A stretch of DNA of 64,000 bases from an uncultured Alphaproteobacteria bacterium (lineage in GTDB: Bacteria > Pseudomonadota > Alphaproteobacteria > HIMB59 > GCA-002718135): positions 186,001-250,000 of the forward strand of contig CACMRK010000001.1 in assembly GCA_902616075.1 (NCBI GenBank). Direction: 5' to 3'. The notes beneath the pieces were generated by a model. The model was not told where the DNA came from. It made no database searches and was given only the letters and a program-made list of their open reading frames with translations. The position numbers and the translations under genes were made by a program. Numbering within the stretch: position 1 is the stretch's first letter; the number at the start of each line of letters is the position of its first letter. This document shows positions 1 through 64,000 of the stretch, piece by piece.

Positions 1-2077
1 TATGGAGATTCATATGGCATACATCAGGTCCAAATTTACCTGGTTTAGCTACACCAACCATTGCATTATAATTAGCGCCATCTAGATACACTTGCCCACC
101 AGCATCATGAATTTTTTTACAAATCTCAACAATACTTTCTTCGAATACACCATGTGTTGATGGATATGTAATCATTAAAGCAGACAGTTTATCGCCTGCC
201 TCTTCTATTTTTTTATCTAAGTGAGTTAAATCTACATTACCTTTGTCATCACAGTTTACAATTAAAATATCCATGCCGCACATCTGTGCACTGGCTGGAT
301 TAGTTCCATGAGCACTTTTTGGAATTATACAAATATTTCTTTTAGTATCTGAATTTTTCTCATGATATTTTTGTATAGCTAATAAACCAGCAAACTCACC
401 TTGTGCTCCTGCATTAGGTTGAAGTGAAACTGCATCAAAACCAGTAATATCTTTTAACATCGATATTAATTCACTCATCATTTCATTATATCCCTCACGT
501 TGATGGGGCTCTAAGAATGGATGCGCATTTGAAAAACCTGGTAAAGTAATTGGAAGCATTTCAGATGCAGCATTTAATTTCATAGTACAAGATCCAAGAG
601 GTATCATTGATCTATTTAAAGCAACGTCTTTATTTTCCAATTTTTTTAAATATCTCATCATTTCTGTTTCAGAATGATAGATATTAAATACAGGATGAGT
701 TAATATTTTGTCTTTTCTATCTAAATCATTTTTGAAAATCGAATCTTCAATTTTACTTTCAATTTCTTCTGCGTATATTTCATTATTGTTTTCATTAAAA
801 AATTTAATTAAATTATCTACATCTTGTAGTGATGTAGTTTCATCTAAGGAAATTGAAAAGTGATCGTCATTTACAAATCTAAAATTTATACCATTGTCTA
901 TAGATTTATTTACCCAGTATTTAGATTTTGTATCTTTTATTAATAAGGTATCAAAATAATTTATAGATTTTACTTCAAAATTTAATATCTCTAATGATTT
1001 TTTTAGATATCTAGACTTATAATGAATGTCCTCAGCAATATTTTTTAATCTAGTTGGACCATGATATATTGCATATGAGGCAGATATAATTGCTAATAAG
1101 GCCTGTGCAGTACATATATTACTTGTAGCTTTTTCCCTTCTAATGTGTTGCTCACGCGTTTGAAGAGCCATTCTGTAAGATCTTTTATTAGTACGATCAA
1201 CTGATACACCAATTAGTCTCCCAGGTATCATTCTTTTATATTCATCTAATGTTGCAAAATATGCTGCGTGTGGACCTCCTAGACCCATTGGAACCCCAAA
1301 CCTTTGAGTACTTCCTACAACTATATCAGCTCCAAAATCTTTTGGTGATTTCATAACTACCAAACTCATTATATCAGCTGCTATGATTGATAACGCATCG
1401 TGAGATTTATTTATATTTATTAAATCGTTGAGATTTGCAATTTCTCCGTATGTATCTGGATTTTGAATTAAACAACCAAATGTATCGTCATCTGGATTAT
1501 CAAAAATAATTTTTATACCTAGGGGTTTAGCTCTTGTTTTTAAGACAGATAGTGTTTGTGGATGACATTTATTTTGCACGCAAAAAGTAAACTTTGCACT
1601 TTTTTTAATTTTAAAAGCCATCATCATAGCCTCAGCTGCCGCAGTACTTTCATCAAGTAAAGATGCATTTGCAATATCCATTCCAGTCAAATCAATTATC
1701 ATTTGTTGAAAATTCATTAACATTTCCAACCTGCCCTGACTTACTTCTGGTTGATAAGGTGTGTACGCAGTGTACCATCCTGGATTTTCAAGAATATTTC
1801 TTAAAATAACACTAGGGGTAATAGTGTTGTAATAACCCATACCAATATAAGTTTTTTTGAAATTATTTTTTAAAGATAAAAGTTGAGTATTAATTTTATT
1901 AAACTCCTCAGACATACCAGGTCTGAATTTAAGTTTATTTTTAAAAATGATATGATTAGGTACAGTTTTTTCAATTAATTCATCTAATGAGGAGCAGTTT
2001 ATTAATTTGAGCATTTCTCCAATATCTTCATTTCTAGGTCCTATATGTCTGCTAACAAATTTATCTATTTCTATCAT
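1..2077 (-). CDS. gcvP: Glycine dehydrogenase (decarboxylating), P-protein, 3' end truncated by window edge
   Basis: Open minus-strand frame with ATG at 2075-2077, directly downstream of gcvH; not in ORF track because it runs off the window start; operon context gcvT-gcvH-gcvP. Confidence 0.9.
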   Translation of the reverse strand, partial: MIEIDKFVSRHIGPRNEDIGEMLKLINCSSLDELIEKTVPNHIIFKNKLKFRPGMSEEFNKINTQLLSLKNNFKKTYIGMGYYNTITPSVILRNILENPGWYTAYTPYQPEVSQGRLEMLMNFQQMIIDLTGMDIANASLLDESTAAAEAMMMAFKIKKSAKFTFCVQNKCHPQTLSVLKTRAKPLGIKIIFDNPDDDTFGCLIQNPDTYGEIANLNDLININKSHDALSIIAADIMSLVVMKSPKDFGADIVVGSTQRFGVPMGLGGPHAAYFATLDEYKRMIPGRLIGVSVDRTNKRSYRMALQTREQHIRREKATSNICTAQALLAIISASYAIYHGPTRLKNIAEDIHYKSRYLKKSLEILNFEVKSINYFDTLLIKDTKSKYWVNKSIDNGINFRFVNDDHFSISLDETTSLQDVDNLIKFFNENNNEIYAEEIESKIEDSIFKNDLDRKDKILTHPVFNIYHSETEMMRYLKKLENKDVALNRSMIPLGSCTMKLNAASEMLPITLPGFSNAHPFLEPHQREGYNEMMSELISMLKDITGFDAVSLQPNAGAQGEFAGLLAIQKYHEKNSDTKRNICIIPKSAHGTNPASAQMCGMDILIVNCDDKGNVDLTHLDKKIEEAGDKLSALMITYPSTHGVFEESIVEICKKIHDAGGQVYLDGANYNAMVGVAKPGKFGPDVCHMNLH

Positions 2078-2461
2078 CTATTGTTCCAAAAATTGTTTAT
2101 ACTCATCTTCTGACATAAGTTCAGAATATTGATTTGAATCAGAAATTTTCATTTTAAAAATCCATCCCTCGTTTTCTGCATCTTGATTAATAATAGCAGC
2201 ATCATTTTCTAGATTATTATTCACTTCAATTATTTCACCATCTATTGGAGCATAAATATCAGAAGCTGCTTTTACAGATTCAACAACGCATATTTCATCT
2301 TTTGCTTTTACCGAATTTCCAACTGAAGGTAATTCAATAAATACAATATCACCAAGAGATTCTTGGGCATGATTGCTAATACCAATTGTAGCAATTTCAT
2401 TTTCAATTGAAACCCATTCATGATCTTTTGTGTATTTTTTTTCACTCATATATGCTCCCAT
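2078..2461 (-). CDS. gcvH: Glycine cleavage system H protein (true start probably the internal Met, about 2449)
   Basis: KYTKDHEWV...ESVKAASDIYAPIDGEI lipoyl domain. Confidence 0.95.
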   Translation of the reverse strand: MGAYMSEKKYTKDHEWVSIENEIATIGISNHAQESLGDIVFIELPSVGNSVKAKDEICVVESVKAASDIYAPIDGEIIEVNNNLENDAAIINQDAENEGWIFKMKISDSNQYSELMSEDEYKQFLEQ

Positions 2462-3566
2462 TTTTTTTATAATTTTTTTTTACAAAAGGTAGATTATTAA
2501 TTTTTACTAATTCTAATTTTTTTCTAATTTCACAAAAAATTGGATTATCAGTATTGAATTCAGATATTATATAACCAATAGCAATAGATTTATTTAGATT
2601 GGGAGAAAAACATCCACTTGTAATTTTGCCAATTTCATTATTATTATTATCGAATAATGTCATTCCATCTCTTAGCATTGATTTACTGGTAGAAATTAAA
2701 CCTATTTTTTTATTAGATAGTTTATTTTTTAATTGATCGGATAAAACTTTATTTCCATTTAAATTTTCATCTTCTAATCTTTCTTTGTCTAAAGCCCATG
2801 ATAAACCAGCTTCAATTGGTGTAATTTTTTCATTTAATTCATGACCATATAAACTTAATCCAGCTTCGAGTCTTAATGAATCTCTAGAACCTAACCCACA
2901 AAGCATTGTATTTTCATTTTTAAGTAAAAGATTAATTAAATTTTCTGCACTTTCATTTGGAATAGAAAGTTCAAAACCATCTTCACCGGTATAACCTGAT
3001 CTACTTACTATTATTTCATTTTTATCGTGTTTACTTATTAAAATATCAAAAAAATTCATATTATTTGGAATATCAATAATATTTTTTAAAACATTAATAG
3101 AATCAGGTCCTTGGATTGCGAATAAACAATTTTTTTCATAAATTTTTTCTGCATTAGGAGCACAAGAAATAAATATTTCTTCGTCTTCTTTTTTTCGAGA
3201 TGCATTATAAACAATATATAAATATGACTTATCTTTAATATCAATATTTGAAATAATTAGATCATCAATAACACCTCCATCTTTATTGAGCAAAAATGAA
3301 TAATGCGATCTATTTTTAGTTAATTTTTTTAATTGTAATGGAATATATTTTTCTAATTTATGTAAATAAGATTCATTATTTTCTATTAAAATTTGCCCCA
3401 TATGACTAACATCAAAAATACCAGAATGATTTCTAACGTTTTTGTGTTCATTAATTATTCCAGTTTTATAATTAATAGGCATATTAAAACCTGCAAATGG
3501 CAATATCTTTGCGCCATTATTTTGATGAAAATTTTTAAGAGGAATGTCTATTGGTAACTGGTTCAA
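2442..3566 (-). CDS. gcvT: Glycine cleavage system T protein (aminomethyltransferase)
   Basis: GcvT-like sequence (FDVSHMGQ, SRSGYTGEDGFE, RDSLRLEAGL), operon with gcvH/gcvP. Confidence 0.95.
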   Translation of the reverse strand: MNQLPIDIPLKNFHQNNGAKILPFAGFNMPINYKTGIINEHKNVRNHSGIFDVSHMGQILIENNESYLHKLEKYIPLQLKKLTKNRSHYSFLLNKDGGVIDDLIISNIDIKDKSYLYIVYNASRKKEDEEIFISCAPNAEKIYEKNCLFAIQGPDSINVLKNIIDIPNNMNFFDILISKHDKNEIIVSRSGYTGEDGFELSIPNESAENLINLLLKNENTMLCGLGSRDSLRLEAGLSLYGHELNEKITPIEAGLSWALDKERLEDENLNGNKVLSDQLKNKLSNKKIGLISTSKSMLRDGMTLFDNNNNEIGKITSGCFSPNLNKSIAIGYIISEFNTDNPIFCEIRKKLELVKINNLPFVKKNYKKNGSIYE

Positions 3567-3571
3567 ATAAA

Positions 3572-3727
3572 TTCTCCAAGCTACCCCTCTGTCTTTTTAC
3601 CTGAGAGCTTTTCACCTTCGGTAGAGCTAAATGCTCTTTTCCAGAGTTTTTTTTTAACGGTCCATTGTGCCTGAGAGTTTCCGGGTCGTTGCTCCTTCGG
3701 CTCTGAAATTTCAGTATCTCCCGTTAA
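3572..3727 (-). promoter_or_regulatory. Tandem glycine riboswitch (two aptamers)
   Basis: Minus strand reads GGGAGA...GCCGAAGGAGCAA...GGAAACTCTCAGGCA then CTCTGGA...CTACCGAAGGTGAAAAGCTCTCAGGTA...GACAGAGG, immediately upstream of gcvT. Confidence 0.95.
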
Positions 3728-3759
3728 TCATTTGTATACTTTTTTTTATAATTTAACAA

Positions 3760-4332
3760 TTAATTTAGAGGTATTTTATTATCAATTTTTGATTTTTGAT
3801 AAATTTCTGACATTTTTTGGTACTCTTCTTTGATCTGATAAATTTTATCTAATAATGAGTCCTCTATGCCTAATCTTTTAATTTCTGATAAAATTGAGTA
3901 ACTCTCCCAATAATCATTATTAATATTGTATTTACCATCTTTGATCTTAAACACCTCCGTCAAAATTTTAAGATCGTGCGGAATATGAAAACCTTCTTTT
4001 GTGTCAGTATAAGAAAAAAAATAATAAAAATTGTCAAATCCGGCCCACGTTATAGCTGATAAACACATAGAACAAGGCTGATGTGTACTTATGAAATAAT
4101 AATCTTTTGTATTAAACAGTTTTTTTTCAAATAAATTAAAAAGAGTTGAAATTTCCCCATGAAATAAAGGATTTTTGATTTCCTGGTTTGTACCCAGACA
4201 AACAAGACTTAGGTCAGATTTTTTAACAATAAATCCACCAAATATTTTATTTCCTTCATTAATTGAAATTTTTGTTAATGGTATAAGATCATCTAAAATA
4301 ATATCTAAAATTCTTTCATAATTTGTTATCAT
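3760..4332 (-). CDS. Cytidine/deoxycytidylate/guanine-deaminase-like zinc nucleoside deaminase
   Basis: HGE(I) and PCSMC zinc motifs of the deaminase superfamily. Confidence 0.75.
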   Translation of the reverse strand: MITNYERILDIILDDLIPLTKISINEGNKIFGGFIVKKSDLSLVCLGTNQEIKNPLFHGEISTLFNLFEKKLFNTKDYYFISTHQPCSMCLSAITWAGFDNFYYFFSYTDTKEGFHIPHDLKILTEVFKIKDGKYNINNDYWESYSILSEIKRLGIEDSLLDKIYQIKEEYQKMSEIYQKSKIDNKIPLN

Positions 4333-4371
4333 TATGAATGTCTGATACTTTATTTATTAGATTTGTCTATA

Positions 4372-4489
4372 AAACAAAAAAAAGGACCCAGCAAGCTAGG
4401 TCCCTTTTGTGTATCGTGCATTTCCTCCCGATACAATTTAATAATCGTTTCCTTTTATTAAATTGATTATTACCTTTGCGTGTAATAAT
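4372..4489 (-). ncRNA. Candidate structured RNA: three hairpins followed by an intrinsic terminator hairpin (sRNA or 5' leader)
   Basis: Adjacent perfect stems on minus strand: ATTATTAC/GTAATAAT (4489-4466), CAATTTAATAA/TTATTAAATTG (4465-4434), TGTATCG/CGATACA (4435-4410), GGACCTAGC/GCTGGGTCC (4403-4384) + 8 U. Confidence 0.6.
4376..4403 (-). terminator. Intrinsic terminator
   Basis: GGACCTAGCTTGCTGGGTCC followed by TTTTTTTT on minus strand. Confidence 0.75.
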
Positions 4490-4610
4490 TAAAAATAATT
4501 TATCTATTAGTTATTTATCAATCAATAAAAAAATGTATTTTTAAAACTAATTAATCTTTTTTTGTTGATATGTTTGTTAATAAAATGTGTAAAATTAAAT
4601 TTGATTAAAA

Positions 4611-5717
4611 ATGAGTAAAAATTCAAAACTTAATGTCTTAGGAGTTATGACAGGCACGTCAATGGATGGTGTTGATATCAGTTTGATTAATACAAATGGG
4701 ACTGACTTTGTAAAAATTAAATGTGAAAAATCATATAAATTTGATAAAAATTATCAAAATACAATAAACAATCTAATATTAAATAAACCAAAAACTAATA
4801 ATAAAATTAAAGAATATTTTTTAAAAAAAGATGATTTCGTTACAGATATTTTAGAAAAAAAAATAATTTTATTTCTGAAACAAAAAAAAATTAATAAAAA
4901 AAATATCGATTTAATATCAATTAGTGGACAGACTGTTTACCACGACCCATCAAATAAAATATCAATTCAGTTAGGAAATGGAAAAAAAATTGCAAAAAAT
5001 CTTAAAGTTAAAACTATAAGTAATTTAAGAGATAATGATATTAAAAATGGTGGTCAAGGAGCACCAATTGGATCATATTATCATAAGTTTTTAATACAAA
5101 AATTTAAGGAAAAAGCGATTATAGTAAATCTTGGAGGTATAGCAAATTTTTCAACTGTAGTTTCAAGAACATTATTATCATCGGATATAGGGCCTGCAAA
5201 TTGCTTAAGTGATGATCTTTGCAATTATTTTTTTAAAAAAAAATTTGATAATGATGGAAATTATGCAAGAAAAGGTAAGATTAATAATAAATTAATCGAA
5301 AAATTCAAAAAAGACAAATTCTTTAAAAAAAAGTTCCCAAAATCATTAGATAGAAATTATTTTAGAAATTATTTTAATAAGCTAATTAAATTGGACAAAT
5401 ATGATGCGCTAATGACTGCTAACTACATGACATATATTGGATTTAAAGAATTATTAAAAAATAAAAAATTTAAGATTGAAAGAATTTTACTTACTGGAGG
5501 AGGAAGAAAAAATAAATTACTGAAAGAAATATTAATGAATAAACTGAATAAAAAAATTGAACTTATTGATAAATATAAAATAAATGGTGATTTAGTAGAA
5601 GCTCAAATGTTTGCATATATTGGCATGAGATCATTTAAAAATTTAGATATAAGTAATATAAATACTACAGGTGTGAAAAAAAATTTAAGTGGTGGTATTT
5701 TATATTTTCCAGATTAA
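4611..5717 (+). CDS. anmK: Anhydro-N-acetylmuramic acid kinase
   Basis: GVMTGTSMDGVD N-terminus, NLGGIAN motif. Confidence 0.93.
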   Translation: MSKNSKLNVLGVMTGTSMDGVDISLINTNGTDFVKIKCEKSYKFDKNYQNTINNLILNKPKTNNKIKEYFLKKDDFVTDILEKKIILFLKQKKINKKNIDLISISGQTVYHDPSNKISIQLGNGKKIAKNLKVKTISNLRDNDIKNGGQGAPIGSYYHKFLIQKFKEKAIIVNLGGIANFSTVVSRTLLSSDIGPANCLSDDLCNYFFKKKFDNDGNYARKGKINNKLIEKFKKDKFFKKKFPKSLDRNYFRNYFNKLIKLDKYDALMTANYMTYIGFKELLKNKKFKIERILLTGGGRKNKLLKEILMNKLNKKIELIDKYKINGDLVEAQMFAYIGMRSFKNLDISNINTTGVKKNLSGGILYFPD

Positions 5718-6685
5718 TTAGTTAAATCTTTCCAAGTTTTTTTATCAATATTTGAGCCACACAATATCACCATTGTATTTTTGCCAATAAGCTTATTATT
5801 AATTTTATATTTTAAAGCAGCAAGTCCAGCAACACATGCGGGCTCAAGAAATAACTTAAATTTTTTATAACAAAAAACCATAAATTTTTTCATTTGATCA
5901 TCAGAAACAGTTACCATTTCATCAATTACTTCTTTTGCTACATCAAAAGAATATTGCATATGTAAAGGTGCTGAAAGGCTGTCAGCAATACTATTTACAT
6001 TAACATTATTTAGTGGTTTGTTAGCTCTTAAACTTTGATTTAAACCATTAGCATTTTCAGGCTCAACACCAATAATTTTAATCTTAGGATAAAATTGTTT
6101 TACATACGATGAAACGCCACTTATTAATCCCCCTCCTCCAACTGAAATTAGTAAATTGTCAATTTTAGTATTAATTAATTTTAAATATTCTACAATTTCT
6201 AATCCCAAGGTAGCACTACCTTGTAATGTCAATGGGCCGTCAAAAGGGTGAATAAAATAATAACCTTCATTTTTAGCATTTTCAGCATCAAGAAAAGCTT
6301 GTTTTGGATTTGTAAAAATAATGTTAGCACCATAATTTTTACAAGTTTGAACTCTATATTTATTTGCACTTTCGTATAAGAAAATTTTATTTTTCAATTT
6401 AAATTGATTGGCGACAAATGAAGCAGCGATCGCATGATTTCCAGCACTAACTGCTGTAATTCCTTTATTAAATTTATTCTGATCTTGAGAAATTATATTA
6501 TTAATAGCACCTCTTGCCTTAAATGAACCAGATTTTTGTAAAAATTCGCATTTAAAAAATAAATTTGTAGAAAAATAATTATCAATATCAACAGGACACT
6601 TTAAAAAAGGGGTTTGATTAATAAATGGTCTAATTTTTTTATAAATTTTACTAATATTATCGACAGATAAATCTTTAGGTATCAA
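5714..6685 (-). CDS. Threonine/serine dehydratase family PLP enzyme (or serine racemase)
   Basis: GSFKARGA PLP-lysine motif, SVGGGGLISG. Confidence 0.85.
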   Translation of the reverse strand: MIPKDLSVDNISKIYKKIRPFINQTPFLKCPVDIDNYFSTNLFFKCEFLQKSGSFKARGAINNIISQDQNKFNKGITAVSAGNHAIAASFVANQFKLKNKIFLYESANKYRVQTCKNYGANIIFTNPKQAFLDAENAKNEGYYFIHPFDGPLTLQGSATLGLEIVEYLKLINTKIDNLLISVGGGGLISGVSSYVKQFYPKIKIIGVEPENANGLNQSLRANKPLNNVNVNSIADSLSAPLHMQYSFDVAKEVIDEMVTVSDDQMKKFMVFCYKKFKLFLEPACVAGLAALKYKINNKLIGKNTMVILCGSNIDKKTWKDLTN

Positions 6686-7425
6686 GAAATTCCTCTAATT
6701 TCTTTAATTTTATCGTAAGCAATATTAATTGCCGCTAATTCTTTATTAGATTGTTTAATAAATTCTTTAGGCATACCTTTGGCAATTAAATTATCTGGGT
6801 GATGTTCTTTATTTAATTTTATCCATTTTTTTCTTATCTCATTATCAGTGCTTGATCGATTCACACCCAATATTTTGTAAGGATCAGATTCACTATTTTT
6901 TAAATTTGATTGAAAAATTCTTTGAAAATCTTTTTCACTAAATTTAAACGATTTAGAAATTGATCTTAAAAAATCTATTTCACTAATAGATACCTTTCCA
7001 TCAGATGCAGCAATATAAAATAAATTATTTAATAATTCTTCCAATAAAATTTTATTAGCTGAAAATAAATCTCCTACTTGATTTGCTATTTGTTTATAAC
7101 CATACGTATCTTTTTTTGCCTCATTGAATATTTTTGCAACTTTAGGAATTTCAGATTTTGGAACTTTAAATTTTTCTTTAAATGCTCTTATTTCATCATC
7201 TGATACAATGCCATCTGATTTAGCTAATTTTGCAGCTAGAATAATAAAACTTAATGTAAAAATTTGTTGTTTTTGATTATTATTTATTCGATTGAAGTTA
7301 AATGATGATTTTGATTTAGATCTTCTGTCAAAAGCACCACCAGCCATTACACCTAAGATAGCCCCTATAGGTCCTCCTAAAGCAAATCCTGCTGCTCCGC
7401 CTATAACTCTTCCCCAAATACTCAT
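6682..7425 (-). CDS. djlA: DnaJ-like protein with TerB-like domain (DjlA type)
   Basis: Gly-rich N-terminal membrane segment, TerB-like middle, C-terminal J domain (DPYKILGV...EHHPDN). Confidence 0.8.
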   Translation of the reverse strand: MSIWGRVIGGAAGFALGGPIGAILGVMAGGAFDRRSKSKSSFNFNRINNNQKQQIFTLSFIILAAKLAKSDGIVSDDEIRAFKEKFKVPKSEIPKVAKIFNEAKKDTYGYKQIANQVGDLFSANKILLEELLNNLFYIAASDGKVSISEIDFLRSISKSFKFSEKDFQRIFQSNLKNSESDPYKILGVNRSSTDNEIRKKWIKLNKEHHPDNLIAKGMPKEFIKQSNKELAAINIAYDKIKEIRGIS

Positions 7426-7670
7426 CTTAAAGTTTCAATTATGCCTTTTAATTCATTTATCTCATCTTGAGAAATTTTATTATCTTGATTCAGATCTATA
7501 ATTTGAAAGAGTAAATTTAATGATTGTTCAATTTCTTCATAGGAAATAACTCCATCATTATTTAAATCAACAAAATTAAAGTACATTTCTTCTTCTTCAT
7601 TTAATTCAGAAGAATATGCAATTGAAGAATATAAAAGTAAAAATAAAAAAAATATTTTTATCCAAACCAT
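7422..7670 (-). CDS. Small secreted EF-hand protein
   Basis: Signal peptide plus two EF-hand loops DLNNDGVISYEE and DLNQDNKISQDE. Confidence 0.75.
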   Translation of the reverse strand: MVWIKIFFLFLLLYSSIAYSSELNEEEEMYFNFVDLNNDGVISYEEIEQSLNLLFQIIDLNQDNKISQDEINELKGIIETLR

Positions 7671-7885
7671 CTATACATTCCTATAATACCTGCACCAGCG
7701 TAAAAAAATTGTAAAAACAATATTCCATTGTGTTTTAATTTATAGGCCCAGATTCCAATTAATACTGCTGATAGCAATAATAATGAAAAGCCAATAAATT
7801 CTAATCCAATGTTAAATGCAACTAGTAGGGAATAAAGGATTGCTGTAGTTACGCCAATCCATTCTAAAAGTTTGTTTGAATTCAA
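7658..7885 (-). CDS. Small multi-pass membrane protein, CBU_0592-like
   Basis: Hydrophobic 75 aa protein, tight overlap with neighbour. Confidence 0.55.
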   Translation of the reverse strand: MNSNKLLEWIGVTTAILYSLLVAFNIGLEFIGFSLLLLSAVLIGIWAYKLKHNGILFLQFFYAGAGIIGMYRWFG

Positions 7886-7892
7886 TTAAATA

Positions 7893-8096
7893 TTATTTTT
7901 TCTTAATATTAATAGCGTTTTCTTTTCCACGGTTTTCACCGATTTCAAATTCAACTGGCATACCTTCTTCTAAAGTATCAATACCAGCAGCTTCTAAAGC
8001 TGAAACATGAAGAAAAACATCTTTTCCTCCATCATCATTTTCTATAAATCCATAACCTTTGGTCGGATTAAACCATTTAATTTTACCACTTGGCAT
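7893..8096 (-). CDS. Cold-shock protein
   Basis: [30 protein letters not shown]. Confidence 0.95.
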
Positions 8097-8222
8097 ATTG
8101 TATTCTCCTTATTTATTATTGGGGGATTAAAATTATTTAACTTATATAAATATTGTATATTGATTAATTTAATACTTTAAATAACTAATAAGAAATTAAT
8201 TTCAACAATTTTTTTTATTTTT

Positions 8223-9053
8223 ATGCTTAGCTATAAACACGGATATCATGCTGGAAATCATGCAGATGTTATGAAACACATTATAATGCTTTACTTATAT
8301 AATCTTGAAAAAAAGGTAAATAATTCAATAAGTTATGTTGATACTCATTCTGGTAATGGAATTTATAAATATATATCAAAGTATATGGATAAAAATAAAG
8401 AGTATAAAGAAGGAATTAAAAAGATACAAAATTACAAAGGTAATAATGTTTTAATTAGAAATTATCTTTCAACTATTTCTAAAATTACTGGAAAAAATAA
8501 TTTTTATCCTGGATCACCTATATTTATTTCGTCCATAGCTAATGAAAAAGATAAATTATTTTTTTGTGAACTACACAATAATGAATATGAATTATTAAAA
8601 AAAAACTTAAACAAATATACCAATGCTAAAATTTTAAATGCTGATGGATTTAACTTTATATTTAATAAAGTTAATAAAGAAAATAATTATTTTGTATTTA
8701 TAGATCCATCATATGAAATAAAGGATGATTTTGAAAAAGTAGAAGAAATTCTAAATAATATTGATAATTTATTTTCAAATTCCAAAATCATAATATGGTA
8801 TCCAGTTTTGAATATTTTGGAAAATGACTCCTTTATTCAGAATATTAGAAAAAAAGGTATAAGTAATATTATCAATGTTGAAGTTCCTATTATGAAATAT
8901 GGAGACAATGTTGGAATGCAAGGAAGTGGCTTATTATTAATAAATTTTTCAAATAGATCTATAATGAAAAACCTCAAAGAGGTAATACATGAAATTCAAG
9001 ATATTTTAAAACAAGAGGAAAATAGTACTAGGTTTAAATTAAGATATTTATAA
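8223..9053 (+). CDS. rlmJ: 23S rRNA (adenine(2030)-N(6))-methyltransferase
   Basis: MLSYKHGYHAGNHADVMKH N-terminus, FIDPSYE motif. Confidence 0.92.
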   Translation: MLSYKHGYHAGNHADVMKHIIMLYLYNLEKKVNNSISYVDTHSGNGIYKYISKYMDKNKEYKEGIKKIQNYKGNNVLIRNYLSTISKITGKNNFYPGSPIFISSIANEKDKLFFCELHNNEYELLKKNLNKYTNAKILNADGFNFIFNKVNKENNYFVFIDPSYEIKDDFEKVEEILNNIDNLFSNSKIIIWYPVLNILENDSFIQNIRKKGISNIINVEVPIMKYGDNVGMQGSGLLLINFSNRSIMKNLKEVIHEIQDILKQEENSTRFKLRYL

Positions 9054-9055
9054 AT

Positions 9056-10429
9056 ATGAAAAAAATTAATTTACTTGATGAAGATATCTATAAGTTATTT
9101 ATAAAAATTGCTTTGCCAGCCTCAATTGGAACTATATTTAATAATCTCTATTCTTTAGTTGATACTATTTTTGCAGGTAGAATGATTTCTGAAACAGCTT
9201 TAGCAGCTATTGGTCAAACATTTCCTGTATATTTTATAATTATTGCACTTGGAATAGGACTCAGCATAGCTACAACAAGTAATGTTGCTAATTCTTTAGG
9301 AGAAAAAAATATTAAAAAAGCAAGTCATGCATTTTCACAATCTTTTGTTGTAACAATTTTAGTAGGCTTAGGTATAACTATTTTTGGACTTTATTTTGGG
9401 AACATAATTTTAGAATCTATAAATGATGATCCAAAAACCCTAAAACTTTCGTCATTATATATGAACGTAATTTATTTAGGATCAGTCATAATTCTTTTAC
9501 TCATGGTATGTAATTCTTGTTTATCAGCTCAAGGAGATACAAAAAGTTATAGAAATGTTTTAATTTTTAGTTTTTTTCTTAATATAATTTTAAATCCAAT
9601 ATTAATTACAGGAAAAATAATTAATTTTGAATTATTTATGCCAATGGGTATAACTGGAATAGCAATAGCTACCATACTCTCTCAAATAATTGGTCTGTTA
9701 TATTTATTATATAAAATTTATAGAACAGAGATTTTTGAAAACTTTAAAAATAATTATTTAATTCCTAAATTAAGTTTAATTAAGGAAATTTCATTTCAGG
9801 CTATTCCAGCGGCATTAGGATTGATGATGATTGCTCTCGGATCATATATATTATTATTTTTTGTCAGTCGTTTTGGTAATGATGCAATTGCAGGTTTTTC
9901 CTCAGCTGGAAGATACGAACAACTGCTTTTCTTACCCTTGTTAGGATTAAGTACAGCAGTAACCGCAATTGTGGGTCAGAATTTTGGTGCTAAAAACTAT
10001 GAAAGAATTTTAGAAACTTATAATAAAGCTATGATTACTGGTGTAATAATATTAACTATCGCAGGATTAATTTTATTTATAACTGCAGAAGATTCAATGA
10101 GATTATTTACTGATGATAAGGAAGTAATTTACTATGGATCAATATATCTTAAAATATACGCACTTGGTTTTCCGGCTTTTCCATTCTTCTTTATTTCTAA
10201 TGCTTCATTCCAAGGCCTAAAAAAAGCAATAATAGTAATGTATATGGCCATACTTAGGTTTGTATTAGTGCCTATAATTGTAATATTATTTGTAAATAAT
10301 TTTATAGAAGAAAACTATATCTATATGTTTATTGGGTTAACTCTTGTTCATTGGATAATTGGTATCTTATATTATTTTTATTCTTCAAATAAAATTCGAA
10401 ATATTCAAAGTAGCTATACTACACCTTGA
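9056..10429 (+). CDS. MATE family efflux transporter
   Basis: 12-TM protein, MATE-like repeats. Confidence 0.9.
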   Translation: MKKINLLDEDIYKLFIKIALPASIGTIFNNLYSLVDTIFAGRMISETALAAIGQTFPVYFIIIALGIGLSIATTSNVANSLGEKNIKKASHAFSQSFVVTILVGLGITIFGLYFGNIILESINDDPKTLKLSSLYMNVIYLGSVIILLLMVCNSCLSAQGDTKSYRNVLIFSFFLNIILNPILITGKIINFELFMPMGITGIAIATILSQIIGLLYLLYKIYRTEIFENFKNNYLIPKLSLIKEISFQAIPAALGLMMIALGSYILLFFVSRFGNDAIAGFSSAGRYEQLLFLPLLGLSTAVTAIVGQNFGAKNYERILETYNKAMITGVIILTIAGLILFITAEDSMRLFTDDKEVIYYGSIYLKIYALGFPAFPFFFISNASFQGLKKAIIVMYMAILRFVLVPIIVILFVNNFIEENYIYMFIGLTLVHWIIGILYYFYSSNKIRNIQSSYTTP

Positions 10430-11040
10430 AGATTTGGAACAAATAAAACATCATCATATTCTTCAGTAATAATTTTATTATTTTGTTTTATATATTTTAC
10501 AAGTATTTGCTTGTTATTTTTAACAATAGGACAAACAATAATTCCTTCATTTTCAATATGAGAAAAAATTTCATTATTTATTTTTTTTGATGCTGCTGTA
10601 AATATTATTCTATCAAAAGGTATTTGTTCAATCCAACCATTATTACCATCATCGTATTTTGAAACAATATTAGTTAATTTTAATTTCTCAAAAATATTAT
10701 TAGAACCTTCATGTAAATTTTTAATTCTTTCAATAGTGTACACACGCCTTGCCAAGATTGATAATACTGCACACTGATATCCACTACCAGTGCCTATTTC
10801 TAATACCTTGTGGTTACTTTTTACATCAAGTAATTCAGTCATCCTTGCTACAACGTAGGGTTGACTAATTGTTTGATTATTTTCAATTGGTAAAGCTATA
10901 TTTTCATAAGCTTGATTTCTGTAAGCTTCACTAATAAACTTTTCTCTTGGAATTTTTTCAATTGCAGAGAGAACTTCAGCATTACTAATACCTGACTCTC
11001 TTAACTCGAGTATTAATCTTATTTTCCTTACATCAAGCAC
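10414..11040 (-). CDS. pcm: Protein-L-isoaspartate O-methyltransferase
   Basis: VLEIGTGSGYQ motif, QTISQPYVVARM. Confidence 0.93.
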   Translation of the reverse strand: MLDVRKIRLILELRESGISNAEVLSAIEKIPREKFISEAYRNQAYENIALPIENNQTISQPYVVARMTELLDVKSNHKVLEIGTGSGYQCAVLSILARRVYTIERIKNLHEGSNNIFEKLKLTNIVSKYDDGNNGWIEQIPFDRIIFTAASKKINNEIFSHIENEGIIVCPIVKNNKQILVKYIKQNNKIITEEYDDVLFVPNLQGVV

Positions 11041-12302
11041 TAGATAAGAGTATCAGAATTATTGAAATATTTTTTCAAAACTTCTGGAATTTTAATATTT
11101 CCATCTTTCATTTGATAATTTTCAAGAATAGCAATTAGTGTTCTTCCTACTGCTAAGCCGGATCCATTAAGTGTATGAACAAAAATATTTTTATTTTCTA
11201 ATTTATATCTTGTATTCATTCTTCTAGCTTGAAAATCATTACAATTTGAGCAGCTTGAAATTTCTCTATAAGTATTTTCACCTGGAAGCCACACTTCAAT
11301 ATCGTATGTTTTTGATGCTGAAAAGCCCATATCACCAGTACACAAAGTCATAATCCTATAATGAATATTTAAATCTTGAAGAATACTCTCAGCGCTTTCA
11401 AGCATTCTTTCTAATTCATCTTGTGAATGCTGCGGCTCTACTATTGAAACTAATTCAACTTTAGTAAATTGATGCTGTCTTAACATACCGCGAGTATCCT
11501 TACCAGCAGCACCAGCCTCTGATCTAAAACATGGGGTATAAGAAGTTACTCTCATGGGTAATTGATTTTGGTTAAGTATCTCCTCTCTAACCATGTTTGT
11601 TAAAGGAACTTCAGCAGTTGGTATTAACCAATGATCTTCCCCAGCAGTAAATAAATCTTCACCAAATTTAGGTAATTGCCCTGTTCCAAAAAGAGCAGAA
11701 TCTTTAACCAAAAAAGGTAAATTATATTCAATATAACCATTTTCATTCGTATGCTTATCTAACATAAAATTTGCTATTGCTCTTTCCAGCTTAGAAAGTT
11801 GATTTTTTAATAAAACAAATCTAGATCCTGATAATTTAGATGCAGTTTCAAAATTCATTAAACCTAAATTTTCCCCTAATTCAAAATGAGTTTTAGGATT
11901 AAAATCAAATTTTGGTTTTTCACCCCATTCTCTATATTTTGTATTGTCTGCTTCATTGCTTCCTATAGGTACAGTCTTATCAGCTATATTTGGAAGTCTT
12001 GAGAGGATAGTTTTTAGCTCCTCATCTTTAATATTCTCAAGTTCCTTTAAATTATTAATTTTATTTTTAATTTCATCAACTTTATTCATTTCTGATGAAG
12101 CATCTTTATTTTCACTTTTAAGTTTACCAATATTTTTAGAAATAGAGTTTCTTTCTGCTAAAAGGTTCTGAAGAACAGTCTGAGTTTCTCTTTTAACTTT
12201 ATCTAGTTCTAATATTTTATTTGATATTGGATGCTCACCTCTTTGTTTCATATAATTATCAAACTCTGTTGGATTTTCTCTGATAAAATTAATATTATGC
12301 AT
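11040..12302 (-). CDS. serS: Serine--tRNA ligase
   Basis: TAEVPLTN, class II aaRS motifs, FRSEAGAAGKDTRGMLRQHQF. Confidence 0.97.
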   Translation of the reverse strand: MHNINFIRENPTEFDNYMKQRGEHPISNKILELDKVKRETQTVLQNLLAERNSISKNIGKLKSENKDASSEMNKVDEIKNKINNLKELENIKDEELKTILSRLPNIADKTVPIGSNEADNTKYREWGEKPKFDFNPKTHFELGENLGLMNFETASKLSGSRFVLLKNQLSKLERAIANFMLDKHTNENGYIEYNLPFLVKDSALFGTGQLPKFGEDLFTAGEDHWLIPTAEVPLTNMVREEILNQNQLPMRVTSYTPCFRSEAGAAGKDTRGMLRQHQFTKVELVSIVEPQHSQDELERMLESAESILQDLNIHYRIMTLCTGDMGFSASKTYDIEVWLPGENTYREISSCSNCNDFQARRMNTRYKLENKNIFVHTLNGSGLAVGRTLIAILENYQMKDGNIKIPEVLKKYFNNSDTLI

Positions 12303-13057
12303 TACTTATCTTTATTTTTTTGTATTAGTTTTGCAATATAAATTGAAACTTCGTATAAAAATATAATTGGCAGAGCTAAACTTATTTGACTAAATGGATC
12401 AGGTGGAGTTAAGAATGCTGCCGATAAAAATGCTAGTACAATTGCATATTTTCTAAATTTTTTAAGTGATTCATAAGTAACCATCCCTACTCTTGCCATT
12501 AAAGATAAAACAACAGGAAGCTGAAATGCTAAACCAAAAGCAAAAATAAATCGCATCATAAGGGATAAATATTCTCCCATCTTAGCTTCTAATCGAATAG
12601 GAACTCCACTAGAACCAAGGTTTTGATAAGATAGGAAAAAAGACCATGCCAATGGCGCAATAATATAATAAACCATTGATCCACCTGCGAAAAATAAAAT
12701 TGGTGTCGCAACTAAATAGGGTAAAAAAGCTCTCTTTTCCTTTTTGTATAATCCTGGCGCAATAAATCTCCATATTTGTATTGCAATTAATGGGAATGAA
12801 AAAAATAAAGCAAAGAAAAAAGCTATTTTTAATTCTGTAAAAAAAGCTTCTTGTAAAGCTGTATAAATAAAACCTTGACCTTTATCTTTATCAAATAGTT
12901 CTACTAGAGGACTGGCTAAAAAGGCAAATAATTCATCTGCAAAGTAAAAACAAACAATAAAGATTAATAAAATATATAAAAAACTCCATAGTAGTCTTTT
13001 TCGTAACTCGGTGAGATGCCCTATTAGAGACATTTCTTCAAATTTTTCTTCAGCCAT
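12302..13057 (-). CDS. tatC: Sec-independent translocase TatC
   Basis: HLTELRKRL, FLTPPDPFSQ. Confidence 0.97.
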   Translation of the reverse strand: MAEEKFEEMSLIGHLTELRKRLLWSFLYILLIFIVCFYFADELFAFLASPLVELFDKDKGQGFIYTALQEAFFTELKIAFFFALFFSFPLIAIQIWRFIAPGLYKKEKRAFLPYLVATPILFFAGGSMVYYIIAPLAWSFFLSYQNLGSSGVPIRLEAKMGEYLSLMMRFIFAFGLAFQLPVVLSLMARVGMVTYESLKKFRKYAIVLAFLSAAFLTPPDPFSQISLALPIIFLYEVSIYIAKLIQKNKDK

Positions 13058-13072
13058 TACAAAAATAATAAA

Positions 13073-13387
13073 TTAATTTTTTTTTGAAAATTCATTCTCG
13101 GTCATTTTCACTGTTTCTTGAACTTCTTTAATCTCGTTTTCAAAATTTTTTTTGATATTAATGCCGTCTTTTATTTTTTTTACCTCTTTGACTGATTTAG
13201 CTAATTCTTTAATTTCTTCCTCCTCAGCTATTTCATTTATAGATGACTTAAATTCAGAAGACATTTTTTTAATATATTTAGTAAAAGATCCAACTTGTTT
13301 AATGAATTTTGGAAGATCTTTTGGGCCAATAACAACAACAACTATTATCCCAATTAAGAAAATTTCACTCCAACCAAAAGTAAACAT
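13073..13387 (-). CDS. tatB: Sec-independent translocase TatB
   Basis: MFTFGWSEIFLIGIIVVVVIGPKDLP. Confidence 0.93.
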   Translation of the reverse strand: MFTFGWSEIFLIGIIVVVVIGPKDLPKFIKQVGSFTKYIKKMSSEFKSSINEIAEEEEIKELAKSVKEVKKIKDGINIKKNFENEIKEVQETVKMTENEFSKKN

Positions 13388-13392
13388 TATAT

Positions 13393-13578
13393 TTACTTTT
13401 CTTCGTCGTTTTTATTCTCTAAATTTTTATCTTCTTTTTTTTCTTCGTCAGACATTCCTCTCTTGAATGATTTGATTCCTTTTGCCATATCACCCATAAG
13501 TTGAGGTATTTTACCTCTACCGAAAAGAAGTAGAACAATAACGAGTACGATTAATAATTGCCATATACTAGGTGTCAT
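13393..13578 (-). CDS. tatA: Sec-independent translocase TatA
   Basis: [26 protein letters not shown]. Confidence 0.95.
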
Positions 13579-13628
13579 AATGGGCTTATACGGAAACTAT
13601 AGGAAAAAAACAAGAAGTAATAAGTTAA

Positions 13629-14264
13629 CTAAGTATTTTGAATAAAATCATCAATATTATTTTCATCATCCTGTTCAAAATTATCATTACTTTGTAAATT
13701 TTCATCATTTTTAGCAAGATCGCTTATAGTTGCAATCGCAGCACGTTTATCTAGAAAACCACTTGCCTTTAGCTCCTCTTTATTAGGTAAATTAGATAAA
13801 CTATTCAATCCAAAATGTTCAACAAACAAATCTGTGGTAGACCATAAAGTAGGTTTACCAGGTATACTTTTCCTACCTGAAGGACGTATCCATCCTATTT
13901 CCATCAAATGATCTAGAGAGCCTCTACCCATTTGAACACCTCTAATATTTTCAATTTCTGATCTTGTTATTGGTTGTTGGTAAGCAATTATAGATAATGT
14001 TTCTAGTGCTGCTCTTGATAATTTTCGTTTCTGTGTTTTAAAAATAGTTAATTCATCACTGAGATCTTCAGCAGTTCTAAAAGACCATTTGTTGCCAGTT
14101 TTGATTAAATTAATACCTCTATTTTTATAAAAATCTTTAATTTCTAGTAATAGCTTACTTATATTATTTTTATCTTTAATTTTTTCTTTTAAATCATTTT
14201 CATCAAGTGGTTCTCCTGATGCAAATAATATTGCTTCTAAAATTTTAATATCTTTATTATCCAT
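13629..14264 (-). CDS. scpB: Segregation and condensation protein B
   Basis: ALETLSIIAYQQPITRSEIENIRGV. Confidence 0.95.
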   Translation of the reverse strand: MDNKDIKILEAILFASGEPLDENDLKEKIKDKNNISKLLLEIKDFYKNRGINLIKTGNKWSFRTAEDLSDELTIFKTQKRKLSRAALETLSIIAYQQPITRSEIENIRGVQMGRGSLDHLMEIGWIRPSGRKSIPGKPTLWSTTDLFVEHFGLNSLSNLPNKEELKASGFLDKRAAIATISDLAKNDENLQSNDNFEQDDENNIDDFIQNT

Positions 14265-15024
14265 TTTGATTAAATTTTATATAAATATTACCAAAACTTT
14301 CATCTTGTTTTAAATCAATAAGGCCATTTTTTGATAATTCTAAAGAAGCAACAAAATTAGATGAGATAATGGATTTATTAATTGTTTTATTAGTTTTAAT
14401 TAAATTTGGAATTACATTTAAAAAATTAGTCCATTCAGTAATATTTCCAAAAATACCTTTTAATCTTTTAACTGCTTGATCAACTGAATAAAGTTCTGAA
14501 TACTCAATAGTTAATTGTTTTACCTGTTCATTCGATTTAAGTATTTGACTATATGATTTTAGTAAGTCGTATAAATTAGAAGTATAATTTATATTATATT
14601 TAACTTTGAGACCTTCAGATGACCCCCCATAAAATACATCTCTATTAATAAGAGGTCTAGAATATATGATTTTAGAAATATTTTGAAAAGCCTCTAGTCT
14701 CTGTAATTGATATTTTAAAGCCTCTTCTAACTCATCGGCTGTATAATCATCTGTTTTTTCTTCTTTTGGCAATAGTAATCTTGATTTCAAATACGTTAGC
14801 CATGCTGCCATCACTAAATAATCTGCAGCTATTTCAATATGAATATTTCTATATTGATTAATAAAATTAATATATTGATCAGCTAATTCAGATATAGATA
14901 TATCAGATAAATCAACCTTCTGTGATCTAGCCAAAACCAACAAAAGGTCTATAGGACCCTCAAAATTGTCTAATAATAGGTTAAATTGACCTTCTTTTAT
15001 TTCTGTATCTGGAACATTTAACAC
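14257..15024 (-). CDS. scpA: Segregation and condensation protein A
   Basis: FEGPIDLLLVLARSQKVDLSDISI. Confidence 0.95.
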   Translation of the reverse strand: MLNVPDTEIKEGQFNLLLDNFEGPIDLLLVLARSQKVDLSDISISELADQYINFINQYRNIHIEIAADYLVMAAWLTYLKSRLLLPKEEKTDDYTADELEEALKYQLQRLEAFQNISKIIYSRPLINRDVFYGGSSEGLKVKYNINYTSNLYDLLKSYSQILKSNEQVKQLTIEYSELYSVDQAVKRLKGIFGNITEWTNFLNVIPNLIKTNKTINKSIISSNFVASLELSKNGLIDLKQDESFGNIYIKFNQNG

Positions 15025-15063
15025 AACTTTTTATATAAAATTATTGAGATTCTCTCAATATTA

Positions 15064-15576
15064 TTAATTTTGTAAATTAAGTATTATGCAAGTCTTAACA
15101 ATAGTTAATAAATCACAAGCTTCAGAAGCGTTATTCTTAGAGATGTAATTTTTATAGGTAATAAAATATTGAGTACCTATTTCAGTTTTTTTATAAAAAA
15201 CAAAAATATCTTCATGATCTATAATTTCTTTTTTATTTTCTGATAAATTGTTCAAGTATTTATTAATATTTTCAAAATTATCATTGCTATATAATTGAAT
15301 TGTAAAATCAAGTTCGTCTATATTTTTAAAATCAAAATCTTGAATTTCATTATCTATATTATTTAAACTTTTCTTGTCTAAATAATCAACAACCTCACCT
15401 TCTTTATTAGTAGGAATAACAAAATATTTATCAGTAAATTTATGTATGACAAAATACTCCCTATTACTAAAATAATAAAATGAGATAAGATAAAGAATAA
15501 TAATAAATAGCAATAATAATAAAGAATATTTTAAAATGTAATTATTTTTTCTTTTAAAAATAATTCCTTTAGTCAT
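15064..15576 (-). CDS. Membrane-anchored SPOR-like hypothetical protein
   Basis: Single N-terminal TM; C-terminal region and position after argS match SPOR proteins of alphaproteobacterial scpAB clusters. Confidence 0.5.
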   Translation of the reverse strand: MTKGIIFKRKNNYILKYSLLLLLFIIILYLISFYYFSNREYFVIHKFTDKYFVIPTNKEGEVVDYLDKKSLNNIDNEIQDFDFKNIDELDFTIQLYSNDNFENINKYLNNLSENKKEIIDHEDIFVFYKKTEIGTQYFITYKNYISKNNASEACDLLTIVKTCIILNLQN

Positions 15577-17306
15577 TACATTGTTTCAGGTGCACTTATA
15601 TCAATAATTGAAAAGATATCTTTTAAAACAACTCTAAATGACTCCAACCAAAATATTTTTGAAATTGTCTTTTCTGCATTTTTTTCATCTATAAAACGAA
15701 GTGATTCATTATCTTTACCTTTATTCCAAATTGAATGGAAATCAGCCGATATTTCTTCTAAGTAATTGATTAATCTATGTGGTTCATTATAATATGATGA
15801 TTGATATAACAAATAAGGATAACAAATTAACTTTTTGATTAATTTTACCTCCTCTTCAGATAGATTTTGTATTACAGAAAAATTAAAATCATTTTTGATT
15901 TTTATACCTAATTCGTTTGCTTTATTAATTACTGATGAAGCTCTAGCGTGTGCGTATTGGCAGTAAAAAACTTTATTATCTTTATTTTTTTCAACAACAG
16001 CATCTAAATCAAAGTCTATTGCTGTCTCATTTTTAGTAGAAATCATGTAGTACCTTATAGGATCTTTTCCAACTTTAGAATGAACATTAGCTAATGTCAC
16101 AAAATTTCCAGATCTTTTTGACATTTTAATTTTTTGTTTATTTTGAATTAAACTTACAATCTGGCAAGTTAAAATGTTTAAATAAGTTTCATCATCTTTA
16201 ATAGCTTTAATTAACGAATTCATTCTTGGAATATAGCCAATATGATCAGACCCCCAAATATTTACTAATCTATCAAAATTTCTTTTACATTTATCTAAAT
16301 GATATGCTGCATCATTAGCAAAATATGTCCATTCACCATTTGATTTTTTTAATGCCCTATCTTCATTGTCTAATAATTTAGAAGATCTAAATAATAATTG
16401 CTCTCTAGGCTCCCAATCAGAATCATCACCTTTTGGTTTTTCTAAAATACCTTCATATAGTAATTTTTTTTCATCTAAGATTAAAAAAAGTTCATCAATA
16501 ATTTTACTTTTTTCTATTTCAGTTTCGTGAGTAAATTTATCAAATCTTATATTTATTAATTCTAAATCTGATTTTATGCTTAAAAGTATATTTTTTAATG
16601 CAAAGTTTTTGAAATGTTGAATAGTTTCTTCTTGCTGAAAGTTTAACCACTTATCAGAATCTTCATTTTTAATTTTTTTTGCAATATCTATTAGGTATTC
16701 ACCAGGATACTCATCTTCTTCTAACTCAATTTTTTTATCAAATAATTGTAAATATCGTTTTAAAAGAGAGTTTGATAATTTATCAATTTGAGAACCTGCA
16801 TCATTTACGTAATACTCTCTGGTAACATCAAAACCTGTTTTAGCATAAAGAGAGCTTAATACATCTCCAAATACAGCACCTCTTATATGGGCTATATGCA
16901 ATGGTCCAGTTGGATTAGCTGAAACAAATTCAACATTTATTTTTTTACCTGCACCATAATTAATATAATTTAAAAAATTTTTACTATAAATTTCCTTTAA
17001 ACTTCTTAATACAAAATTATCTTTGAGAAAAAAATTTATAAAACCATTTTTTGAGACTACAAAATGATCGATAAATCCAATTGATTTAATTCTTTCATTT
17101 AGTTCTTTTTCAATATTAAAATTTTCATTAATAATTTTTCTTTTAACAATTAAATAAAAGTTAGTCGCTAAATCACCTTGTTTATTACTTGAAGAGTAAT
17201 CGATGCTAATCTGTTTTTTATTGATTGGAGATATAAATTTGTTACTCTCTAAAAAATCTGTAAAATCAAATAAAAAATCTGAAAGGTCTTTTATAAAATT
17301 ATTCAC
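15576..17306 (-). CDS. argS: Arginine--tRNA ligase
   Basis: SANPTGPLHIAHIRGAVFGD signature. Confidence 0.97.
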   Translation of the reverse strand: MNNFIKDLSDFLFDFTDFLESNKFISPINKKQISIDYSSSNKQGDLATNFYLIVKRKIINENFNIEKELNERIKSIGFIDHFVVSKNGFINFFLKDNFVLRSLKEIYSKNFLNYINYGAGKKINVEFVSANPTGPLHIAHIRGAVFGDVLSSLYAKTGFDVTREYYVNDAGSQIDKLSNSLLKRYLQLFDKKIELEEDEYPGEYLIDIAKKIKNEDSDKWLNFQQEETIQHFKNFALKNILLSIKSDLELINIRFDKFTHETEIEKSKIIDELFLILDEKKLLYEGILEKPKGDDSDWEPREQLLFRSSKLLDNEDRALKKSNGEWTYFANDAAYHLDKCKRNFDRLVNIWGSDHIGYIPRMNSLIKAIKDDETYLNILTCQIVSLIQNKQKIKMSKRSGNFVTLANVHSKVGKDPIRYYMISTKNETAIDFDLDAVVEKNKDNKVFYCQYAHARASSVINKANELGIKIKNDFNFSVIQNLSEEEVKLIKKLICYPYLLYQSSYYNEPHRLINYLEEISADFHSIWNKGKDNESLRFIDEKNAEKTISKIFWLESFRVVLKDIFSIIDISAPETM

Positions 17307-18417
17307 TAATCTCCTTATACAAATTTAGAGCAAATCTATCCGTCATTCCTGAAATATAATCACAAATTAATCTTTCAATTTCAATATTTTGATTTCTCCA
17401 ATCTACTGGTAGTTTATTATTATTTTTTACGAAATAAGTAAACAAAGTAGATATAACCTTTTTTGAATACTGTCTCTTATCTGATAAATGACTGTGATTA
17501 TAAACTTTATCAAATAAGAATTTTTTAATTATGTCACAATTTTTCTTCATTTCATTTGAAAATGAAACAACGAAATTATTTTTTTTACGTATATCATCAA
17601 TAGAATTGATATTATTTTCAATTAAATTTTTTTTTGTAGTTTCATATATATCATTTATCATATTAGATATGGAGTTTCTTAAAACTTGATACACTAGAAG
17701 TTTATTTGGAATATCTTTGTAGTGATCCTTTAAGTTAATTATAATTTTTTCAAAAAAACTTAACTCTGCAATATCATCTAATGATATTAAGTTTGCTCTA
17801 ATAGCATCCTCTACATCATGATTATTATAAGCAATATCATCAGATATACTTGCTATCTGTGATTCTAAATAAGGCTGATCAGTTAGATTTAGATTGTGTA
17901 ATTTTGAATAATTATCTAAGTGATAAGGTAAATGATCACTCAAAATTCCATTATGTTTTATTATTCCCTCTAAGCTCTCCCATGTTAGATTTAATCCATC
18001 AAAATCAGGGTGTCTTTTTTCTATAAATGTTAAAACTCTTAAGGTTTGATCATTATGATTAAAACCCCCAAACTTTTTCATTGAATTATCAAGTGCATCT
18101 TCACCAATATGACCAAAAGGAGGATGGCCTAAATCATGTGCGAGAGCAACTGTTTCACCTAGATCTTCATCTAATTCAAGTAATCTACAAATTGATCTTG
18201 ATATTTGGGCAACTTCCAAAGAATGAGTTAGTCTAGTCCTAAAATAATCACTCTCGCTTTCAATAAAAACTTGGGTTTTGTGTTTTAATTTTCTAAAAGA
18301 ATTAGAGTGAATAACTCTAGCTCTATCTCTTTCAAATGGATTTCTCAAATCTTCATCTAGCTCATTATATAATCTTCCATTTGAATTATCTGGATTGGAA
18401 GCTAAATGTTTGAACAT
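17299..18417 (-). CDS. dgt: Deoxyguanosinetriphosphate triphosphohydrolase-like protein
   Basis: HD-domain: TRLTHSLEVAQI, ALAHDLGHPPFGHIGEDAL. Confidence 0.93.
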   Translation of the reverse strand: MFKHLASNPDNSNGRLYNELDEDLRNPFERDRARVIHSNSFRKLKHKTQVFIESESDYFRTRLTHSLEVAQISRSICRLLELDEDLGETVALAHDLGHPPFGHIGEDALDNSMKKFGGFNHNDQTLRVLTFIEKRHPDFDGLNLTWESLEGIIKHNGILSDHLPYHLDNYSKLHNLNLTDQPYLESQIASISDDIAYNNHDVEDAIRANLISLDDIAELSFFEKIIINLKDHYKDIPNKLLVYQVLRNSISNMINDIYETTKKNLIENNINSIDDIRKKNNFVVSFSNEMKKNCDIIKKFLFDKVYNHSHLSDKRQYSKKVISTLFTYFVKNNNKLPVDWRNQNIEIERLICDYISGMTDRFALNLYKEISE

Positions 18418-18471
18418 AAGAAAATTTATATTATAGTTGTAAAAAAATAACTAATAACAATATTTAGATAA

Positions 18472-18798
18472 ATGGACAATATAATTGAAGTAACTGAAAG
18501 TGCTCAGAATCATATCAACAAGATACTTCTCTCTGAAAAATCTAAATATTTCAGAATTACCGTATTAGGTGGTGGTTGTGCTGGATTTCAATATAAATTT
18601 GAATTTTCTGATAAACCAAGTGATGATGATTTAATCTTTAATTATAGAAATGCTGATGTATTGATAGATAAAACTTCAATTGAATTAATAAAAGGATCTA
18701 AAATTGATTATGTTAATGAATTAATTGGATCGTCATTTAAAATTTCTAATCCGCTAGCATCTTCATCATGTGGGTGTGGTACTTCTTTTTCAATATAA
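18472..18798 (+). CDS. erpA: Iron-sulfur cluster insertion protein (HesB/IscA/ErpA)
   Basis: GGGCAGFQYKF and C-terminal CGCG. Confidence 0.88.
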   Translation: MDNIIEVTESAQNHINKILLSEKSKYFRITVLGGGCAGFQYKFEFSDKPSDDDLIFNYRNADVLIDKTSIELIKGSKIDYVNELIGSSFKISNPLASSSCGCGTSFSI

Positions 18799-19584
18799 AT
18801 GAAAATTACTACATGGAATGTAAATTCAGTTAATGCAAGAATAGAACATTTAATAAAATTTATAAAAAAAGATCAATCAGATTTATATTTAATTCAAGAA
18901 TTAAAATGCACAAATGAAAGTTTTCCTAAAGAGGAATTAGAAAATATTAATTATAAATGTTATGTAAATGGGCAAAAAGCTTGGAATGGGGTAGCCATAC
19001 TCAGCAAAGAAAGTATTGAAATTTCAAACTTAAAAATTCCTAATTACCAAGATGTAAATTCCAGATTTATTGAAACAGAAATATCCTTAAAAAATATAAA
19101 AAATAAAATTAAATTAATAAATATTTATCTTCCAAATGGAAATCCAATTGAAACAGAAAAATTTGATTACAAAATTGATTGGATGATAAATTTTAATAAA
19201 TATATCAAAGAATTAATTGATAATAATCAACCAATTATTATAGGTGGAGATTTTAATGTAATACCTAATGATGAAGATGTGTATTCACCAGAAAATTTTA
19301 AAAATGATGCTTGTGCTCATCCATTAACAAGAGAAAAATTTAGAAATCTTTTGAATTTAGGTTTTGTTGATACAGTTAAATATTTTGTTGATGGAAATAC
19401 AAACTGGACCTTTTGGGGTTATAGAGGTGGAAGTTGGCAAAAAGGCAATGGTCTACGAATTGATCATTTTCTTACTACACCAGAAGTAACTGATTTGATT
19501 AAATCAGTTAATGTTAATCGTGAACCAAGAGGATGGGAAAAAGCTTCTGATCACACACCAGTTACGATTGAATTAGCTAATTAA
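18799..19584 (+). CDS. xthA: Exodeoxyribonuclease III
   Basis: WNVNSVNAR, QELKC, GGDFNV, SDHTPV. Confidence 0.93.
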   Translation: MKITTWNVNSVNARIEHLIKFIKKDQSDLYLIQELKCTNESFPKEELENINYKCYVNGQKAWNGVAILSKESIEISNLKIPNYQDVNSRFIETEISLKNIKNKIKLINIYLPNGNPIETEKFDYKIDWMINFNKYIKELIDNNQPIIIGGDFNVIPNDEDVYSPENFKNDACAHPLTREKFRNLLNLGFVDTVKYFVDGNTNWTFWGYRGGSWQKGNGLRIDHFLTTPEVTDLIKSVNVNREPRGWEKASDHTPVTIELAN

Positions 19585-19586
19585 TA

Positions 19587-21317
19587 TTAAATATCAGCGT
19601 ATGTATGCGTTTCGTCTTTTGCTCCTGGTTGAGTAACAGCACCCTCATAAGCTGGCCCAACAGTTTGAGAATATTTCCATATAGATCCGGAATTATGATT
19701 AGTTTTTCTTGGCTTCCAATCTTTTTTTCTCTTTTCTATTTCTTGATCTGAAAGCGTAACGTTGATTTCGCCTTTAACAGCATCAATAATAATCTCATCG
19801 CCATCTTTAAGTAAACCTATCATACCTCCTACAGCTGCTTCTGGTCCTACATGACCAATGCAAAATCCTCTTGTGCCGCCTGAAAACCGTCCGTCTGTAA
19901 TTAAAGCAACAGTTTCACCTAACCCTTGTCCATATATTGCACCTGTTGTTGAAAGCATTTCACGCATACCAGGTCCTCCTTTAGGACCTTCATATCTAAT
20001 TATTACCGCATCTCCTGCTTTAATTTCATTTTTTAAAACTGCGGTTAAAGCATCTTCTTCTGAATCAAAACATTTAGCTTTTCCTTTAAAAGTTAAATTT
20101 TTTAAACCTGCTATTTTTGATATACATCCATCTGGAGCAAGATTACCCCACAACCCTACGACTGAACTATTTTCACTAATTGGATTATTACAATTATAAA
20201 CAACATCTTGATTTGTAGGAAATATTACTTCCTTATGATTTTCAGCTATTGTTTTTCCAGTAACAGTTATGCAGTCTCCGTTTATATAACCACCATCTAA
20301 TAAAGATTTTATAACAACTGGCACACCTCCTACATCATATAAATCTTTAGCAACGTACTTTCCACCAGGTTGCATATCACCAATATAAGGAGTTGAATTA
20401 TAAATTTCTACAACATCTCTTAATGTAAATTTTAAACCCGCTTCATTAGCTATCGCAGGAAGATGGAGTGCTGCATTAGTTGAACCTCCAGTAGCTGCAA
20501 CTACTCTTGCAGCGTTTACTAATGAATCAATAGTTACTATATCCCTTGGTCTTATATTCTTTTCTAATAAATTCATTATAGCTTTACCACTCTTTTCACC
20601 ATAAGCTTTTCTTTCTTCAGTATTTACTGCTGGAGGCATAGCTGAATTTGTTAGAGCTAAACCAACTGCTTCAGAAATACATGCCATTGTATTTGCTGTA
20701 AACTGACCTCCACACGATCCAGCAGATGGGCAAGCAACTTGTTCAATATCTTTTAAATCTTGATCTGAGATAGTTCCAGCAGCATGTTTTCCAACTGCTT
20801 CAAAAACATCAATAACGGTAACATCTTTACCCTTGTATTTTCCTGGTAATATTGAACCCCCATAAATAAATACAGATGGTACATTTAATCTAACCATAGC
20901 CATCATTAAACCTGGCAAAGATTTATCACAGCCAGCAAGTCCAACTATTGCATCATAACAGTGACCTCTCACAGATAATTCAATGGAATCTGCAATAACC
21001 TCTCTGCTAATAAGAGAGGATTTCATTGCCTCATGGCCCATGGCAATTCCATCTGTTACTGTTATAGTTGTAAATTCTCTTGGCGTTCCTCCAGCATCTT
21101 TGACACCTGTCTTCACATGTTGCGCTTGATCCTGAAGAGTAATGTTGCAAGGAGCTGATTCATTCCAGGTACTAACAACACCAACAAATGGTTGATAAAT
21201 TTCATGTTCTTTCAGACCCATAGCATAATAATAAGATCTATGAGGCGCACTTTTAGGCCCTACACTAACATATCTACTAGGTAGATTAGATTTTCTATTT
21301 GAACCCTTATCTTCCAT
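19587..21317 (-). CDS. ilvD: Dihydroxy-acid dehydratase
   Basis: [33 protein letters not shown]. Confidence 0.97.
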
Positions 21318-21318
21318 T

Positions 21319-23946
21319 CTATTTGATAGTATTTATTATTTGATCAATTTTTTCAATAGAAGATTTATAAATATTTGCCTCATTTTTAAATTTATTAATA
21401 ATTTCTTCTGAAGCTTTATTCATGAAGTTATCATTTTTTAATTTGTCATTAACTTTATTAAATTTTTCTTGCTCAACTTGCTTTTTCTTATTTAATTTTT
21501 TTAGTTCTGCTACTGAGTCAATAATACCATCTAAAGGGATTAAAACTGATAATGATGTTAACACAATTAAAGCTGAATTCTTATTAGGTTGAATTTTATC
21601 AAAACTAATATTTTTGGTTTTTAAAAAATTACTTATTTCATTTTTATAGGATATTAGAAAATTATTAAGTTCTTCATTTTTTGCTTCTATGGAGATATTA
21701 ATTAATTGTTTATAGGGTATATTTAGTTCTGATCTCAAATTTCTTATAGATGTTATGAATTCAATAAATATTTCGAAGTTTTTTTTAGAATTATTAAAAG
21801 AATTATTTGTTGAAAAATTTTGAAAAACTTGGTTCATTAAATATGATTTATCATCAACTAAAGATCTCCATAATTTTTCACTTATAAATGGCATTATTGG
21901 ATGTATTATCTTTAAAACTTGAATAAATGTCCATCCAGAAACTTTTTTAATTTCATCAGCAAATTTTTCATTTTCAAAATTTTGTTTAATAATTTCAATG
22001 TACCAATCACAATAAGTATGCCATACGAAATGATAAATTTTATTGGCTATTTCATGAAACAAATACTTTTTAGTTAATTGATCAAGTTGAGTGTTCAAAT
22101 CATTCAATTCTTTTATTATCCATTTGTTTGCATCAAAAATAATTGAATCAATTGATATATCATCTATAAAAATTGAATTATTCAATTGTAAAAATTTTCC
22201 AGCATTCCAAATTTTATTTGTGAATGATTTATATCCTTTAACTCTAGCTTCAGATAATTTTACATCTCGTCCAGGATTTAATAGTGCAGTTAGTGTAAAT
22301 CTTAATGTATCAGCGCCATATTTATCTAATAACTCTAAAGGATCAATTATGTTTCCTTTTGATTTAGACATTTTTTGTCCTTTTTCATCACGTATTAAAG
22401 GATGAATATAAATATCTTTAAATGGAGTTTCCTTCATAAAATAAGAACCCATCATCATCATCCGCGCAACCCAAAAAAATATGATATCAAAACCAGTAAC
22501 CAAAACGTTACCAGGATAAAATTTATCTAATTCATACGTTTTATTTGGCCAATCTAAAGTAGAGAATGTCCATAGGGCAGAAGAAAACCAAGTATCTAGA
22601 ACGTCTTCATCTTGTCTAAGCTCAACATCCTTTCCATAAAATTCTTTTGCTTGATTTTGTGCTCCTTCTAGAGTTTCATTAACAAAGTATTTATTATCAG
22701 GACCATACCATGCTGGAATTTGATGCCCCCACCATAACTGTCTTGAAATACACCAAGGTTGAATATTTTCCATCCAATTATAAAATGTATTTTCCCATTG
22801 TTTGGGAATAAATTTTGAACTATTATCTTTAACAGCTGATATTGGATCAACTGATAATTTTTTTGCATCACAAAACCATTGGTCTGTCAGCCATGGCTCA
22901 ATAACAACACCTGATCTATCACCATATGGTATGACCATTTGCTGTTTTTCTTCTTTAATTAATAAATTCATTTCATCTAATTTTTTTAATATTAATTTTC
23001 TTGCTTCAAATCGATCTAAATTTTGAAATTCTTCAGGCACATTTGAGTTCAGTTTAGCATTTTCATCAAAAATATTAATAAATTCTAAATTATGTCTCTT
23101 TCCTACCTCAAAATCATTAAAGTCATGAGCAGGTGTAATTTTTACAGCTCCAGAACCTTTTTCAGGATCTGCATATTCATCTGCAATTATTGGTATTTTC
23201 TTATTTGAAATTGGTAAGTTACAAAATTTGCCAATTAGATTTTTATATTTTTCATCATCTGGATGAACGGCAACTGCTGTATCGCCTAACATTGTCTCAG
23301 GTCTTGTTGTTGCAACAATTATATGATTATTTTCATCTATAGGATATTTAATATGCCATAAACTTCCTTCAGTATCTCTTTGCTCAACTTCTAGATCAGA
23401 AATAGCTGTTAAAAGTTTTGGGTCCCAATTTACCAATCTCTTATCTTTATAAATAATTCCATCATTAAATAAATTAACAAAAACTTTCTTAACTGCATTA
23501 GAAAGTCCTTCATCCATAGTAAATCTTTCTCTTGACCAATCTGCAGAAGCACCAAGTCTTCTTAATTGATTACTTATCTGACCACCCGACTCTTTTTTCC
23601 ATTCCCATACTTTTTCAATAAACTTTTCTCTACCTAGAGATCGTCGATCTAGGTTTGACTTACTTAATTTTCTTTCAACCACCATCTGAGTAGCTATTCC
23701 TGCATGATCTGTCCCTGCTTGCCACAATACTTCCATACCTTTCATTCTATGGTATCTGATTAATATATCTTGAATTGTGAAGGTTAAAGCATGACCCATA
23801 TGTAAGCTGCCTGTAACATTAGGTGGTGGCATCATTATAGAATAAGGCTCACCTCCTTTTTGTGGTTTAAAACAATTCGATTGCTCCCATTGTGAATAAA
23901 GATTTTTTTCATCTTTTAAAAAATCAAAAAATTTATCAAGCTTCAT
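21319..23946 (-). CDS. valS: Valine--tRNA ligase
   Basis: [22 protein letters not shown]. Confidence 0.98.
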
Positions 23947-23951
23947 CGTAA

Positions 23952-24236
23952 CTATTTTGAATCGAAATAATTTTTTAGTAATTTTGGGATTTTTTCATCA
24001 AGTATTTTTTCAATTTTATTTTCCACAAGATAGGAGAGTTTTTGGTCTATAATATCATTAATTTCACTATTTATTTCTTCATCTTTTTGAAGTAATTTTA
24101 TTGTACCATCACTGTTAACCTTTTGATTAAGTATTAAAATATTAGATGAAGAATGTTTATTAGAATCGCTTCTTTCATCTTCAAGCGCTCTTCGTATGAC
24201 TTCAAGAGATTCATTGATAGAATTTTTTGTATTCAT
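23952..24236 (-). CDS. PopZ-like / DUF2497 short protein
   Basis: N-terminal SINESLEVIRRAL and C-terminal conserved helix; adjacent to valS as in other alphaproteobacteria. Confidence 0.65.
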   Translation of the reverse strand: MNTKNSINESLEVIRRALEDERSDSNKHSSSNILILNQKVNSDGTIKLLQKDEEINSEINDIIDQKLSYLVENKIEKILDEKIPKLLKNYFDSK

Positions 24237-24273
24237 ATAGATATTATAAATGTTTAATTAAATTAATAAAACT

Positions 24274-25560
24274 CTAATTATAACTAGGAAGATACTCCTC
24301 AAATAATTTAATCAGTGAACCATCTAAAGCTAGTAAATTAAAATAATTAATAAGATAGTTTTTATTTGCATTAAAATATTCAACATTTACGTTTAAAAGA
24401 TTAGTTTCTGCTTCTATTAGATCAGTGATAGATTTTGTCCCAAGGTTGTATTCCTCTTGAGTACTTTCTAGAAGAGTATTTGCATACTCTATGGTTAATA
24501 GCGATGTATTTAAATTTGATTTACTAACTAAATAGTTTTTATAATAGTTTGATACCTCAATATTTAAACTTTCTTTAAGATCTTCTAACTCAACTTCAGT
24601 TTGTAAAATTTGAGAATTTATTTTTCTAATGTCTGATTTGTCAATATTTTGCTGAAATATAGGAATTGTTAAAGTTAACCCTAATGTTGCATTGGTATTC
24701 TCACTTCCTGCATCTATTCGTGAACCATCCGAATACTCAGTAGAAGCTGTTATATCTAAGGTAGGTCTATTTGAACCTTTTTCTTTTGAGAGATCAAGTT
24801 CTTTAATTTTAATATTATTTTGAGCAATTAAAATATTAAAATTATTCTTATAAACTTCAGAAAGTATGTTGTCAAAATTCAAATCCTCTTCTATGTTTAC
24901 ATAATCTTCTAAATTAATAGCTTCCTTACCAACAATTGATTTAAATGTTTTTAAACTGACTTTGTAATTTTGTTCGGCTGAAAAAAGATTTGTTTCAGCA
25001 ATTGAAAAAGCACTCTCAGCATTTTTCAATTCAGTTATTGTTGCTGATCCCAATTCATATTTTAATTTTACTTCTTCTAAAAATCTTGAAACAGAATCAA
25101 AATTTTTTTTTGAAGCCTCTAATGATTTTTCATAATTTATTACTGTTAAATAACCTTCTACGGCTGTTAGCGATAAATCTTGAACTGTTTTGTAAAAGTT
25201 TATAACTGCATTTTCGTAAATAATTTTTGATCTTTCTATTTCTAAACTTTTTTCACCACCATCATACAAATTTTGCGTAATACTAATTTTATATTTATCT
25301 GTAAAAGTCTCCGGTGTTGTTGATACACCAGCTGCTGATGTTGTATCACTATTACTATATGTACCAGAAATTGTGCCAGTAACTGTTGGAAGTTTTTTGC
25401 CTATAGCTACCTCAATAGTTTCTTTGCTTTCATTCAGTTTTTCAAAAGCAATTTTTATTTTCAAATTATTTGCAATCGTACTTTTTACAGAATCATCAAT
25501 TGATAGAGCAAATATAGATTTAGAAAAAATAAGTAATAACAATAATATAAATATTCTCAT
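24274..25560 (-). CDS. TolC-family outer membrane efflux protein
   Basis: Signal peptide, coiled-coil OEP repeats, YNLGTKSITDLIEAE. Confidence 0.9.
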   Translation of the reverse strand: MRIFILLLLLIFSKSIFALSIDDSVKSTIANNLKIKIAFEKLNESKETIEVAIGKKLPTVTGTISGTYSNSDTTSAAGVSTTPETFTDKYKISITQNLYDGGEKSLEIERSKIIYENAVINFYKTVQDLSLTAVEGYLTVINYEKSLEASKKNFDSVSRFLEEVKLKYELGSATITELKNAESAFSIAETNLFSAEQNYKVSLKTFKSIVGKEAINLEDYVNIEEDLNFDNILSEVYKNNFNILIAQNNIKIKELDLSKEKGSNRPTLDITASTEYSDGSRIDAGSENTNATLGLTLTIPIFQQNIDKSDIRKINSQILQTEVELEDLKESLNIEVSNYYKNYLVSKSNLNTSLLTIEYANTLLESTQEEYNLGTKSITDLIEAETNLLNVNVEYFNANKNYLINYFNLLALDGSLIKLFEEYLPSYN

Positions 25561-26220
25561 TTAAAATTTAAAATCCTCTTGTTGCTCTTGAATTTGATAA
25601 CTACTCATTACATCAAATAAATACTCAGATGAATACAAATCTTCATTTCTTATAATTTTATAAGCTTTACCCAAATTATCATATATTTTTTTAATATATA
25701 TTAACCTTCCACCATTCACTGCTAGTTGATTCTTTAACTTATTAGTTATTTTAAATATAGGTCCATCAATAATAATTAAGCTAAATGGAGCTTTGTCAGA
25801 TAATCCATCTAATAAATTATGATTAAATAAACTAATATTAGTATTATCAGTATTGTTAATATTATGTTCTAATAATTTAAATAGTTCTCTATTTTCTTCT
25901 ACAACATGCAGTTCTTTACATAGTGAGCTAATTAGAGCAGAAAAATAGCCCGTTAATCCTCCTATATGTAATACCTTATCATTAGGTAAAATTTTCGAAT
26001 ATTTTATAATTTGAGCTAGGTGTAAATTTTTAAGATATCCTCTTTTCTCAGTTATATCTAAATTATTATCTAGGTAACAATTCTTACCTAAGCTGACATC
26101 CAAATAATTTTCTTTAGGAGTATTTTCAAATATTTGTAAGATATTTTCTTCATTAATTTTGTTTGGTCTTAATTGATTAACAACCATATTTTTTCTTGCA
26201 ATTTCAAATGTTTCACTCAT
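25561..26220 (-). CDS. Divergent protein-L-isoaspartate O-methyltransferase family protein
   Basis: N-terminal ARKNMVVNQLRPNKI, altered SAM motif VLHIGGLTGY. Confidence 0.75.
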   Translation of the reverse strand: MSETFEIARKNMVVNQLRPNKINEENILQIFENTPKENYLDVSLGKNCYLDNNLDITEKRGYLKNLHLAQIIKYSKILPNDKVLHIGGLTGYFSALISSLCKELHVVEENRELFKLLEHNINNTDNTNISLFNHNLLDGLSDKAPFSLIIIDGPIFKITNKLKNQLAVNGGRLIYIKKIYDNLGKAYKIIRNEDLYSSEYLFDVMSSYQIQEQQEDFKF

Positions 26221-26344
26221 TTCTTAAAGGATGCTTTATATAAACCTATTATATAATCAATTATTTAAATTATATTATTAATCTTTAGAATTTTTTTTCA
26301 TTAATTGACTAGAAATAATATAGTGATAATTGTCATTTTTTTTA

Positions 26345-26418
26345 GGCTCGGTGGCAGAGTGGTGATGTAGGGGCCTGCAAAGCCTTGCACAGCGGTTCGA
26401 TTCCGCTCCGAGCCTCCA
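26345..26418 (+). tRNA. tRNA-Cys(GCA)
   Basis: GGCTCGG/CCGAGCC acceptor, anticodon loop CTGCAAA, encoded CCA. Confidence 0.95.
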
Positions 26419-26465
26419 AATTTTCCTTGTTTTTTAATTTTTTTTTATTATCAACAAAATTGTGT

Positions 26466-26540
26466 TCCTCGGTAGCTCAGTGGTAGAGCAATCGGCTGTT
26501 AACCGATCGGTCGCTGGTTCGAGCCCGGCCCGGGGAGCCA
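26466..26540 (+). tRNA. tRNA-Asn(GTT)
   Basis: TCCTCGG/CCGGGGA acceptor, anticodon loop CTGTTAA, GGTTCGAGCC T-arm, encoded CCA. Confidence 0.95.
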
Positions 26541-26545
26541 TTTTT

Positions 26546-27850
26546 CTAAGCCTTAACTTCCACCAATTCTTCAAAACGTGTTGTGTAACATGGGGACACG
26601 TTTTCTCTTTTCATCTTCCATATTTTTTCTATACCTTCAGAGGCTATCTTTAATGTTGAACTTCCATATCTAGAATTAATATTATCAATAGTATTCATTA
26701 TTCTATCTGATGTATCACGGTCATAATCAAGCAATCCTCTAGTTACATTGTGCCTGCTAAGACCACATAATATAATTCCAGCTTTTTTATAACGAAATCC
26801 TGGTCGATATATTTTTCTAATTCCTTCAAGAGCTCTTTTAACAATTTTTATGCTATTATTTGTTGGAAAAGGTAAATGTAGTTTTATTGAATTTGAATAT
26901 TGTTTCTCTCTTCTATTAAAATGATTTGTCAAAACAAAAATACTCATCGACTCAGCGACTAACCCCTTTTCCCTTATCTTCTCTGATACTCTTGATCCAT
27001 AAGTTGATATTGATTCCTCCAAATCAAATAATTTTTCTATTGGCTGACTAAATGATCTTGAAACACAACAACTTTGTTTATCACTTGGAACCAAATCAAG
27101 TTCTAAACACGATACACAATTTAATTCTAAGTATGTCTTCTCTCCCACTACACCCATATTTTTTCTTATCCATCCTCTGTCCATTTGTGAAAATTGATAA
27201 GCATTATGAATATTATATTTTTTCAGGAAAAGAGATAATCTTCTTCCAATGCCCCATACTTCTTCAATAGATGTTAATTCTAATGCTTTTTTTATTTCTA
27301 TTTTATTTTTTAGTATGCAAACACCTTTATACTCTGGTTGTTTTTTTGCTAAATGATTAGCTATTTTTGATAGTGTTTTTGTTGAGCCCACTCCAATACT
27401 AACTGGAATACCAACCCAGCTCTTAATTGTTTGTCTAATATGTCTGCAATAAGTATTTAGCTCATAGTTCTTAAAACCATTTAAACCAAGAAATGCTTCA
27501 TCTATAGAGTAGATTTCTACCTCTGAAGAGAAACTTGATAAAGTCTCCATTACTCTCTGAGAAATATCACCATACAAAGAATAATTAGATGAAAAAACTT
27601 TAACATCATTTTTATCAATAATATTTTTTGCTTTAAAATAAGGTTCGCCCATTTTTATCCCTAATTTTTTTGCTTCTTTTGATCGTGCAATAATACAACC
27701 ATCATTATTGGAAAGTACGACAATTGGTTTTCCTATAAGTTTTGGATTAAATATTCTTTCACATGACGCATAAAAATTATTGCAATCTATCAATGCTATA
27801 GATTGATTTACTGAGTTATGATTTCTATTAAGTAGTTTTGTGTATGACAT
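26546..27850 (-). CDS. umuC: Y-family DNA polymerase V subunit UmuC
   Basis: ALIDCNNFYASCERIFNP, SIDEAFLGL, CVSRSF. Confidence 0.95.
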   Translation of the reverse strand: MSYTKLLNRNHNSVNQSIALIDCNNFYASCERIFNPKLIGKPIVVLSNNDGCIIARSKEAKKLGIKMGEPYFKAKNIIDKNDVKVFSSNYSLYGDISQRVMETLSSFSSEVEIYSIDEAFLGLNGFKNYELNTYCRHIRQTIKSWVGIPVSIGVGSTKTLSKIANHLAKKQPEYKGVCILKNKIEIKKALELTSIEEVWGIGRRLSLFLKKYNIHNAYQFSQMDRGWIRKNMGVVGEKTYLELNCVSCLELDLVPSDKQSCCVSRSFSQPIEKLFDLEESISTYGSRVSEKIREKGLVAESMSIFVLTNHFNRREKQYSNSIKLHLPFPTNNSIKIVKRALEGIRKIYRPGFRYKKAGIILCGLSRHNVTRGLLDYDRDTSDRIMNTIDNINSRYGSSTLKIASEGIEKIWKMKRENVSPCYTTRFEELVEVKA

Positions 27851-28265
27851 ATGTCACTACCCCCCATATAAAACACTCCATTTCTTCTTTAACTTGAATA
27901 CTAGGATACTCACTATTGGCAGAAATTAAAAATAGTGACTGATCTTTCTTTTTCAGTTTTTTAACTGTTAGGTCACCAAAGATGGAGGCTATAACAATAT
28001 TGTCGTTACGAGGTGTAATACTTCTATCAACAATAAGTAAATCACCTGATAATATGCCTGCATCGGTCATAGAAGGGCCATTAGCTTTAACGATATAGGT
28101 TGCTGTTGGACGTTGAACCAAATATTCATTAAGATCAAGTTTGTTTTCCATATAATCACTAGCTGGAGATGGAAAACCTGCAGATACTGTATCAAGAAAA
28201 TAAGGCGTTATTTGATCTCCTTTGAATTCAGCTTTAAATATTAAGTTTTCTACTTTTTTAGACAT
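27828..28265 (-). CDS. umuD: UmuD, SOS peptidase S24-type
   Basis: VSAGFPSPA cleavage site, GPSM(T)DAGI catalytic Ser, LTVKKL catalytic Lys region. Confidence 0.94.
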   Translation of the reverse strand: MSKKVENLIFKAEFKGDQITPYFLDTVSAGFPSPASDYMENKLDLNEYLVQRPTATYIVKANGPSMTDAGILSGDLLIVDRSITPRNDNIVIASIFGDLTVKKLKKKDQSLFLISANSEYPSIQVKEEMECFIWGVVTYVIHKTT

Positions 28266-28327
28266 AATATTAGAAAAAATATTTAAATAATTGATAAATA
28301 ATAATTATATTATTTATAAAATTATTT

Positions 28328-28342
28328 GTTCTACTTTTGTTC
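28328..28342 (+). promoter_or_regulatory. LexA/SOS box of alphaproteobacterial type
   Basis: GTTCTACTTTTGTTC = GTTC-N7-GTTC, in the umuD/alaX divergent intergenic region. Confidence 0.85.
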
Positions 28343-28405
28343 TAATTTATTCAGAATGAGAAAAAAGTCAATATAATATTTTTAAAATACTGGTAAAAAA
28401 ACGCT

Positions 28406-29107
28406 ATGACAAAATTATTCGAAGATGATGCATACCTTAAAGAATTTAAAGCAAAAATTATAGGTATTGTGAAAGAAGAAAATCGTATTGAGTTAGATAA
28501 TACAGCATTTTATGCAAAAAGTGGTGGTCAACCTGGGGACACAGGTACAATAGAAGCTGAAAGTATAAAAATACAAGTTTTAGATACTATTAAAGAAAAT
28601 AATAAAATAATAAATGTTGTAGATGATCTCAAAGATCTTGAAGAGAATGTTGATATAATTGGAAAAATAAATTGGGATTTACGATACAAGTATATGAGAA
28701 TGCATACTGCACTGCACTTGTTGTGTTCTATAGTCCCTTTAGGAGTAACTGGCGGTCAAATTGGTTATGAAAAAAGTCGATTGGATTTTAACGATCCAGA
28801 TAAACAAATAAACAAAGAAGAATTGGAAGAAAAAATAAATTTGTTGGTTGAAGATAATCATACCGTTACTAGTGAAGTAATTGAAAGTAGTATATTGGAA
28901 GAAAAACCTGAGCTAGTCAGAACTATGTCAGTAAAACCTCCGCAAGTAGATGGTAAAATAAGATTAATTAGAATTGGTGATATTGATTTACAACCATGTG
29001 GTGGTACACATGTGAAATCAACTAATGAGATTGGTAAAATTCAAATCGGCAAAATAGAAAACAAAGGTAAAATGAATAGAAGAGTTAATTTATTGTTATA
29101 TTCTTAA
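28406..29107 (+). CDS. Alanyl-tRNA editing protein AlaX-like
   Basis: SGGQPGDTG, HTALHLL, CGGTHV metal-binding motifs. Confidence 0.93.
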   Translation: MTKLFEDDAYLKEFKAKIIGIVKEENRIELDNTAFYAKSGGQPGDTGTIEAESIKIQVLDTIKENNKIINVVDDLKDLEENVDIIGKINWDLRYKYMRMHTALHLLCSIVPLGVTGGQIGYEKSRLDFNDPDKQINKEELEEKINLLVEDNHTVTSEVIESSILEEKPELVRTMSVKPPQVDGKIRLIRIGDIDLQPCGGTHVKSTNEIGKIQIGKIENKGKMNRRVNLLLYS

Positions 29108-29108
29108 A

Positions 29109-29852
29109 TTATTGATGAAGAATCTGACTTAAAAATAACTTTGTACGATCACTCTCTGGATTATTAAAAAACTTATCTGGGCTAGCTTCCTCAACAATTT
29201 TACCTTCATCCATAAACACCATTCTATCAGCAACTGTTTTAGCAAAACCCATTTCATGCGTAACAACAATCATAGTCATTCCACCGTTTGCCAAATCAAC
29301 CATAACATCTAAAACTTCTTTAATCATTTCAGGATCTAGAGCTGAAGTTGGTTCATCAAAAAGCATGATGTTAGGATTCATTGCAAGAGATCTAGCAATT
29401 GCTACTCTTTGTTGTTGACCACCAGATAATTGACCAGGATATTTGTTGGCCTGTTCAGGAATTTTTACTATTTCTAACTGTCTCATAGCCAGTTCCTCTG
29501 CTTCTGCCTTTGGCATTTTTTTAACCCAAATTGGAGCAAGTGTTATATTTTCTTTTACAGATAAATGAGGGAATAAATTAAATTGCTGGAATACCATACC
29601 AACTTCTTTCCTAACATTATCAATATTTTTTAAATTTCCAGTTAACTCAATTCCATCAACAACAATTGAGCCTTCTTGATGTTCTTCCAATCTATTAATG
29701 CATCTAATCATTGTAGATTTACCAGAACCAGAAGGGCCACAAACTACGATTCTTTCTTTCTTCTTAACTTCAAGATTTACATCTTGTAATACATGAAAAT
29801 CTCCAAACCATTTGTTAACATTTTTTAATGAAATTATTGATTCTTCACTCAT
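29109..29852 (-). CDS. aapP: General L-amino acid ABC transporter ATP-binding protein
   Basis: Walker [18 protein letters not shown], operon with aapJQM. Confidence 0.93.
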
Positions 29853-29853
29853 T

Positions 29854-30987
29854 TTAATCAGCCCCCATATTAATACCTGTTTTTAATTTCTTTTCCAAAT
29901 ACAAACTGTATCTAGACATTCCAAATGTGAATATAAAAAATACCAAACTAACAAAAAAGTAAATTTCATAAGATAAGCCTAACCAATTAGTATCTGCTAA
30001 AGTACCTCTCCCAATACCTAATAAATCTAATATTCCTACAATTATAACTAAAGTTGTGTCCTTAAATAAACCTATGGATGTGTTGACAATTGGGGGTATA
30101 GAAATTCTAATAGCTTGAGGAAGAATAATTAATAAATTCATTCTCCAATAAGACATCCCTAGTGATTTAGCAGCTTCATATTGACCAGGAGGTATTGCTT
30201 GTAGCCCTCCTCGTATAACTTCTGCCATATAAGCTGATTGGAATAATGTAACAGCTACTAGAACTCTTACTAAACCATCCATATCTATTCCCTCTGGTAA
30301 AAATAAAGGTAGCATTACCATTCCAAAAAATAACAAAGTAATTAGGGGAACCCCTCTGATAAATTCAATAAACAATGTACACATCATGCTTATAACTGGT
30401 AATTTAGATCTTCTCCCTAATGCTAGCATAATCCCAATAGGAAAAGCTAAAGCTATTCCAGTACAGCCTAGGACGAGTGTTACTAGAAGACCGCCCCATT
30501 TGTTAGTAGATACTTCAGTAAAGCCTAATCCACCATTAAGTAAAAAATAAGCAATAACAGGAAAAATGTATGTAAAATATAAGAAGTACTTTCTATATGG
30601 AAGTTTTGCATACAAAAGAGGTAACAATGCTAATGCTAACATTGCATAAGCTATATTTACTCTCCAAACTTCAACCTTTGGATAAAATCCATAAATAAAT
30701 TGATAAAACCTTACATATATAACAGCCCAACAAGCTCCACCATTTTCAGGATCTAAATTTCGTGAACACATTTCTTGGTTAGTAATTTGTTCACCAAGAT
30801 AATTATATTTGAAATCAGCTGAAAATATAGTCCAATCTAAAATCCAAGGAATAAACTGATACAAACAATAAATAACAAATAAAGTTATTAATGAGTTTGT
30901 CCAATTAAAGAATAAATTTATTCGTAACCAACCAATAATACCTGTTGTTGCTACTGGTGGTTTTCTAACTTCATTCATTTCGTTCAT
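29854..30987 (-). CDS. aapM: General L-amino acid ABC transporter permease
   Basis: His/Glu/Gln/Arg permease family, [24 protein letters not shown]. Confidence 0.92.
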
Positions 30988-32150
30988 TACTTTTCCTTAA
31001 ATTGTATACTTCTATTATAAATGTTCATAAAGAAAGATATTGTCAAACTAATTGACAAATAAGTTGCCATAACAATTGCCATACATTCAATAGCTTGACC
31101 AGTTTGATTTAAACTTATTCCTCCAAAACCATGAACAAGGTCAGCATATCCAACAGCAATTCCTAATGAAGAATTTTTAGTTAAGTTTAGATACTGACTT
31201 GTTAGTGGAGGGACAATCACTCTAAGAGCTTGAGGTATAATGATTAGTCTCATTATCCATGTTTGTTTTAATCCTATAGCAGCAGATGCCTCTCTTTGTC
31301 CTTTTGAGACAGACATTATACCTGCTCTAACAATTTCAGAAATGAAGGCTGCAGTGTAAATTGATAATGCTAAAAACATTGCTATAAATTCAGGTCTAAT
31401 AACTAAACCACCTTTAAAATTAAAACCTTTTAATTCTGGATGCTCAAAAGACAAAGGTGAACCAAGAATAAAAAATAAAATTAATGGAACAATGAATATT
31501 AATCCAATTGAGCTTGAGAATACTGGGAATTGTTGGCCTGTCTTATCTTGTCTTTTTTTTGCCCATCTATTTATTAAGAAACTTGAAATTAAAGCCAATA
31601 CAATTGCAATTAATACATATGAAAATCCACTTTCAAATATTGGTCTTGGAGAATACAATCCTCTGTTTGAAATATAAAATACATCAAGAACTTGTAATGA
31701 TTGCTTAACACGAGGAAGTTGAATTAAAATACTATACCATAAAATTATTTGAAGAAGTAAAGGTACATTTCTTGAAAATTCAACGTAAATATAAACTAGT
31801 CGACTTAATAACCAATTTGAAGATAGTCTTACTATGCCCAATATAAAACCTAAAATGGTAGCTGCTATACAACCTGTAATTGATACCAAAAGAGTATTTA
31901 AGACTCCAACAAAATAAACTTTTAAATGTGTATCGGTTGATTTAAATTCTAAGAAAGGTGAAAAACTTATATCAAAGCCAGCTGGATTTTGAAGAAAACT
32001 CCAACCAGTTGCGATATTTCTTTTTTCTAAGTTGTAAGAGGTTGTGCTTATTACAAAGAACAAACCCAACGCAAATAAACCTACAACTAAAGTTTGAAAA
32101 AAAATGGATCTAAATTTTTCATCAGAAAAGAAACCTAAGTTAGATCGCAT
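30987..32150 (-). CDS. aapQ: General L-amino acid ABC transporter permease
   Basis: EFSRNVPLLLQ, SKGQREASAAIGL. Confidence 0.92.
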   Translation of the reverse strand: MRSNLGFFSDEKFRSIFFQTLVVGLFALGLFFVISTTSYNLEKRNIATGWSFLQNPAGFDISFSPFLEFKSTDTHLKVYFVGVLNTLLVSITGCIAATILGFILGIVRLSSNWLLSRLVYIYVEFSRNVPLLLQIILWYSILIQLPRVKQSLQVLDVFYISNRGLYSPRPIFESGFSYVLIAIVLALISSFLINRWAKKRQDKTGQQFPVFSSSIGLIFIVPLILFFILGSPLSFEHPELKGFNFKGGLVIRPEFIAMFLALSIYTAAFISEIVRAGIMSVSKGQREASAAIGLKQTWIMRLIIIPQALRVIVPPLTSQYLNLTKNSSLGIAVGYADLVHGFGGISLNQTGQAIECMAIVMATYLSISLTISFFMNIYNRSIQFKEK

Positions 32151-32164
32151 ACTATTATATATAC

Positions 32165-32197
32165 AAAAAAAATGGGGGGTTTAAAACCCCCCGTTTT
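32165..32197 (-). terminator. Intercistronic attenuating terminator between aapJ and aapQ
   Basis: CGGGGGGTTTTAAACCCCCCATTTTTTTT on minus strand. Confidence 0.8.
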
Positions 32198-32212
32198 AAA
32201 TTTAATTAAGAT

Positions 32213-33217
32213 TTATCTGAATGGAGGTGCGTATAAAATACCACCTTGAGTCCATAGAGCATTTAAACCTCTTGCAATTTCTAGAGGTGTGTCTGGACCT
32301 ACATTAGCTTCGTAAGATTCAGAGTAGTTACCAATTTGTTTGATAATTTGGTAAGCCCAATCGTTACTTAGCTCAAGCATTTCTCCATAGTTACCTTCAA
32401 CACCAAGAAGTCTTAGTACTTCAGGAACATTAGAGCTTTTTTGAGCATCAACGTTTTCAGATGTAATACCTAGTTCTTCAGCAATAATCATTGCATTTAA
32501 AGACCAACGAACTACGTCACCCCACTGGTGATCACCATGTCTTACAAGTGGACCAAGTGGTTCTTTTGAAATAATTTCTGGTAATACAACCCATTTATCT
32601 GGATTAGAAGCAGCAGCTCTTGTTGAAGAAAGACCTGAAGCGTCAGTTGTGTATACGTCACATCTTCCAGCAAATAAGTTTTCTTTACCTTCATCATTAG
32701 TTTCAATTGGAAGTGCTTCGTAGCTAATTCCATTTAATCTAAAGAAGTCAGCAAGGTTTAACTCTGTAGTAGTACCAGTTTGGATACATACAGTAGCACC
32801 ATCAAGCTCAGTTGCACTTGATACACCAAGAGCAGATGGAACCATGAAACCTTGTCCATCGTAGAAGTTTACACCTACGAACTCAAAACCAAGATTAACA
32901 TCACGGCTAATTGTCCAAGTTGTATTTCTCGCTAACATATCAACTTCACCAGAAGCTAATGTTGGGAAACGAGATTTACCTGTAGTAGTAATAAATTCTA
33001 CTTTAGAACGGTCTCCAAAAACAGCTACAGCAACTGCACGACACATATCTGCATCTAGACCAGCCCATTCACCGCTATCATCTGGAGCAGCAAAACCAGC
33101 AAGACCAGTTGTTACTCCACATTTTAGAAAACCTCTATTTTTAACATCATCAAGAGTTCCAGCATGTGCTGAAAAAGCAAACGCTACAACCGCAAAGATA
33201 GATAATAGTTTTTTCAT
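32213..33217 (-). CDS. aapJ: General L-amino acid ABC transporter substrate-binding protein
   Basis: Signal peptide, GTLDDVKNRGFLKCGV, family 3 SBP. Confidence 0.94.
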   Translation of the reverse strand: MKKLLSIFAVVAFAFSAHAGTLDDVKNRGFLKCGVTTGLAGFAAPDDSGEWAGLDADMCRAVAVAVFGDRSKVEFITTTGKSRFPTLASGEVDMLARNTTWTISRDVNLGFEFVGVNFYDGQGFMVPSALGVSSATELDGATVCIQTGTTTELNLADFFRLNGISYEALPIETNDEGKENLFAGRCDVYTTDASGLSSTRAAASNPDKWVVLPEIISKEPLGPLVRHGDHQWGDVVRWSLNAMIIAEELGITSENVDAQKSSNVPEVLRLLGVEGNYGEMLELSNDWAYQIIKQIGNYSESYEANVGPDTPLEIARGLNALWTQGGILYAPPFR

Positions 33218-33378
33218 ATTATTTTCTCCGTTTAAATAATTATTTAAATATCTTTTTTCAAAGATTGCTTCCCTATAACAAATTAATAAGTTAATCCCAA
33301 TAATAGATTTGTTAAGCTTAAAATTGCCTACTATAATTTGTGTATAAAGATTTTGGCTTATACAATATTTAGTTGTTT

Positions 33379-34539
33379 ATGAAAATAAAAACAAAATTAA
33401 CAAAAATAGGTAGAAATCCTCTTAAACAAAAAGGGTTTATCAACCCTGGTACCTATAAGGGTTCTACAATGATCTTTAATACATTTAAAGATTACTTAAA
33501 CGATATTAAAAATTTTGACGATAGAACAACATTTTATGGAATAAATAAAAATCCATTTCATAAGCAGTTAGAAGACAGTATTTCTTTTTTATATAACTGC
33601 AATGATACAGTACTATCACCATCAGGATTGGCATCTATAGTTATTCCTTTTTTTACCTTTTTAAAATCTGGTGATGAGGTTTTAATAAATGATAGTGTTT
33701 ATAGTCCTACTAGAACTTTTTGTGAAAACATCCTGAAACAATATAATGTTAAAATAAAATATTTTCATCCAACAAAAAATATTAATAATTTTGAGAAATT
33801 AATTAACAGTAAAACAAAGCTAATTTATTTAGAATCACCAGGAACAGCAACTTTTGATATTATTGATATACCTTTCATTACAAAAATTGCTAAAAAAAAT
33901 AAAATACCAACTGTTATGGATAATACTTGGGCCTCACCTTTATTTTGTAATCCAATTAAATTAGGTATTGATATTATTATAGATGCAGGAACTAAATATA
34001 TAAATGGTCACTCGGATGTATTAATTGGTTTCGTTTCGTCTAATAAAAAATATTCCAAAAAAATAAGATCAACTTCAAAAACTTTAGGCATATGTCCTGG
34101 TTCTGAAGAAGTTTATTTAGCAATTAGAGGGTTGCCAACACTTGAAATTCGAATTAGAGAAATTGAAAAAAATGCATTATTAATGGCAAAATATTTATTA
34201 GAACATGATCTTGTATCTGATGTTTTCCATCCAGCATTACCGCATACAAAAAATCATAAAATATGGAAAAGAGATTTCTCTGGTAGCACAGGCTTATTCT
34301 CATTTATGATGAAAAAGAAATACTCAAAAAATCAAATTGAAAAATTTTTTAATAAACTTAAAATATTCAAATTGGGATACAGTTGGGGTGGATTTGATAG
34401 TCTCATTACCTTTCCTCCATTAGATAAAAGAGAGTTTAAAAATAGAAATACTGGAACTTTAATTAGATTATATTGTGGATTGGAAGACATTGATGATCAA
34501 ATAAAAGATATTAAAAATGCATTAAAAATTTTAAATTAA
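33379..34539 (+). CDS. metC: Cystathionine beta-lyase / Cys/Met metabolism PLP enzyme
   Basis: GTKYINGHSDVLIG PLP-lysine motif. Confidence 0.85.
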   Translation: MKIKTKLTKIGRNPLKQKGFINPGTYKGSTMIFNTFKDYLNDIKNFDDRTTFYGINKNPFHKQLEDSISFLYNCNDTVLSPSGLASIVIPFFTFLKSGDEVLINDSVYSPTRTFCENILKQYNVKIKYFHPTKNINNFEKLINSKTKLIYLESPGTATFDIIDIPFITKIAKKNKIPTVMDNTWASPLFCNPIKLGIDIIIDAGTKYINGHSDVLIGFVSSNKKYSKKIRSTSKTLGICPGSEEVYLAIRGLPTLEIRIREIEKNALLMAKYLLEHDLVSDVFHPALPHTKNHKIWKRDFSGSTGLFSFMMKKKYSKNQIEKFFNKLKIFKLGYSWGGFDSLITFPPLDKREFKNRNTGTLIRLYCGLEDIDDQIKDIKNALKILN

Positions 34540-35274
34540 ATGGATTTATATTTTTATATTTTTGCATCATTGGGGGTTTTTGTATTTGGTTTATCTAAAG
34601 GCGGTGTTCCAGGACCTATCGCGATGCTTGCAGTGCCAGTTATGTCGTTTGCAATGAGTCCTTTGCAAGCTGCGGGAATATTGTTGCCACTTTTAATAAT
34701 AATGGATTTTTCAGCAATCTATTTGTATTGGAAAAAATGGATAAACAGTATTTTAAAAATTGTAATCCCAGCATCTATAATTGGTATTTTATTTGGAACT
34801 TTAACTTTTGAGTTTACAAACGAAGATCAGATAAGAATAATGGTTGGTGTTATATCAATTATTTTTGTTCTAGTTTCATTTATTCAGAAAAATAATTATT
34901 TACTTAAACCAACAAAACTTAAAGGATACTTTTGGTCATCTGTTGCTGGATATACAAGTTTTTTAATTCATGCAGGCAATCCACCTATTAACTTTTATAT
35001 GCTTCCTTTAAAGTTAGATAAAATTTCATTTATTGGAACAATGACATTGGCATTTATGGTTATAAATCTTGTCAAATTGGTTCCGTATTATTACGTTGGA
35101 TTATTAGCACCTTCAAATCTTATGATTTCACTCTATTTACTTCCACTAGCTTTTATTAGTGTTTTAATTGGTTACTTTGTGCAAAAAAGAATTCCAGAAA
35201 AATTATTTTTTAATATTGTTTATATTTTGCTTTTTTTGAGTGGATGTAAATTAATATACGATGGAGTAATTTAA
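34540..35274 (+). CDS. TauE/SafE family sulfite/organosulfonate exporter-like
   Basis: Multi-TM, GLSKGGVPGP and HAGNPP motifs. Confidence 0.85.
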   Translation: MDLYFYIFASLGVFVFGLSKGGVPGPIAMLAVPVMSFAMSPLQAAGILLPLLIIMDFSAIYLYWKKWINSILKIVIPASIIGILFGTLTFEFTNEDQIRIMVGVISIIFVLVSFIQKNNYLLKPTKLKGYFWSSVAGYTSFLIHAGNPPINFYMLPLKLDKISFIGTMTLAFMVINLVKLVPYYYVGLLAPSNLMISLYLLPLAFISVLIGYFVQKRIPEKLFFNIVYILLFLSGCKLIYDGVI

Positions 35275-35287
35275 ATTATATAGATAG

Positions 35288-35704
35288 CTAAATTTTTGTT
35301 TTATAATCAGCTCTTTTAGTTTTTCTAAGCCCAAAAGGACCAGGAATAAATAATGTCATGGTATTTGTATTTGGTTTTAAATCAACTCTATGTAAATGAT
35401 CTGCTGATCTAAAACCAATGTAACCTGGTGGTCTCCAAAATTTACCTTTATTAGTAGTTTCCCAATAACCGCCTTTTAAAATAATTGTTATATAAGGACA
35501 AAGATGATTATGAACTCCTTCACCATGATCATCATCTAACATTTTATGAATTAAGATATTAAAAGGAAACCATTTGGGTCTTTTTCTAAATAACAAATAA
35601 TATCTTTCCATCCATGGTTTGGCCTTATGAAATTCTGGATGTGATGGACCTCTGTCCAATACAATCTTTTTTCTTCCTAATTTTTCAAGTATTTTTAAAA
35701 TCAT
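35288..35704 (-). CDS. Cupin-like hypothetical protein
   Basis: HNHLCPYITIILKGGYWE cupin-type motif. Confidence 0.55.
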   Translation of the reverse strand: MILKILEKLGRKKIVLDRGPSHPEFHKAKPWMERYYLLFRKRPKWFPFNILIHKMLDDDHGEGVHNHLCPYITIILKGGYWETTNKGKFWRPPGYIGFRSADHLHRVDLKPNTNTMTLFIPGPFGLRKTKRADYKTKI

Positions 35705-36231
35705 ATTTTTAATTGAGGATATATTTCAGAAAACAATTTAGCTCCTTTTGAACAATTATCAATCCAATCATTATTTGAATTTTCATTTGCATAATCAGAA
35801 ATATATTTAAAACATTTAAATCTAATATTATGTAATTTGCATACTTTAGCAAAAGAGTAAGCTTCCATATCAACAATATCACAATCTATTTCTACTGATG
35901 ATTGAACAAAACTATCTCCTGATGCACATATATACCCCTCATTAGAATATGTAATTTTTGATATTGGATCAAAAGGAGTTTCCCCTAATTTAAAGTTCAT
36001 TAGACCTCTAGCATCCATATCTCTTTGAACAAACTTCGTGCATTCTACTAATCCTGATAAGTTTTGCTTTATTGAACCAGCTGTTCCATAATTGATTATT
36101 TCATTAGGTTGAAATTTTGAAATTAATTCCATAATTTTGATTGTAGCATTAATCTTTCCCACACCTGAATAGTGGAAATCTTTAAGATTTGGAGTTTCTT
36201 CTTTAAGTGCTGCAATAAAGATTTGTCCCAT
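35701..36231 (-). CDS. Short nucleoside phosphorylase/nucleosidase-superfamily protein (MtnN-like)
   Basis: NYGTAGS, DMEAYSFAKVC, KYISDYA. Confidence 0.7.
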   Translation of the reverse strand: MGQIFIAALKEETPNLKDFHYSGVGKINATIKIMELISKFQPNEIINYGTAGSIKQNLSGLVECTKFVQRDMDARGLMNFKLGETPFDPISKITYSNEGYICASGDSFVQSSVEIDCDIVDMEAYSFAKVCKLHNIRFKCFKYISDYANENSNNDWIDNCSKGAKLFSEIYPQLKI

Positions 36232-37061
36232 TAATTTGGGCCAATTTGTTTTATAATTTTTTTTGTAACTTTTGTTAAATCTTTAATCGTTGGTTTTAGT
36301 AATTGCAATCTATCATAAGTTTTAGGATTATTTTTGAGATTTTTTCTCAAGGATTCCCCAAATGTCATTCTAATTTCAGTGCCAATGTTTAGTTTTGCTA
36401 CTTTTGTTTTTCTTGCTAGTTTTTTTCTTTGCTCTACGGGAATTCCACTACTACCATGAAGAACTAAAGGGATTTTTGTTTTTGCTTCAATTAAATTAAT
36501 TTTGTTGAAATCAATACTAGCTTTTTTTGAAGTTTGTAAATGTGTATTTCCAACCGAAATTGCCATTGCATCAATATTACTTTGGTTTGCAAAAGTTACT
36601 GCATCTTCAATATTAGTACCTTCTGAAATTTTACCATTATCATAACCTACAAAACCTATTTCTCCCTCAATAGAAATATTATACTTGTGAGCTCTTGAAG
36701 CAATTTTTTTACTAATTTTTATATTTTCTTTTAAAGTTAATTTAGAACCATCAAACATTACAGATGTAAAGCCACTATCAATCCCTTCATAACATTCATC
36801 TAGAGTGTATCCATGATCAACATGACAACAAATGTTCGTTTTTGTTTGACTCGCTAAGTATCTAAACATTTTTCCTAATATTGGAATTGGCGTGTGCGCT
36901 CTGCATGAAGGACCAGCTTGTAATATAATTGGAATTCCAGTTTCATCAGCGGCTTGCGTAAAAGCTAAGGCGTCATCCCAGCCTAGTACAACTAAACCTG
37001 CTACTGCATAATTATTTTTATTTGCATCATTTAAAATTTTTTTTAAATTTACTGCTGTCAT
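36231..37061 (-). CDS. Class II fructose-bisphosphate-type aldolase (IolJ/GatY/Fba family)
   Basis: HVDHG zinc site, VMFDGSKL, LVLHGSSGIP, KLNIGTEI. Confidence 0.85.
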   Translation of the reverse strand: MTAVNLKKILNDANKNNYAVAGLVVLGWDDALAFTQAADETGIPIILQAGPSCRAHTPIPILGKMFRYLASQTKTNICCHVDHGYTLDECYEGIDSGFTSVMFDGSKLTLKENIKISKKIASRAHKYNISIEGEIGFVGYDNGKISEGTNIEDAVTFANQSNIDAMAISVGNTHLQTSKKASIDFNKINLIEAKTKIPLVLHGSSGIPVEQRKKLARKTKVAKLNIGTEIRMTFGESLRKNLKNNPKTYDRLQLLKPTIKDLTKVTKKIIKQIGPN

Positions 37062-37919
37062 TTATTTGTATTTAGCAATCATATCCTTAATTCCTGGAAT
37101 TGTTTCTACTTGATATGCGTGCTCAGGTTGAAAAAATTGGACAAGAGATCTTTGAGACAGTCCTCCAAGAATTGTAAAATAATACATCTCATACCCAGGT
37201 GCTACGACACATGGATGATAGCCTGTTCTAATCATAATGGTCGACCCATCAATTATATGTTCAGCTTTACCAACTTTATCATCAACTTGCTGAAACATCT
37301 GAAAACCAAATCCATTATTAGGTTTAAATCTGTAATTGTATGTTTCATCATGCCTAGTTTCATCAGGTAGACGATCTGTATCATGCTTATGAGGCGGAAA
37401 CCCCGACCAACCTCCCTGCCCTACAGTATAAAGTTCATTACAAAGCAATCTTCCAACTTTATCATGATGCTTAGCACCTAAAATATGTTTAATTTTTCTA
37501 TGAGTTTTTGTATCATCAGAACCGTACTGCACTAAATCAATTTCATTTGTTCTAACAGCAAATGGTTCAAGAGTTTTATCATACTTTGCGCCAGCAATAA
37601 AAATTTCTGAATTATCTACTAAAGATGTAAATTGAGCTTTTGTATTAGAGGGCACATAAACACCTTCTGGCTCTCCATCCCACACATCAACTGTTCTAGT
37701 CCCTAATGACTCAACTTTTATTCCTTCAATTTCTACATTAATTGTTCCAGTAGCAGGAACTATGCATGTTTCATAACCGGGTGTTTGATATTCAAAAGAT
37801 TGATCTTTATTTAATTTTACTATGTTAAAATAATTTAAAGGAACTCTACTATCTTCAATATCTACAATTGGCTTGTTTTTATTATCAAATGGTGGAATAT
37901 GCATATTATTCTCCTTCAT
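37062..37919 (-). CDS. iolB: 5-deoxy-glucuronate isomerase
   Basis: GWSGFPPHKHDTDRLPDETRHDETYNYRF. Confidence 0.9.
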   Translation of the reverse strand: MKENNMHIPPFDNKNKPIVDIEDSRVPLNYFNIVKLNKDQSFEYQTPGYETCIVPATGTINVEIEGIKVESLGTRTVDVWDGEPEGVYVPSNTKAQFTSLVDNSEIFIAGAKYDKTLEPFAVRTNEIDLVQYGSDDTKTHRKIKHILGAKHHDKVGRLLCNELYTVGQGGWSGFPPHKHDTDRLPDETRHDETYNYRFKPNNGFGFQMFQQVDDKVGKAEHIIDGSTIMIRTGYHPCVVAPGYEMYYFTILGGLSQRSLVQFFQPEHAYQVETIPGIKDMIAKYK

Positions 37920-38892
37920 TAATTTTATTATATTTCATAAATTCTAAAATTTCATTTAAATTTGGCATTGCTGGCGCACAACCAACTTTTGTTACTACAA
38001 TAGCTGCTGCGGCTGAACCTATTTCTATAGATTTTTCTAAATCATTAGTCTTTAAAATTGATCCAATTAATGATCCCATAAATGCATCACCGGCTCCAGT
38101 TGGTTTCAAGGGCTTAACGGGAAATATTCCTTTTTTAATTTCTTTGTTCATTGCAAAAGTAATAGAGCCTTTTTCACCTTTTTTATAAATAATTAAGCTT
38201 ACATTTTTAGCTAATTGTCTAGCATGATCCAAACCATTGTTGTAATCACCAGCTAATACTCCAAACTCATCATCATTTCCAATTACACCACTACATTTAC
38301 TTGCTGCTAAATTATAAACTTCTTTTGCTTTTTTTGATGACTCCCAAGTATATGGTCTATAATCAATATCCATAATTACAGGAATATTATTTTTTTTTGC
38401 TATATCTAAAGCATATAAAGTAGCACTTCTCGAAGGCTCAGCTGCTAGAGAAGTTCCAGTAATTAATATACAATCAAAATTTTGTATATTAGCATTTTCA
38501 ACATCATTTTTATTTAAAAATAAATCAGAGGCTTTATGTCTATAAATAATTGATTGATGATCTTTAATTGTAGTTTCAACAATTGCAAAAGAAATTCTTG
38601 ATTCATTTTTTTCATACTCTACTAATTTGTTTTTAACACCATAATGATTTAGTTGTTTAATAGCTAATCTACCTAAAGCATCATCAGATACTCTCGTCAG
38701 TAAATTACAATTACCTCCAAATAAAGTTAATTGAACACCCATATTTGCAGAAGATCCTCCAAGATGAGTAACAAAGGATTTGGCGTTCTCAGTTTTAGTT
38801 CCCGGTGGATCAGGATAAATATCAATTCCTGCTCTTCCTATAAGTAAAAAATTATTTTTTTGAATTTTCGAAACTAAAAATTCAAACGACAT
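37906..38892 (-). CDS. iolC: 5-dehydro-2-deoxygluconokinase (PfkB family)
   Basis: GRAGIDIYPDPPGT, GGSSANMGVQL, PTGAGDAFMGSL. Confidence 0.9.
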   Translation of the reverse strand: MSFEFLVSKIQKNNFLLIGRAGIDIYPDPPGTKTENAKSFVTHLGGSSANMGVQLTLFGGNCNLLTRVSDDALGRLAIKQLNHYGVKNKLVEYEKNESRISFAIVETTIKDHQSIIYRHKASDLFLNKNDVENANIQNFDCILITGTSLAAEPSRSATLYALDIAKKNNIPVIMDIDYRPYTWESSKKAKEVYNLAASKCSGVIGNDDEFGVLAGDYNNGLDHARQLAKNVSLIIYKKGEKGSITFAMNKEIKKGIFPVKPLKPTGAGDAFMGSLIGSILKTNDLEKSIEIGSAAAAIVVTKVGCAPAMPNLNEILEFMKYNKINEGE

Positions 38893-38896
38893 AAAA

Positions 38897-39238
38897 TTAT
38901 TTATTTTTCATATCTATGAAGTCAGCTTTATATTTAAAAGGATCAATGGAATCTATACACCCAATATTTATTGCAGCCCCATTTGGATCACTTCTTCTGT
39001 TATGATGAGTATAGATGCCACAAATTTTACAGAAAAAATGTTCAGCAATCATCGTATTAAATTTGTAAGAAGTTAAGTTTTCTTTTCCTTTTAGAATATT
39101 TATTGCATCTTTAGGAACCATACACATTTTAGCATTTTTTCTAATACAAATAGAGCAGTTACACTGTTTAATGATTTCTAAGTCTGTTAAAACTTCTATT
39201 TGAACAGCTCCACAATGACAATTTAAATTATATTTCAT
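38897..39238 (-). CDS. GFA (glutathione-dependent formaldehyde-activating) family protein
   Basis: CHCGAVQIEV, CNCSIC, FCKICGIYTHH. Confidence 0.85.
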   Translation of the reverse strand: MKYNLNCHCGAVQIEVLTDLEIIKQCNCSICIRKNAKMCMVPKDAINILKGKENLTSYKFNTMIAEHFFCKICGIYTHHNRRSDPNGAAINIGCIDSIDPFKYKADFIDMKNK

Positions 39239-39286
39239 TTTAATTAACTATATTATAATATTTAATATAATTAAAGTTAATAAAAT

Positions 39287-39907
39287 ATGAATGAAAGCAT
39301 GATTCAAGGTCAAATTATTCGACCATTCTCGCCAGCTATAGGTAAATATAAATTATCAAGTGATACAATAAATATACTTAACAATCATATTGATGAAATA
39401 TTAAAAGATGAAAATAAAATTGATGAATTATACCACGGCGAACAATTAGCTGGTGAAATTAAATATGAAGTTAGATTAACAAAAGAATTTCTTGATCAAA
39501 ATTTAAAAGATGCTCTTTATAAATTTGTATTTAATTTTGTTAAATCAACATTACAAAAAGAAATTAAGAAATTTGATTTAAAATCTAGTTGGGCTGTTTG
39601 TCAATTTGAGAGTGATTATAATCCAATTCATTGGCATACTGGTCATTTGTCAGGAGTAATGTATACAAAAATGCCAAAGGACTTAGGCTCATCATACAAA
39701 GATCAAAATAAGAATGGAAAAATTGCATTTATACATGGATCAACACAGCTTTTAGTTTCTTCTGTGTATGATGTTAAACCTGAAGTTGGTGATTTATTTA
39801 TATTTCCTAGTTATATGATGCATACAGTTTATCCATTCTTTTCTGATGAGGAGAGAAGATCAGTGTCTTTCAATGCATTTATTGATGAGGAAGCAGCAAA
39901 ATTTTAA
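39287..39907 (+). CDS. Putative 2-oxoglutarate-Fe(II) oxygenase-like protein
   Basis: HWHTGHLSGVMY and MHTVYPFF...RRSVSFN facial triad-like layout. Confidence 0.65.
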   Translation: MNESMIQGQIIRPFSPAIGKYKLSSDTINILNNHIDEILKDENKIDELYHGEQLAGEIKYEVRLTKEFLDQNLKDALYKFVFNFVKSTLQKEIKKFDLKSSWAVCQFESDYNPIHWHTGHLSGVMYTKMPKDLGSSYKDQNKNGKIAFIHGSTQLLVSSVYDVKPEVGDLFIFPSYMMHTVYPFFSDEERRSVSFNAFIDEEAAKF

Positions 39908-39911
39908 TATT

Positions 39912-39987
39912 TGGCGCGCCCGAAATGATTCGAACATTTGACCTACCGCTTAGAAGGCGGTTGCTCTATCCACTGAGCTACGGGCGC
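39912..39987 (-). tRNA. tRNA-Arg(TCT)
   Basis: GCGCCCG/CGGGCGC acceptor, anticodon loop CTTCTAA, encoded CCA. Confidence 0.95.
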
Positions 39988-40034
39988 ATAGTTTGCATTT
40001 ATCATAGTCTAAAAAATAAAGAAAGAAATTATAC

Positions 40035-40340
40035 TTAATGTGTCCAAGGCTCTTTTCTATTTGTATCAAAATTTGAAGCATAACTTTTTGGTTTAATTTT
40101 TCTTTGCTTTGGTTCTTCGACAAAATATTGATAATTATTTTTTTTTGCCCAATCAATAGCTTGTTCTTTGGTATCAAAAAAAAGTTTAATCTGAGATTTG
40201 GTATCTAATGAACTATTCCACCCCATTAAAGAATCTTTTACTTTTTCTACTTCAGAAATATATTCAGCTAACCATAATTTAGTTTTTTTAAAACCCGATT
40301 GCATGGAAGTTTTTGATGGTTTATAAATTTTTATAGTCAT
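40035..40340 (-). CDS. NDUFS4-like ETC complex I accessory subunit
   Basis: IYKPSKTSMQSG...W, DTKEQAIDWAKKNNYQYFV...SYASNF. Confidence 0.85.
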   Translation of the reverse strand: MTIKIYKPSKTSMQSGFKKTKLWLAEYISEVEKVKDSLMGWNSSLDTKSQIKLFFDTKEQAIDWAKKNNYQYFVEEPKQRKIKPKSYASNFDTNRKEPWTH

Positions 40341-42115
40341 TAGATTGCTGTTTCAAAATATTTATCATTATAATCATTATAGTATTTTCCACCAGATCTT
40401 ATATTTTGACAAAGAACTTGTGTTTCACCTAATAATTTAGTTAAAAAGAAGTTACCAGTTTCTATTTTAGATTTATAAAAACTTTCATCATGCTTTTCTA
40501 ATTTTGCTAATGAAATTTCTATATAGTGCAACCAAATATAACCTAGAGAAATCAAAGATGATAAATTTAAAAATTCTACAGCATGAGAATTAATCTCATT
40601 TTCATCATCTAATGATTTAATATATTCAAAAATACTTTTGTAAGAATCATATGAAGGCATAAATAAATCAATATATTTTTTCATATCTTGATTATTGGCA
40701 ATTTTAACTTGATAATTATCAATCATAGTAAAAAATTCATTAAATAATGCACCGTTGTCAGTTTGTAATTTTCTTCCTATCAAATCTAGAGCTTGAATTC
40801 CGTTCGTTCCTTCATAAATTGTTGTAATTCTAGCATCTCTTACTAATTGTTCCATTCCATGGTCAGTAATAAAACCATGACCACCATAGATTTGCATAGC
40901 TCTATTTGTATTTTCTACAGATTTATCTGAAGCATACGATTTAATAATTGGCGTCATGAGTGCTATAAAATTTTCAGATAATTTCTTTTCTTTATCATCT
41001 GAAGAATTTTCAATATTATCAAAGTGATTTCCAGCCAATAAAGTTAAACCTCTAACTGCTTCATTTATGGATTTTATATATAATAAGTTTTTTCTTATTT
41101 CAGGATGAACAATTATAGGATCAGCTACCTGATTGCTGGAAGATAATTTTCCTTGTAAACGCTCTTTCGAATAATAAAGTGCTGATTGATAAGCAGTTTC
41201 TGATAAACCTAATCCTTGTATTCCTACAAACAAACGAGCTCCATTCATCATTATAAACATCGCTCTCATTCCTTTATTAAGATCACCTATTAGCCAGCCC
41301 TTAGCTTCATTGTAGTGCATGACACAGGTTGGACTAGCATGAATACCCATCTTCTTTTCTATTGATCCACATTCAACTTTATTTCTATCAACAAAATCAC
41401 CACTTTCATTTGGTAAAAATTTAGGAACCAAGAATAAACTTATACCTTTTATACCAGGGGGCGCATTTGGTGTTCTTGCTAGTACTAAATGAATAATGTT
41501 ATCACTTAAATCATGCTCTCCACATGTAATAAAAATTTTGGTACCAGTAATACTGTAACTTCCATCATCTAATGGTGTTGCCATTGTTTTACTTAATCCA
41601 AGATCTGTTCCACATTGAGGTTCAGTTAAATTCATTGTGCCTGTCCACTTACCGCTAGTTAAATTTGGCAGATAGGTATTTTTCAAATCTTCATTAGCAC
41701 TCTTTTCAATTGCATCAATTGCATTGGCTGTAAGACCTGGATAGAGACCAAATGACATATTAGTAGAGCTTATCATTTCATCTAAAATCATATTCATAAT
41801 ATATGGTAAGTTTTGACCACCAAATTCTTCTTTTACTTTTAGTCCTTGCCAGCCATTTTCAGAAAAAGTTTTATAAGCTTCTTTAAATCCTTTTGGAGCA
41901 GTCACAACTCCATTATTAAATGAACATCCCTCACTATCTCCACTTTGATTAAGCGGGAGTAAGGTTTCTTCACAAAGTTTTGCTGCTTCTTCAATAATAA
42001 GCATTAGATCACTTGTTTCTAAATCTAATTTTTTTAATGTTTCACTTTCCTTAAGATTTAAAAAATCTTCAATTAAAAATTTAAACTCACGTAGGGGTGT
42101 TTTATAAATTTGCAT
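40340..42115 (-). CDS. Acyl-CoA dehydrogenase
   Basis: MNLTEPQCGTDLG, QIYGGHGFITDHGMEQLVRDARITTIYEGTNGIQ. Confidence 0.95.
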   Translation of the reverse strand: MQIYKTPLREFKFLIEDFLNLKESETLKKLDLETSDLMLIIEEAAKLCEETLLPLNQSGDSEGCSFNNGVVTAPKGFKEAYKTFSENGWQGLKVKEEFGGQNLPYIMNMILDEMISSTNMSFGLYPGLTANAIDAIEKSANEDLKNTYLPNLTSGKWTGTMNLTEPQCGTDLGLSKTMATPLDDGSYSITGTKIFITCGEHDLSDNIIHLVLARTPNAPPGIKGISLFLVPKFLPNESGDFVDRNKVECGSIEKKMGIHASPTCVMHYNEAKGWLIGDLNKGMRAMFIMMNGARLFVGIQGLGLSETAYQSALYYSKERLQGKLSSSNQVADPIIVHPEIRKNLLYIKSINEAVRGLTLLAGNHFDNIENSSDDKEKKLSENFIALMTPIIKSYASDKSVENTNRAMQIYGGHGFITDHGMEQLVRDARITTIYEGTNGIQALDLIGRKLQTDNGALFNEFFTMIDNYQVKIANNQDMKKYIDLFMPSYDSYKSIFEYIKSLDDENEINSHAVEFLNLSSLISLGYIWLHYIEISLAKLEKHDESFYKSKIETGNFFLTKLLGETQVLCQNIRSGGKYYNDYNDKYFETAI

Positions 42116-42120
42116 AATAT

Positions 42121-43260
42121 TTAATTAATATTTTCTAACACAGTTGCAATACCTTGACCTAAACCTATACATTGTGTCGCTAATCCATACTTTTTATTTT
42201 TATTTTGCAATAGAGTTGCAACTTTACCTGTAATCCTTGCTCCAGTAGCACCCAAAGGGTGGCCTAATGCTATTGCTCCACCATGTATATTTACTTTATT
42301 TATGTCCATCTTTAATTCTTTAATACATGCTAAAGATTGAGAAGCAAATGCCTCATTTAGTTCCACAATATCAATATCGGAAATAGATAAATTAGCTCTT
42401 TTTAGAGCTTTTTTAGATGCATTAATTGGGCCAAGACCCATTAATTCTGGTGGACAACCAACTACTGCTGTAGATTTTATACGAGCTAAAATATTTAGAT
42501 TATTTTTTTTTGCATATTCTTCCTCACAAACAATTACTGCTGATGCTCCATCTGTTAATGGTGAGGCTGTACCAGCTGTTACTGTTCCATTTTCATCAAA
42601 AGCAAGTTTTAACCCATCTAAAATTTCATGTGAGGTGTTAGGTCGAATGCCACCATCTTTATTAATTTTCTCATCATTATTTGTGATAGACACTATTTCA
42701 TTGTCGAACATATTTGATTCTCTAGCTAAATTAGCTTTGTAATGACTGCTAATAGCAAATTCTTGTTGTTGTTTCCGAGAAATATCAAATTTTTTTGCAA
42801 CATTTTCAGCTGTAATGCCCATAGACATATATACATTTGGATTATCTTTACTTAATTGAGGATGAGGATCGTATGTTAATCCATTCATAGGAATAAATGT
42901 CATACTTTCTACACCACAACATAAAAAAACGTCTCCAGAGTTAATTGCAATAGCACCAGTTGCATCATGAATAGCTTGCATTGAAGAACCGCACCATCTA
43001 TTGACTGTCATACCCGCCACATGTTCTGGCATATCTGTCATGAAAGAAACAATTTTAGCAATATTATTACCTTGCGCTCCTTCAGGATAAGCACAACCAG
43101 TAATAATGTCCTCTATGTCATTTTTATTAATTTGAATTTCATTCAGTAATTGATTTATTGTTTGTGATAAAATGTCTTCTGGTCTTATATTAGCCATTTC
43201 ACCTTTACGAGCAAAGGTGAAGGGTGATCTTTTGTAACCCACAATAACTGCATTTCTCAT
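42121..43260 (-). CDS. Acetyl-CoA acyltransferase/thiolase
   Basis: VNRWCGSSMQAIHDA active-site Cys, NEAFASQ, GGAIALGHPLGATGAR. Confidence 0.95.
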   Translation of the reverse strand: MRNAVIVGYKRSPFTFARKGEMANIRPEDILSQTINQLLNEIQINKNDIEDIITGCAYPEGAQGNNIAKIVSFMTDMPEHVAGMTVNRWCGSSMQAIHDATGAIAINSGDVFLCCGVESMTFIPMNGLTYDPHPQLSKDNPNVYMSMGITAENVAKKFDISRKQQQEFAISSHYKANLARESNMFDNEIVSITNNDEKINKDGGIRPNTSHEILDGLKLAFDENGTVTAGTASPLTDGASAVIVCEEEYAKKNNLNILARIKSTAVVGCPPELMGLGPINASKKALKRANLSISDIDIVELNEAFASQSLACIKELKMDINKVNIHGGAIALGHPLGATGARITGKVATLLQNKNKKYGLATQCIGLGQGIATVLENIN

Positions 43261-43776
43261 TTAAAACTCCATTAAAGAATGTATCTCAATTCCTTTTTCA
43301 ATTAGTTTTTTATCACCACTTAAATCTGGTAAATTTATTATAAAACCTGCACCAACAATATTTTTGTCTTCAAACTTTTTAATTAACTCTACTGCTGCAA
43401 GTGCAGTTCCACCTGTTGCTAAAAGATCATCAATAATTAGTAAATCTTTATGACCATCTAAGGCATCTGTATGAATATGCATTTCAGTTGATCCATACTC
43501 TAAGTCGTATGAGGTTTTGAAAGTATCAAATGGAAGTTTATGAGGCTTTCTCAAAGGAACAAATGCTGCATTTAAAAAATAAGCTATTGCGCCTGCCATA
43601 ATAAATCCACGTGATTCTATGCTTAAAACTGCATCTATTTTTTTATTTTGCCATGGTTTTACCATGTCATCAATGACTTGTTTAAAGTGTCCTGCATTTT
43701 GCAACAATGTTGTAATATCTCTGAATTGAATTCCTTTAACAGGATAATCAGCAATTGTTCGAACGTATTCTTTCAT
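43261..43776 (-). CDS. apt: Adenine phosphoribosyltransferase
   Basis: DYPVKGIQFRDITTLL, IESRGFI, LLIIDDLLATGGTALA. Confidence 0.96.
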   Translation of the reverse strand: MKEYVRTIADYPVKGIQFRDITTLLQNAGHFKQVIDDMVKPWQNKKIDAVLSIESRGFIMAGAIAYFLNAAFVPLRKPHKLPFDTFKTSYDLEYGSTEMHIHTDALDGHKDLLIIDDLLATGGTALAAVELIKKFEDKNIVGAGFIINLPDLSGDKKLIEKGIEIHSLMEF

Positions 43777-44336
43777 TAGTTTTTTTCAATGTCTTTTATA
43801 TCAAATAAAGTAACAGGTGCAAAATTTGAAGAACAATCGTATGTTTTAGTATAAGGGAATTTTAAAAATGATTTTGAGATTTGATTGCTAACATCTAATT
43901 TCTTTTCAAAGTGATTTATCAATAATTTATTTGGGTTTGCATGTGGTGCAAGATTACGAATATATTTAATTGTATTTTCAATATTAGTTTTGTTTTCTCT
44001 ACATAGTAAATAAGTAGCTGTTGCCATTGATCTTGATACACCACACCAACAATGAATAACAATATCTTCATCATATGCATATGTAGAAGTAAAATTAGCT
44101 ATTGAATTTACATGCTCTTCTGCTGGTAGAATTTGCGGTATTTCATCAGTATTCAATCGAAATATTTTATTATTGCTACTAATTTCAATAATATCGTCAA
44201 ATCCTAACTTTAAATGATTTTTTACACCCTTAGGTGTTTCTGGTGCATATCCTGGATCAATTACTGATACAAGATATTTGGGCTGTATGCTTTCACACAC
44301 ATTAGTTAAATCATTTAGAGAACAAACAATTATCAT
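43776..44336 (-). CDS. Dual-specificity/tyrosine phosphatase-like protein
   Basis: HCWCGVSRS P-loop (CX5R) motif. Confidence 0.75.
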   Translation of the reverse strand: MIIVCSLNDLTNVCESIQPKYLVSVIDPGYAPETPKGVKNHLKLGFDDIIEISSNNKIFRLNTDEIPQILPAEEHVNSIANFTSTYAYDEDIVIHCWCGVSRSMATATYLLCRENKTNIENTIKYIRNLAPHANPNKLLINHFEKKLDVSNQISKSFLKFPYTKTYDCSSNFAPVTLFDIKDIEKN

Positions 44337-44364
44337 AAAAAAGGGTGGTATAAACCACCCTTAA
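44337..44364 (-). terminator. Terminator downstream of ABC substrate-binding gene, abutting the next start codon
   Basis: AAGGGTGGTTTATACCACCCTTTTTT on minus strand. Confidence 0.75.
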
Positions 44365-44383
44365 TAAAAGTAAAATAATTAAA

Positions 44384-45724
44384 CTACTCTGCAGTTGCAT
44401 CTGCTAATATTGCATTAGCATCTTCATTTAATTGATTTAATGTTGAAATGATATCATCACCATTAATAATTGCTGCATAAGCTTTTTCAACCTCACCTCT
44501 AACTGAATAATAGCCAGGAACAGAAGGCTCACCTTTTCCGTATTGAACCATTGTTAATGATTTATCATATTGAGGTAATTCAGCTCTTTTTTCAGCAATT
44601 AATGGATGATCTGCAGAAGAGGTTCTAACAAAACCATATCCACTTTCAGTTGACCAAACTGCTGAGTTCTCAGTATTAGAAATATATTTCATCCACTGAT
44701 ATGCTGCTACCATTCTATTAGCATCACCTGAATTTCCCATAATTAAACCACCGCCATATAAGTTAAGCACTGGTTCACTAGTGGTGTATGATAATGGAGC
44801 TACATCCCAATTACCATTGTAACCCTCTTCAATGGCTTTCTGGAAATAAGTGATACCAGAAGTAGATCCTGCAGCAAATAAAACAGAGCCTTGTCCTAAG
44901 TATTGCTGGTCAGTGTATTTACCTCTTGCAACTATTGCGCATCCTTTATTAGCCATTCCTTGAATGAATTCCATAGCTTCAATGGCTTTTGGACCATTGT
45001 AAATATACTGACCATTATCATAGTCAAATACATCACCTCCATGCGCAAATACCCATGCTGCAAAGTTACTTGCATCTGTATCTATTTCATATCCATAACT
45101 TGGAACATCTTCACCCATCTTACCGCTATAATCTTGATTTGTTGCAGCACATGCTGCTTCCGCAAAATCAGCAGGAGTTTTAGGAGCATCTAAACCTAGT
45201 TCCTTTAACCAATCTGCATTGTAATAAAGGATCTCTATTGATTTTCCAACTTCATGTAATAGTTTTGGATTTCCGTCAAAATATGGTGAAAAGCCAACAG
45301 TCCAGTTTGCACCCCAATCTGCTATATCATCTTGAGAAACACCCCATTTTTTACTATTTGCTAAAATATTTTGATCAATTGAAGCGCCAATTAAGTACAT
45401 GTCTGCAGCAGCGTTACCATAACCTCTTGCAACGTCTGCTATATCTTTTGTTCCAGCAGCAGACATCATAGCAGATTGAACTTTTCCGTAATGCCCTTTG
45501 TGAACAACATTAACTTTTATTCCTGTTTCAGCTTCAAATCTTTCAGCTCTTGCCATCATTGCATCTAATCTTTCATCTGAATATTGAACCCAGAATTCAA
45601 CAGTTTGACCTGAAGGATCTGCATTTTCAATATCTTGTGCAGTAATTGCGAATGATTGCGAGGAGATAAAAAATAAGGAAGCTAAGAAGAAATTTAAAAT
45701 ATATTTATAAAATTTCATAATCAC
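44384..45724 (-). CDS. ABC transporter sugar-type substrate-binding protein (family 1)
   Basis: Signal peptide, ETGIKVNVVHKGHYGK, next to two MalF/MalG-type permeases. Confidence 0.88.
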   Translation of the reverse strand: MIMKFYKYILNFFLASLFFISSQSFAITAQDIENADPSGQTVEFWVQYSDERLDAMMARAERFEAETGIKVNVVHKGHYGKVQSAMMSAAGTKDIADVARGYGNAAADMYLIGASIDQNILANSKKWGVSQDDIADWGANWTVGFSPYFDGNPKLLHEVGKSIEILYYNADWLKELGLDAPKTPADFAEAACAATNQDYSGKMGEDVPSYGYEIDTDASNFAAWVFAHGGDVFDYDNGQYIYNGPKAIEAMEFIQGMANKGCAIVARGKYTDQQYLGQGSVLFAAGSTSGITYFQKAIEEGYNGNWDVAPLSYTTSEPVLNLYGGGLIMGNSGDANRMVAAYQWMKYISNTENSAVWSTESGYGFVRTSSADHPLIAEKRAELPQYDKSLTMVQYGKGEPSVPGYYSVRGEVEKAYAAIINGDDIISTLNQLNEDANAILADATAE

Positions 45725-45787
45725 CCCGTAAAAATATTTATTAATATAGAGGTAAAATTAAAGTTTTGTTACAAAAAATTTACTGAT

Positions 45788-46633
45788 TTATTCTTTTAAT
45801 CCAAAGTTTGATATACTTTCTATGAATAACTTCTGAGTAAAAAAGTATAATACTAAAATTGGGAAAATTGCAATTAAGCAAGCAGCCATCAATAAATTAA
45901 AATTAGGTCCCACCTCTCTAACAAAACTATAGATAGAAACTGTTACAGGATACCAATCATCTCTTGTTAATATAAGTAAAGGCCAAGCAAAACTATTCCA
46001 CGCTATAATAAAAGTAAATAAAGAGACTGTCACAATAATAGGTTTGCTCATTGGTATTACTACCTTGAGTAAAAAATTTAAATGAGAAGATCCATCAAGC
46101 CTTGCAGCATCCCATAATTCATTTGGTATCTTTTTAAAATATTGTCTTAATAAGAAAATTACAAATATATTTCCCATAAATGGAACTGTTAAACCTTGAA
46201 GACTATTCATCCAAGAAGGTCCAAATGGCAATGGAATAATTTCCCCTCTAATAATTAATAAATGAGGTAATAATGTAATTATTTCTGGAATCATTAATGA
46301 AAGTAACAACATGTAGAATATTATATTTTTTAATGGGAATTCTATTTTGGCAAAAGAGTATGCTGCTGGAATACTAGTTAATAAAACACCAATGACAATT
46401 ATTGAACTTATTATTAAACTATTAAATGTATAACGTTGGAATCTATTAGATGTCCAAACTTCATAATAATTTTCAAACATCAATTTTTTTGGAAATAAAT
46501 ATTGATTTGAAGCTTCTCCAGCTGTCATCAATGATGTGGATATCATGTAAAAAAATGGGTAAATTGAAATAATAAAAACTATTAATAAAATTAAATAAGG
46601 TATCCTTGTTTCAGCATTAATAATTCTAGTCAT
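45788..46633 (-). CDS. Carbohydrate ABC transporter permease (MalG-like)
   Basis: ELWDAARLDGSSHLNFLLKVVIPMSKP EAA loop. Confidence 0.9.
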   Translation of the reverse strand: MTRIINAETRIPYLILLIVFIISIYPFFYMISTSLMTAGEASNQYLFPKKLMFENYYEVWTSNRFQRYTFNSLIISSIIVIGVLLTSIPAAYSFAKIEFPLKNIIFYMLLLSLMIPEIITLLPHLLIIRGEIIPLPFGPSWMNSLQGLTVPFMGNIFVIFLLRQYFKKIPNELWDAARLDGSSHLNFLLKVVIPMSKPIIVTVSLFTFIIAWNSFAWPLLILTRDDWYPVTVSIYSFVREVGPNFNLLMAACLIAIFPILVLYFFTQKLFIESISNFGLKE

Positions 46634-47750
46634 AGCTTAACCTTTTTCTAAAAATTACATATTGCGATATTGCTAAAATATTTAGAAGTATAAATAAAAT
46701 TACTCCTTCAGCTGCAGCATAACCATATTTCACTCTACCCCAAAAATGATCAAAAATTTCTATTGTCACAACATCCATTGTATCTCCAGCAGAAGACGTT
46801 TGCATAACAAAAATACTATTGAAAGCTTGAAAGGTATTTATAAAACCAGTCAACATTAGAAAAAATATAATAGGCATTAATAGTGGTATTGTAATCTTAA
46901 TAAATGTTTGCCATCTACTTGCTCCCTCTGCTTTCGCGGCCTCATATAAATCAGATGGTATAATTGATAAACCCGCAAGTAAAATTATTGCATAATAGCC
47001 AGTATAAGACCATATTCCATATATAATTGATGACATTAGAGCTAAACTTGGTCCAGCAAGTAGACCTTCTATTTTGATACCAAATAAAACTTCGGTAATG
47101 GGTCTTTTATCAAATAACCACATTTGAGGTTCAAAACCAAATATTCCTATTAGTTGATTTAAAAAAGAATTTTCAGCTTTACCAAATATTAAAAAAAATA
47201 CTGCAGCACCCATTACTGCTGGAGTAATGTAAGGAAATAATAAAATCATTTGAAAGAATTGTTTACCAGCTAATTTTTGATACAAAGCAAATGCTATTAT
47301 TAATCCTAATCCAACCTCAAAAATTATAGTGAAAAACGAATAATAAAAAGTATAGATAAGAGAGTATAGATAGTCTTCATCACCTGTTAAAAGCATTTTT
47401 TCCCAGTTGATATTAATTAATATTATTCCAATAATTAATATTGCTATAGATAAAAATGCTAAATAGATTTTATTTTTTACTTTATTTTTAAATTCACTCC
47501 AAAGTCCATAGCTCAATATTAATAATAATAATCCTAAAACAAATAACCAAAAAGCTGGTATATCTCCAAGTATTCTTTGGTAATTCTCAAATCCTAAAAA
47601 TCTACCTTTAAAAACTTTCCACTTGTGTATACTCATGTACATTCCAAAAAAAACAGGAAAAATTCCAAATAGACTGATTATTAAAACAGCAGGAAGAATT
47701 AATAGATATCCTGTAAGTTTTTCTGAATGATTTAATAAGAATTTATTCAT
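46626..47750 (-). CDS. Carbohydrate ABC transporter permease (MalF-like)
   Basis: DLYEAAKAEGASRWQTFIKITIPLLMP EAA loop. Confidence 0.9.
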   Translation of the reverse strand: MNKFLLNHSEKLTGYLLILPAVLIISLFGIFPVFFGMYMSIHKWKVFKGRFLGFENYQRILGDIPAFWLFVLGLLLLILSYGLWSEFKNKVKNKIYLAFLSIAILIIGIILININWEKMLLTGDEDYLYSLIYTFYYSFFTIIFEVGLGLIIAFALYQKLAGKQFFQMILLFPYITPAVMGAAVFFLIFGKAENSFLNQLIGIFGFEPQMWLFDKRPITEVLFGIKIEGLLAGPSLALMSSIIYGIWSYTGYYAIILLAGLSIIPSDLYEAAKAEGASRWQTFIKITIPLLMPIIFFLMLTGFINTFQAFNSIFVMQTSSAGDTMDVVTIEIFDHFWGRVKYGYAAAEGVILFILLNILAISQYVIFRKRLSYD

Positions 47751-48501
47751 TAATTTTTATAAGATCACCTTTATTTATATTACCATCATTTAAAGGATCT
47801 AAATATATTCCTAAATTAATATGGTTGTATATTTTTTTTAGGTTTAAAGGAATATTAAGATTTATATCAGAAGTTTTGGGCTTAATATTAGTTGCTGAAC
47901 ATCTGGGAATTTCTTTAATAACTTTAAATTTTATATCACTGATTGATAAAATTTTACCTACCAGCTTCCTTTCTTCCCATTTATCTAAATCTTCTACATA
48001 TATATTTCCTCTAAAACGCTCATGTTCAACTTGATGATTAGATAGGTTTTCAAAGTCTTTAATACTGTTTAAATTTATTAATGATATTGATTTATTTGGC
48101 ATTGTATCAAAAAAAGGATTCACTCTATCTTTTAATAAATTAATTTTATTTATATTTGGTAAAATATCCTCAAGTTTACTACATAAGATTTTTACTTCAT
48201 GTTGATTATTAATATCTGTTTTTAAAATTATTTTATTTTCAAATTCTAGTATTAAAAAATTATCTTCTAATAAAAAATTATATTGATTTAATTCAGGATA
48301 TTTTTTTAATGATAAGAATTTATATATTTCTCGTTTTAAAGGATTATTTTTAATTAATTCTATATCTTTAAGATCAAGATTATTAGTGAAAGCAAATATT
48401 CGATCATTTTTTATACCAATATTTTTAATTATCTCTAAGTTATCTACATTATTGAAAGAAAGAGATTTTACAGGTGAAAAATATAGGTTTTTAATTTTCA
48501 C
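47743..48501 (-). CDS. MOSC domain-containing protein
   Basis: YFSPVKSLSF N-terminus, RFRGNIYVEDLDKWEE, RCSATNI. Confidence 0.82.
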   Translation of the reverse strand: MKIKNLYFSPVKSLSFNNVDNLEIIKNIGIKNDRIFAFTNNLDLKDIELIKNNPLKREIYKFLSLKKYPELNQYNFLLEDNFLILEFENKIILKTDINNQHEVKILCSKLEDILPNINKINLLKDRVNPFFDTMPNKSISLINLNSIKDFENLSNHQVEHERFRGNIYVEDLDKWEERKLVGKILSISDIKFKVIKEIPRCSATNIKPKTSDINLNIPLNLKKIYNHINLGIYLDPLNDGNINKGDLIKINE

Positions 48502-48513
48502 TTATATTAGCAT

Positions 48514-49212
48514 TTAAGTTTTTTTTAAAAAATACTGATCTAAAAATGAATCTAACCAATTTGATATATTTTTATTATATTTGTAACGATAATAAAGTTG
48601 AACAAATATATTTTGAGCGCCTTTGACGAATAATTTTTTAGGATTTTTTAATAACACTAAATACAGCCATCTCATATGAAGTTTAAAATTTACTTCTGGA
48701 TGAAATTGGAGCGCATAACAATTTTGATATTTAAAAGCTTGATTATTAAAAATATCACCCCTTGCTAATAACTCACAGCCTGTAGGAAGAGAAAACCCTT
48801 CAGAATGGAATTGAAAAAAAATCTTTTGAGAATAAAAAAGATTTTTTGAATTTTCAGTTGGTTCAATTTTATAAAAACCAATTTCTGAAAGCCCGTCTTT
48901 ATTAGCTGTTATTTCTGAACCTAAACATTTAGCTAATAACTGTGCTCCAAAACAAATTCCAAGATAAGGAATGTCAGTTTTTATAACTTTGTTTATCCAT
49001 TCTAATTCTTTATTTATATATTCATCTTCATCGTTTATGCTTCCTGGCGCACCAAATACAACTATAGCTGAGTATTGTTTAATATTTAGAGGAAGTTCTT
49101 CACCTAAAGGCGGTCTACATATTTCGGCAACATATCCCCTATCTCTAAATTTATTTCCTACATCTCCTGGAACCGAAGTTTTTTGATGTAATACAAACAA
49201 AACCTTATTCAT
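48514..49212 (-). CDS. Class I glutamine amidotransferase-like protein
   Basis: YLGICFGAQLLAKCLG nucleophile elbow, LQFHPEV. Confidence 0.88.
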   Translation of the reverse strand: MNKVLFVLHQKTSVPGDVGNKFRDRGYVAEICRPPLGEELPLNIKQYSAIVVFGAPGSINDEDEYINKELEWINKVIKTDIPYLGICFGAQLLAKCLGSEITANKDGLSEIGFYKIEPTENSKNLFYSQKIFFQFHSEGFSLPTGCELLARGDIFNNQAFKYQNCYALQFHPEVNFKLHMRWLYLVLLKNPKKLFVKGAQNIFVQLYYRYKYNKNISNWLDSFLDQYFLKKT

Positions 49213-49302
49213 ACTAAATTATTAATAATAAATATTTTATTAATATGAAAATATTATTTCATAAAAATTATAACTATTTTGTATATTAATCTAGGTTGAT
49301 AC

Positions 49303-49713
49303 TTATGTGACAAAATAATCAATGTCTAAGATCTTTATGTAAAACATAAGAGTAAAATAACCAAAATTCATCATTACAACAAAACTAATAAGCATATTGA
49401 TCGATTTAGGGAGTGAATTTCCTAAAAAATCATCCCAAAAAACCTTTTCTAAATATAGAGCTAATTCAAAGTATATAAGTGTAATGATTGCAGCATTGAA
49501 GATTATTAAAGAAGTCAATCCATTAAGACTCAATAAATAATTAATAAAAATTAATATCAAAAAAGAAAAAGAAGAAATAAATAAATTTAATAAGATTTTT
49601 TTATTTTTTGAAAATTTTTTGAAAAAAATAATGTATCTTGTGTTTAAAAATAACGAAATCAATATCGAGCTAAAAAAAGAAATAATTAATATTTTTGTTA
49701 TTTGATATTCCAT
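49303..49713 (-). CDS. Hypothetical membrane protein
   Basis: Four predicted hydrophobic segments, no family recognised. Confidence 0.5.
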   Translation of the reverse strand: MEYQITKILIISFFSSILISLFLNTRYIIFFKKFSKNKKILLNLFISSFSFLILIFINYLLSLNGLTSLIIFNAAIITLIYFELALYLEKVFWDDFLGNSLPKSINMLISFVVMMNFGYFTLMFYIKILDIDYFVT

Positions 49714-49762
49714 TTATATGTATTTTTTATATAACTAAAAAATATATAAGAAAAATAAGAAA

Positions 49763-50533
49763 ATGAAATTTGATAATGAAACTAGTATTATTCAACAAAA
49801 AATAGCGAATGGTTATGCTGGAGTTTCACGAAGATTAGCTATTGTAAATGCCTTAAATTTAGAGACTAATGAAACTGTTATTGATATTGGATGTGGTGGT
49901 GGTCATTTAGTCGAAGAAATTTCATTATCTGTTGGAGAACAAGGCAAAGTAATAGGAATTGATCCAAGTCAAGATCAATTAGATGTTGCAAGCAATAAAT
50001 GTAAAGATCAAACTAATGTGGAACTTATTTGTACGACTGCTGATGATATCAATATAGATGATGCATCATGTGATAAAATTACAGCTACACAAACATTAGA
50101 ATATATCGAAGATATAGATACATCCTTAAAAGAAATAAAAAGAATTTCTAAAACTAATTCTAAATTTGTTAATGTCTCAATTCTTTGGGACTATTTTAGA
50201 TTTTATGGACCAGAAAAAGAAATTAATGATCTCATTCATGAAGCATTTAGAGCACATTGTTTTCACCAAATGCTTCCGCTTGATTTAAATGGTAAATTAA
50301 AAAAACTTGGATATAAAAATATAAGTTCTCAAAATTTATCGTATTTAATTACAAATAGAGATAATAATTCACCAGCAATTTTTTATGAAACTATGTTAAG
50401 TAAATTTGCTTTAAGCCAAGGTGTTTCAGAAGATAAAGTAGATGATTGGAAAAAACAATTAAATAAATCTGAAAAAGTAGGTAATTTCGGATTTACAAGT
50501 TTTCCAGTATTAACTGCGGCATACTTAGGTTAA
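49763..50533 (+). CDS. Class I SAM-dependent methyltransferase
   Basis: VIDIGCGGGHLVEEI, ARMT fold. Confidence 0.88.
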   Translation: MKFDNETSIIQQKIANGYAGVSRRLAIVNALNLETNETVIDIGCGGGHLVEEISLSVGEQGKVIGIDPSQDQLDVASNKCKDQTNVELICTTADDINIDDASCDKITATQTLEYIEDIDTSLKEIKRISKTNSKFVNVSILWDYFRFYGPEKEINDLIHEAFRAHCFHQMLPLDLNGKLKKLGYKNISSQNLSYLITNRDNNSPAIFYETMLSKFALSQGVSEDKVDDWKKQLNKSEKVGNFGFTSFPVLTAAYLG

Positions 50534-50541
50534 TTTAAAAA

Positions 50542-50991
50542 ATGAAATTAAAAGTTTATTTATCTGGTGAAATTCATACTAATTGGCGAGATGAGATTAT
50601 AGATAAATGTAAATCAAAAAATTTAGAAATAGAATTTTCAAGCCCGACTACCAATCATGAATTATCAGATGATATTGGTGTAAAAATACTTGGTGATGAA
50701 GAAAAAAAATTTTGGCACGATAACAAAGGAGCCAAAATAAATGCTATACGAACTAGAAATTCGATTGAAAAAGCAGATATAGTTATAGTGCGTTTTGGTG
50801 AGAAATATAAACAATGGAATGCTGCTTTTGATGCAGGGTATGCATCAGCCTTGAATAAATCTCTCATAATAATGCATAGTGATGAACATCAACATGCTTT
50901 AAAAGAAGTTGATGCAGCAGCTCATGCTATAACAAAAAATACCGATGAAGTTGTAAAAATTTTACAATATAGTTTACAAGGTAAAATATAA
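50542..50991 (+). CDS. YtoQ family protein
   Basis: MKLKVYLSGEIHTNWRDEI, nucleoside deoxyribosyltransferase-like layout. Confidence 0.8.
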   Translation: MKLKVYLSGEIHTNWRDEIIDKCKSKNLEIEFSSPTTNHELSDDIGVKILGDEEKKFWHDNKGAKINAIRTRNSIEKADIVIVRFGEKYKQWNAAFDAGYASALNKSLIIMHSDEHQHALKEVDAAAHAITKNTDEVVKILQYSLQGKI

Positions 50992-50992
50992 A

Positions 50993-51448
50993 TTAATTAT
51001 TTTCTTTTTCTGACAGTCTTCTTAAGCTCTCTTTTGGCCAAGTTGTTTCTCGATCATACATGGCTTCATGGCAAATATCTTTGTTAATAATTTCAATCCA
51101 AGGATCTTTATCTTTCACAAAAATATGTGCTTGCGGTGTGATTGGTTGGTCGAGTGTAGCTGTTCTGATTGCAATTCGAGATTTTGCAACATTGTATTTA
51201 CAAAATAAATAAACACCACAATTATTACAAAAATATGCTCGATAACCTTTTCCACTGCCTGTAGGGAGCAGTGTAGATTCAACATTACCATTTAATTCAA
51301 AATCATCTTCAAAAATCATTGTATGTATAACAAAAGAAGAGCCTGTAGAAATTTTACAGTTATTACAATGACAAGCTTGAGTGAACAAAGGTTTATCTTT
51401 TATTTTATAATTTACTGAACCGCACGCGCATTTCCCGATAAGAGTCAT
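50993..51448 (-). CDS. GFA family protein (second copy)
   Basis: CACGSVNY, CHCNNCK, FCNNCGVYLFC. Confidence 0.85.
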   Translation of the reverse strand: MTLIGKCACGSVNYKIKDKPLFTQACHCNNCKISTGSSFVIHTMIFEDDFELNGNVESTLLPTGSGKGYRAYFCNNCGVYLFCKYNVAKSRIAIRTATLDQPITPQAHIFVKDKDPWIEIINKDICHEAMYDRETTWPKESLRRLSEKENN

Positions 51449-51492
51449 TTCAACTAAACGTTATATTTTGGAATTTAAAAAGCAAGAATTAA

Positions 51493-53103
51493 TTATTTAC
51501 CAAATATGCCAAGCTTAACACTATAATCTACAGCTATACCGTAATCAGGATCATCATCACTATCAACTATCAATTGACCTGTTTTTCTTAAAAGGCTGTG
51601 GCAGTCCTTCGTAAGATGTCTTAACTTTACTTGTTTGCCTAATTTGGAATATCTTTCTGCAATATCCTCAATTGCTTTTAAAGCAGATTGATCAATAACT
51701 TTTGAATTTGCAAAATCTATTATTACTAAATTAGGATCTTCGGAAGGCTTAAAAATTTCTAAAAAACTATTAGTGGAACTAAAAAAAAGAGGTCCTTCAA
51801 TTTCATATACCTTAGCACCCTTTTCTGTTCTTGATTGTCTCTCAATTGCTCTAATTCTTGAAGCAGATTTCCAAGCAAATACTAATGCATTAATAATAAC
51901 TCCAGCAACTACAGCAACAGCTAAATCTTCTAATACAGTTATTAAAGTAACTAAAACAATTACCAATGCATCCGAACGAGGAACAACAAATAATAATTTT
52001 AGTGAATTCCAAGCAAATGTTCCAATTACGACCATAAACATAACCCCTACTAATGATGCAATAGGAATAAGTTCAATTAAATTTGAAGTATAAAGAATGA
52101 AAATTAGTAAAAAAATTGCTGCTGATATGCCAGCAATTCTTGTTCTGCCTCCAGATTTTACATTTATCATTGATTGACCAATCATAGCGCAACCACCCAT
52201 ACCACCAAAAAAACCTGTGATACCATTAGCAACACCTTGCGCTAAACATTCTTGTCTTGTCCCACCCTTTTTGTTTGTTATTTCTCCTACTAGATTAAGA
52301 GTTAGGAGACTTTCAATTAATCCAATAGCTGCCAAAATAATTGCATAAGGAAAAATAATAAAAAAAGTATCTAAATTAAGTGGAACTGTTGGAATAGAAA
52401 AATTGGGAAGCCCTCCTGCTACACTTGCTAAATCCCCTACTCTTGGAACAGGTAAATCTAAAAGTAAAACTAGAAAAGTAACAAGAAGAATTGCAGCTAA
52501 TGTAGATGGTATAAATTTAGTAACCCTTGGTAAGTACCATATGATTAACATGGTTAAGAAAACTAATACTAAAGAATATGTAAGCACTTCCCCTGACATC
52601 CATGTAAATGTTCCATCAAAGTTATATATTTGAAATTGATGTAATTGTGATAAACCAATTACTATAGCTAAACCGTTTACAAAACCTAGCATTACTGGTT
52701 GAGGAACCATTCTCATAAATTTTCCTAATTTAAAAATTCCTGCAAGAAATTGTAAGATTCCCATAAGTATTACTGTGGCAAATAAATATTGAACTCCATG
52801 TTCCGATACTAATGAAACCATAACAACAGCCAATGCTCCTGTTGCACCCGAAATCATTCCAGGTCTCCCACCAAAAATTGCAGTTACTAATCCTACAATA
52901 AAAGCTGCGTACAAACCTGAAAGAGGTGCTACACCTGCTACAAAAGCGAATGCAATTGCTTCTGGAACAAGAGCGATTGCAACAGTTAATCCAGATAGAA
53001 TTTCAATTTTAAACAGTGAAAAGGAAGCTCTGCCCTCTGGAATATATTCATCTTTGTTTAACCCAAGAGAATTTGCAAATTGATTAACTGTTGATTTTAT
53101 CAT
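51493..53103 (-). CDS. SulP family anion transporter with STAS domain
   Basis: GLTVAIALVPEAIAFAFVAGV, C-terminal STAS domain. Confidence 0.92.
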   Translation of the reverse strand: MIKSTVNQFANSLGLNKDEYIPEGRASFSLFKIEILSGLTVAIALVPEAIAFAFVAGVAPLSGLYAAFIVGLVTAIFGGRPGMISGATGALAVVMVSLVSEHGVQYLFATVILMGILQFLAGIFKLGKFMRMVPQPVMLGFVNGLAIVIGLSQLHQFQIYNFDGTFTWMSGEVLTYSLVLVFLTMLIIWYLPRVTKFIPSTLAAILLVTFLVLLLDLPVPRVGDLASVAGGLPNFSIPTVPLNLDTFFIIFPYAIILAAIGLIESLLTLNLVGEITNKKGGTRQECLAQGVANGITGFFGGMGGCAMIGQSMINVKSGGRTRIAGISAAIFLLIFILYTSNLIELIPIASLVGVMFMVVIGTFAWNSLKLLFVVPRSDALVIVLVTLITVLEDLAVAVVAGVIINALVFAWKSASRIRAIERQSRTEKGAKVYEIEGPLFFSSTNSFLEIFKPSEDPNLVIIDFANSKVIDQSALKAIEDIAERYSKLGKQVKLRHLTKDCHSLLRKTGQLIVDSDDDPDYGIAVDYSVKLGIFGK

Positions 53104-53153
53104 TAAGGTCTATTTTATTTAAATAGGTAAATTAAGTTATAAGTAAACAAAAT

Positions 53154-54311
53154 CTACCAAACAGATTTGTATATATTAAAGGCGTCAGATTCTTCAATTT
53201 TACGCGGATTATTAACTAATAATCTAGTTTGTTTCATTGCTTCAGTAGCCATCAATTGGCAAGCTTCCTCAGGAATTTCTAAATCTCTTAGCCTATAAGG
53301 TAATTTAAGCTCCTTAGACAAACTTTCTAAACTATCTATAAAATTATTACACACAATCTCATCGCTTTTGCTGTTATCTAAATCTTTAAATACAAATGGT
53401 GCAAGATTGGCGTAATTTTTTTTTGTTTCTTTATTTATGGAATTGAATTTCATAACACTTGGAAGAACTAAAGAGTTTGAAAGTCCATGAGATATATTAA
53501 ATAGACCTCCTATGGGATATGCCAAAGCGTGTACTGCTGCTACTGGAGAATTTGCAAAAGCTTTACCTGCTAACATTGATCCAAATAGCATATTTGATCT
53601 GGCATTTATATTATGTCCCTCAAATACAGCAGTTTTAATTGATGATCCGAGAAACTTGAGTGCTTCTATAGATAACATTTTTGAAATAGGATTGTTGTTA
53701 GGATTTATAGAAGTGTAAGCTTCGATTGCATGAACCATAGCATCTATTCCAGTTGATGCAGTTATATTTGGAGGTAGATTAATAGTTAAGGATGGATCTA
53801 AAATAGCAAGATCAGGTAAAATAAGTTTTGAAGAAACACCTTTTTTTTCTTTGTCATCCATCGTAATTATTGAAATTGGAGTAACTTCTGAACCAGTTCC
53901 TGCTGTTGTAGGAATTAGTACAAGTGGTATTCTTGGACCTTTTGCATTATTAACCCCCCATATCGTATCGATATTCTGATTAGACCCAAGAAGTAAAGAT
54001 ACAAGTTTTGCAACATCCATAGATGAACCACCTCCAAAACCTAAAACCCCAGTTGATTTAAAATCTGTTGCTTCTTGAAATGCTTTTAATAAAGTAGACT
54101 TTGAAGGATCAGATTCAACTTTATTAAATATATTTATATTTGAGTATGATTGAAGTTTTTTAATTGTTTTATCGTACAATCCTAATTCTGTTAATCCTTG
54201 ATCAGTTATTACAAAAATATTTTTTCCTAACAAATTTAGAATTTGATCAGTTGAATTAACTGCTGTTTTATTACCAAAAATCAAGCTAGCTGTTGAATGA
54301 AAGTTAAACAT
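53154..54311 (-). CDS. Iron-containing alcohol dehydrogenase
   Basis: GGGSSMDVAK, TAGTGSEVT, AVAAVHALAYPIGG..HG. Confidence 0.92.
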   Translation of the reverse strand: MFNFHSTASLIFGNKTAVNSTDQILNLLGKNIFVITDQGLTELGLYDKTIKKLQSYSNINIFNKVESDPSKSTLLKAFQEATDFKSTGVLGFGGGSSMDVAKLVSLLLGSNQNIDTIWGVNNAKGPRIPLVLIPTTAGTGSEVTPISIITMDDKEKKGVSSKLILPDLAILDPSLTINLPPNITASTGIDAMVHAIEAYTSINPNNNPISKMLSIEALKFLGSSIKTAVFEGHNINARSNMLFGSMLAGKAFANSPVAAVHALAYPIGGLFNISHGLSNSLVLPSVMKFNSINKETKKNYANLAPFVFKDLDNSKSDEIVCNNFIDSLESLSKELKLPYRLRDLEIPEEACQLMATEAMKQTRLLVNNPRKIEESDAFNIYKSVW

Positions 54312-54317
54312 TTATCT

Positions 54318-54363
54318 ATGGTCGGGGAGAAAGGATTCGAACCTTCGACCCCCTGGTCCCAAA
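54318..54363 (-). repeat. Exact 46-bp copy of the tRNA-Pro 3' half (candidate distal att site)
   Basis: ATGGTCGGGGAGAAAGGATTCGAACCTTCGACCCCCTGGTCCCAAA, identical to 55536-55581. Confidence 0.93.
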
Positions 54364-54392
54364 TTATATTAACACTAATTTTGAAATTATAA

Positions 54393-54425
54393 AAGACCTC
54401 AGAAACGCTAGGGTTCTGGGGTCTT
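54393..54425 (-). terminator. Strong hairpin near the left end of the tRNA-Pro element
   Basis: AAGACCCCAGAA-CCCTAGCGT-TTCTGAGGTCTTTT on minus strand (12-bp stem with one G-U). Confidence 0.65.
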
Positions 54426-54485
54426 AAGAAATATCTGTTATTTTCACTTTATTGTATTTTATTAAGTTTTATCAAACTAAGTAAA

Positions 54486-54512
54486 GAATTTAGTCTATCA
54501 CTAAGTATATCA
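54486..54512 (+). repeat. Paired AGTCTATCA/AGTATATCA repeats, 12-bp period (candidate integrase arm sites, left)
   Basis: GAATTTAGTCTATCACTAAGTATATCA; 22/27 identical to 55464-55490. Confidence 0.6.
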
Positions 54513-54513
54513 C

Positions 54514-54738
54514 TTACTTTGTATCTCTATAAAATTTTTTCCATTGATTTTTAGCTTCTTCTTCAGAAATATCTTCCCATAGTTCTGCAAGATGAGCTGG
54601 AATATATCTACTACATTTGGAACATTCATATTGTTGTAAAATACTCGACCAGGGATCATTTAGATCTGGATAGGTAGAGACACATAAATGAGATTTATAC
54701 TCAGTAGAGTTACATTCTGGACAAATAAAAGATTTCAT
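54514..54738 (-). CDS. Small zinc-ribbon protein, 74 aa
   Basis: CPEC...CSKC. Confidence 0.6.
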   Translation of the reverse strand: MKSFICPECNSTEYKSHLCVSTYPDLNDPWSSILQQYECSKCSRYIPAHLAELWEDISEEEAKNQWKKFYRDTK

Positions 54739-54915
54739 CTTTTCTCCTTTAGCGTTTTGTTTAGGGTCCCAGCAATTAGAGTATCTAAATCAGGACAATA
54801 CTTTATTAACAGATTTTATATATAATTTAAATGGCTATTATTTTTTTGTCTATTGTAAATTATTTTTTATATATTTATCAGTTGAACTGTATTTGGAACA
54901 AATAAATCTAGCCCT

Positions 54916-55356
54916 TTAAAAATCTTCTAGGTAATTATTTATATCATTACATACTAACAAATCACCTTCTATCCATGTACCTTCAAAATATGCACCATTC
55001 TCAATCCAATTTTTAGAAAATAAATCTGTATACAATGTTTGAAATTTTAAACTTCCTTCATGAATATCATTAAATAGTTTATCTTGGGATATATTCTCTG
55101 CACCTTTAACAAATCTTGTAGCGTGAGCTCTAAATTTGGTTGATAAATATTTAAGACCCTCAGCTCCTTCAGGATTCTGGTCTAACAAATGATCCCAACC
55201 AGTTGCATACAAACCTGCACATCGTTGAAGCGTATATAGAATTGTAGTGTGGTCATTCATATCTCTTTTTTCTAAAACATCCATTAGTGGTTTTAGCTCT
55301 GCAGAATGAAGATTTGAGCTAAATAAAAAAAAAGATATAAAAAATATCCTAATCAT
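54916..55356 (-). CDS. Secreted/periplasmic hypothetical protein, 146 aa
   Basis: N-terminal signal peptide (MIRIFFISFFLFSSNLHSAE), no family recognised. Confidence 0.6.
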   Translation of the reverse strand: MIRIFFISFFLFSSNLHSAELKPLMDVLEKRDMNDHTTILYTLQRCAGLYATGWDHLLDQNPEGAEGLKYLSTKFRAHATRFVKGAENISQDKLFNDIHEGSLKFQTLYTDLFSKNWIENGAYFEGTWIEGDLLVCNDINNYLEDF

Positions 55357-55463
55357 AATTTTTTATATCATATTTTAATTAAACGGACACCTAATGTACG
55401 ACTAGGTGTGCACATGATCAAAATTAAAGAAATACCTAGATAAATAAAAATCAAAAAAAATTA

Positions 55464-55490
55464 GAATTAAGTCTATCAAATAGTCTATCA
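55464..55490 (+). repeat. Paired AGTCTATCA repeats, 12-bp period (candidate integrase arm sites, right)
   Basis: GAATTAAGTCTATCAAATAGTCTATCA. Confidence 0.6.
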
Positions 55491-55536
55491 AATTCGTTTT
55501 ATGAAAAAGATAAATTATAAAAAAGGGCAGAAAACA

Positions 55537-55613
55537 TGGTCGGGGAGAAAGGATTCGAACCTTCGACCCCCTGGTCCCAAACCAGGTGCGCTACCAGGCT
55601 GCGCTACTCCCCG
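55537..55613 (-). tRNA. tRNA-Pro(TGG)
   Basis: CGGGGAG/CTCCCCG acceptor, anticodon loop TTTGGGA, GGTTCGAATCC T-arm, encoded CCA. Confidence 0.96.
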
Positions 55614-55693
55614 AAAAAATTTGTTATATTCATAAATAACCTAAAAACAATCTTTTATGTTTGTTTTCTAAAATAATATTTATTATAATTAAA

Positions 55694-55760
55694 CTAGGGG
55701 TGCTTAAATGCTGAGATTTATACCCTTTTAACCTGATCTGGATAATGCCAGCGGAGGAAA
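55694..55760 (+). promoter_or_regulatory. TPP riboswitch (THI element)
   Basis: GGGGTGC..TGCTGAGA..ACCC..ACCTGATCTGGATAATGCCAGCGGAGGAAA directly before thiB. Confidence 0.96.
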
Positions 55761-55761
55761 C

Positions 55762-56745
55762 ATGAAAACCATACTAATTTTTTTAACTACCTTATTTATT
55801 TCTTTCTCAATCTATGCAGAGAAACTAACTATATATACTTACGACTCTTTTGTATCAGAATGGGGTCCAGGACCCATCATTGAAAAAATATTTGAAGAAA
55901 AACATAATGCAGATGTAGAATTTGTTTCTGTAGACAGTGCCGCAACATTATTGAATAAAGTTATTTTAGAAGGTGATACTTCTACGGCAGATATAGTTTT
56001 AGGTCTTGATATGAATTTATTTGATTTAGCCGAACAATCTGAGCTTTTTACAACTCATAATATCAATGACATAAATAACTTAATTAATTTACCATTAAAA
56101 TGGGAAAGTAATAAATTTGTTCCATATAATTATGGATACTTTTCTTTTGTGTATAATAAAGCAAATTTAGAAACACCTCCAAAATCTATGGATGAGTTAA
56201 TTAATTCAACTAATGCTAGAATTGTAATTCAAGACCCAAGAACCTCTACCCCTGGTTTAGGATTATTAACTTGGATGAAAGCATTATATGGAGATAAAGC
56301 AGGGGATGAATGGAAAAAATTAAATAAAAAAATTATTTCAGTTACCAAAGGATGGACAGATGCATATTATAATTTTTTTATGGCAGGAGAAGCTGACATG
56401 GTATTAAGTTATACTACATCTCCAGCCGCACATATAATGTTTGAAGAAAGGTATGATATTCTTGCTACAACTTTTGAAGAGGGAAATTATATAACAATTG
56501 AATTTGCAGGCATTTTAAATAATTCACAAAATAAAGATTTAGCAAATAAATTTCTTAACTTTATGTTATCAAAAGAATTTCAATCAGTCATACCATCAAC
56601 AAATATTATGTACCCTGTTACAAATATAAAAGATTTACCTGAGGCATTTGATAAACTAGATGTTCCTAACTTTATTCAAATGGATCCAAAAGAAATTAAT
56701 AAAAATAAAGAAAAATGGATTGATGAATGGCTTAATGCCTCGTAA
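55762..56745 (+). CDS. thiB: Thiamine ABC transporter substrate-binding protein
   Basis: LTIYTYDSFVSEWGPGP, TPP riboswitch upstream. Confidence 0.92.
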   Translation: MKTILIFLTTLFISFSIYAEKLTIYTYDSFVSEWGPGPIIEKIFEEKHNADVEFVSVDSAATLLNKVILEGDTSTADIVLGLDMNLFDLAEQSELFTTHNINDINNLINLPLKWESNKFVPYNYGYFSFVYNKANLETPPKSMDELINSTNARIVIQDPRTSTPGLGLLTWMKALYGDKAGDEWKKLNKKIISVTKGWTDAYYNFFMAGEADMVLSYTTSPAAHIMFEERYDILATTFEEGNYITIEFAGILNNSQNKDLANKFLNFMLSKEFQSVIPSTNIMYPVTNIKDLPEAFDKLDVPNFIQMDPKEINKNKEKWIDEWLNAS

Positions 56746-56750
56746 ATAAA

Positions 56751-58340
56751 TTGTATTATAAATATAACTATTCAGTATTATTTTTTTTTGGATTAATAAT
56801 CCTATTGCCTTTCGTAGGTATTTTTTCAAAAATTAACTTTGATTTAGAGGTAATTTATAATTTTTTTCAAAATTCTTATACGCATCGTCTAATTTATTTC
56901 TCACTCTATCAAGCTTTTCTTTCAGCACTATTAAGTTGTTTTTTAGCTATTCCATTCGCATTAGCATTAAATAGACATAAGGATTTAAAAATTATTAAAT
57001 TTATTATTTCTCTTTGTGGTTTTTGCTTTGTAATACCTACAATCTTAATAGTGTTTGCAGTAATTAAACTCTTTGGAAATAATGGTTTTTATAACTCATA
57101 TTTTAATTTGTACGAGAATTTTTCGATAGAGACAATTTTTGGATTAAAAGCAATTTTAATTGCACATATACTTCTAAATACACCATTTGCTACCCGATTA
57201 TTTTTTCAATCCTTAAATAGTATTCCTTTAAAATATTATGAAATATCTAGCTCTCTAAACATTACTTTTTTTGGCAATCTTCTAAAATTAGAGATGCCTT
57301 ATATAAAACAAAATTTTTTTACTGTGTTCTCAATAATATTCTCTCTTTGTTTTTTAAGTTTTGCAATTGTAATGGCGTTAGGTGGTGGACCTATGTATTC
57401 TACAATTGAGGTGGCAATTTATCAATATGCACTTTTTGAACTAAATTTTAATAAAGCAATATTACTTAGTTTTCTACAAATTTTTATCTGTTTATTTTTT
57501 TTATTCATTGGTTTTTACAAATTAAAAGGTTCAAATTTTTTTGAAATAGATCAAATTAATTTTATTCATCCTCATAAAGAATACAAAGCCATAAAAATTT
57601 TAGATTTTTTAATAATTGTATTTTTTTCGATATTTCTTTTTTCTCCAATAATTTCTGTAATTTATCATTTTATAAATAATGGTATTTATTTATCTTTAAT
57701 TAATAAAAAATTTTTAGGATCTTTTTTTAACTCTGTTATTATATCAGTTACTACAGGAATAATTGTTAGTATATCTGGGTTTATAATTTCATCCATACTT
57801 GTAATAAATTATAAAAATATGATTTTTCAGCAATCAATTTTTTTAATAAGCTCTTCAATAATAATTATTTCTCCAATTATATTTAGTCTTGGTTATTTTA
57901 TTATATTAGGTGAATTAAGATATGTGCAATTTTTTAAATATTTTGTGATAGTTTTGATAAATTGTCTATTCATATTACCTTTTTCTATATTAATACTTTT
58001 TAATAACCTGAAAAATATTTTTTTAAATTTTGAAAATTTTCAGCAAACTTTCCGAATAAGCATAAGAAACTATTTTATTATTTTGCTACCAATGATTAAA
58101 AAAAATATAATTTTTGTTTTTGCATTTTCGACGGTTATTACTTTTGGTGATTTTACAATAATATCATTTTTTAAAGATCAAAACTTTGATACCTTGCCAT
58201 CTTACTTATATAAATTGATTAGTGTCTATAAATTTAACGAAGCTTCTTTTGTTGCTGGTGTAATTTTAATACTTAGTATGATTATTTTTTTATTAATTGA
58301 TAATTTAAATTACCAAGGCAAGTCAGCCATTAAAACGTGA
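56751..58340 (+). CDS. thiP: Thiamine ABC transporter permease, TTG start
   Basis: Two-domain ABC permease after thiB, SFAIVMALGGGPMYSTIEVAIYQ. Confidence 0.88.
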   Translation: MYYKYNYSVLFFFGLIILLPFVGIFSKINFDLEVIYNFFQNSYTHRLIYFSLYQAFLSALLSCFLAIPFALALNRHKDLKIIKFIISLCGFCFVIPTILIVFAVIKLFGNNGFYNSYFNLYENFSIETIFGLKAILIAHILLNTPFATRLFFQSLNSIPLKYYEISSSLNITFFGNLLKLEMPYIKQNFFTVFSIIFSLCFLSFAIVMALGGGPMYSTIEVAIYQYALFELNFNKAILLSFLQIFICLFFLFIGFYKLKGSNFFEIDQINFIHPHKEYKAIKILDFLIIVFFSIFLFSPIISVIYHFINNGIYLSLINKKFLGSFFNSVIISVTTGIIVSISGFIISSILVINYKNMIFQQSIFLISSSIIIISPIIFSLGYFIILGELRYVQFFKYFVIVLINCLFILPFSILILFNNLKNIFLNFENFQQTFRISIRNYFIILLPMIKKNIIFVFAFSTVITFGDFTIISFFKDQNFDTLPSYLYKLISVYKFNEASFVAGVILILSMIIFLLIDNLNYQGKSAIKT

Positions 58341-59611
58341 AGATAAATACTTGCTACATAACCAATAAATATAACTGGAGTCCATTTTAAATGTCCAAAA
58401 AAAGTGTAATATCCTCTAGCTTGTCCCATAAGTGCTACACCTGCAGCTGAACCAATTGACAATAGGCTACCGCCCACTCCTGTTGTTAATGTAACTAGCA
58501 ACCACTGATCAATTGACATTTCCGGTCTCATAGTAATTACAGCAAACATCACTGGTATATTATCTACGATAGCTGAAAGAACACCTACTATAGAATTTGC
58601 CATTGTTGGGCCAAGACCAATATATAAGAATTCTGAAACAACAGTTAGGTAACCTATAAATCCTAAGCCACCTACACTTAGGATAACCCCAAAGAAGAAT
58701 AACAAAGTGTCCCATTCAGCTCTTGAAACTTTTCTAAAGAAATCAAATTTTTCGTCTTCAACAGATGGATCATGTGTAATTTGTAAATAAAAAGAATATA
58801 ACCCAAGAAGACCAAGACCAAACATCATGCCAAGCATTGGAGGCAAGTGAAGAATATTATGGAAGTTTACAGCACTAAAAATTGTAAGCAAACCTAAAAA
58901 GATAATTACTCGTCCGCCTCTTTTCATATATTCTCTATCAGAACTAATTTGTAGTTTTTCATTTGGAATAAAGAAATACATAACTGCTGCAGGAATTATG
59001 TAATTAACCACAGAAGGAAAAAATATTTTAAAAAATGTAAAAAATTCGACAATACCAGCCTGCCATACCATTAAGGTAGTTATATCTCCAAATGGACTAA
59101 AAGCACCACCTGCATTTGCTGCAACAACTATATTAATACAACCAATCGATATAAATTTTGTATTACCTTTACCACAGGCCATTACTACAGAGCACATGAC
59201 TAGTGCAGTTGTTAAGTTATCAGCTATAGGAGATAAGAAAAAAGTAATTATACCTGTGAATATAAATAATTGTCTAAAGCTAAATCCCCTTGATGTTAAT
59301 TGGTATCTGACTACATCAAAAACTTTTCTTTCTTCTAAAGCATTGATGTAAGTCATAGCAACTAGAAGAAATAGGAAAAGTTCTGCAAATTCTAAGATAT
59401 TATGCTCTAAAGCATACTCAATTTCTTTGGCATATTGCTTATCAGAAGAAAAATGGAAAGCTATAATACCCCATATTATAGCAGCTGAAATAATAACTGG
59501 TTTAGATTTTCTTAGATGGCTAAATTCTTCAGCCATTACAACAGCATATGCAAGAACAAATACAATAAGGCTTAAAATGCCTACATATGATGTTGTTAGA
59601 TCTATTTCCAT
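58310..59611 (-). CDS. nhaD: Sodium:proton antiporter NhaD
   Basis: Multi-TM ArsB/NhaD family, SPIADNLTTAL, AGGAFSPFGDITTLMVWQAG. Confidence 0.9.
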   Translation of the reverse strand: MEIDLTTSYVGILSLIVFVLAYAVVMAEEFSHLRKSKPVIISAAIIWGIIAFHFSSDKQYAKEIEYALEHNILEFAELFLFLLVAMTYINALEERKVFDVVRYQLTSRGFSFRQLFIFTGIITFFLSPIADNLTTALVMCSVVMACGKGNTKFISIGCINIVVAANAGGAFSPFGDITTLMVWQAGIVEFFTFFKIFFPSVVNYIIPAAVMYFFIPNEKLQISSDREYMKRGGRVIIFLGLLTIFSAVNFHNILHLPPMLGMMFGLGLLGLYSFYLQITHDPSVEDEKFDFFRKVSRAEWDTLLFFFGVILSVGGLGFIGYLTVVSEFLYIGLGPTMANSIVGVLSAIVDNIPVMFAVITMRPEMSIDQWLLVTLTTGVGGSLLSIGSAAGVALMGQARGYYTFFGHLKWTPVIFIGYVASIYLHVLMADLPW

Positions 59612-60399
59612 AGTTTTAAATTAAAGCCAATTACGTCTTTTTCAATCCCGAAATCATATAGATTATTGTGTATTGCTTCGTCAATAAAAACACTCTTTTT
59701 TATTACTTTTGCTTTATCATAAAGCTTAATACTGTGTTCATGCGGTACAATTTCATCCTTTTTTCCACTAATAATAAGTAATGGCGAAGTTATTTTATCA
59801 ATTTTACTTAAGTTATCGAATTTATCTTTAACTAAATATTTTGTTGGAAATATTTTATATCTTTTTTTTGCAATATCATTGATAGATGTAAATGGCGCTT
59901 CTAAAACAATAGATAAAAATTCGTACTTTGTACCCATTTCTACTGCAGCACCAGATCCGAGTGATTCTCCATAAATCACTAATTCTTTGAATTTAAATTC
60001 AGTATTATTTTTAATCCATTTTAATACTGCTTCTGCATCTTTATATAAATTTTTTTCTGTTGGATTTCCTTTGTTACCTCCAAAGCCTCTCCAGGAAACT
60101 AAAAGTACGCTCCAATTTTTTTCGATATACCTCTGGATTCTGTAAGCTCTATCTCCAATATGAAAAGAATTACCATGAAAATAAACTAGTAAAGGGAGTG
60201 AATTATTCCCTTTATAATACCATGATAATAGCTTTAAGTTATCCTCAGTTTTAATATAAACTTCTTTTGTATTATCCAAGTTATAATCCTTTGGTGCGCC
60301 TGGATGTCCTGATTTATTAAAAACAATGCGTCTTTGAAAGATATACAAGAGAAAACCTAAAAAAAAATATAGAAAAATTGCAGAAAAAATGTAATTCAT
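59602..60399 (-). CDS. Alpha/beta hydrolase
   Basis: VYFHGNSFHIGDR, GESLGSGAAVE nucleophile elbow. Confidence 0.88.
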   Translation of the reverse strand: MNYIFSAIFLYFFLGFLLYIFQRRIVFNKSGHPGAPKDYNLDNTKEVYIKTEDNLKLLSWYYKGNNSLPLLVYFHGNSFHIGDRAYRIQRYIEKNWSVLLVSWRGFGGNKGNPTEKNLYKDAEAVLKWIKNNTEFKFKELVIYGESLGSGAAVEMGTKYEFLSIVLEAPFTSINDIAKKRYKIFPTKYLVKDKFDNLSKIDKITSPLLIISGKKDEIVPHEHSIKLYDKAKVIKKSVFIDEAIHNNLYDFGIEKDVIGFNLKLWK

Positions 60400-60415
60400 T
60401 ACTTATTATAATATT

Positions 60416-60871
60416 ATGAGAATAGAAAACAAAGTAATTGATCCTCTAAGTCCTTACAGCCGCGCACTGAAAAAAATAGAGGAAAGTGGTATAAGACCAA
60501 CAAAACAAAGAAGAATTTTAGCTAAATTAATTTTTGAAAAAGGTGACAGGCATATTTCTGCTGAAAATCTTTTTGATGAAGTAAAAAAAGAAGATAGAAA
60601 AATTTCTATGGCTACAATTTATAACACTTTAAAACAATTTACCTCATTAGGATTAATAAGAGAAATAGTTGTTGATCAAAATAAATCACTCTATTGTAAT
60701 AATAATAAATCTCATTATCATTTGTATATTGAAGATGAAGGTAAAATTCATGATATACCTACGAAAAATATTAATCTTGATATACCTTCTATTCCTGCTT
60801 GTCTCTCATTGCATAATATTGATGTTATTGTCAGAGTTAGATCTCTTAAAGAAGACCAAAAAAAGAATTAA
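60416..60871 (+). CDS. irr: Fur-family regulator, Irr-like
   Basis: GIRPTKQRRILAKLIFEKGDRHISAE, MATIYNTLKQF. Confidence 0.85.
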   Translation: MRIENKVIDPLSPYSRALKKIEESGIRPTKQRRILAKLIFEKGDRHISAENLFDEVKKEDRKISMATIYNTLKQFTSLGLIREIVVDQNKSLYCNNNKSHYHLYIEDEGKIHDIPTKNINLDIPSIPACLSLHNIDVIVRVRSLKEDQKKN

Positions 60872-60877
60872 ATTGTT

Positions 60878-62827
60878 ATGCACAACATAAAGTTGTGGTC
60901 TCCAAATAATAAAAAAACAAACCTCCACAAGTTTATTAATCAACTAGATAAAAGTTTAAATATAAAAAATTATGCTGACTTGCATAATTGGAGCATAAAA
61001 CATAAAAATGAATTTTGGACTAATGTTTGGGATTTCACAAATTTTGTTGGTGAAAAAAAAGGTAAAATTTTTAAATCAGCACCTAAATTTACTAATAATA
61101 AATTTTTTGATGAATGTAAGATAAATTATGCTGAAAATTGTTTAACAAGAGATGATAATGATGATGCAATAATATTTCACTCTGAAAAAAAAATTAAAAG
61201 AAATTACTCTTGGAGAGAGCTTAAAAGTGCAGTTTTGAAATTTACAAATTATTTAAAAAATAATAACATTGAAAAAAATGATAGGATAGCTGCTATACTT
61301 CCTAATATACCTGAAACTGTAATTTCATTTTTATCTACAGCACAATTAGGTGCTATTTGGTCATCATGTTCATCAGATTTTGGTAAAAAAGCAATTATAG
61401 ATAGATTTAAACAAATTGAACCAAAAGTATTATTATTTTCAGATTATTATTTTTATAACAATAAAAAAGTTGATACGACAAAAATTATAAAAGATGTTGT
61501 ATATAATATCCCAAGTATAGAAAAAATTATTTTAATACCATATGAATTTAATGAAACAGATTATGAATTAGATTTTGAATACGATAATTTGTGCAAGATT
61601 TTACGACAAGAAATTGCGTATAGTAAATTTGAAAGGTTTAATTTTAATCACCCACTGTATATTCTTTATTCGAGTGGAACTACTGGAGTACCAAAATGTA
61701 TTGTTCACAGTTCTGGCGGAGCGCTAATACAACATAAAAAAGAACACGTACTACATTGTAATATTAATGAAAAAGATAGAGTTTTTTATTTTACTACTTG
61801 TGGGTGGATGATGTGGAATTGGTTAGTTTCTGCTTTGGCATCAAAAGCAACAATAATTTTATATGATGGATCGCCTTTTATTCCCGATAATAAACATCTT
61901 TTTGAAATAGCAGAAGAAGAAGGCATTAATTTTTTTGGCACCGGTGCAAAATATTTAGATACTTTAAAAAATAATAAAATTAAAATTAAAGAAAGTTTTA
62001 AATTAAATAGTTTAAATACACTAGCTTCAACAGGATCTCCTTTGGTTAATGAGTCATTTGAATACGTTTATGAAAACATCAAATCAAATATTCATCTTGA
62101 ATCTATAAGTGGTGGTACTGATTTAGTTTCGTGTTTTGTTACCGGTAATCCGTTAATGGATGTCTATAGTGGTGAAATTCAGTGTAAAGCTCTTGGAATG
62201 GATGTTGATGTATTTGATGAAAAAGGAAATTCAATTGAAAATCAAAAAGGAGAGCTAGTATGTAAATCTTCTTTTCCATCAATGCCTTTATATTTTTGGA
62301 ACGATCATGATAATAAAAAATATTTTAATTCTTATTTCAGTAAATATGAAAACATTTGGTATCATGGGGATTATATTGAAAAAACTATAAATGGCGGTTA
62401 TGTAATTTATGGCCGATCAGATGCAACTCTAAATTCTGGAGGAGTAAGAATAGGTACTGCAGAAATTTATAGAGTAATTGAAAATATTACAGAAGTTCAG
62501 GAAGCTGTTGCAGTGGAATATAAATTAAAAAATGATACACAAATTATATTATTTGTTGTCTTGAATAAAAATTTTGAATTTAATGAAAATTTAAGGTCTA
62601 AAATTATAGATGAAATAAAAATTAATCTTTCTTACAAGCATATTCCCTCACAAATATATGCTATTAGTGAAATACCAAGAACTAGAAGTGGTAAAATAGT
62701 TGAAATTTTAATTAAAAAATTAATTAATGGTGAAAGTATTGAAAATGAAGAATCATTGGCTAATCCAGAATGTTTAAAAGAATTCGAATTAGTGTATAAA
62801 AACTTAAAGAATAATTATGCCAAATAG
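60878..62827 (+). CDS. Acetoacetate--CoA ligase
   Basis: ILYSSGTTGVPKCIVHSSGG, TTCGWMMWNWLVSALA, GRSDATLNSGGVRIGTAE. Confidence 0.93.
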   Translation: MHNIKLWSPNNKKTNLHKFINQLDKSLNIKNYADLHNWSIKHKNEFWTNVWDFTNFVGEKKGKIFKSAPKFTNNKFFDECKINYAENCLTRDDNDDAIIFHSEKKIKRNYSWRELKSAVLKFTNYLKNNNIEKNDRIAAILPNIPETVISFLSTAQLGAIWSSCSSDFGKKAIIDRFKQIEPKVLLFSDYYFYNNKKVDTTKIIKDVVYNIPSIEKIILIPYEFNETDYELDFEYDNLCKILRQEIAYSKFERFNFNHPLYILYSSGTTGVPKCIVHSSGGALIQHKKEHVLHCNINEKDRVFYFTTCGWMMWNWLVSALASKATIILYDGSPFIPDNKHLFEIAEEEGINFFGTGAKYLDTLKNNKIKIKESFKLNSLNTLASTGSPLVNESFEYVYENIKSNIHLESISGGTDLVSCFVTGNPLMDVYSGEIQCKALGMDVDVFDEKGNSIENQKGELVCKSSFPSMPLYFWNDHDNKKYFNSYFSKYENIWYHGDYIEKTINGGYVIYGRSDATLNSGGVRIGTAEIYRVIENITEVQEAVAVEYKLKNDTQIILFVVLNKNFEFNENLRSKIIDEIKINLSYKHIPSQIYAISEIPRTRSGKIVEILIKKLINGESIENEESLANPECLKEFELVYKNLKNNYAK

Positions 62828-63803
62828 AGTTGTAGTCAGTAAACTAGGTGGTCCAGAAGTTTTAAAATATGAAAACTATGACTTACCTAAAAATATTGAA
62901 GAAAATATGGTCAGAATTAACCAAACTTCAATTGGTATTAATTACATAGATACGTATCATAGAACAGGAATATATCCTTTACCTATAGAAATCCCTTTTT
63001 GTTTAGGAGTAGAAGCAGCAGGAGATGTTATAGAAATTGGAGATAATGTATCGAACTTAAAAGTTGGTGATAGAGTAGCTTACTCCTTTAGCCCTCCAAT
63101 TGGTGCTTATTGTGAAGTTAGAGATTTTGATGCCCGAAGAGTTGTAAAATTACCAGAATATATTTCAAATGATGAAGCTGCTTCAATATTATTGCAGGGA
63201 ATGACCGTCGAATACCTTTTTGAAAGATTGTATAAATTACATAAAGATGAAGTTTTTTTATTTCATGCAGCTGCAGGAGGTGTTGGCTTAATTGCTAGTC
63301 AATGGGCAAAATCCATAGGAGCTAAAATGATAGGTACCGTTAGTACTGATGAAAAAGCATCATTAGCAAAAAAAAATGGATGTGAATTCACTATTAATTA
63401 TAAACAAGATGATGTTCATAGTAATGTTTTAAAATTAACAAACAATGAAGGAGTAAATGTTGTTTATGATGGAGTGGGAAAAGATACATTTAATATATCT
63501 TTAAAATGCTTAAAATTTAGAGGGCTAATGGTATCTTTTGGACAATCCTCCGGAATGGTAAATGATGTAAATCTTCACAGTACATTTAATCCTAAAAGTT
63601 TATATTATACTAGACCAACATTAATGCATTATATTCGTAATTCAGAAGAGCTAGAAGAGTGTAGTAACAAATTGTTTTTAAAAATTAAAAATAAAGAAAT
63701 TAAGCCTAATATATTCAAAAAATTTAAATTATCCGAAGCTAGTGAGGCTCATGAGCTAATTCAATCAAGAAATTCAGTGGGGTCAATAATTCTGTGCCCC
63801 TAA
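62817..63803 (+). CDS. qor: NADPH:quinone oxidoreductase (zinc-less MDR family)
   Basis: GINYIDTYHRTGIYP, FHAAAGGVGLIASQWAK. Confidence 0.93.
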   Translation: MPNRVVVSKLGGPEVLKYENYDLPKNIEENMVRINQTSIGINYIDTYHRTGIYPLPIEIPFCLGVEAAGDVIEIGDNVSNLKVGDRVAYSFSPPIGAYCEVRDFDARRVVKLPEYISNDEAASILLQGMTVEYLFERLYKLHKDEVFLFHAAAGGVGLIASQWAKSIGAKMIGTVSTDEKASLAKKNGCEFTINYKQDDVHSNVLKLTNNEGVNVVYDGVGKDTFNISLKCLKFRGLMVSFGQSSGMVNDVNLHSTFNPKSLYYTRPTLMHYIRNSEELEECSNKLFLKIKNKEIKPNIFKKFKLSEASEAHELIQSRNSVGSIILCP

Positions 63804-63808
63804 ATTAG

Positions 63809-63883
63809 TGGCATCCCCTAGGAGAGTCGAACTCCTCTTTTCAGGATGAAAACCTGATGTCCTAACCGATAGACGAAGGGGAC
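63809..63883 (-). tRNA. tRNA-Glu(TTC)
   Basis: GTCCCCT/AGGGGAT acceptor, anticodon loop TTTTCAT, encoded CCA. Confidence 0.94.
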
Positions 63884-64000
63884 ACGTGGTTGGTATATAG
63901 TAGATATTTTGATTTTTTTCAAATTATTTAATTGATTACTTTCACGTCATGAATCAGTATTTGGGGCATCTGAGTATTTGAAAAGTTATCTTTTTTAATA

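Follow-up and report, generated by a model that had tools for sequence, protein, structure and literature searches.

Between anmK and a deaminase gene in the window, by which we mean the whole 64,000-nucleotide stretch of alphaproteobacterial DNA analysed here, the minus strand can fold into four adjacent hairpins. An earlier note on this DNA read them as an RNA that might titrate a CsrA-type protein, pair with UCCUCC-type sequences or attenuate the deaminase gene. This raises the question of what the RNA is, in which bacteria it occurs and by which route it might act.

Structure and family of the RNA

The minus strand of this region folds at -43.3 kcal/mol, compared with -22.1 ± 3.3 kcal/mol for 200 shuffles (z = -6.45). 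A single intrinsic terminator pattern was found where the shuffles gave an expectation of 0.0. The RNA is composed of three hairpins followed by this terminator:

4376–4489, minus strand: gene for the IMES-4 small RNA; the predicted transcript, ~114 nt long, begins at hairpin 1 and ends in the U run of the terminator, as placed by the RF02037 match, the terminator and the promoter spacing
4466–4489, minus strand: hairpin 1, 8 bp, loop ACGCAAAG
4435–4464, minus strand: hairpin 2, AT-rich stem, cap GGAAAC (a GAAA tetraloop closed by G-C)
4411–4434, minus strand: hairpin 3, 6 bp, loop GGAGGAAAUGCA
4376–4405, minus strand: intrinsic terminator, stem 4405–4382, CUUG tetraloop, U run to 4376

The outer G and C of the hairpin-2 cap pair with each other and leave GAAA as the loop; the two pairs directly beneath this cap are unformed in the window sequence.

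An Rfam search matched positions 4410–4489 of the minus strand to IMES-4 (RF02037) with 101.7 bits against a curated cut-off of 48, over the full length of the model (1–80 of 80). The consensus structure line of this family is the same three-hairpin structure with the same loops, terminator excluded, and we identified no essential difference between the two. The four-hairpin RNA is a member of the catalogued marine family IMES-4, which was already known. The family was reportedly first described by Weinberg and colleagues in Nature in 2009; our literature search on IMES-4 returned no paper. The Rfam entry assigns it no function, and the model ends short of the terminator, promoter and upstream repeats annotated here. 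The additions that we make to this entry, namely an explicit host lineage, gene boundaries, a promoter and independence from the neighbouring gene, make IMES-4 testable. Two other candidate relatives, BjrC68 and ncr1015, were rejected because their matches were sub-threshold and lay mainly in the terminator. BjrC68 (RF02353, a Bradyrhizobiaceae sRNA) does resemble the window RNA in that a terminator comes after a short hairpin, but its match is weak (24.6 bits, cut-off 39), with agreement mainly in the terminator and a loop that is not common to both.

The structure was tested as 37 base pairs in an alignment of 48 distinct copies. Both sides had changed in 26 of these pairs and 94.7% of cells were paired; none of 500 shuffles matched the observed covariation, and sliding the arms lowered pairing to 32–46%. 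Pairs altered on both sides were present in hairpin 1 (4 of 8, with 98.4% of cells paired), hairpin 2 (12 of 13), the stem of hairpin 3 (4 of 6, with 99.7% of cells paired) and the terminator stem (6 of 10). Whereas the stems are variable, the loops are nearly constant across the 48 copies. The hairpin-2 cap reads G(GAAA)C and in one copy (L046), where the closing pair is A-U, A(GAAA)U; the conserved element is therefore a GNRA tetraloop and not GGA. The terminators of duplicated copies, described below, differ in their caps (GCAA versus CUUG), one stable tetraloop having been swapped for another. All 48 sequences retain the hairpin-3 loop, (G)GGAGGAAAUG(C), the only long single-stranded segment that is invariant. 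A small protein translated from the loop AUG was considered and rejected, as its frame is broken by indels in copies L020 and L042 and by an early stop in L060/L061.

These observations support a structured RNA that is conserved and ends at a terminator of its own. They bear out the earlier note in its placement of a minus-strand RNA with four hairpins (by fold energy, single terminator and covariation) and in the strength of the terminator, which is also conserved in relatives. The stems that it called perfect are hairpins indeed, although not perfect beneath the hairpin-2 cap. Compensatory changes occur in all four stems, and the GGA/GGAGGA loops that it described, and expected to be conserved, hold for hairpin 3 but not for hairpin 2, where the GGA dissolves into the GAAA tetraloop and its closing pair. 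The note itself counted a match to a known Rfam family against its proposal, and RF02037 is such a match.

Distribution, promoter and upstream repeats

The order HIMB59 (AEGEAN-169) comprises the families f_HIMB59 and f_GCA002718135 (PMC10734472; PMC10308909), and the window's host probably belongs to the second of them. IMES-4 was identified in 78 of 110 genomes of the window's family-level group, including 10 of the 10 that are at least 90% complete, and the absences are consistent with genome incompleteness. The window genome has one copy, as do nearly all carriers. In the sister family, it was found in none of the 25 genomes searched. A homologue in that family was rejected, since our own model also found none in 16 sister-family genomes (best chance match E = 0.5) and anmK has different neighbours there. 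Across the class, 2 of 386 genomes matched, both from the window's group. When 84,980 species genomes were scanned for an exact pattern, 76 records were returned, all of them alphaproteobacterial genomes assembled from single cells or metagenomes; their names include the 'AG-' series, MarineAlpha5 bins and one 'Pelagibacterales SAG-MED31'. Partly from general knowledge, we take the surveys behind these names to be marine, in accordance with marine occurrence of the family. A phage origin was rejected because viral contigs contained no match to the pattern. Judged by these genomes, one family of ocean bacteria carries IMES-4 as a predicted small RNA gene in its own right.

Upstream of hairpin 1 we annotated two further features:

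4497–4524, minus strand: inferred promoter, -35 TTGATT (4524–4519), -10 TAAATT (4502–4497)
4563–4594, minus strand: three direct-repeat boxes, TTTTACACA / TTTTATTAACA / AACATATCAACA, spaced 11–12 bp; putative regulator site

A pattern scan picks an alternative promoter, TTGATA/TATTTT (4521–4492), and the scan alone is not above chance. Among 21 divergent copies, TTG is the best conserved stretch upstream of the RNA, and many of these copies feature TTGA-N17-TAnnTT followed by 7 nt to hairpin 1. Based on this promoter-like spacing, we placed the transcript start at hairpin 1. The comparison suggests that IMES-4 has its own conserved promoter-like elements.

Most divergent copies have some version of the repeat boxes upstream of the RNA, and this extends to copies that adjoin an EamA transporter gene instead of anmK. 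A composite-site matrix, built from 14 sites with the window's own site in the training set, scored 27.6 there; the rest of the 258 kb gave no score over 11.5, and random sequence reaches 14–16. The composite pattern has one exact match in the genome, upstream of IMES-4. A regulon search with this array over 258 kb found no further site that exceeded random scores, and no second exact site was found genome-wide. A putative regulator bound to the three repeats would probably govern transcription of IMES-4. The 11–12 bp spacing resembles that of response-regulator sites. The repeats are also DnaA-box-like; a replication origin was rejected, given that the skew does not switch at the site and is negative on either side, and that most repeats depart from TTATNCACA at the sixth base.

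The hairpin-3 loop and its candidate partners

Searches for CsrA and for Hfq each detected the protein in none of 41 genomes of the order, and the positive controls were detected in both. For CsrA, 25 of these genomes belong to the RNA-carrying group and are individually incomplete but jointly telling. Since neither protein was detected, action in trans would require another helper or none. IMES-4 resembles Hfq-dependent trans-acting small RNAs in its own promoter, short length, structure and U-rich terminator, but differs in that Hfq was not detected in the 41 genomes searched and in that our target search was without result.

We consider it likely that IMES-4 is a stand-alone, promoter-driven and terminator-ended non-coding RNA of ~114 nt that acts in trans via its hairpin-3 loop. 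The three stems would then serve as scaffolds, with the GAAA and CUUG/GCAA caps expected to provide stability, and the hairpin-3 loop (G)GGAGGAAAUG(C) would form the contact surface for a partner, which would be either a CU-rich RNA or an RNA-binding protein other than CsrA and Hfq. All near-complete genomes of this marine group, which seemingly lacks Hfq and CsrA, carry IMES-4. If the RNA acts in trans, it would be a starting point for studying how small RNAs regulate genes in streamlined bacteria that lack the usual helpers.

One specific form of this model, which we regard as a tentative possibility, is that IMES-4 acts as a sponge or scaffold for an RNA-binding protein that reads a G-GAGGAAAUG-C hairpin. 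The loop is invariant while its stem changes, as would be expected of such a recognition element. In addition, a second intergenic element, found in four genomes of two genera (G105, G106 and G109, also G107), has the identical 11 bases flanked by different stems:

L221 near 1506; L216 near 1491; L214 near 1509 (minus strand): second intergenic element

This element has a GGAGGAAATGC hairpin loop and precedes a short reading frame, MTTT(I/T)IPII; it matches no Rfam family. It may be a further carrier of this recognition element, or the agreement may be coincidental. Its stem has only about three pairs in one genus, and the patterns used did not find it in the window's own genus; both points weigh against the sponge. 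Two of these sequences contain sub-threshold matches to the Rickettsia sRNA Rp_sR47 (L216 415–727, minus strand, and L214 2291–2414, plus strand; 56–59 bits, cut-off 60). These lie where an ATP synthase epsilon gene is predicted and possibly reflect coding-sequence homology.

A role as an antisense RNA that pairs with a CU-rich message through its GGAGGAAAUG loop, or as a decoy for the anti-Shine-Dalgarno end of 16S rRNA, appears unlikely to us. The 3' end of 16S rRNA carries CCUCCU. The loop's GGGAGG is complementary to this motif over six bases, one G-U pair included. Shine-Dalgarno-like sequences are rare in the window genome, where GGAG lies ahead of 5 of 177 genes, versus 2 in a control stretch, so that a loop of this kind would stand out. 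Pairing of the hairpin-3 GGAGGA loop with a UCCUCC-type sequence, as the earlier note proposed, is possible. In 16 genomes of the group, the complement of GGAGGAAAUGC occurred 31 times outside the RNA, compared with once for the reversed pattern. However, most of these complements are antisense to Gly-Gly-Asn-Ala codons, for example in FtsZ, and do not lie near gene starts, which argues against the antisense and decoy readings. The intergenic exceptions are copies of the second element. Because the excess arises from the Gly-Gly-Asn-Ala codons, perfect-complement matches were rejected as targets, and the search by perfect loop complement in these 16 genomes identified no convincing one.

The sponge may also be put in its most ambitious form, where IMES-4 would be a core small RNA that sequesters a protein recognising the G-GAGGAAAUG-C hairpin, in a CsrB-like role without CsrA or Hfq and with the second carrier as a regulated message. 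We regard this combination as quite improbable.

Neighbouring genes and CsrA

Every copy examined shares its neighbourhood, with anmK or EamA on one side and the deaminase/gcvT block on the other. Read on the RNA strand, the order is divergent anmK (or the EamA transporter gene upstream), the RNA, the deaminase gene, a glycine riboswitch, gcvT and gcvH. The deaminase is of the dCMP/cytidine type (Pfam PF00383). In the window, 44 nt separate the terminator from the deaminase start, both on one strand, and most copies share this order and strand, as an attenuating or ligand-binding leader of this gene would require. This linkage is not constant. In L065 and L066 the deaminase gene has been lost and IMES-4 retained as two tandem copies (5256–5587 and 4881–5217, respectively), each with its own upstream elements and terminator. 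In L056, L058 and L062, an opposite-strand gene is situated between IMES-4 and the deaminase gene; it encodes a solute-binding protein (PBP_like_2 in L062). These two rearrangements indicate that the RNA is not a deaminase leader. Furthermore, the four stems do not overlap and an alternative antiterminator pairing is not evident. The attenuating leader put forward in the earlier note is contradicted by these arrangements, and we judge it very unlikely. By this comparison, IMES-4 is independent of the deaminase gene, and the constant neighbourhood would leave room for a local role.

Titration of CsrA, also offered in the earlier note, is scarcely credible, as CsrA was found in 0 of the 41 genomes by a search that was positive where expected; moreover, the hairpin-1 and terminator loops are without GGA, and the GGA at the hairpin-2 cap belongs to the closed GAAA tetraloop, which leaves the GGAGGA of hairpin 3 as the one exposed GGA among four hairpins. 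Like CsrB/RsmZ-type RNAs, the window RNA is small, ends in an intrinsic terminator and has GGA in a hairpin loop; it differs from them in its single open GGA loop and in a host group in which no gene for CsrA/RsmA was found.

The glycine riboswitch that separates the deaminase gene from gcvT is located at 3648–3733 on the minus strand of the window and is present in relatives too. The window also contains a TPP riboswitch at 55686–55776 on the plus strand.

What the first reader, a model, noticed from the sequence alone, without database searches (positions are those of the whole stretch)
54486..55490. Matching paired direct repeats near both ends of the tRNA-Pro element resemble integrase arm-type sites
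Left: GAATTTAGTCTATCACTAAGTATATCA (54486-54512). Right: GAATTAAGTCTATCAAATAGTCTATCA (55464-55490). Each holds two AGTNTATCA units at exactly 12-bp spacing, in the same orientation, and the 27-bp blocks are 22/27 identical. Arm-type sites of tyrosine integrases are known to be short repeated motifs flanking the core att sites. Keeping them at both ends without an integrase would suit an element moved in trans.
Basis: partly seen in the sequence, partly recalled or inferred. Interest (0 to 1): 0.75.

Follow-up and report, generated by a model that had tools for sequence, protein, structure and literature searches.

The report
Integrase-less mini-island with phage attachment ends
A 1.2-kb DNA insert beside a proline-tRNA gene of a marine bacterium carries at both ends the same short repeats that a temperate phage's integrase gene sits next to, so it looks like a tiny gene carrier that has no mobility enzyme of its own and borrows a phage's.

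Summary
The pair AGTNTATCA-N3-AGTNTATCA occurs only twice in the 1.05-Mb genome, both times here. Scanning 2.9 million viral contigs for the pair alone, with no tRNA in the query, found a temperate phage (L050). There, two such pairs flank the same tRNA-Pro core directly after a tyrosine integrase gene. Pair-to-core distances agree with the window to 1 bp (47/48 bp on one side, 128/129 bp on the other), and similarity stops at or within about 15 bp of the pairs. The blocks are therefore very probably the arm-type sites of an attP.

A second single-cell genome (AG-891-E15) has a 1.7-kb element with nearly identical ends but different cargo, a candidate phage-defence gene. A third, from another genus (AG-414-E06), shares the left end at 95% while its chromosomal flank is 75% identical; its cargo is a methyltransferase plus a possible nuclease. 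A fourth (G133) carries a type I R-M island at the same tRNA with diverged but similarly placed arms. None of the four encodes an integrase, and the host has only one recombinase of this type, apparently housekeeping. Clean empty sites exist.

Best reading: CIME-like mini-islands that use a temperate phage's integrase. Movement in trans, or in cis by accretion, is inferred rather than shown.

The parts
54318..54363 (+). Displaced copy of the tRNA-Pro(TGG) 3' half (46 bp); left attachment core, marks the left end of the element
   Evidence: 46/46 identity with 55536-55581; single copy and uninterrupted in empty relatives such as G117/L141
54364..54515 (+). Conserved left end (P' arm side) shared with the AG-891-E15 and AG-414-E06 elements and with phage L050 attP
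   Evidence: 54318-54513: 99.5% to AG-891-E15, 95.4% to AG-414-E06, 79% to L050; alignment
54393..54425 (.). Terminator-like hairpin kept in the elements and in the phage attP, followed by a T-run on the minus strand
   Evidence: RNAfold -18 to -22 kcal/mol in phage, window and AG-891-E15
54492..54500 (+). Arm-type unit AGTCTATCA (P' side, unit 1)
   Evidence: 128 bp from core; 129 bp in phage L050
54504..54512 (+). Arm-type unit AGTATATCA (P' side, unit 2)
   Evidence: 140 bp from core; 141 bp in phage L050
54514..54738 (-). Cargo ORF, 74 aa, C-x2-C zinc-ribbon-like, function unknown
   Evidence: weak Pfam zinc-finger matches below cut-off; no PADLOC or PHROG match
54916..55356 (-). Cargo ORF, 146 aa, signal-peptide-like start, function unknown; distant homologues (21-41% identity) in 11 family genomes
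55377..55461 (.). Element-specific segment inside the right arm pair, conserved with AG-891-E15 but not aligned to the phage (except its last ~7 bp); holds inverted repeat ACACCTA-N9-TAGGTGT (55387-55409)
   Evidence: pairwise alignment; phage similarity begins at 55455
55470..55478 (+). Arm-type unit AGTCTATCA (P side, unit 1)
   Evidence: 59 bp from core; 60 bp in phage L050
55482..55490 (+). Arm-type unit AGTCTATCA (P side, unit 2); the 21-bp pair is identical to that of phage L050
   Evidence: 47 bp from core; 48 bp in phage L050
55536..55581 (+). Right attachment core: element-supplied 3' half of the intact tRNA-Pro gene
   Evidence: the preceding GGCAGAAAACAT is shared with phage attP, not with the chromosome
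55537..55613 (-). Intact tRNA-Pro (TGG) gene, the attachment target
   Evidence: ARAGORN, Rfam RF00005 67.3 bits

Best explanation
The two 27-bp blocks are paired arm-type binding sites for the N-terminal domain of a phage-type tyrosine integrase. When the element circularises by recombination between the two 46-bp tRNA-Pro cores, they become the P and P' arms of an attP of about 240 bp. The element has no integrase. It is a small cargo cassette framed by a phage-like attP, able to be integrated into and excised from the tRNA-Pro gene by the integrase and excisionase of a co-resident temperate phage of the L050 type. Shown by sequence: arm pairs, core, conserved geometry and ends, lack of integrase, cargo exchange, empty sites. 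Inferred: that the phage integrase binds the arms, that recombination happens in trans (or in cis after the phage integrates beside the element), and that phage particles carry the DNA between cells.
For: (1) Pair unique in the genome and absent from shuffles. (2) A viral scan with the pair alone, with no tRNA in the query, returned 104 stretches. Only L050 passed a regex screen for a tyrosine-recombinase motif within 2 kb, and it also had the tRNA-Pro core between two pairs. Its integrase matches PF00589 at 9e-12 and PHROG_1, and an excisionase-like gene lies just upstream. (3) Unit-to-core distances: window 59/47 and 128/140, L050 60/48 and 129/141. (4) Similarity to the phage stops at or within about 15 bp of the arms. 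(5) AG-891-E15: ends 99.5% and 96.7% identical, both arm pairs identical, other cargo including PDC-S57 at 1.9e-69. (6) AG-414-E06, another genus: left end 95.4% against 75% for the chromosomal flank. (7) G133: type I R-M island at the same tRNA, units AACATAACA at 57/45 and 95/106/120 from the core, no integrase. (8) Own genome has one PF00589 gene, a 365-aa copy found in most genus members. (9) Clean empty sites. (10) The exact core was found only within this family among the sampled class genomes.
Against: No experiment. L050 is a 10.8-kb metagenomic fragment, and its host is inferred only from the core. No L050-like integrase was seen in 163 genomes of the order (that search had no positive control). 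The own assembly is about 62% complete, so a helper prophage could be missed. AG-414-E06 has decayed P' arms and a different right end, so not every member keeps intact sites. How a 1.2-kb circle would be packaged is unknown.
Confidence: 0.78

Rival explanations
1. Cis-mobilisation (CIME-like): the arms are real integrase sites, but the element moves only when an L050-type phage integrates next to it and the two excise together from the outer sites as one composite circle.
For: Same anatomy as CIMEs, which keep attL and attR without integration genes and move by accretion (PMC5704250). A 1.2-1.7-kb passenger would add little to a phage genome, which avoids the packaging problem.
Against: No phage-element tandem or phage contig carrying cargo between two cores was seen; L050 has a single core. 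The repeated viral scans for more attP sites failed, so this was barely tested.
Confidence: 0.35
2. Inert relic: the ends are what is left of a prophage that deleted its interior, kept by chance at the locus, with cargo replaced by ordinary recombination.
For: Phage similarity runs about 15 bp past the P arm, where L050 encodes the end of its integrase, so the ends probably descend from an integrase-bearing ancestor. AG-414-E06 P' arms are decayed.
Against: Two elements keep both arm pairs intact and the same geometry with wholly different cargo. A cross-genus left end is 95.4% identical against a 75% flank. The sister genome G117 is cleanly empty. No other phage gene is left in any of the four.
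Confidence: 0.2
3. The repeats are operators or another regulatory site that happens to lie near both ends.
For: Direct repeats can bind regulators; the right end of two elements also carries an inverted repeat.
Against: In L050 the same pairs flank the att core at distances equal to within 1 bp, with one pair inside the 3' end of the integrase gene. The diverged G133 arms keep a similar layout.
Confidence: 0.03
4. Chance resemblance of two AT-rich repeats.
For: The single 9-mer is common.
Against: Zero of 1000 shuffles; only two pairs in 1.05 Mb; independent recurrence in a phage attP.
Confidence: 0.005

Closest known systems
CIMEs (cis-mobilizable elements) of streptococci (PMC5704250)
   Same: attL and attR kept, no integration or transfer genes, a target gene's end duplicated, dependence on another element's integrase.
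   Different: CIMEs are described as decayed ICEs or IMEs moved in cis by conjugative elements. Here the partner looks like a temperate phage, the element is only 1.2-1.7 kb, and ends stay constant while cargo changes.
Phage satellites: PICI, PICMI (PMC10803314), P4-like, PLE
   Same: Small chromosomal insertions at fixed sites, presumed phage-dependent.
   Different: [quoted passage not shown] This element encodes neither, nor a primase or regulator.
Tycheposons and VEIMEs of marine bacteria (described in PMC10872708, PMC10803314)
   Same: tRNA-associated, cargo-carrying marine islands.
   Different: Tycheposons are reported as 4-200 kb and associated with a tyrosine recombinase (PMC10872708). 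None here, and the element is far smaller.
Additive flexible genomic islands with tRNA-targeted cassettes (PMC4119200, PMC10872708)
   Same: Cassettes added at a tRNA gene, and in Methylophilaceae recurring copies of the tRNA end.
   Different: The passages read there do not identify arm-type sites or a matching phage attP as the mobilising partner.
Lambda-type attP with P and P' arm sites (general knowledge)
   Same: Core flanked by short direct repeats on both sides, integrase gene next to attP.
   Different: Here the arms sit on an element without int; unit AGTNTATCA at 12-bp spacing.
MITEs and CALINs (PMC11389934)
   Same: Non-autonomous DNA mobilised by recognition of its ends.
   Different: Different enzymes and no transposition; the enzyme expected here is a site-specific phage integrase.

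Membership tests
Tyrosine-integrase attP with arm-type sites | Short repeated motifs on both sides of the core | tested here: met
   Two units each side, 12-bp spacing
Tyrosine-integrase attP with arm-type sites | Same motifs and geometry at the attP of an integrase-encoding element for the same core | tested here: met
   Phage L050
Tyrosine-integrase attP with arm-type sites | Physical binding by the integrase N-terminal domain | not testable with these tools
   Needs footprinting
CIME | attL and attR kept | tested here: met
   46-bp cores at both ends plus arms; empty site in G117
CIME | No integrase or transfer genes | tested here: met
   Only ORFs of 74 and 146 aa, no integrase match
CIME | Origin by decay of an integrase-bearing element | tested here: inconclusive
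   About 15 bp of similarity beyond the P arm into the phage int 3' end
CIME | Moves in cis by accretion | not testable with these tools
   No tandem seen; viral scans failed
Phage satellite (PICI, PICMI) | Own integrase and excision factor | tested here: not met
Phage satellite (PICI, PICMI) | Packaging by a helper phage | not testable with these tools
   No virion data
Tycheposon | Own tyrosine recombinase | tested here: not met
Tycheposon | tRNA-bordered cargo island | tested here: met
Defective prophage | Residual phage structural or replication genes | tested here: not met
   No PHROG match for the two window ORFs at E <= 0.01

The most novel reading that the evidence does not exclude
A family of 1-6-kb mobile cassettes in streamlined marine bacteria consists only of a mimic of a temperate phage's attP plus interchangeable, mostly anti-phage, cargo. 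The cassettes spread by using that phage's integrase and excisionase: satellites reduced to an attachment site.
Probability: 0.5. Interest if true: 0.85.

Novelty: new variant of a known kind. Interest (0 to 1): 0.72.

Why it matters
Surveys of defence islands report many cases with no recognisable mode of mobilisation (PMC10121019). This locus gives a concrete, testable answer for one group: the element needs only the arm and core sites of a phage attP, and the enzyme can come from the phage. It also shows how to find such elements, by matching island ends to phage attP sites rather than by looking for an integrase gene. It suggests how streamlined genomes that seldom carry prophages could still exchange defence genes.

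Tried and rejected
Chance: rejected. Integrase hidden in the element or a devoted one in the genome: only one PF00589 match, a 365-aa copy common to the genus. Integrase-bearing element at tRNA-Pro in relatives: none; those found with a nearby tRNA lie by Arg, Gln, Leu or Gly. G149 and G150 looked like further elements but are contig-end overlaps. MT121960 (H54) showed nothing of an integrase element. Structure of the L050 integrase from a single sequence was too poor to use (pLDDT 42). One search covered the inverted repeat with a wrong spacing and is ignored. Cargo function of the two window ORFs: no confident family match.

Full report
OBSERVATION. The window lies in a 1.05-Mb, 31-contig assembly about 62% complete. 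A related record at the same locus is named as single cell AG-891-E15, 'uncultured Alphaproteobacteria'. The tRNA-Pro(TGG) gene is at 55537-55613 on the minus strand. A 46-bp copy of its 3' half recurs at 54318-54363, identical to 55536-55581, so 1218 bp (start to start) sit between two attachment cores. The pair AGTNTATCA-N3-AGTNTATCA occurs twice in the genome, both here, with none on the reversed-pattern control. In 1000 dinucleotide shuffles of the element no comparable block pair arose. The single unit is not enriched; the pair is what matters.

INDEPENDENT TEST. I scanned 2.9 million viral contigs with the pair alone. Of 104 stretches, only L050 (IMGVR_UViG_3300030117_002203) passed a regex screen for a tyrosine-recombinase motif within 2 kb of a pair. 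L050 holds two pairs 242 bp apart, with the 46-bp tRNA-Pro core between them, directly after a 375-aa tyrosine integrase gene (PF00589, 9e-12; PHROG_1, 1.7e-25), with an excisionase-like gene just upstream and endolysin and other phage genes on the contig. Two short matches are to Pelagibacter phages. The window's P-side pair is identical to the phage's over 21 bp. Distances from unit to core are 59 and 47 (P) and 128 and 140 (P') in the window, against 60, 48, 129 and 141 in the phage. In the alignment the similarity covers arm-core-arm and fades at or just outside the arms; by BLAST it runs about 15 bp past the P arm, where the phage encodes the end of its integrase. The exact core occurs in this family but in none of the sampled genomes of the sister family or of the rest of the class, which suggests that the phage's host belongs to this family.

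A FAMILY OF ELEMENTS. Of 102 genomes of the genus, 76 have the core and three have it twice; one more case lies in another genus of the family. AG-891-E15 (G135) has a 1677-bp element whose left end is 99.5% and right end 96.7% identical to the window's, both arm pairs included, but whose cargo is different: a T5orf172/GIY-YIG-type protein matching candidate defence family PDC-S57 at 1.9e-69, and a 239-aa protein without matches. AG-414-E06 (G146) has a 1708-bp element with a methyltransferase (phrog_799, 2.4e-49) and a 223-aa protein of unknown family that I read as a possible nuclease. Its left end is 95.4% identical to the window's while the chromosomal tRNA-thi flank is only 75% identical. 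That contrast is best explained by lateral movement. Its P' arms are decayed and its right end is of another type, with units AAAATAACA and AGCATAACA, again 12 bp apart. G133 has a 6161-bp island with a type I restriction-modification system and units AACATAACA at 57/45 and 95/106/120 bp from the core. None of the four holds an integrase. The window's host has one PF00589 gene, a 365-aa protein common to most of the genus and so presumably a Xer recombinase; G135 has only that one too, and G133 none in its assembly. Genus members do carry integrases elsewhere; those with a tRNA within the fetched stretch lie by Arg, Gln, Leu or Gly genes.

EMPTY SITES. G117 has flanks 97-98% identical to the window's and a single uninterrupted tRNA-Pro site. 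G147 and G148 show the same for the flanks of AG-414-E06. Insertion is therefore clean and polymorphic.

ANATOMY. The window element and the AG-891-E15 element share about 150 bp on the left and about 160 bp on the right; the middle is unrelated. The left end keeps a terminator-like hairpin also found in the phage attP. The right end has about 85 bp with an inverted repeat ACACCTA-N9-TAGGTGT not aligned to the phage; whether it serves expression, replication or packaging is unknown. Thus constant ends frame a cargo slot.

MECHANISM. Most likely the integrase of an L050-type temperate phage binds the AGTNTATCA pairs with its N-terminal domain, bends the DNA and recombines the tRNA cores, with the phage's excisionase helping removal. 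This may occur in trans, or in cis when the phage integrates next to the element and both leave together as CIMEs do (PMC5704250). Shown: sites, geometry, shared ends, absence of an integrase, cargo exchange, cross-genus sharing, empty sites. Inferred: binding, recombination, transfer route, packaging.

WHAT IS KNOWN. The closest kind is the CIME, but those are decayed conjugative elements. Satellites are said to need their own integrase and excision factors (PMC10803314); tycheposons are larger and associated with a recombinase (PMC10872708). Reviews of helper-dependent elements list integrase-less integron arrays and MITEs but, in the passages read, no tRNA elements of this type (PMC11389934). 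Defence islands without a visible means of moving are an open problem (PMC10121019). I therefore call this a new variant of a known kind.

LIMITS. L050 is a fragment. The order-wide search for its integrase had no positive control. Four elements are few. The cargo of the window element has no known function.

Noticed in passing
L138 (G133:C19), 3980-10186: 6161-bp island at the same tRNA-Pro carrying a complete-looking type I restriction-modification system and no integrase, with AACATAACA arm-like repeats at both ends.
   Followed up: partly
55377-55461: Segment with inverted repeat ACACCTA-N9-TAGGTGT conserved between two elements with different cargo and not aligned to the phage attP; possible operator, origin or packaging signal.
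   Followed up: partly
L164 (AG-414-E06), about 5969-7722: Element with one end of the window's family (decayed arms) and the other end of a different type; apparently a mosaic of two attachment systems.
   Followed up: partly
55686-55776: TPP riboswitch (RF00059, 63.9 bits) upstream of a thiB-like substrate-binding protein gene beside the tRNA-Pro.
   Followed up: no
L018 181-372 and L068 3608-3766: Viral contigs with runs of AGTCTATCAAGT at 12-bp spacing in two clusters 126 bp apart, no tRNA core and no recombinase motif nearby; function unknown.
   Followed up: no
L003 (G084:C11:8902-8922, minus): The only other exact motif pair in 100 related genomes; no tRNA in the surrounding 3 kb.
   Followed up: no
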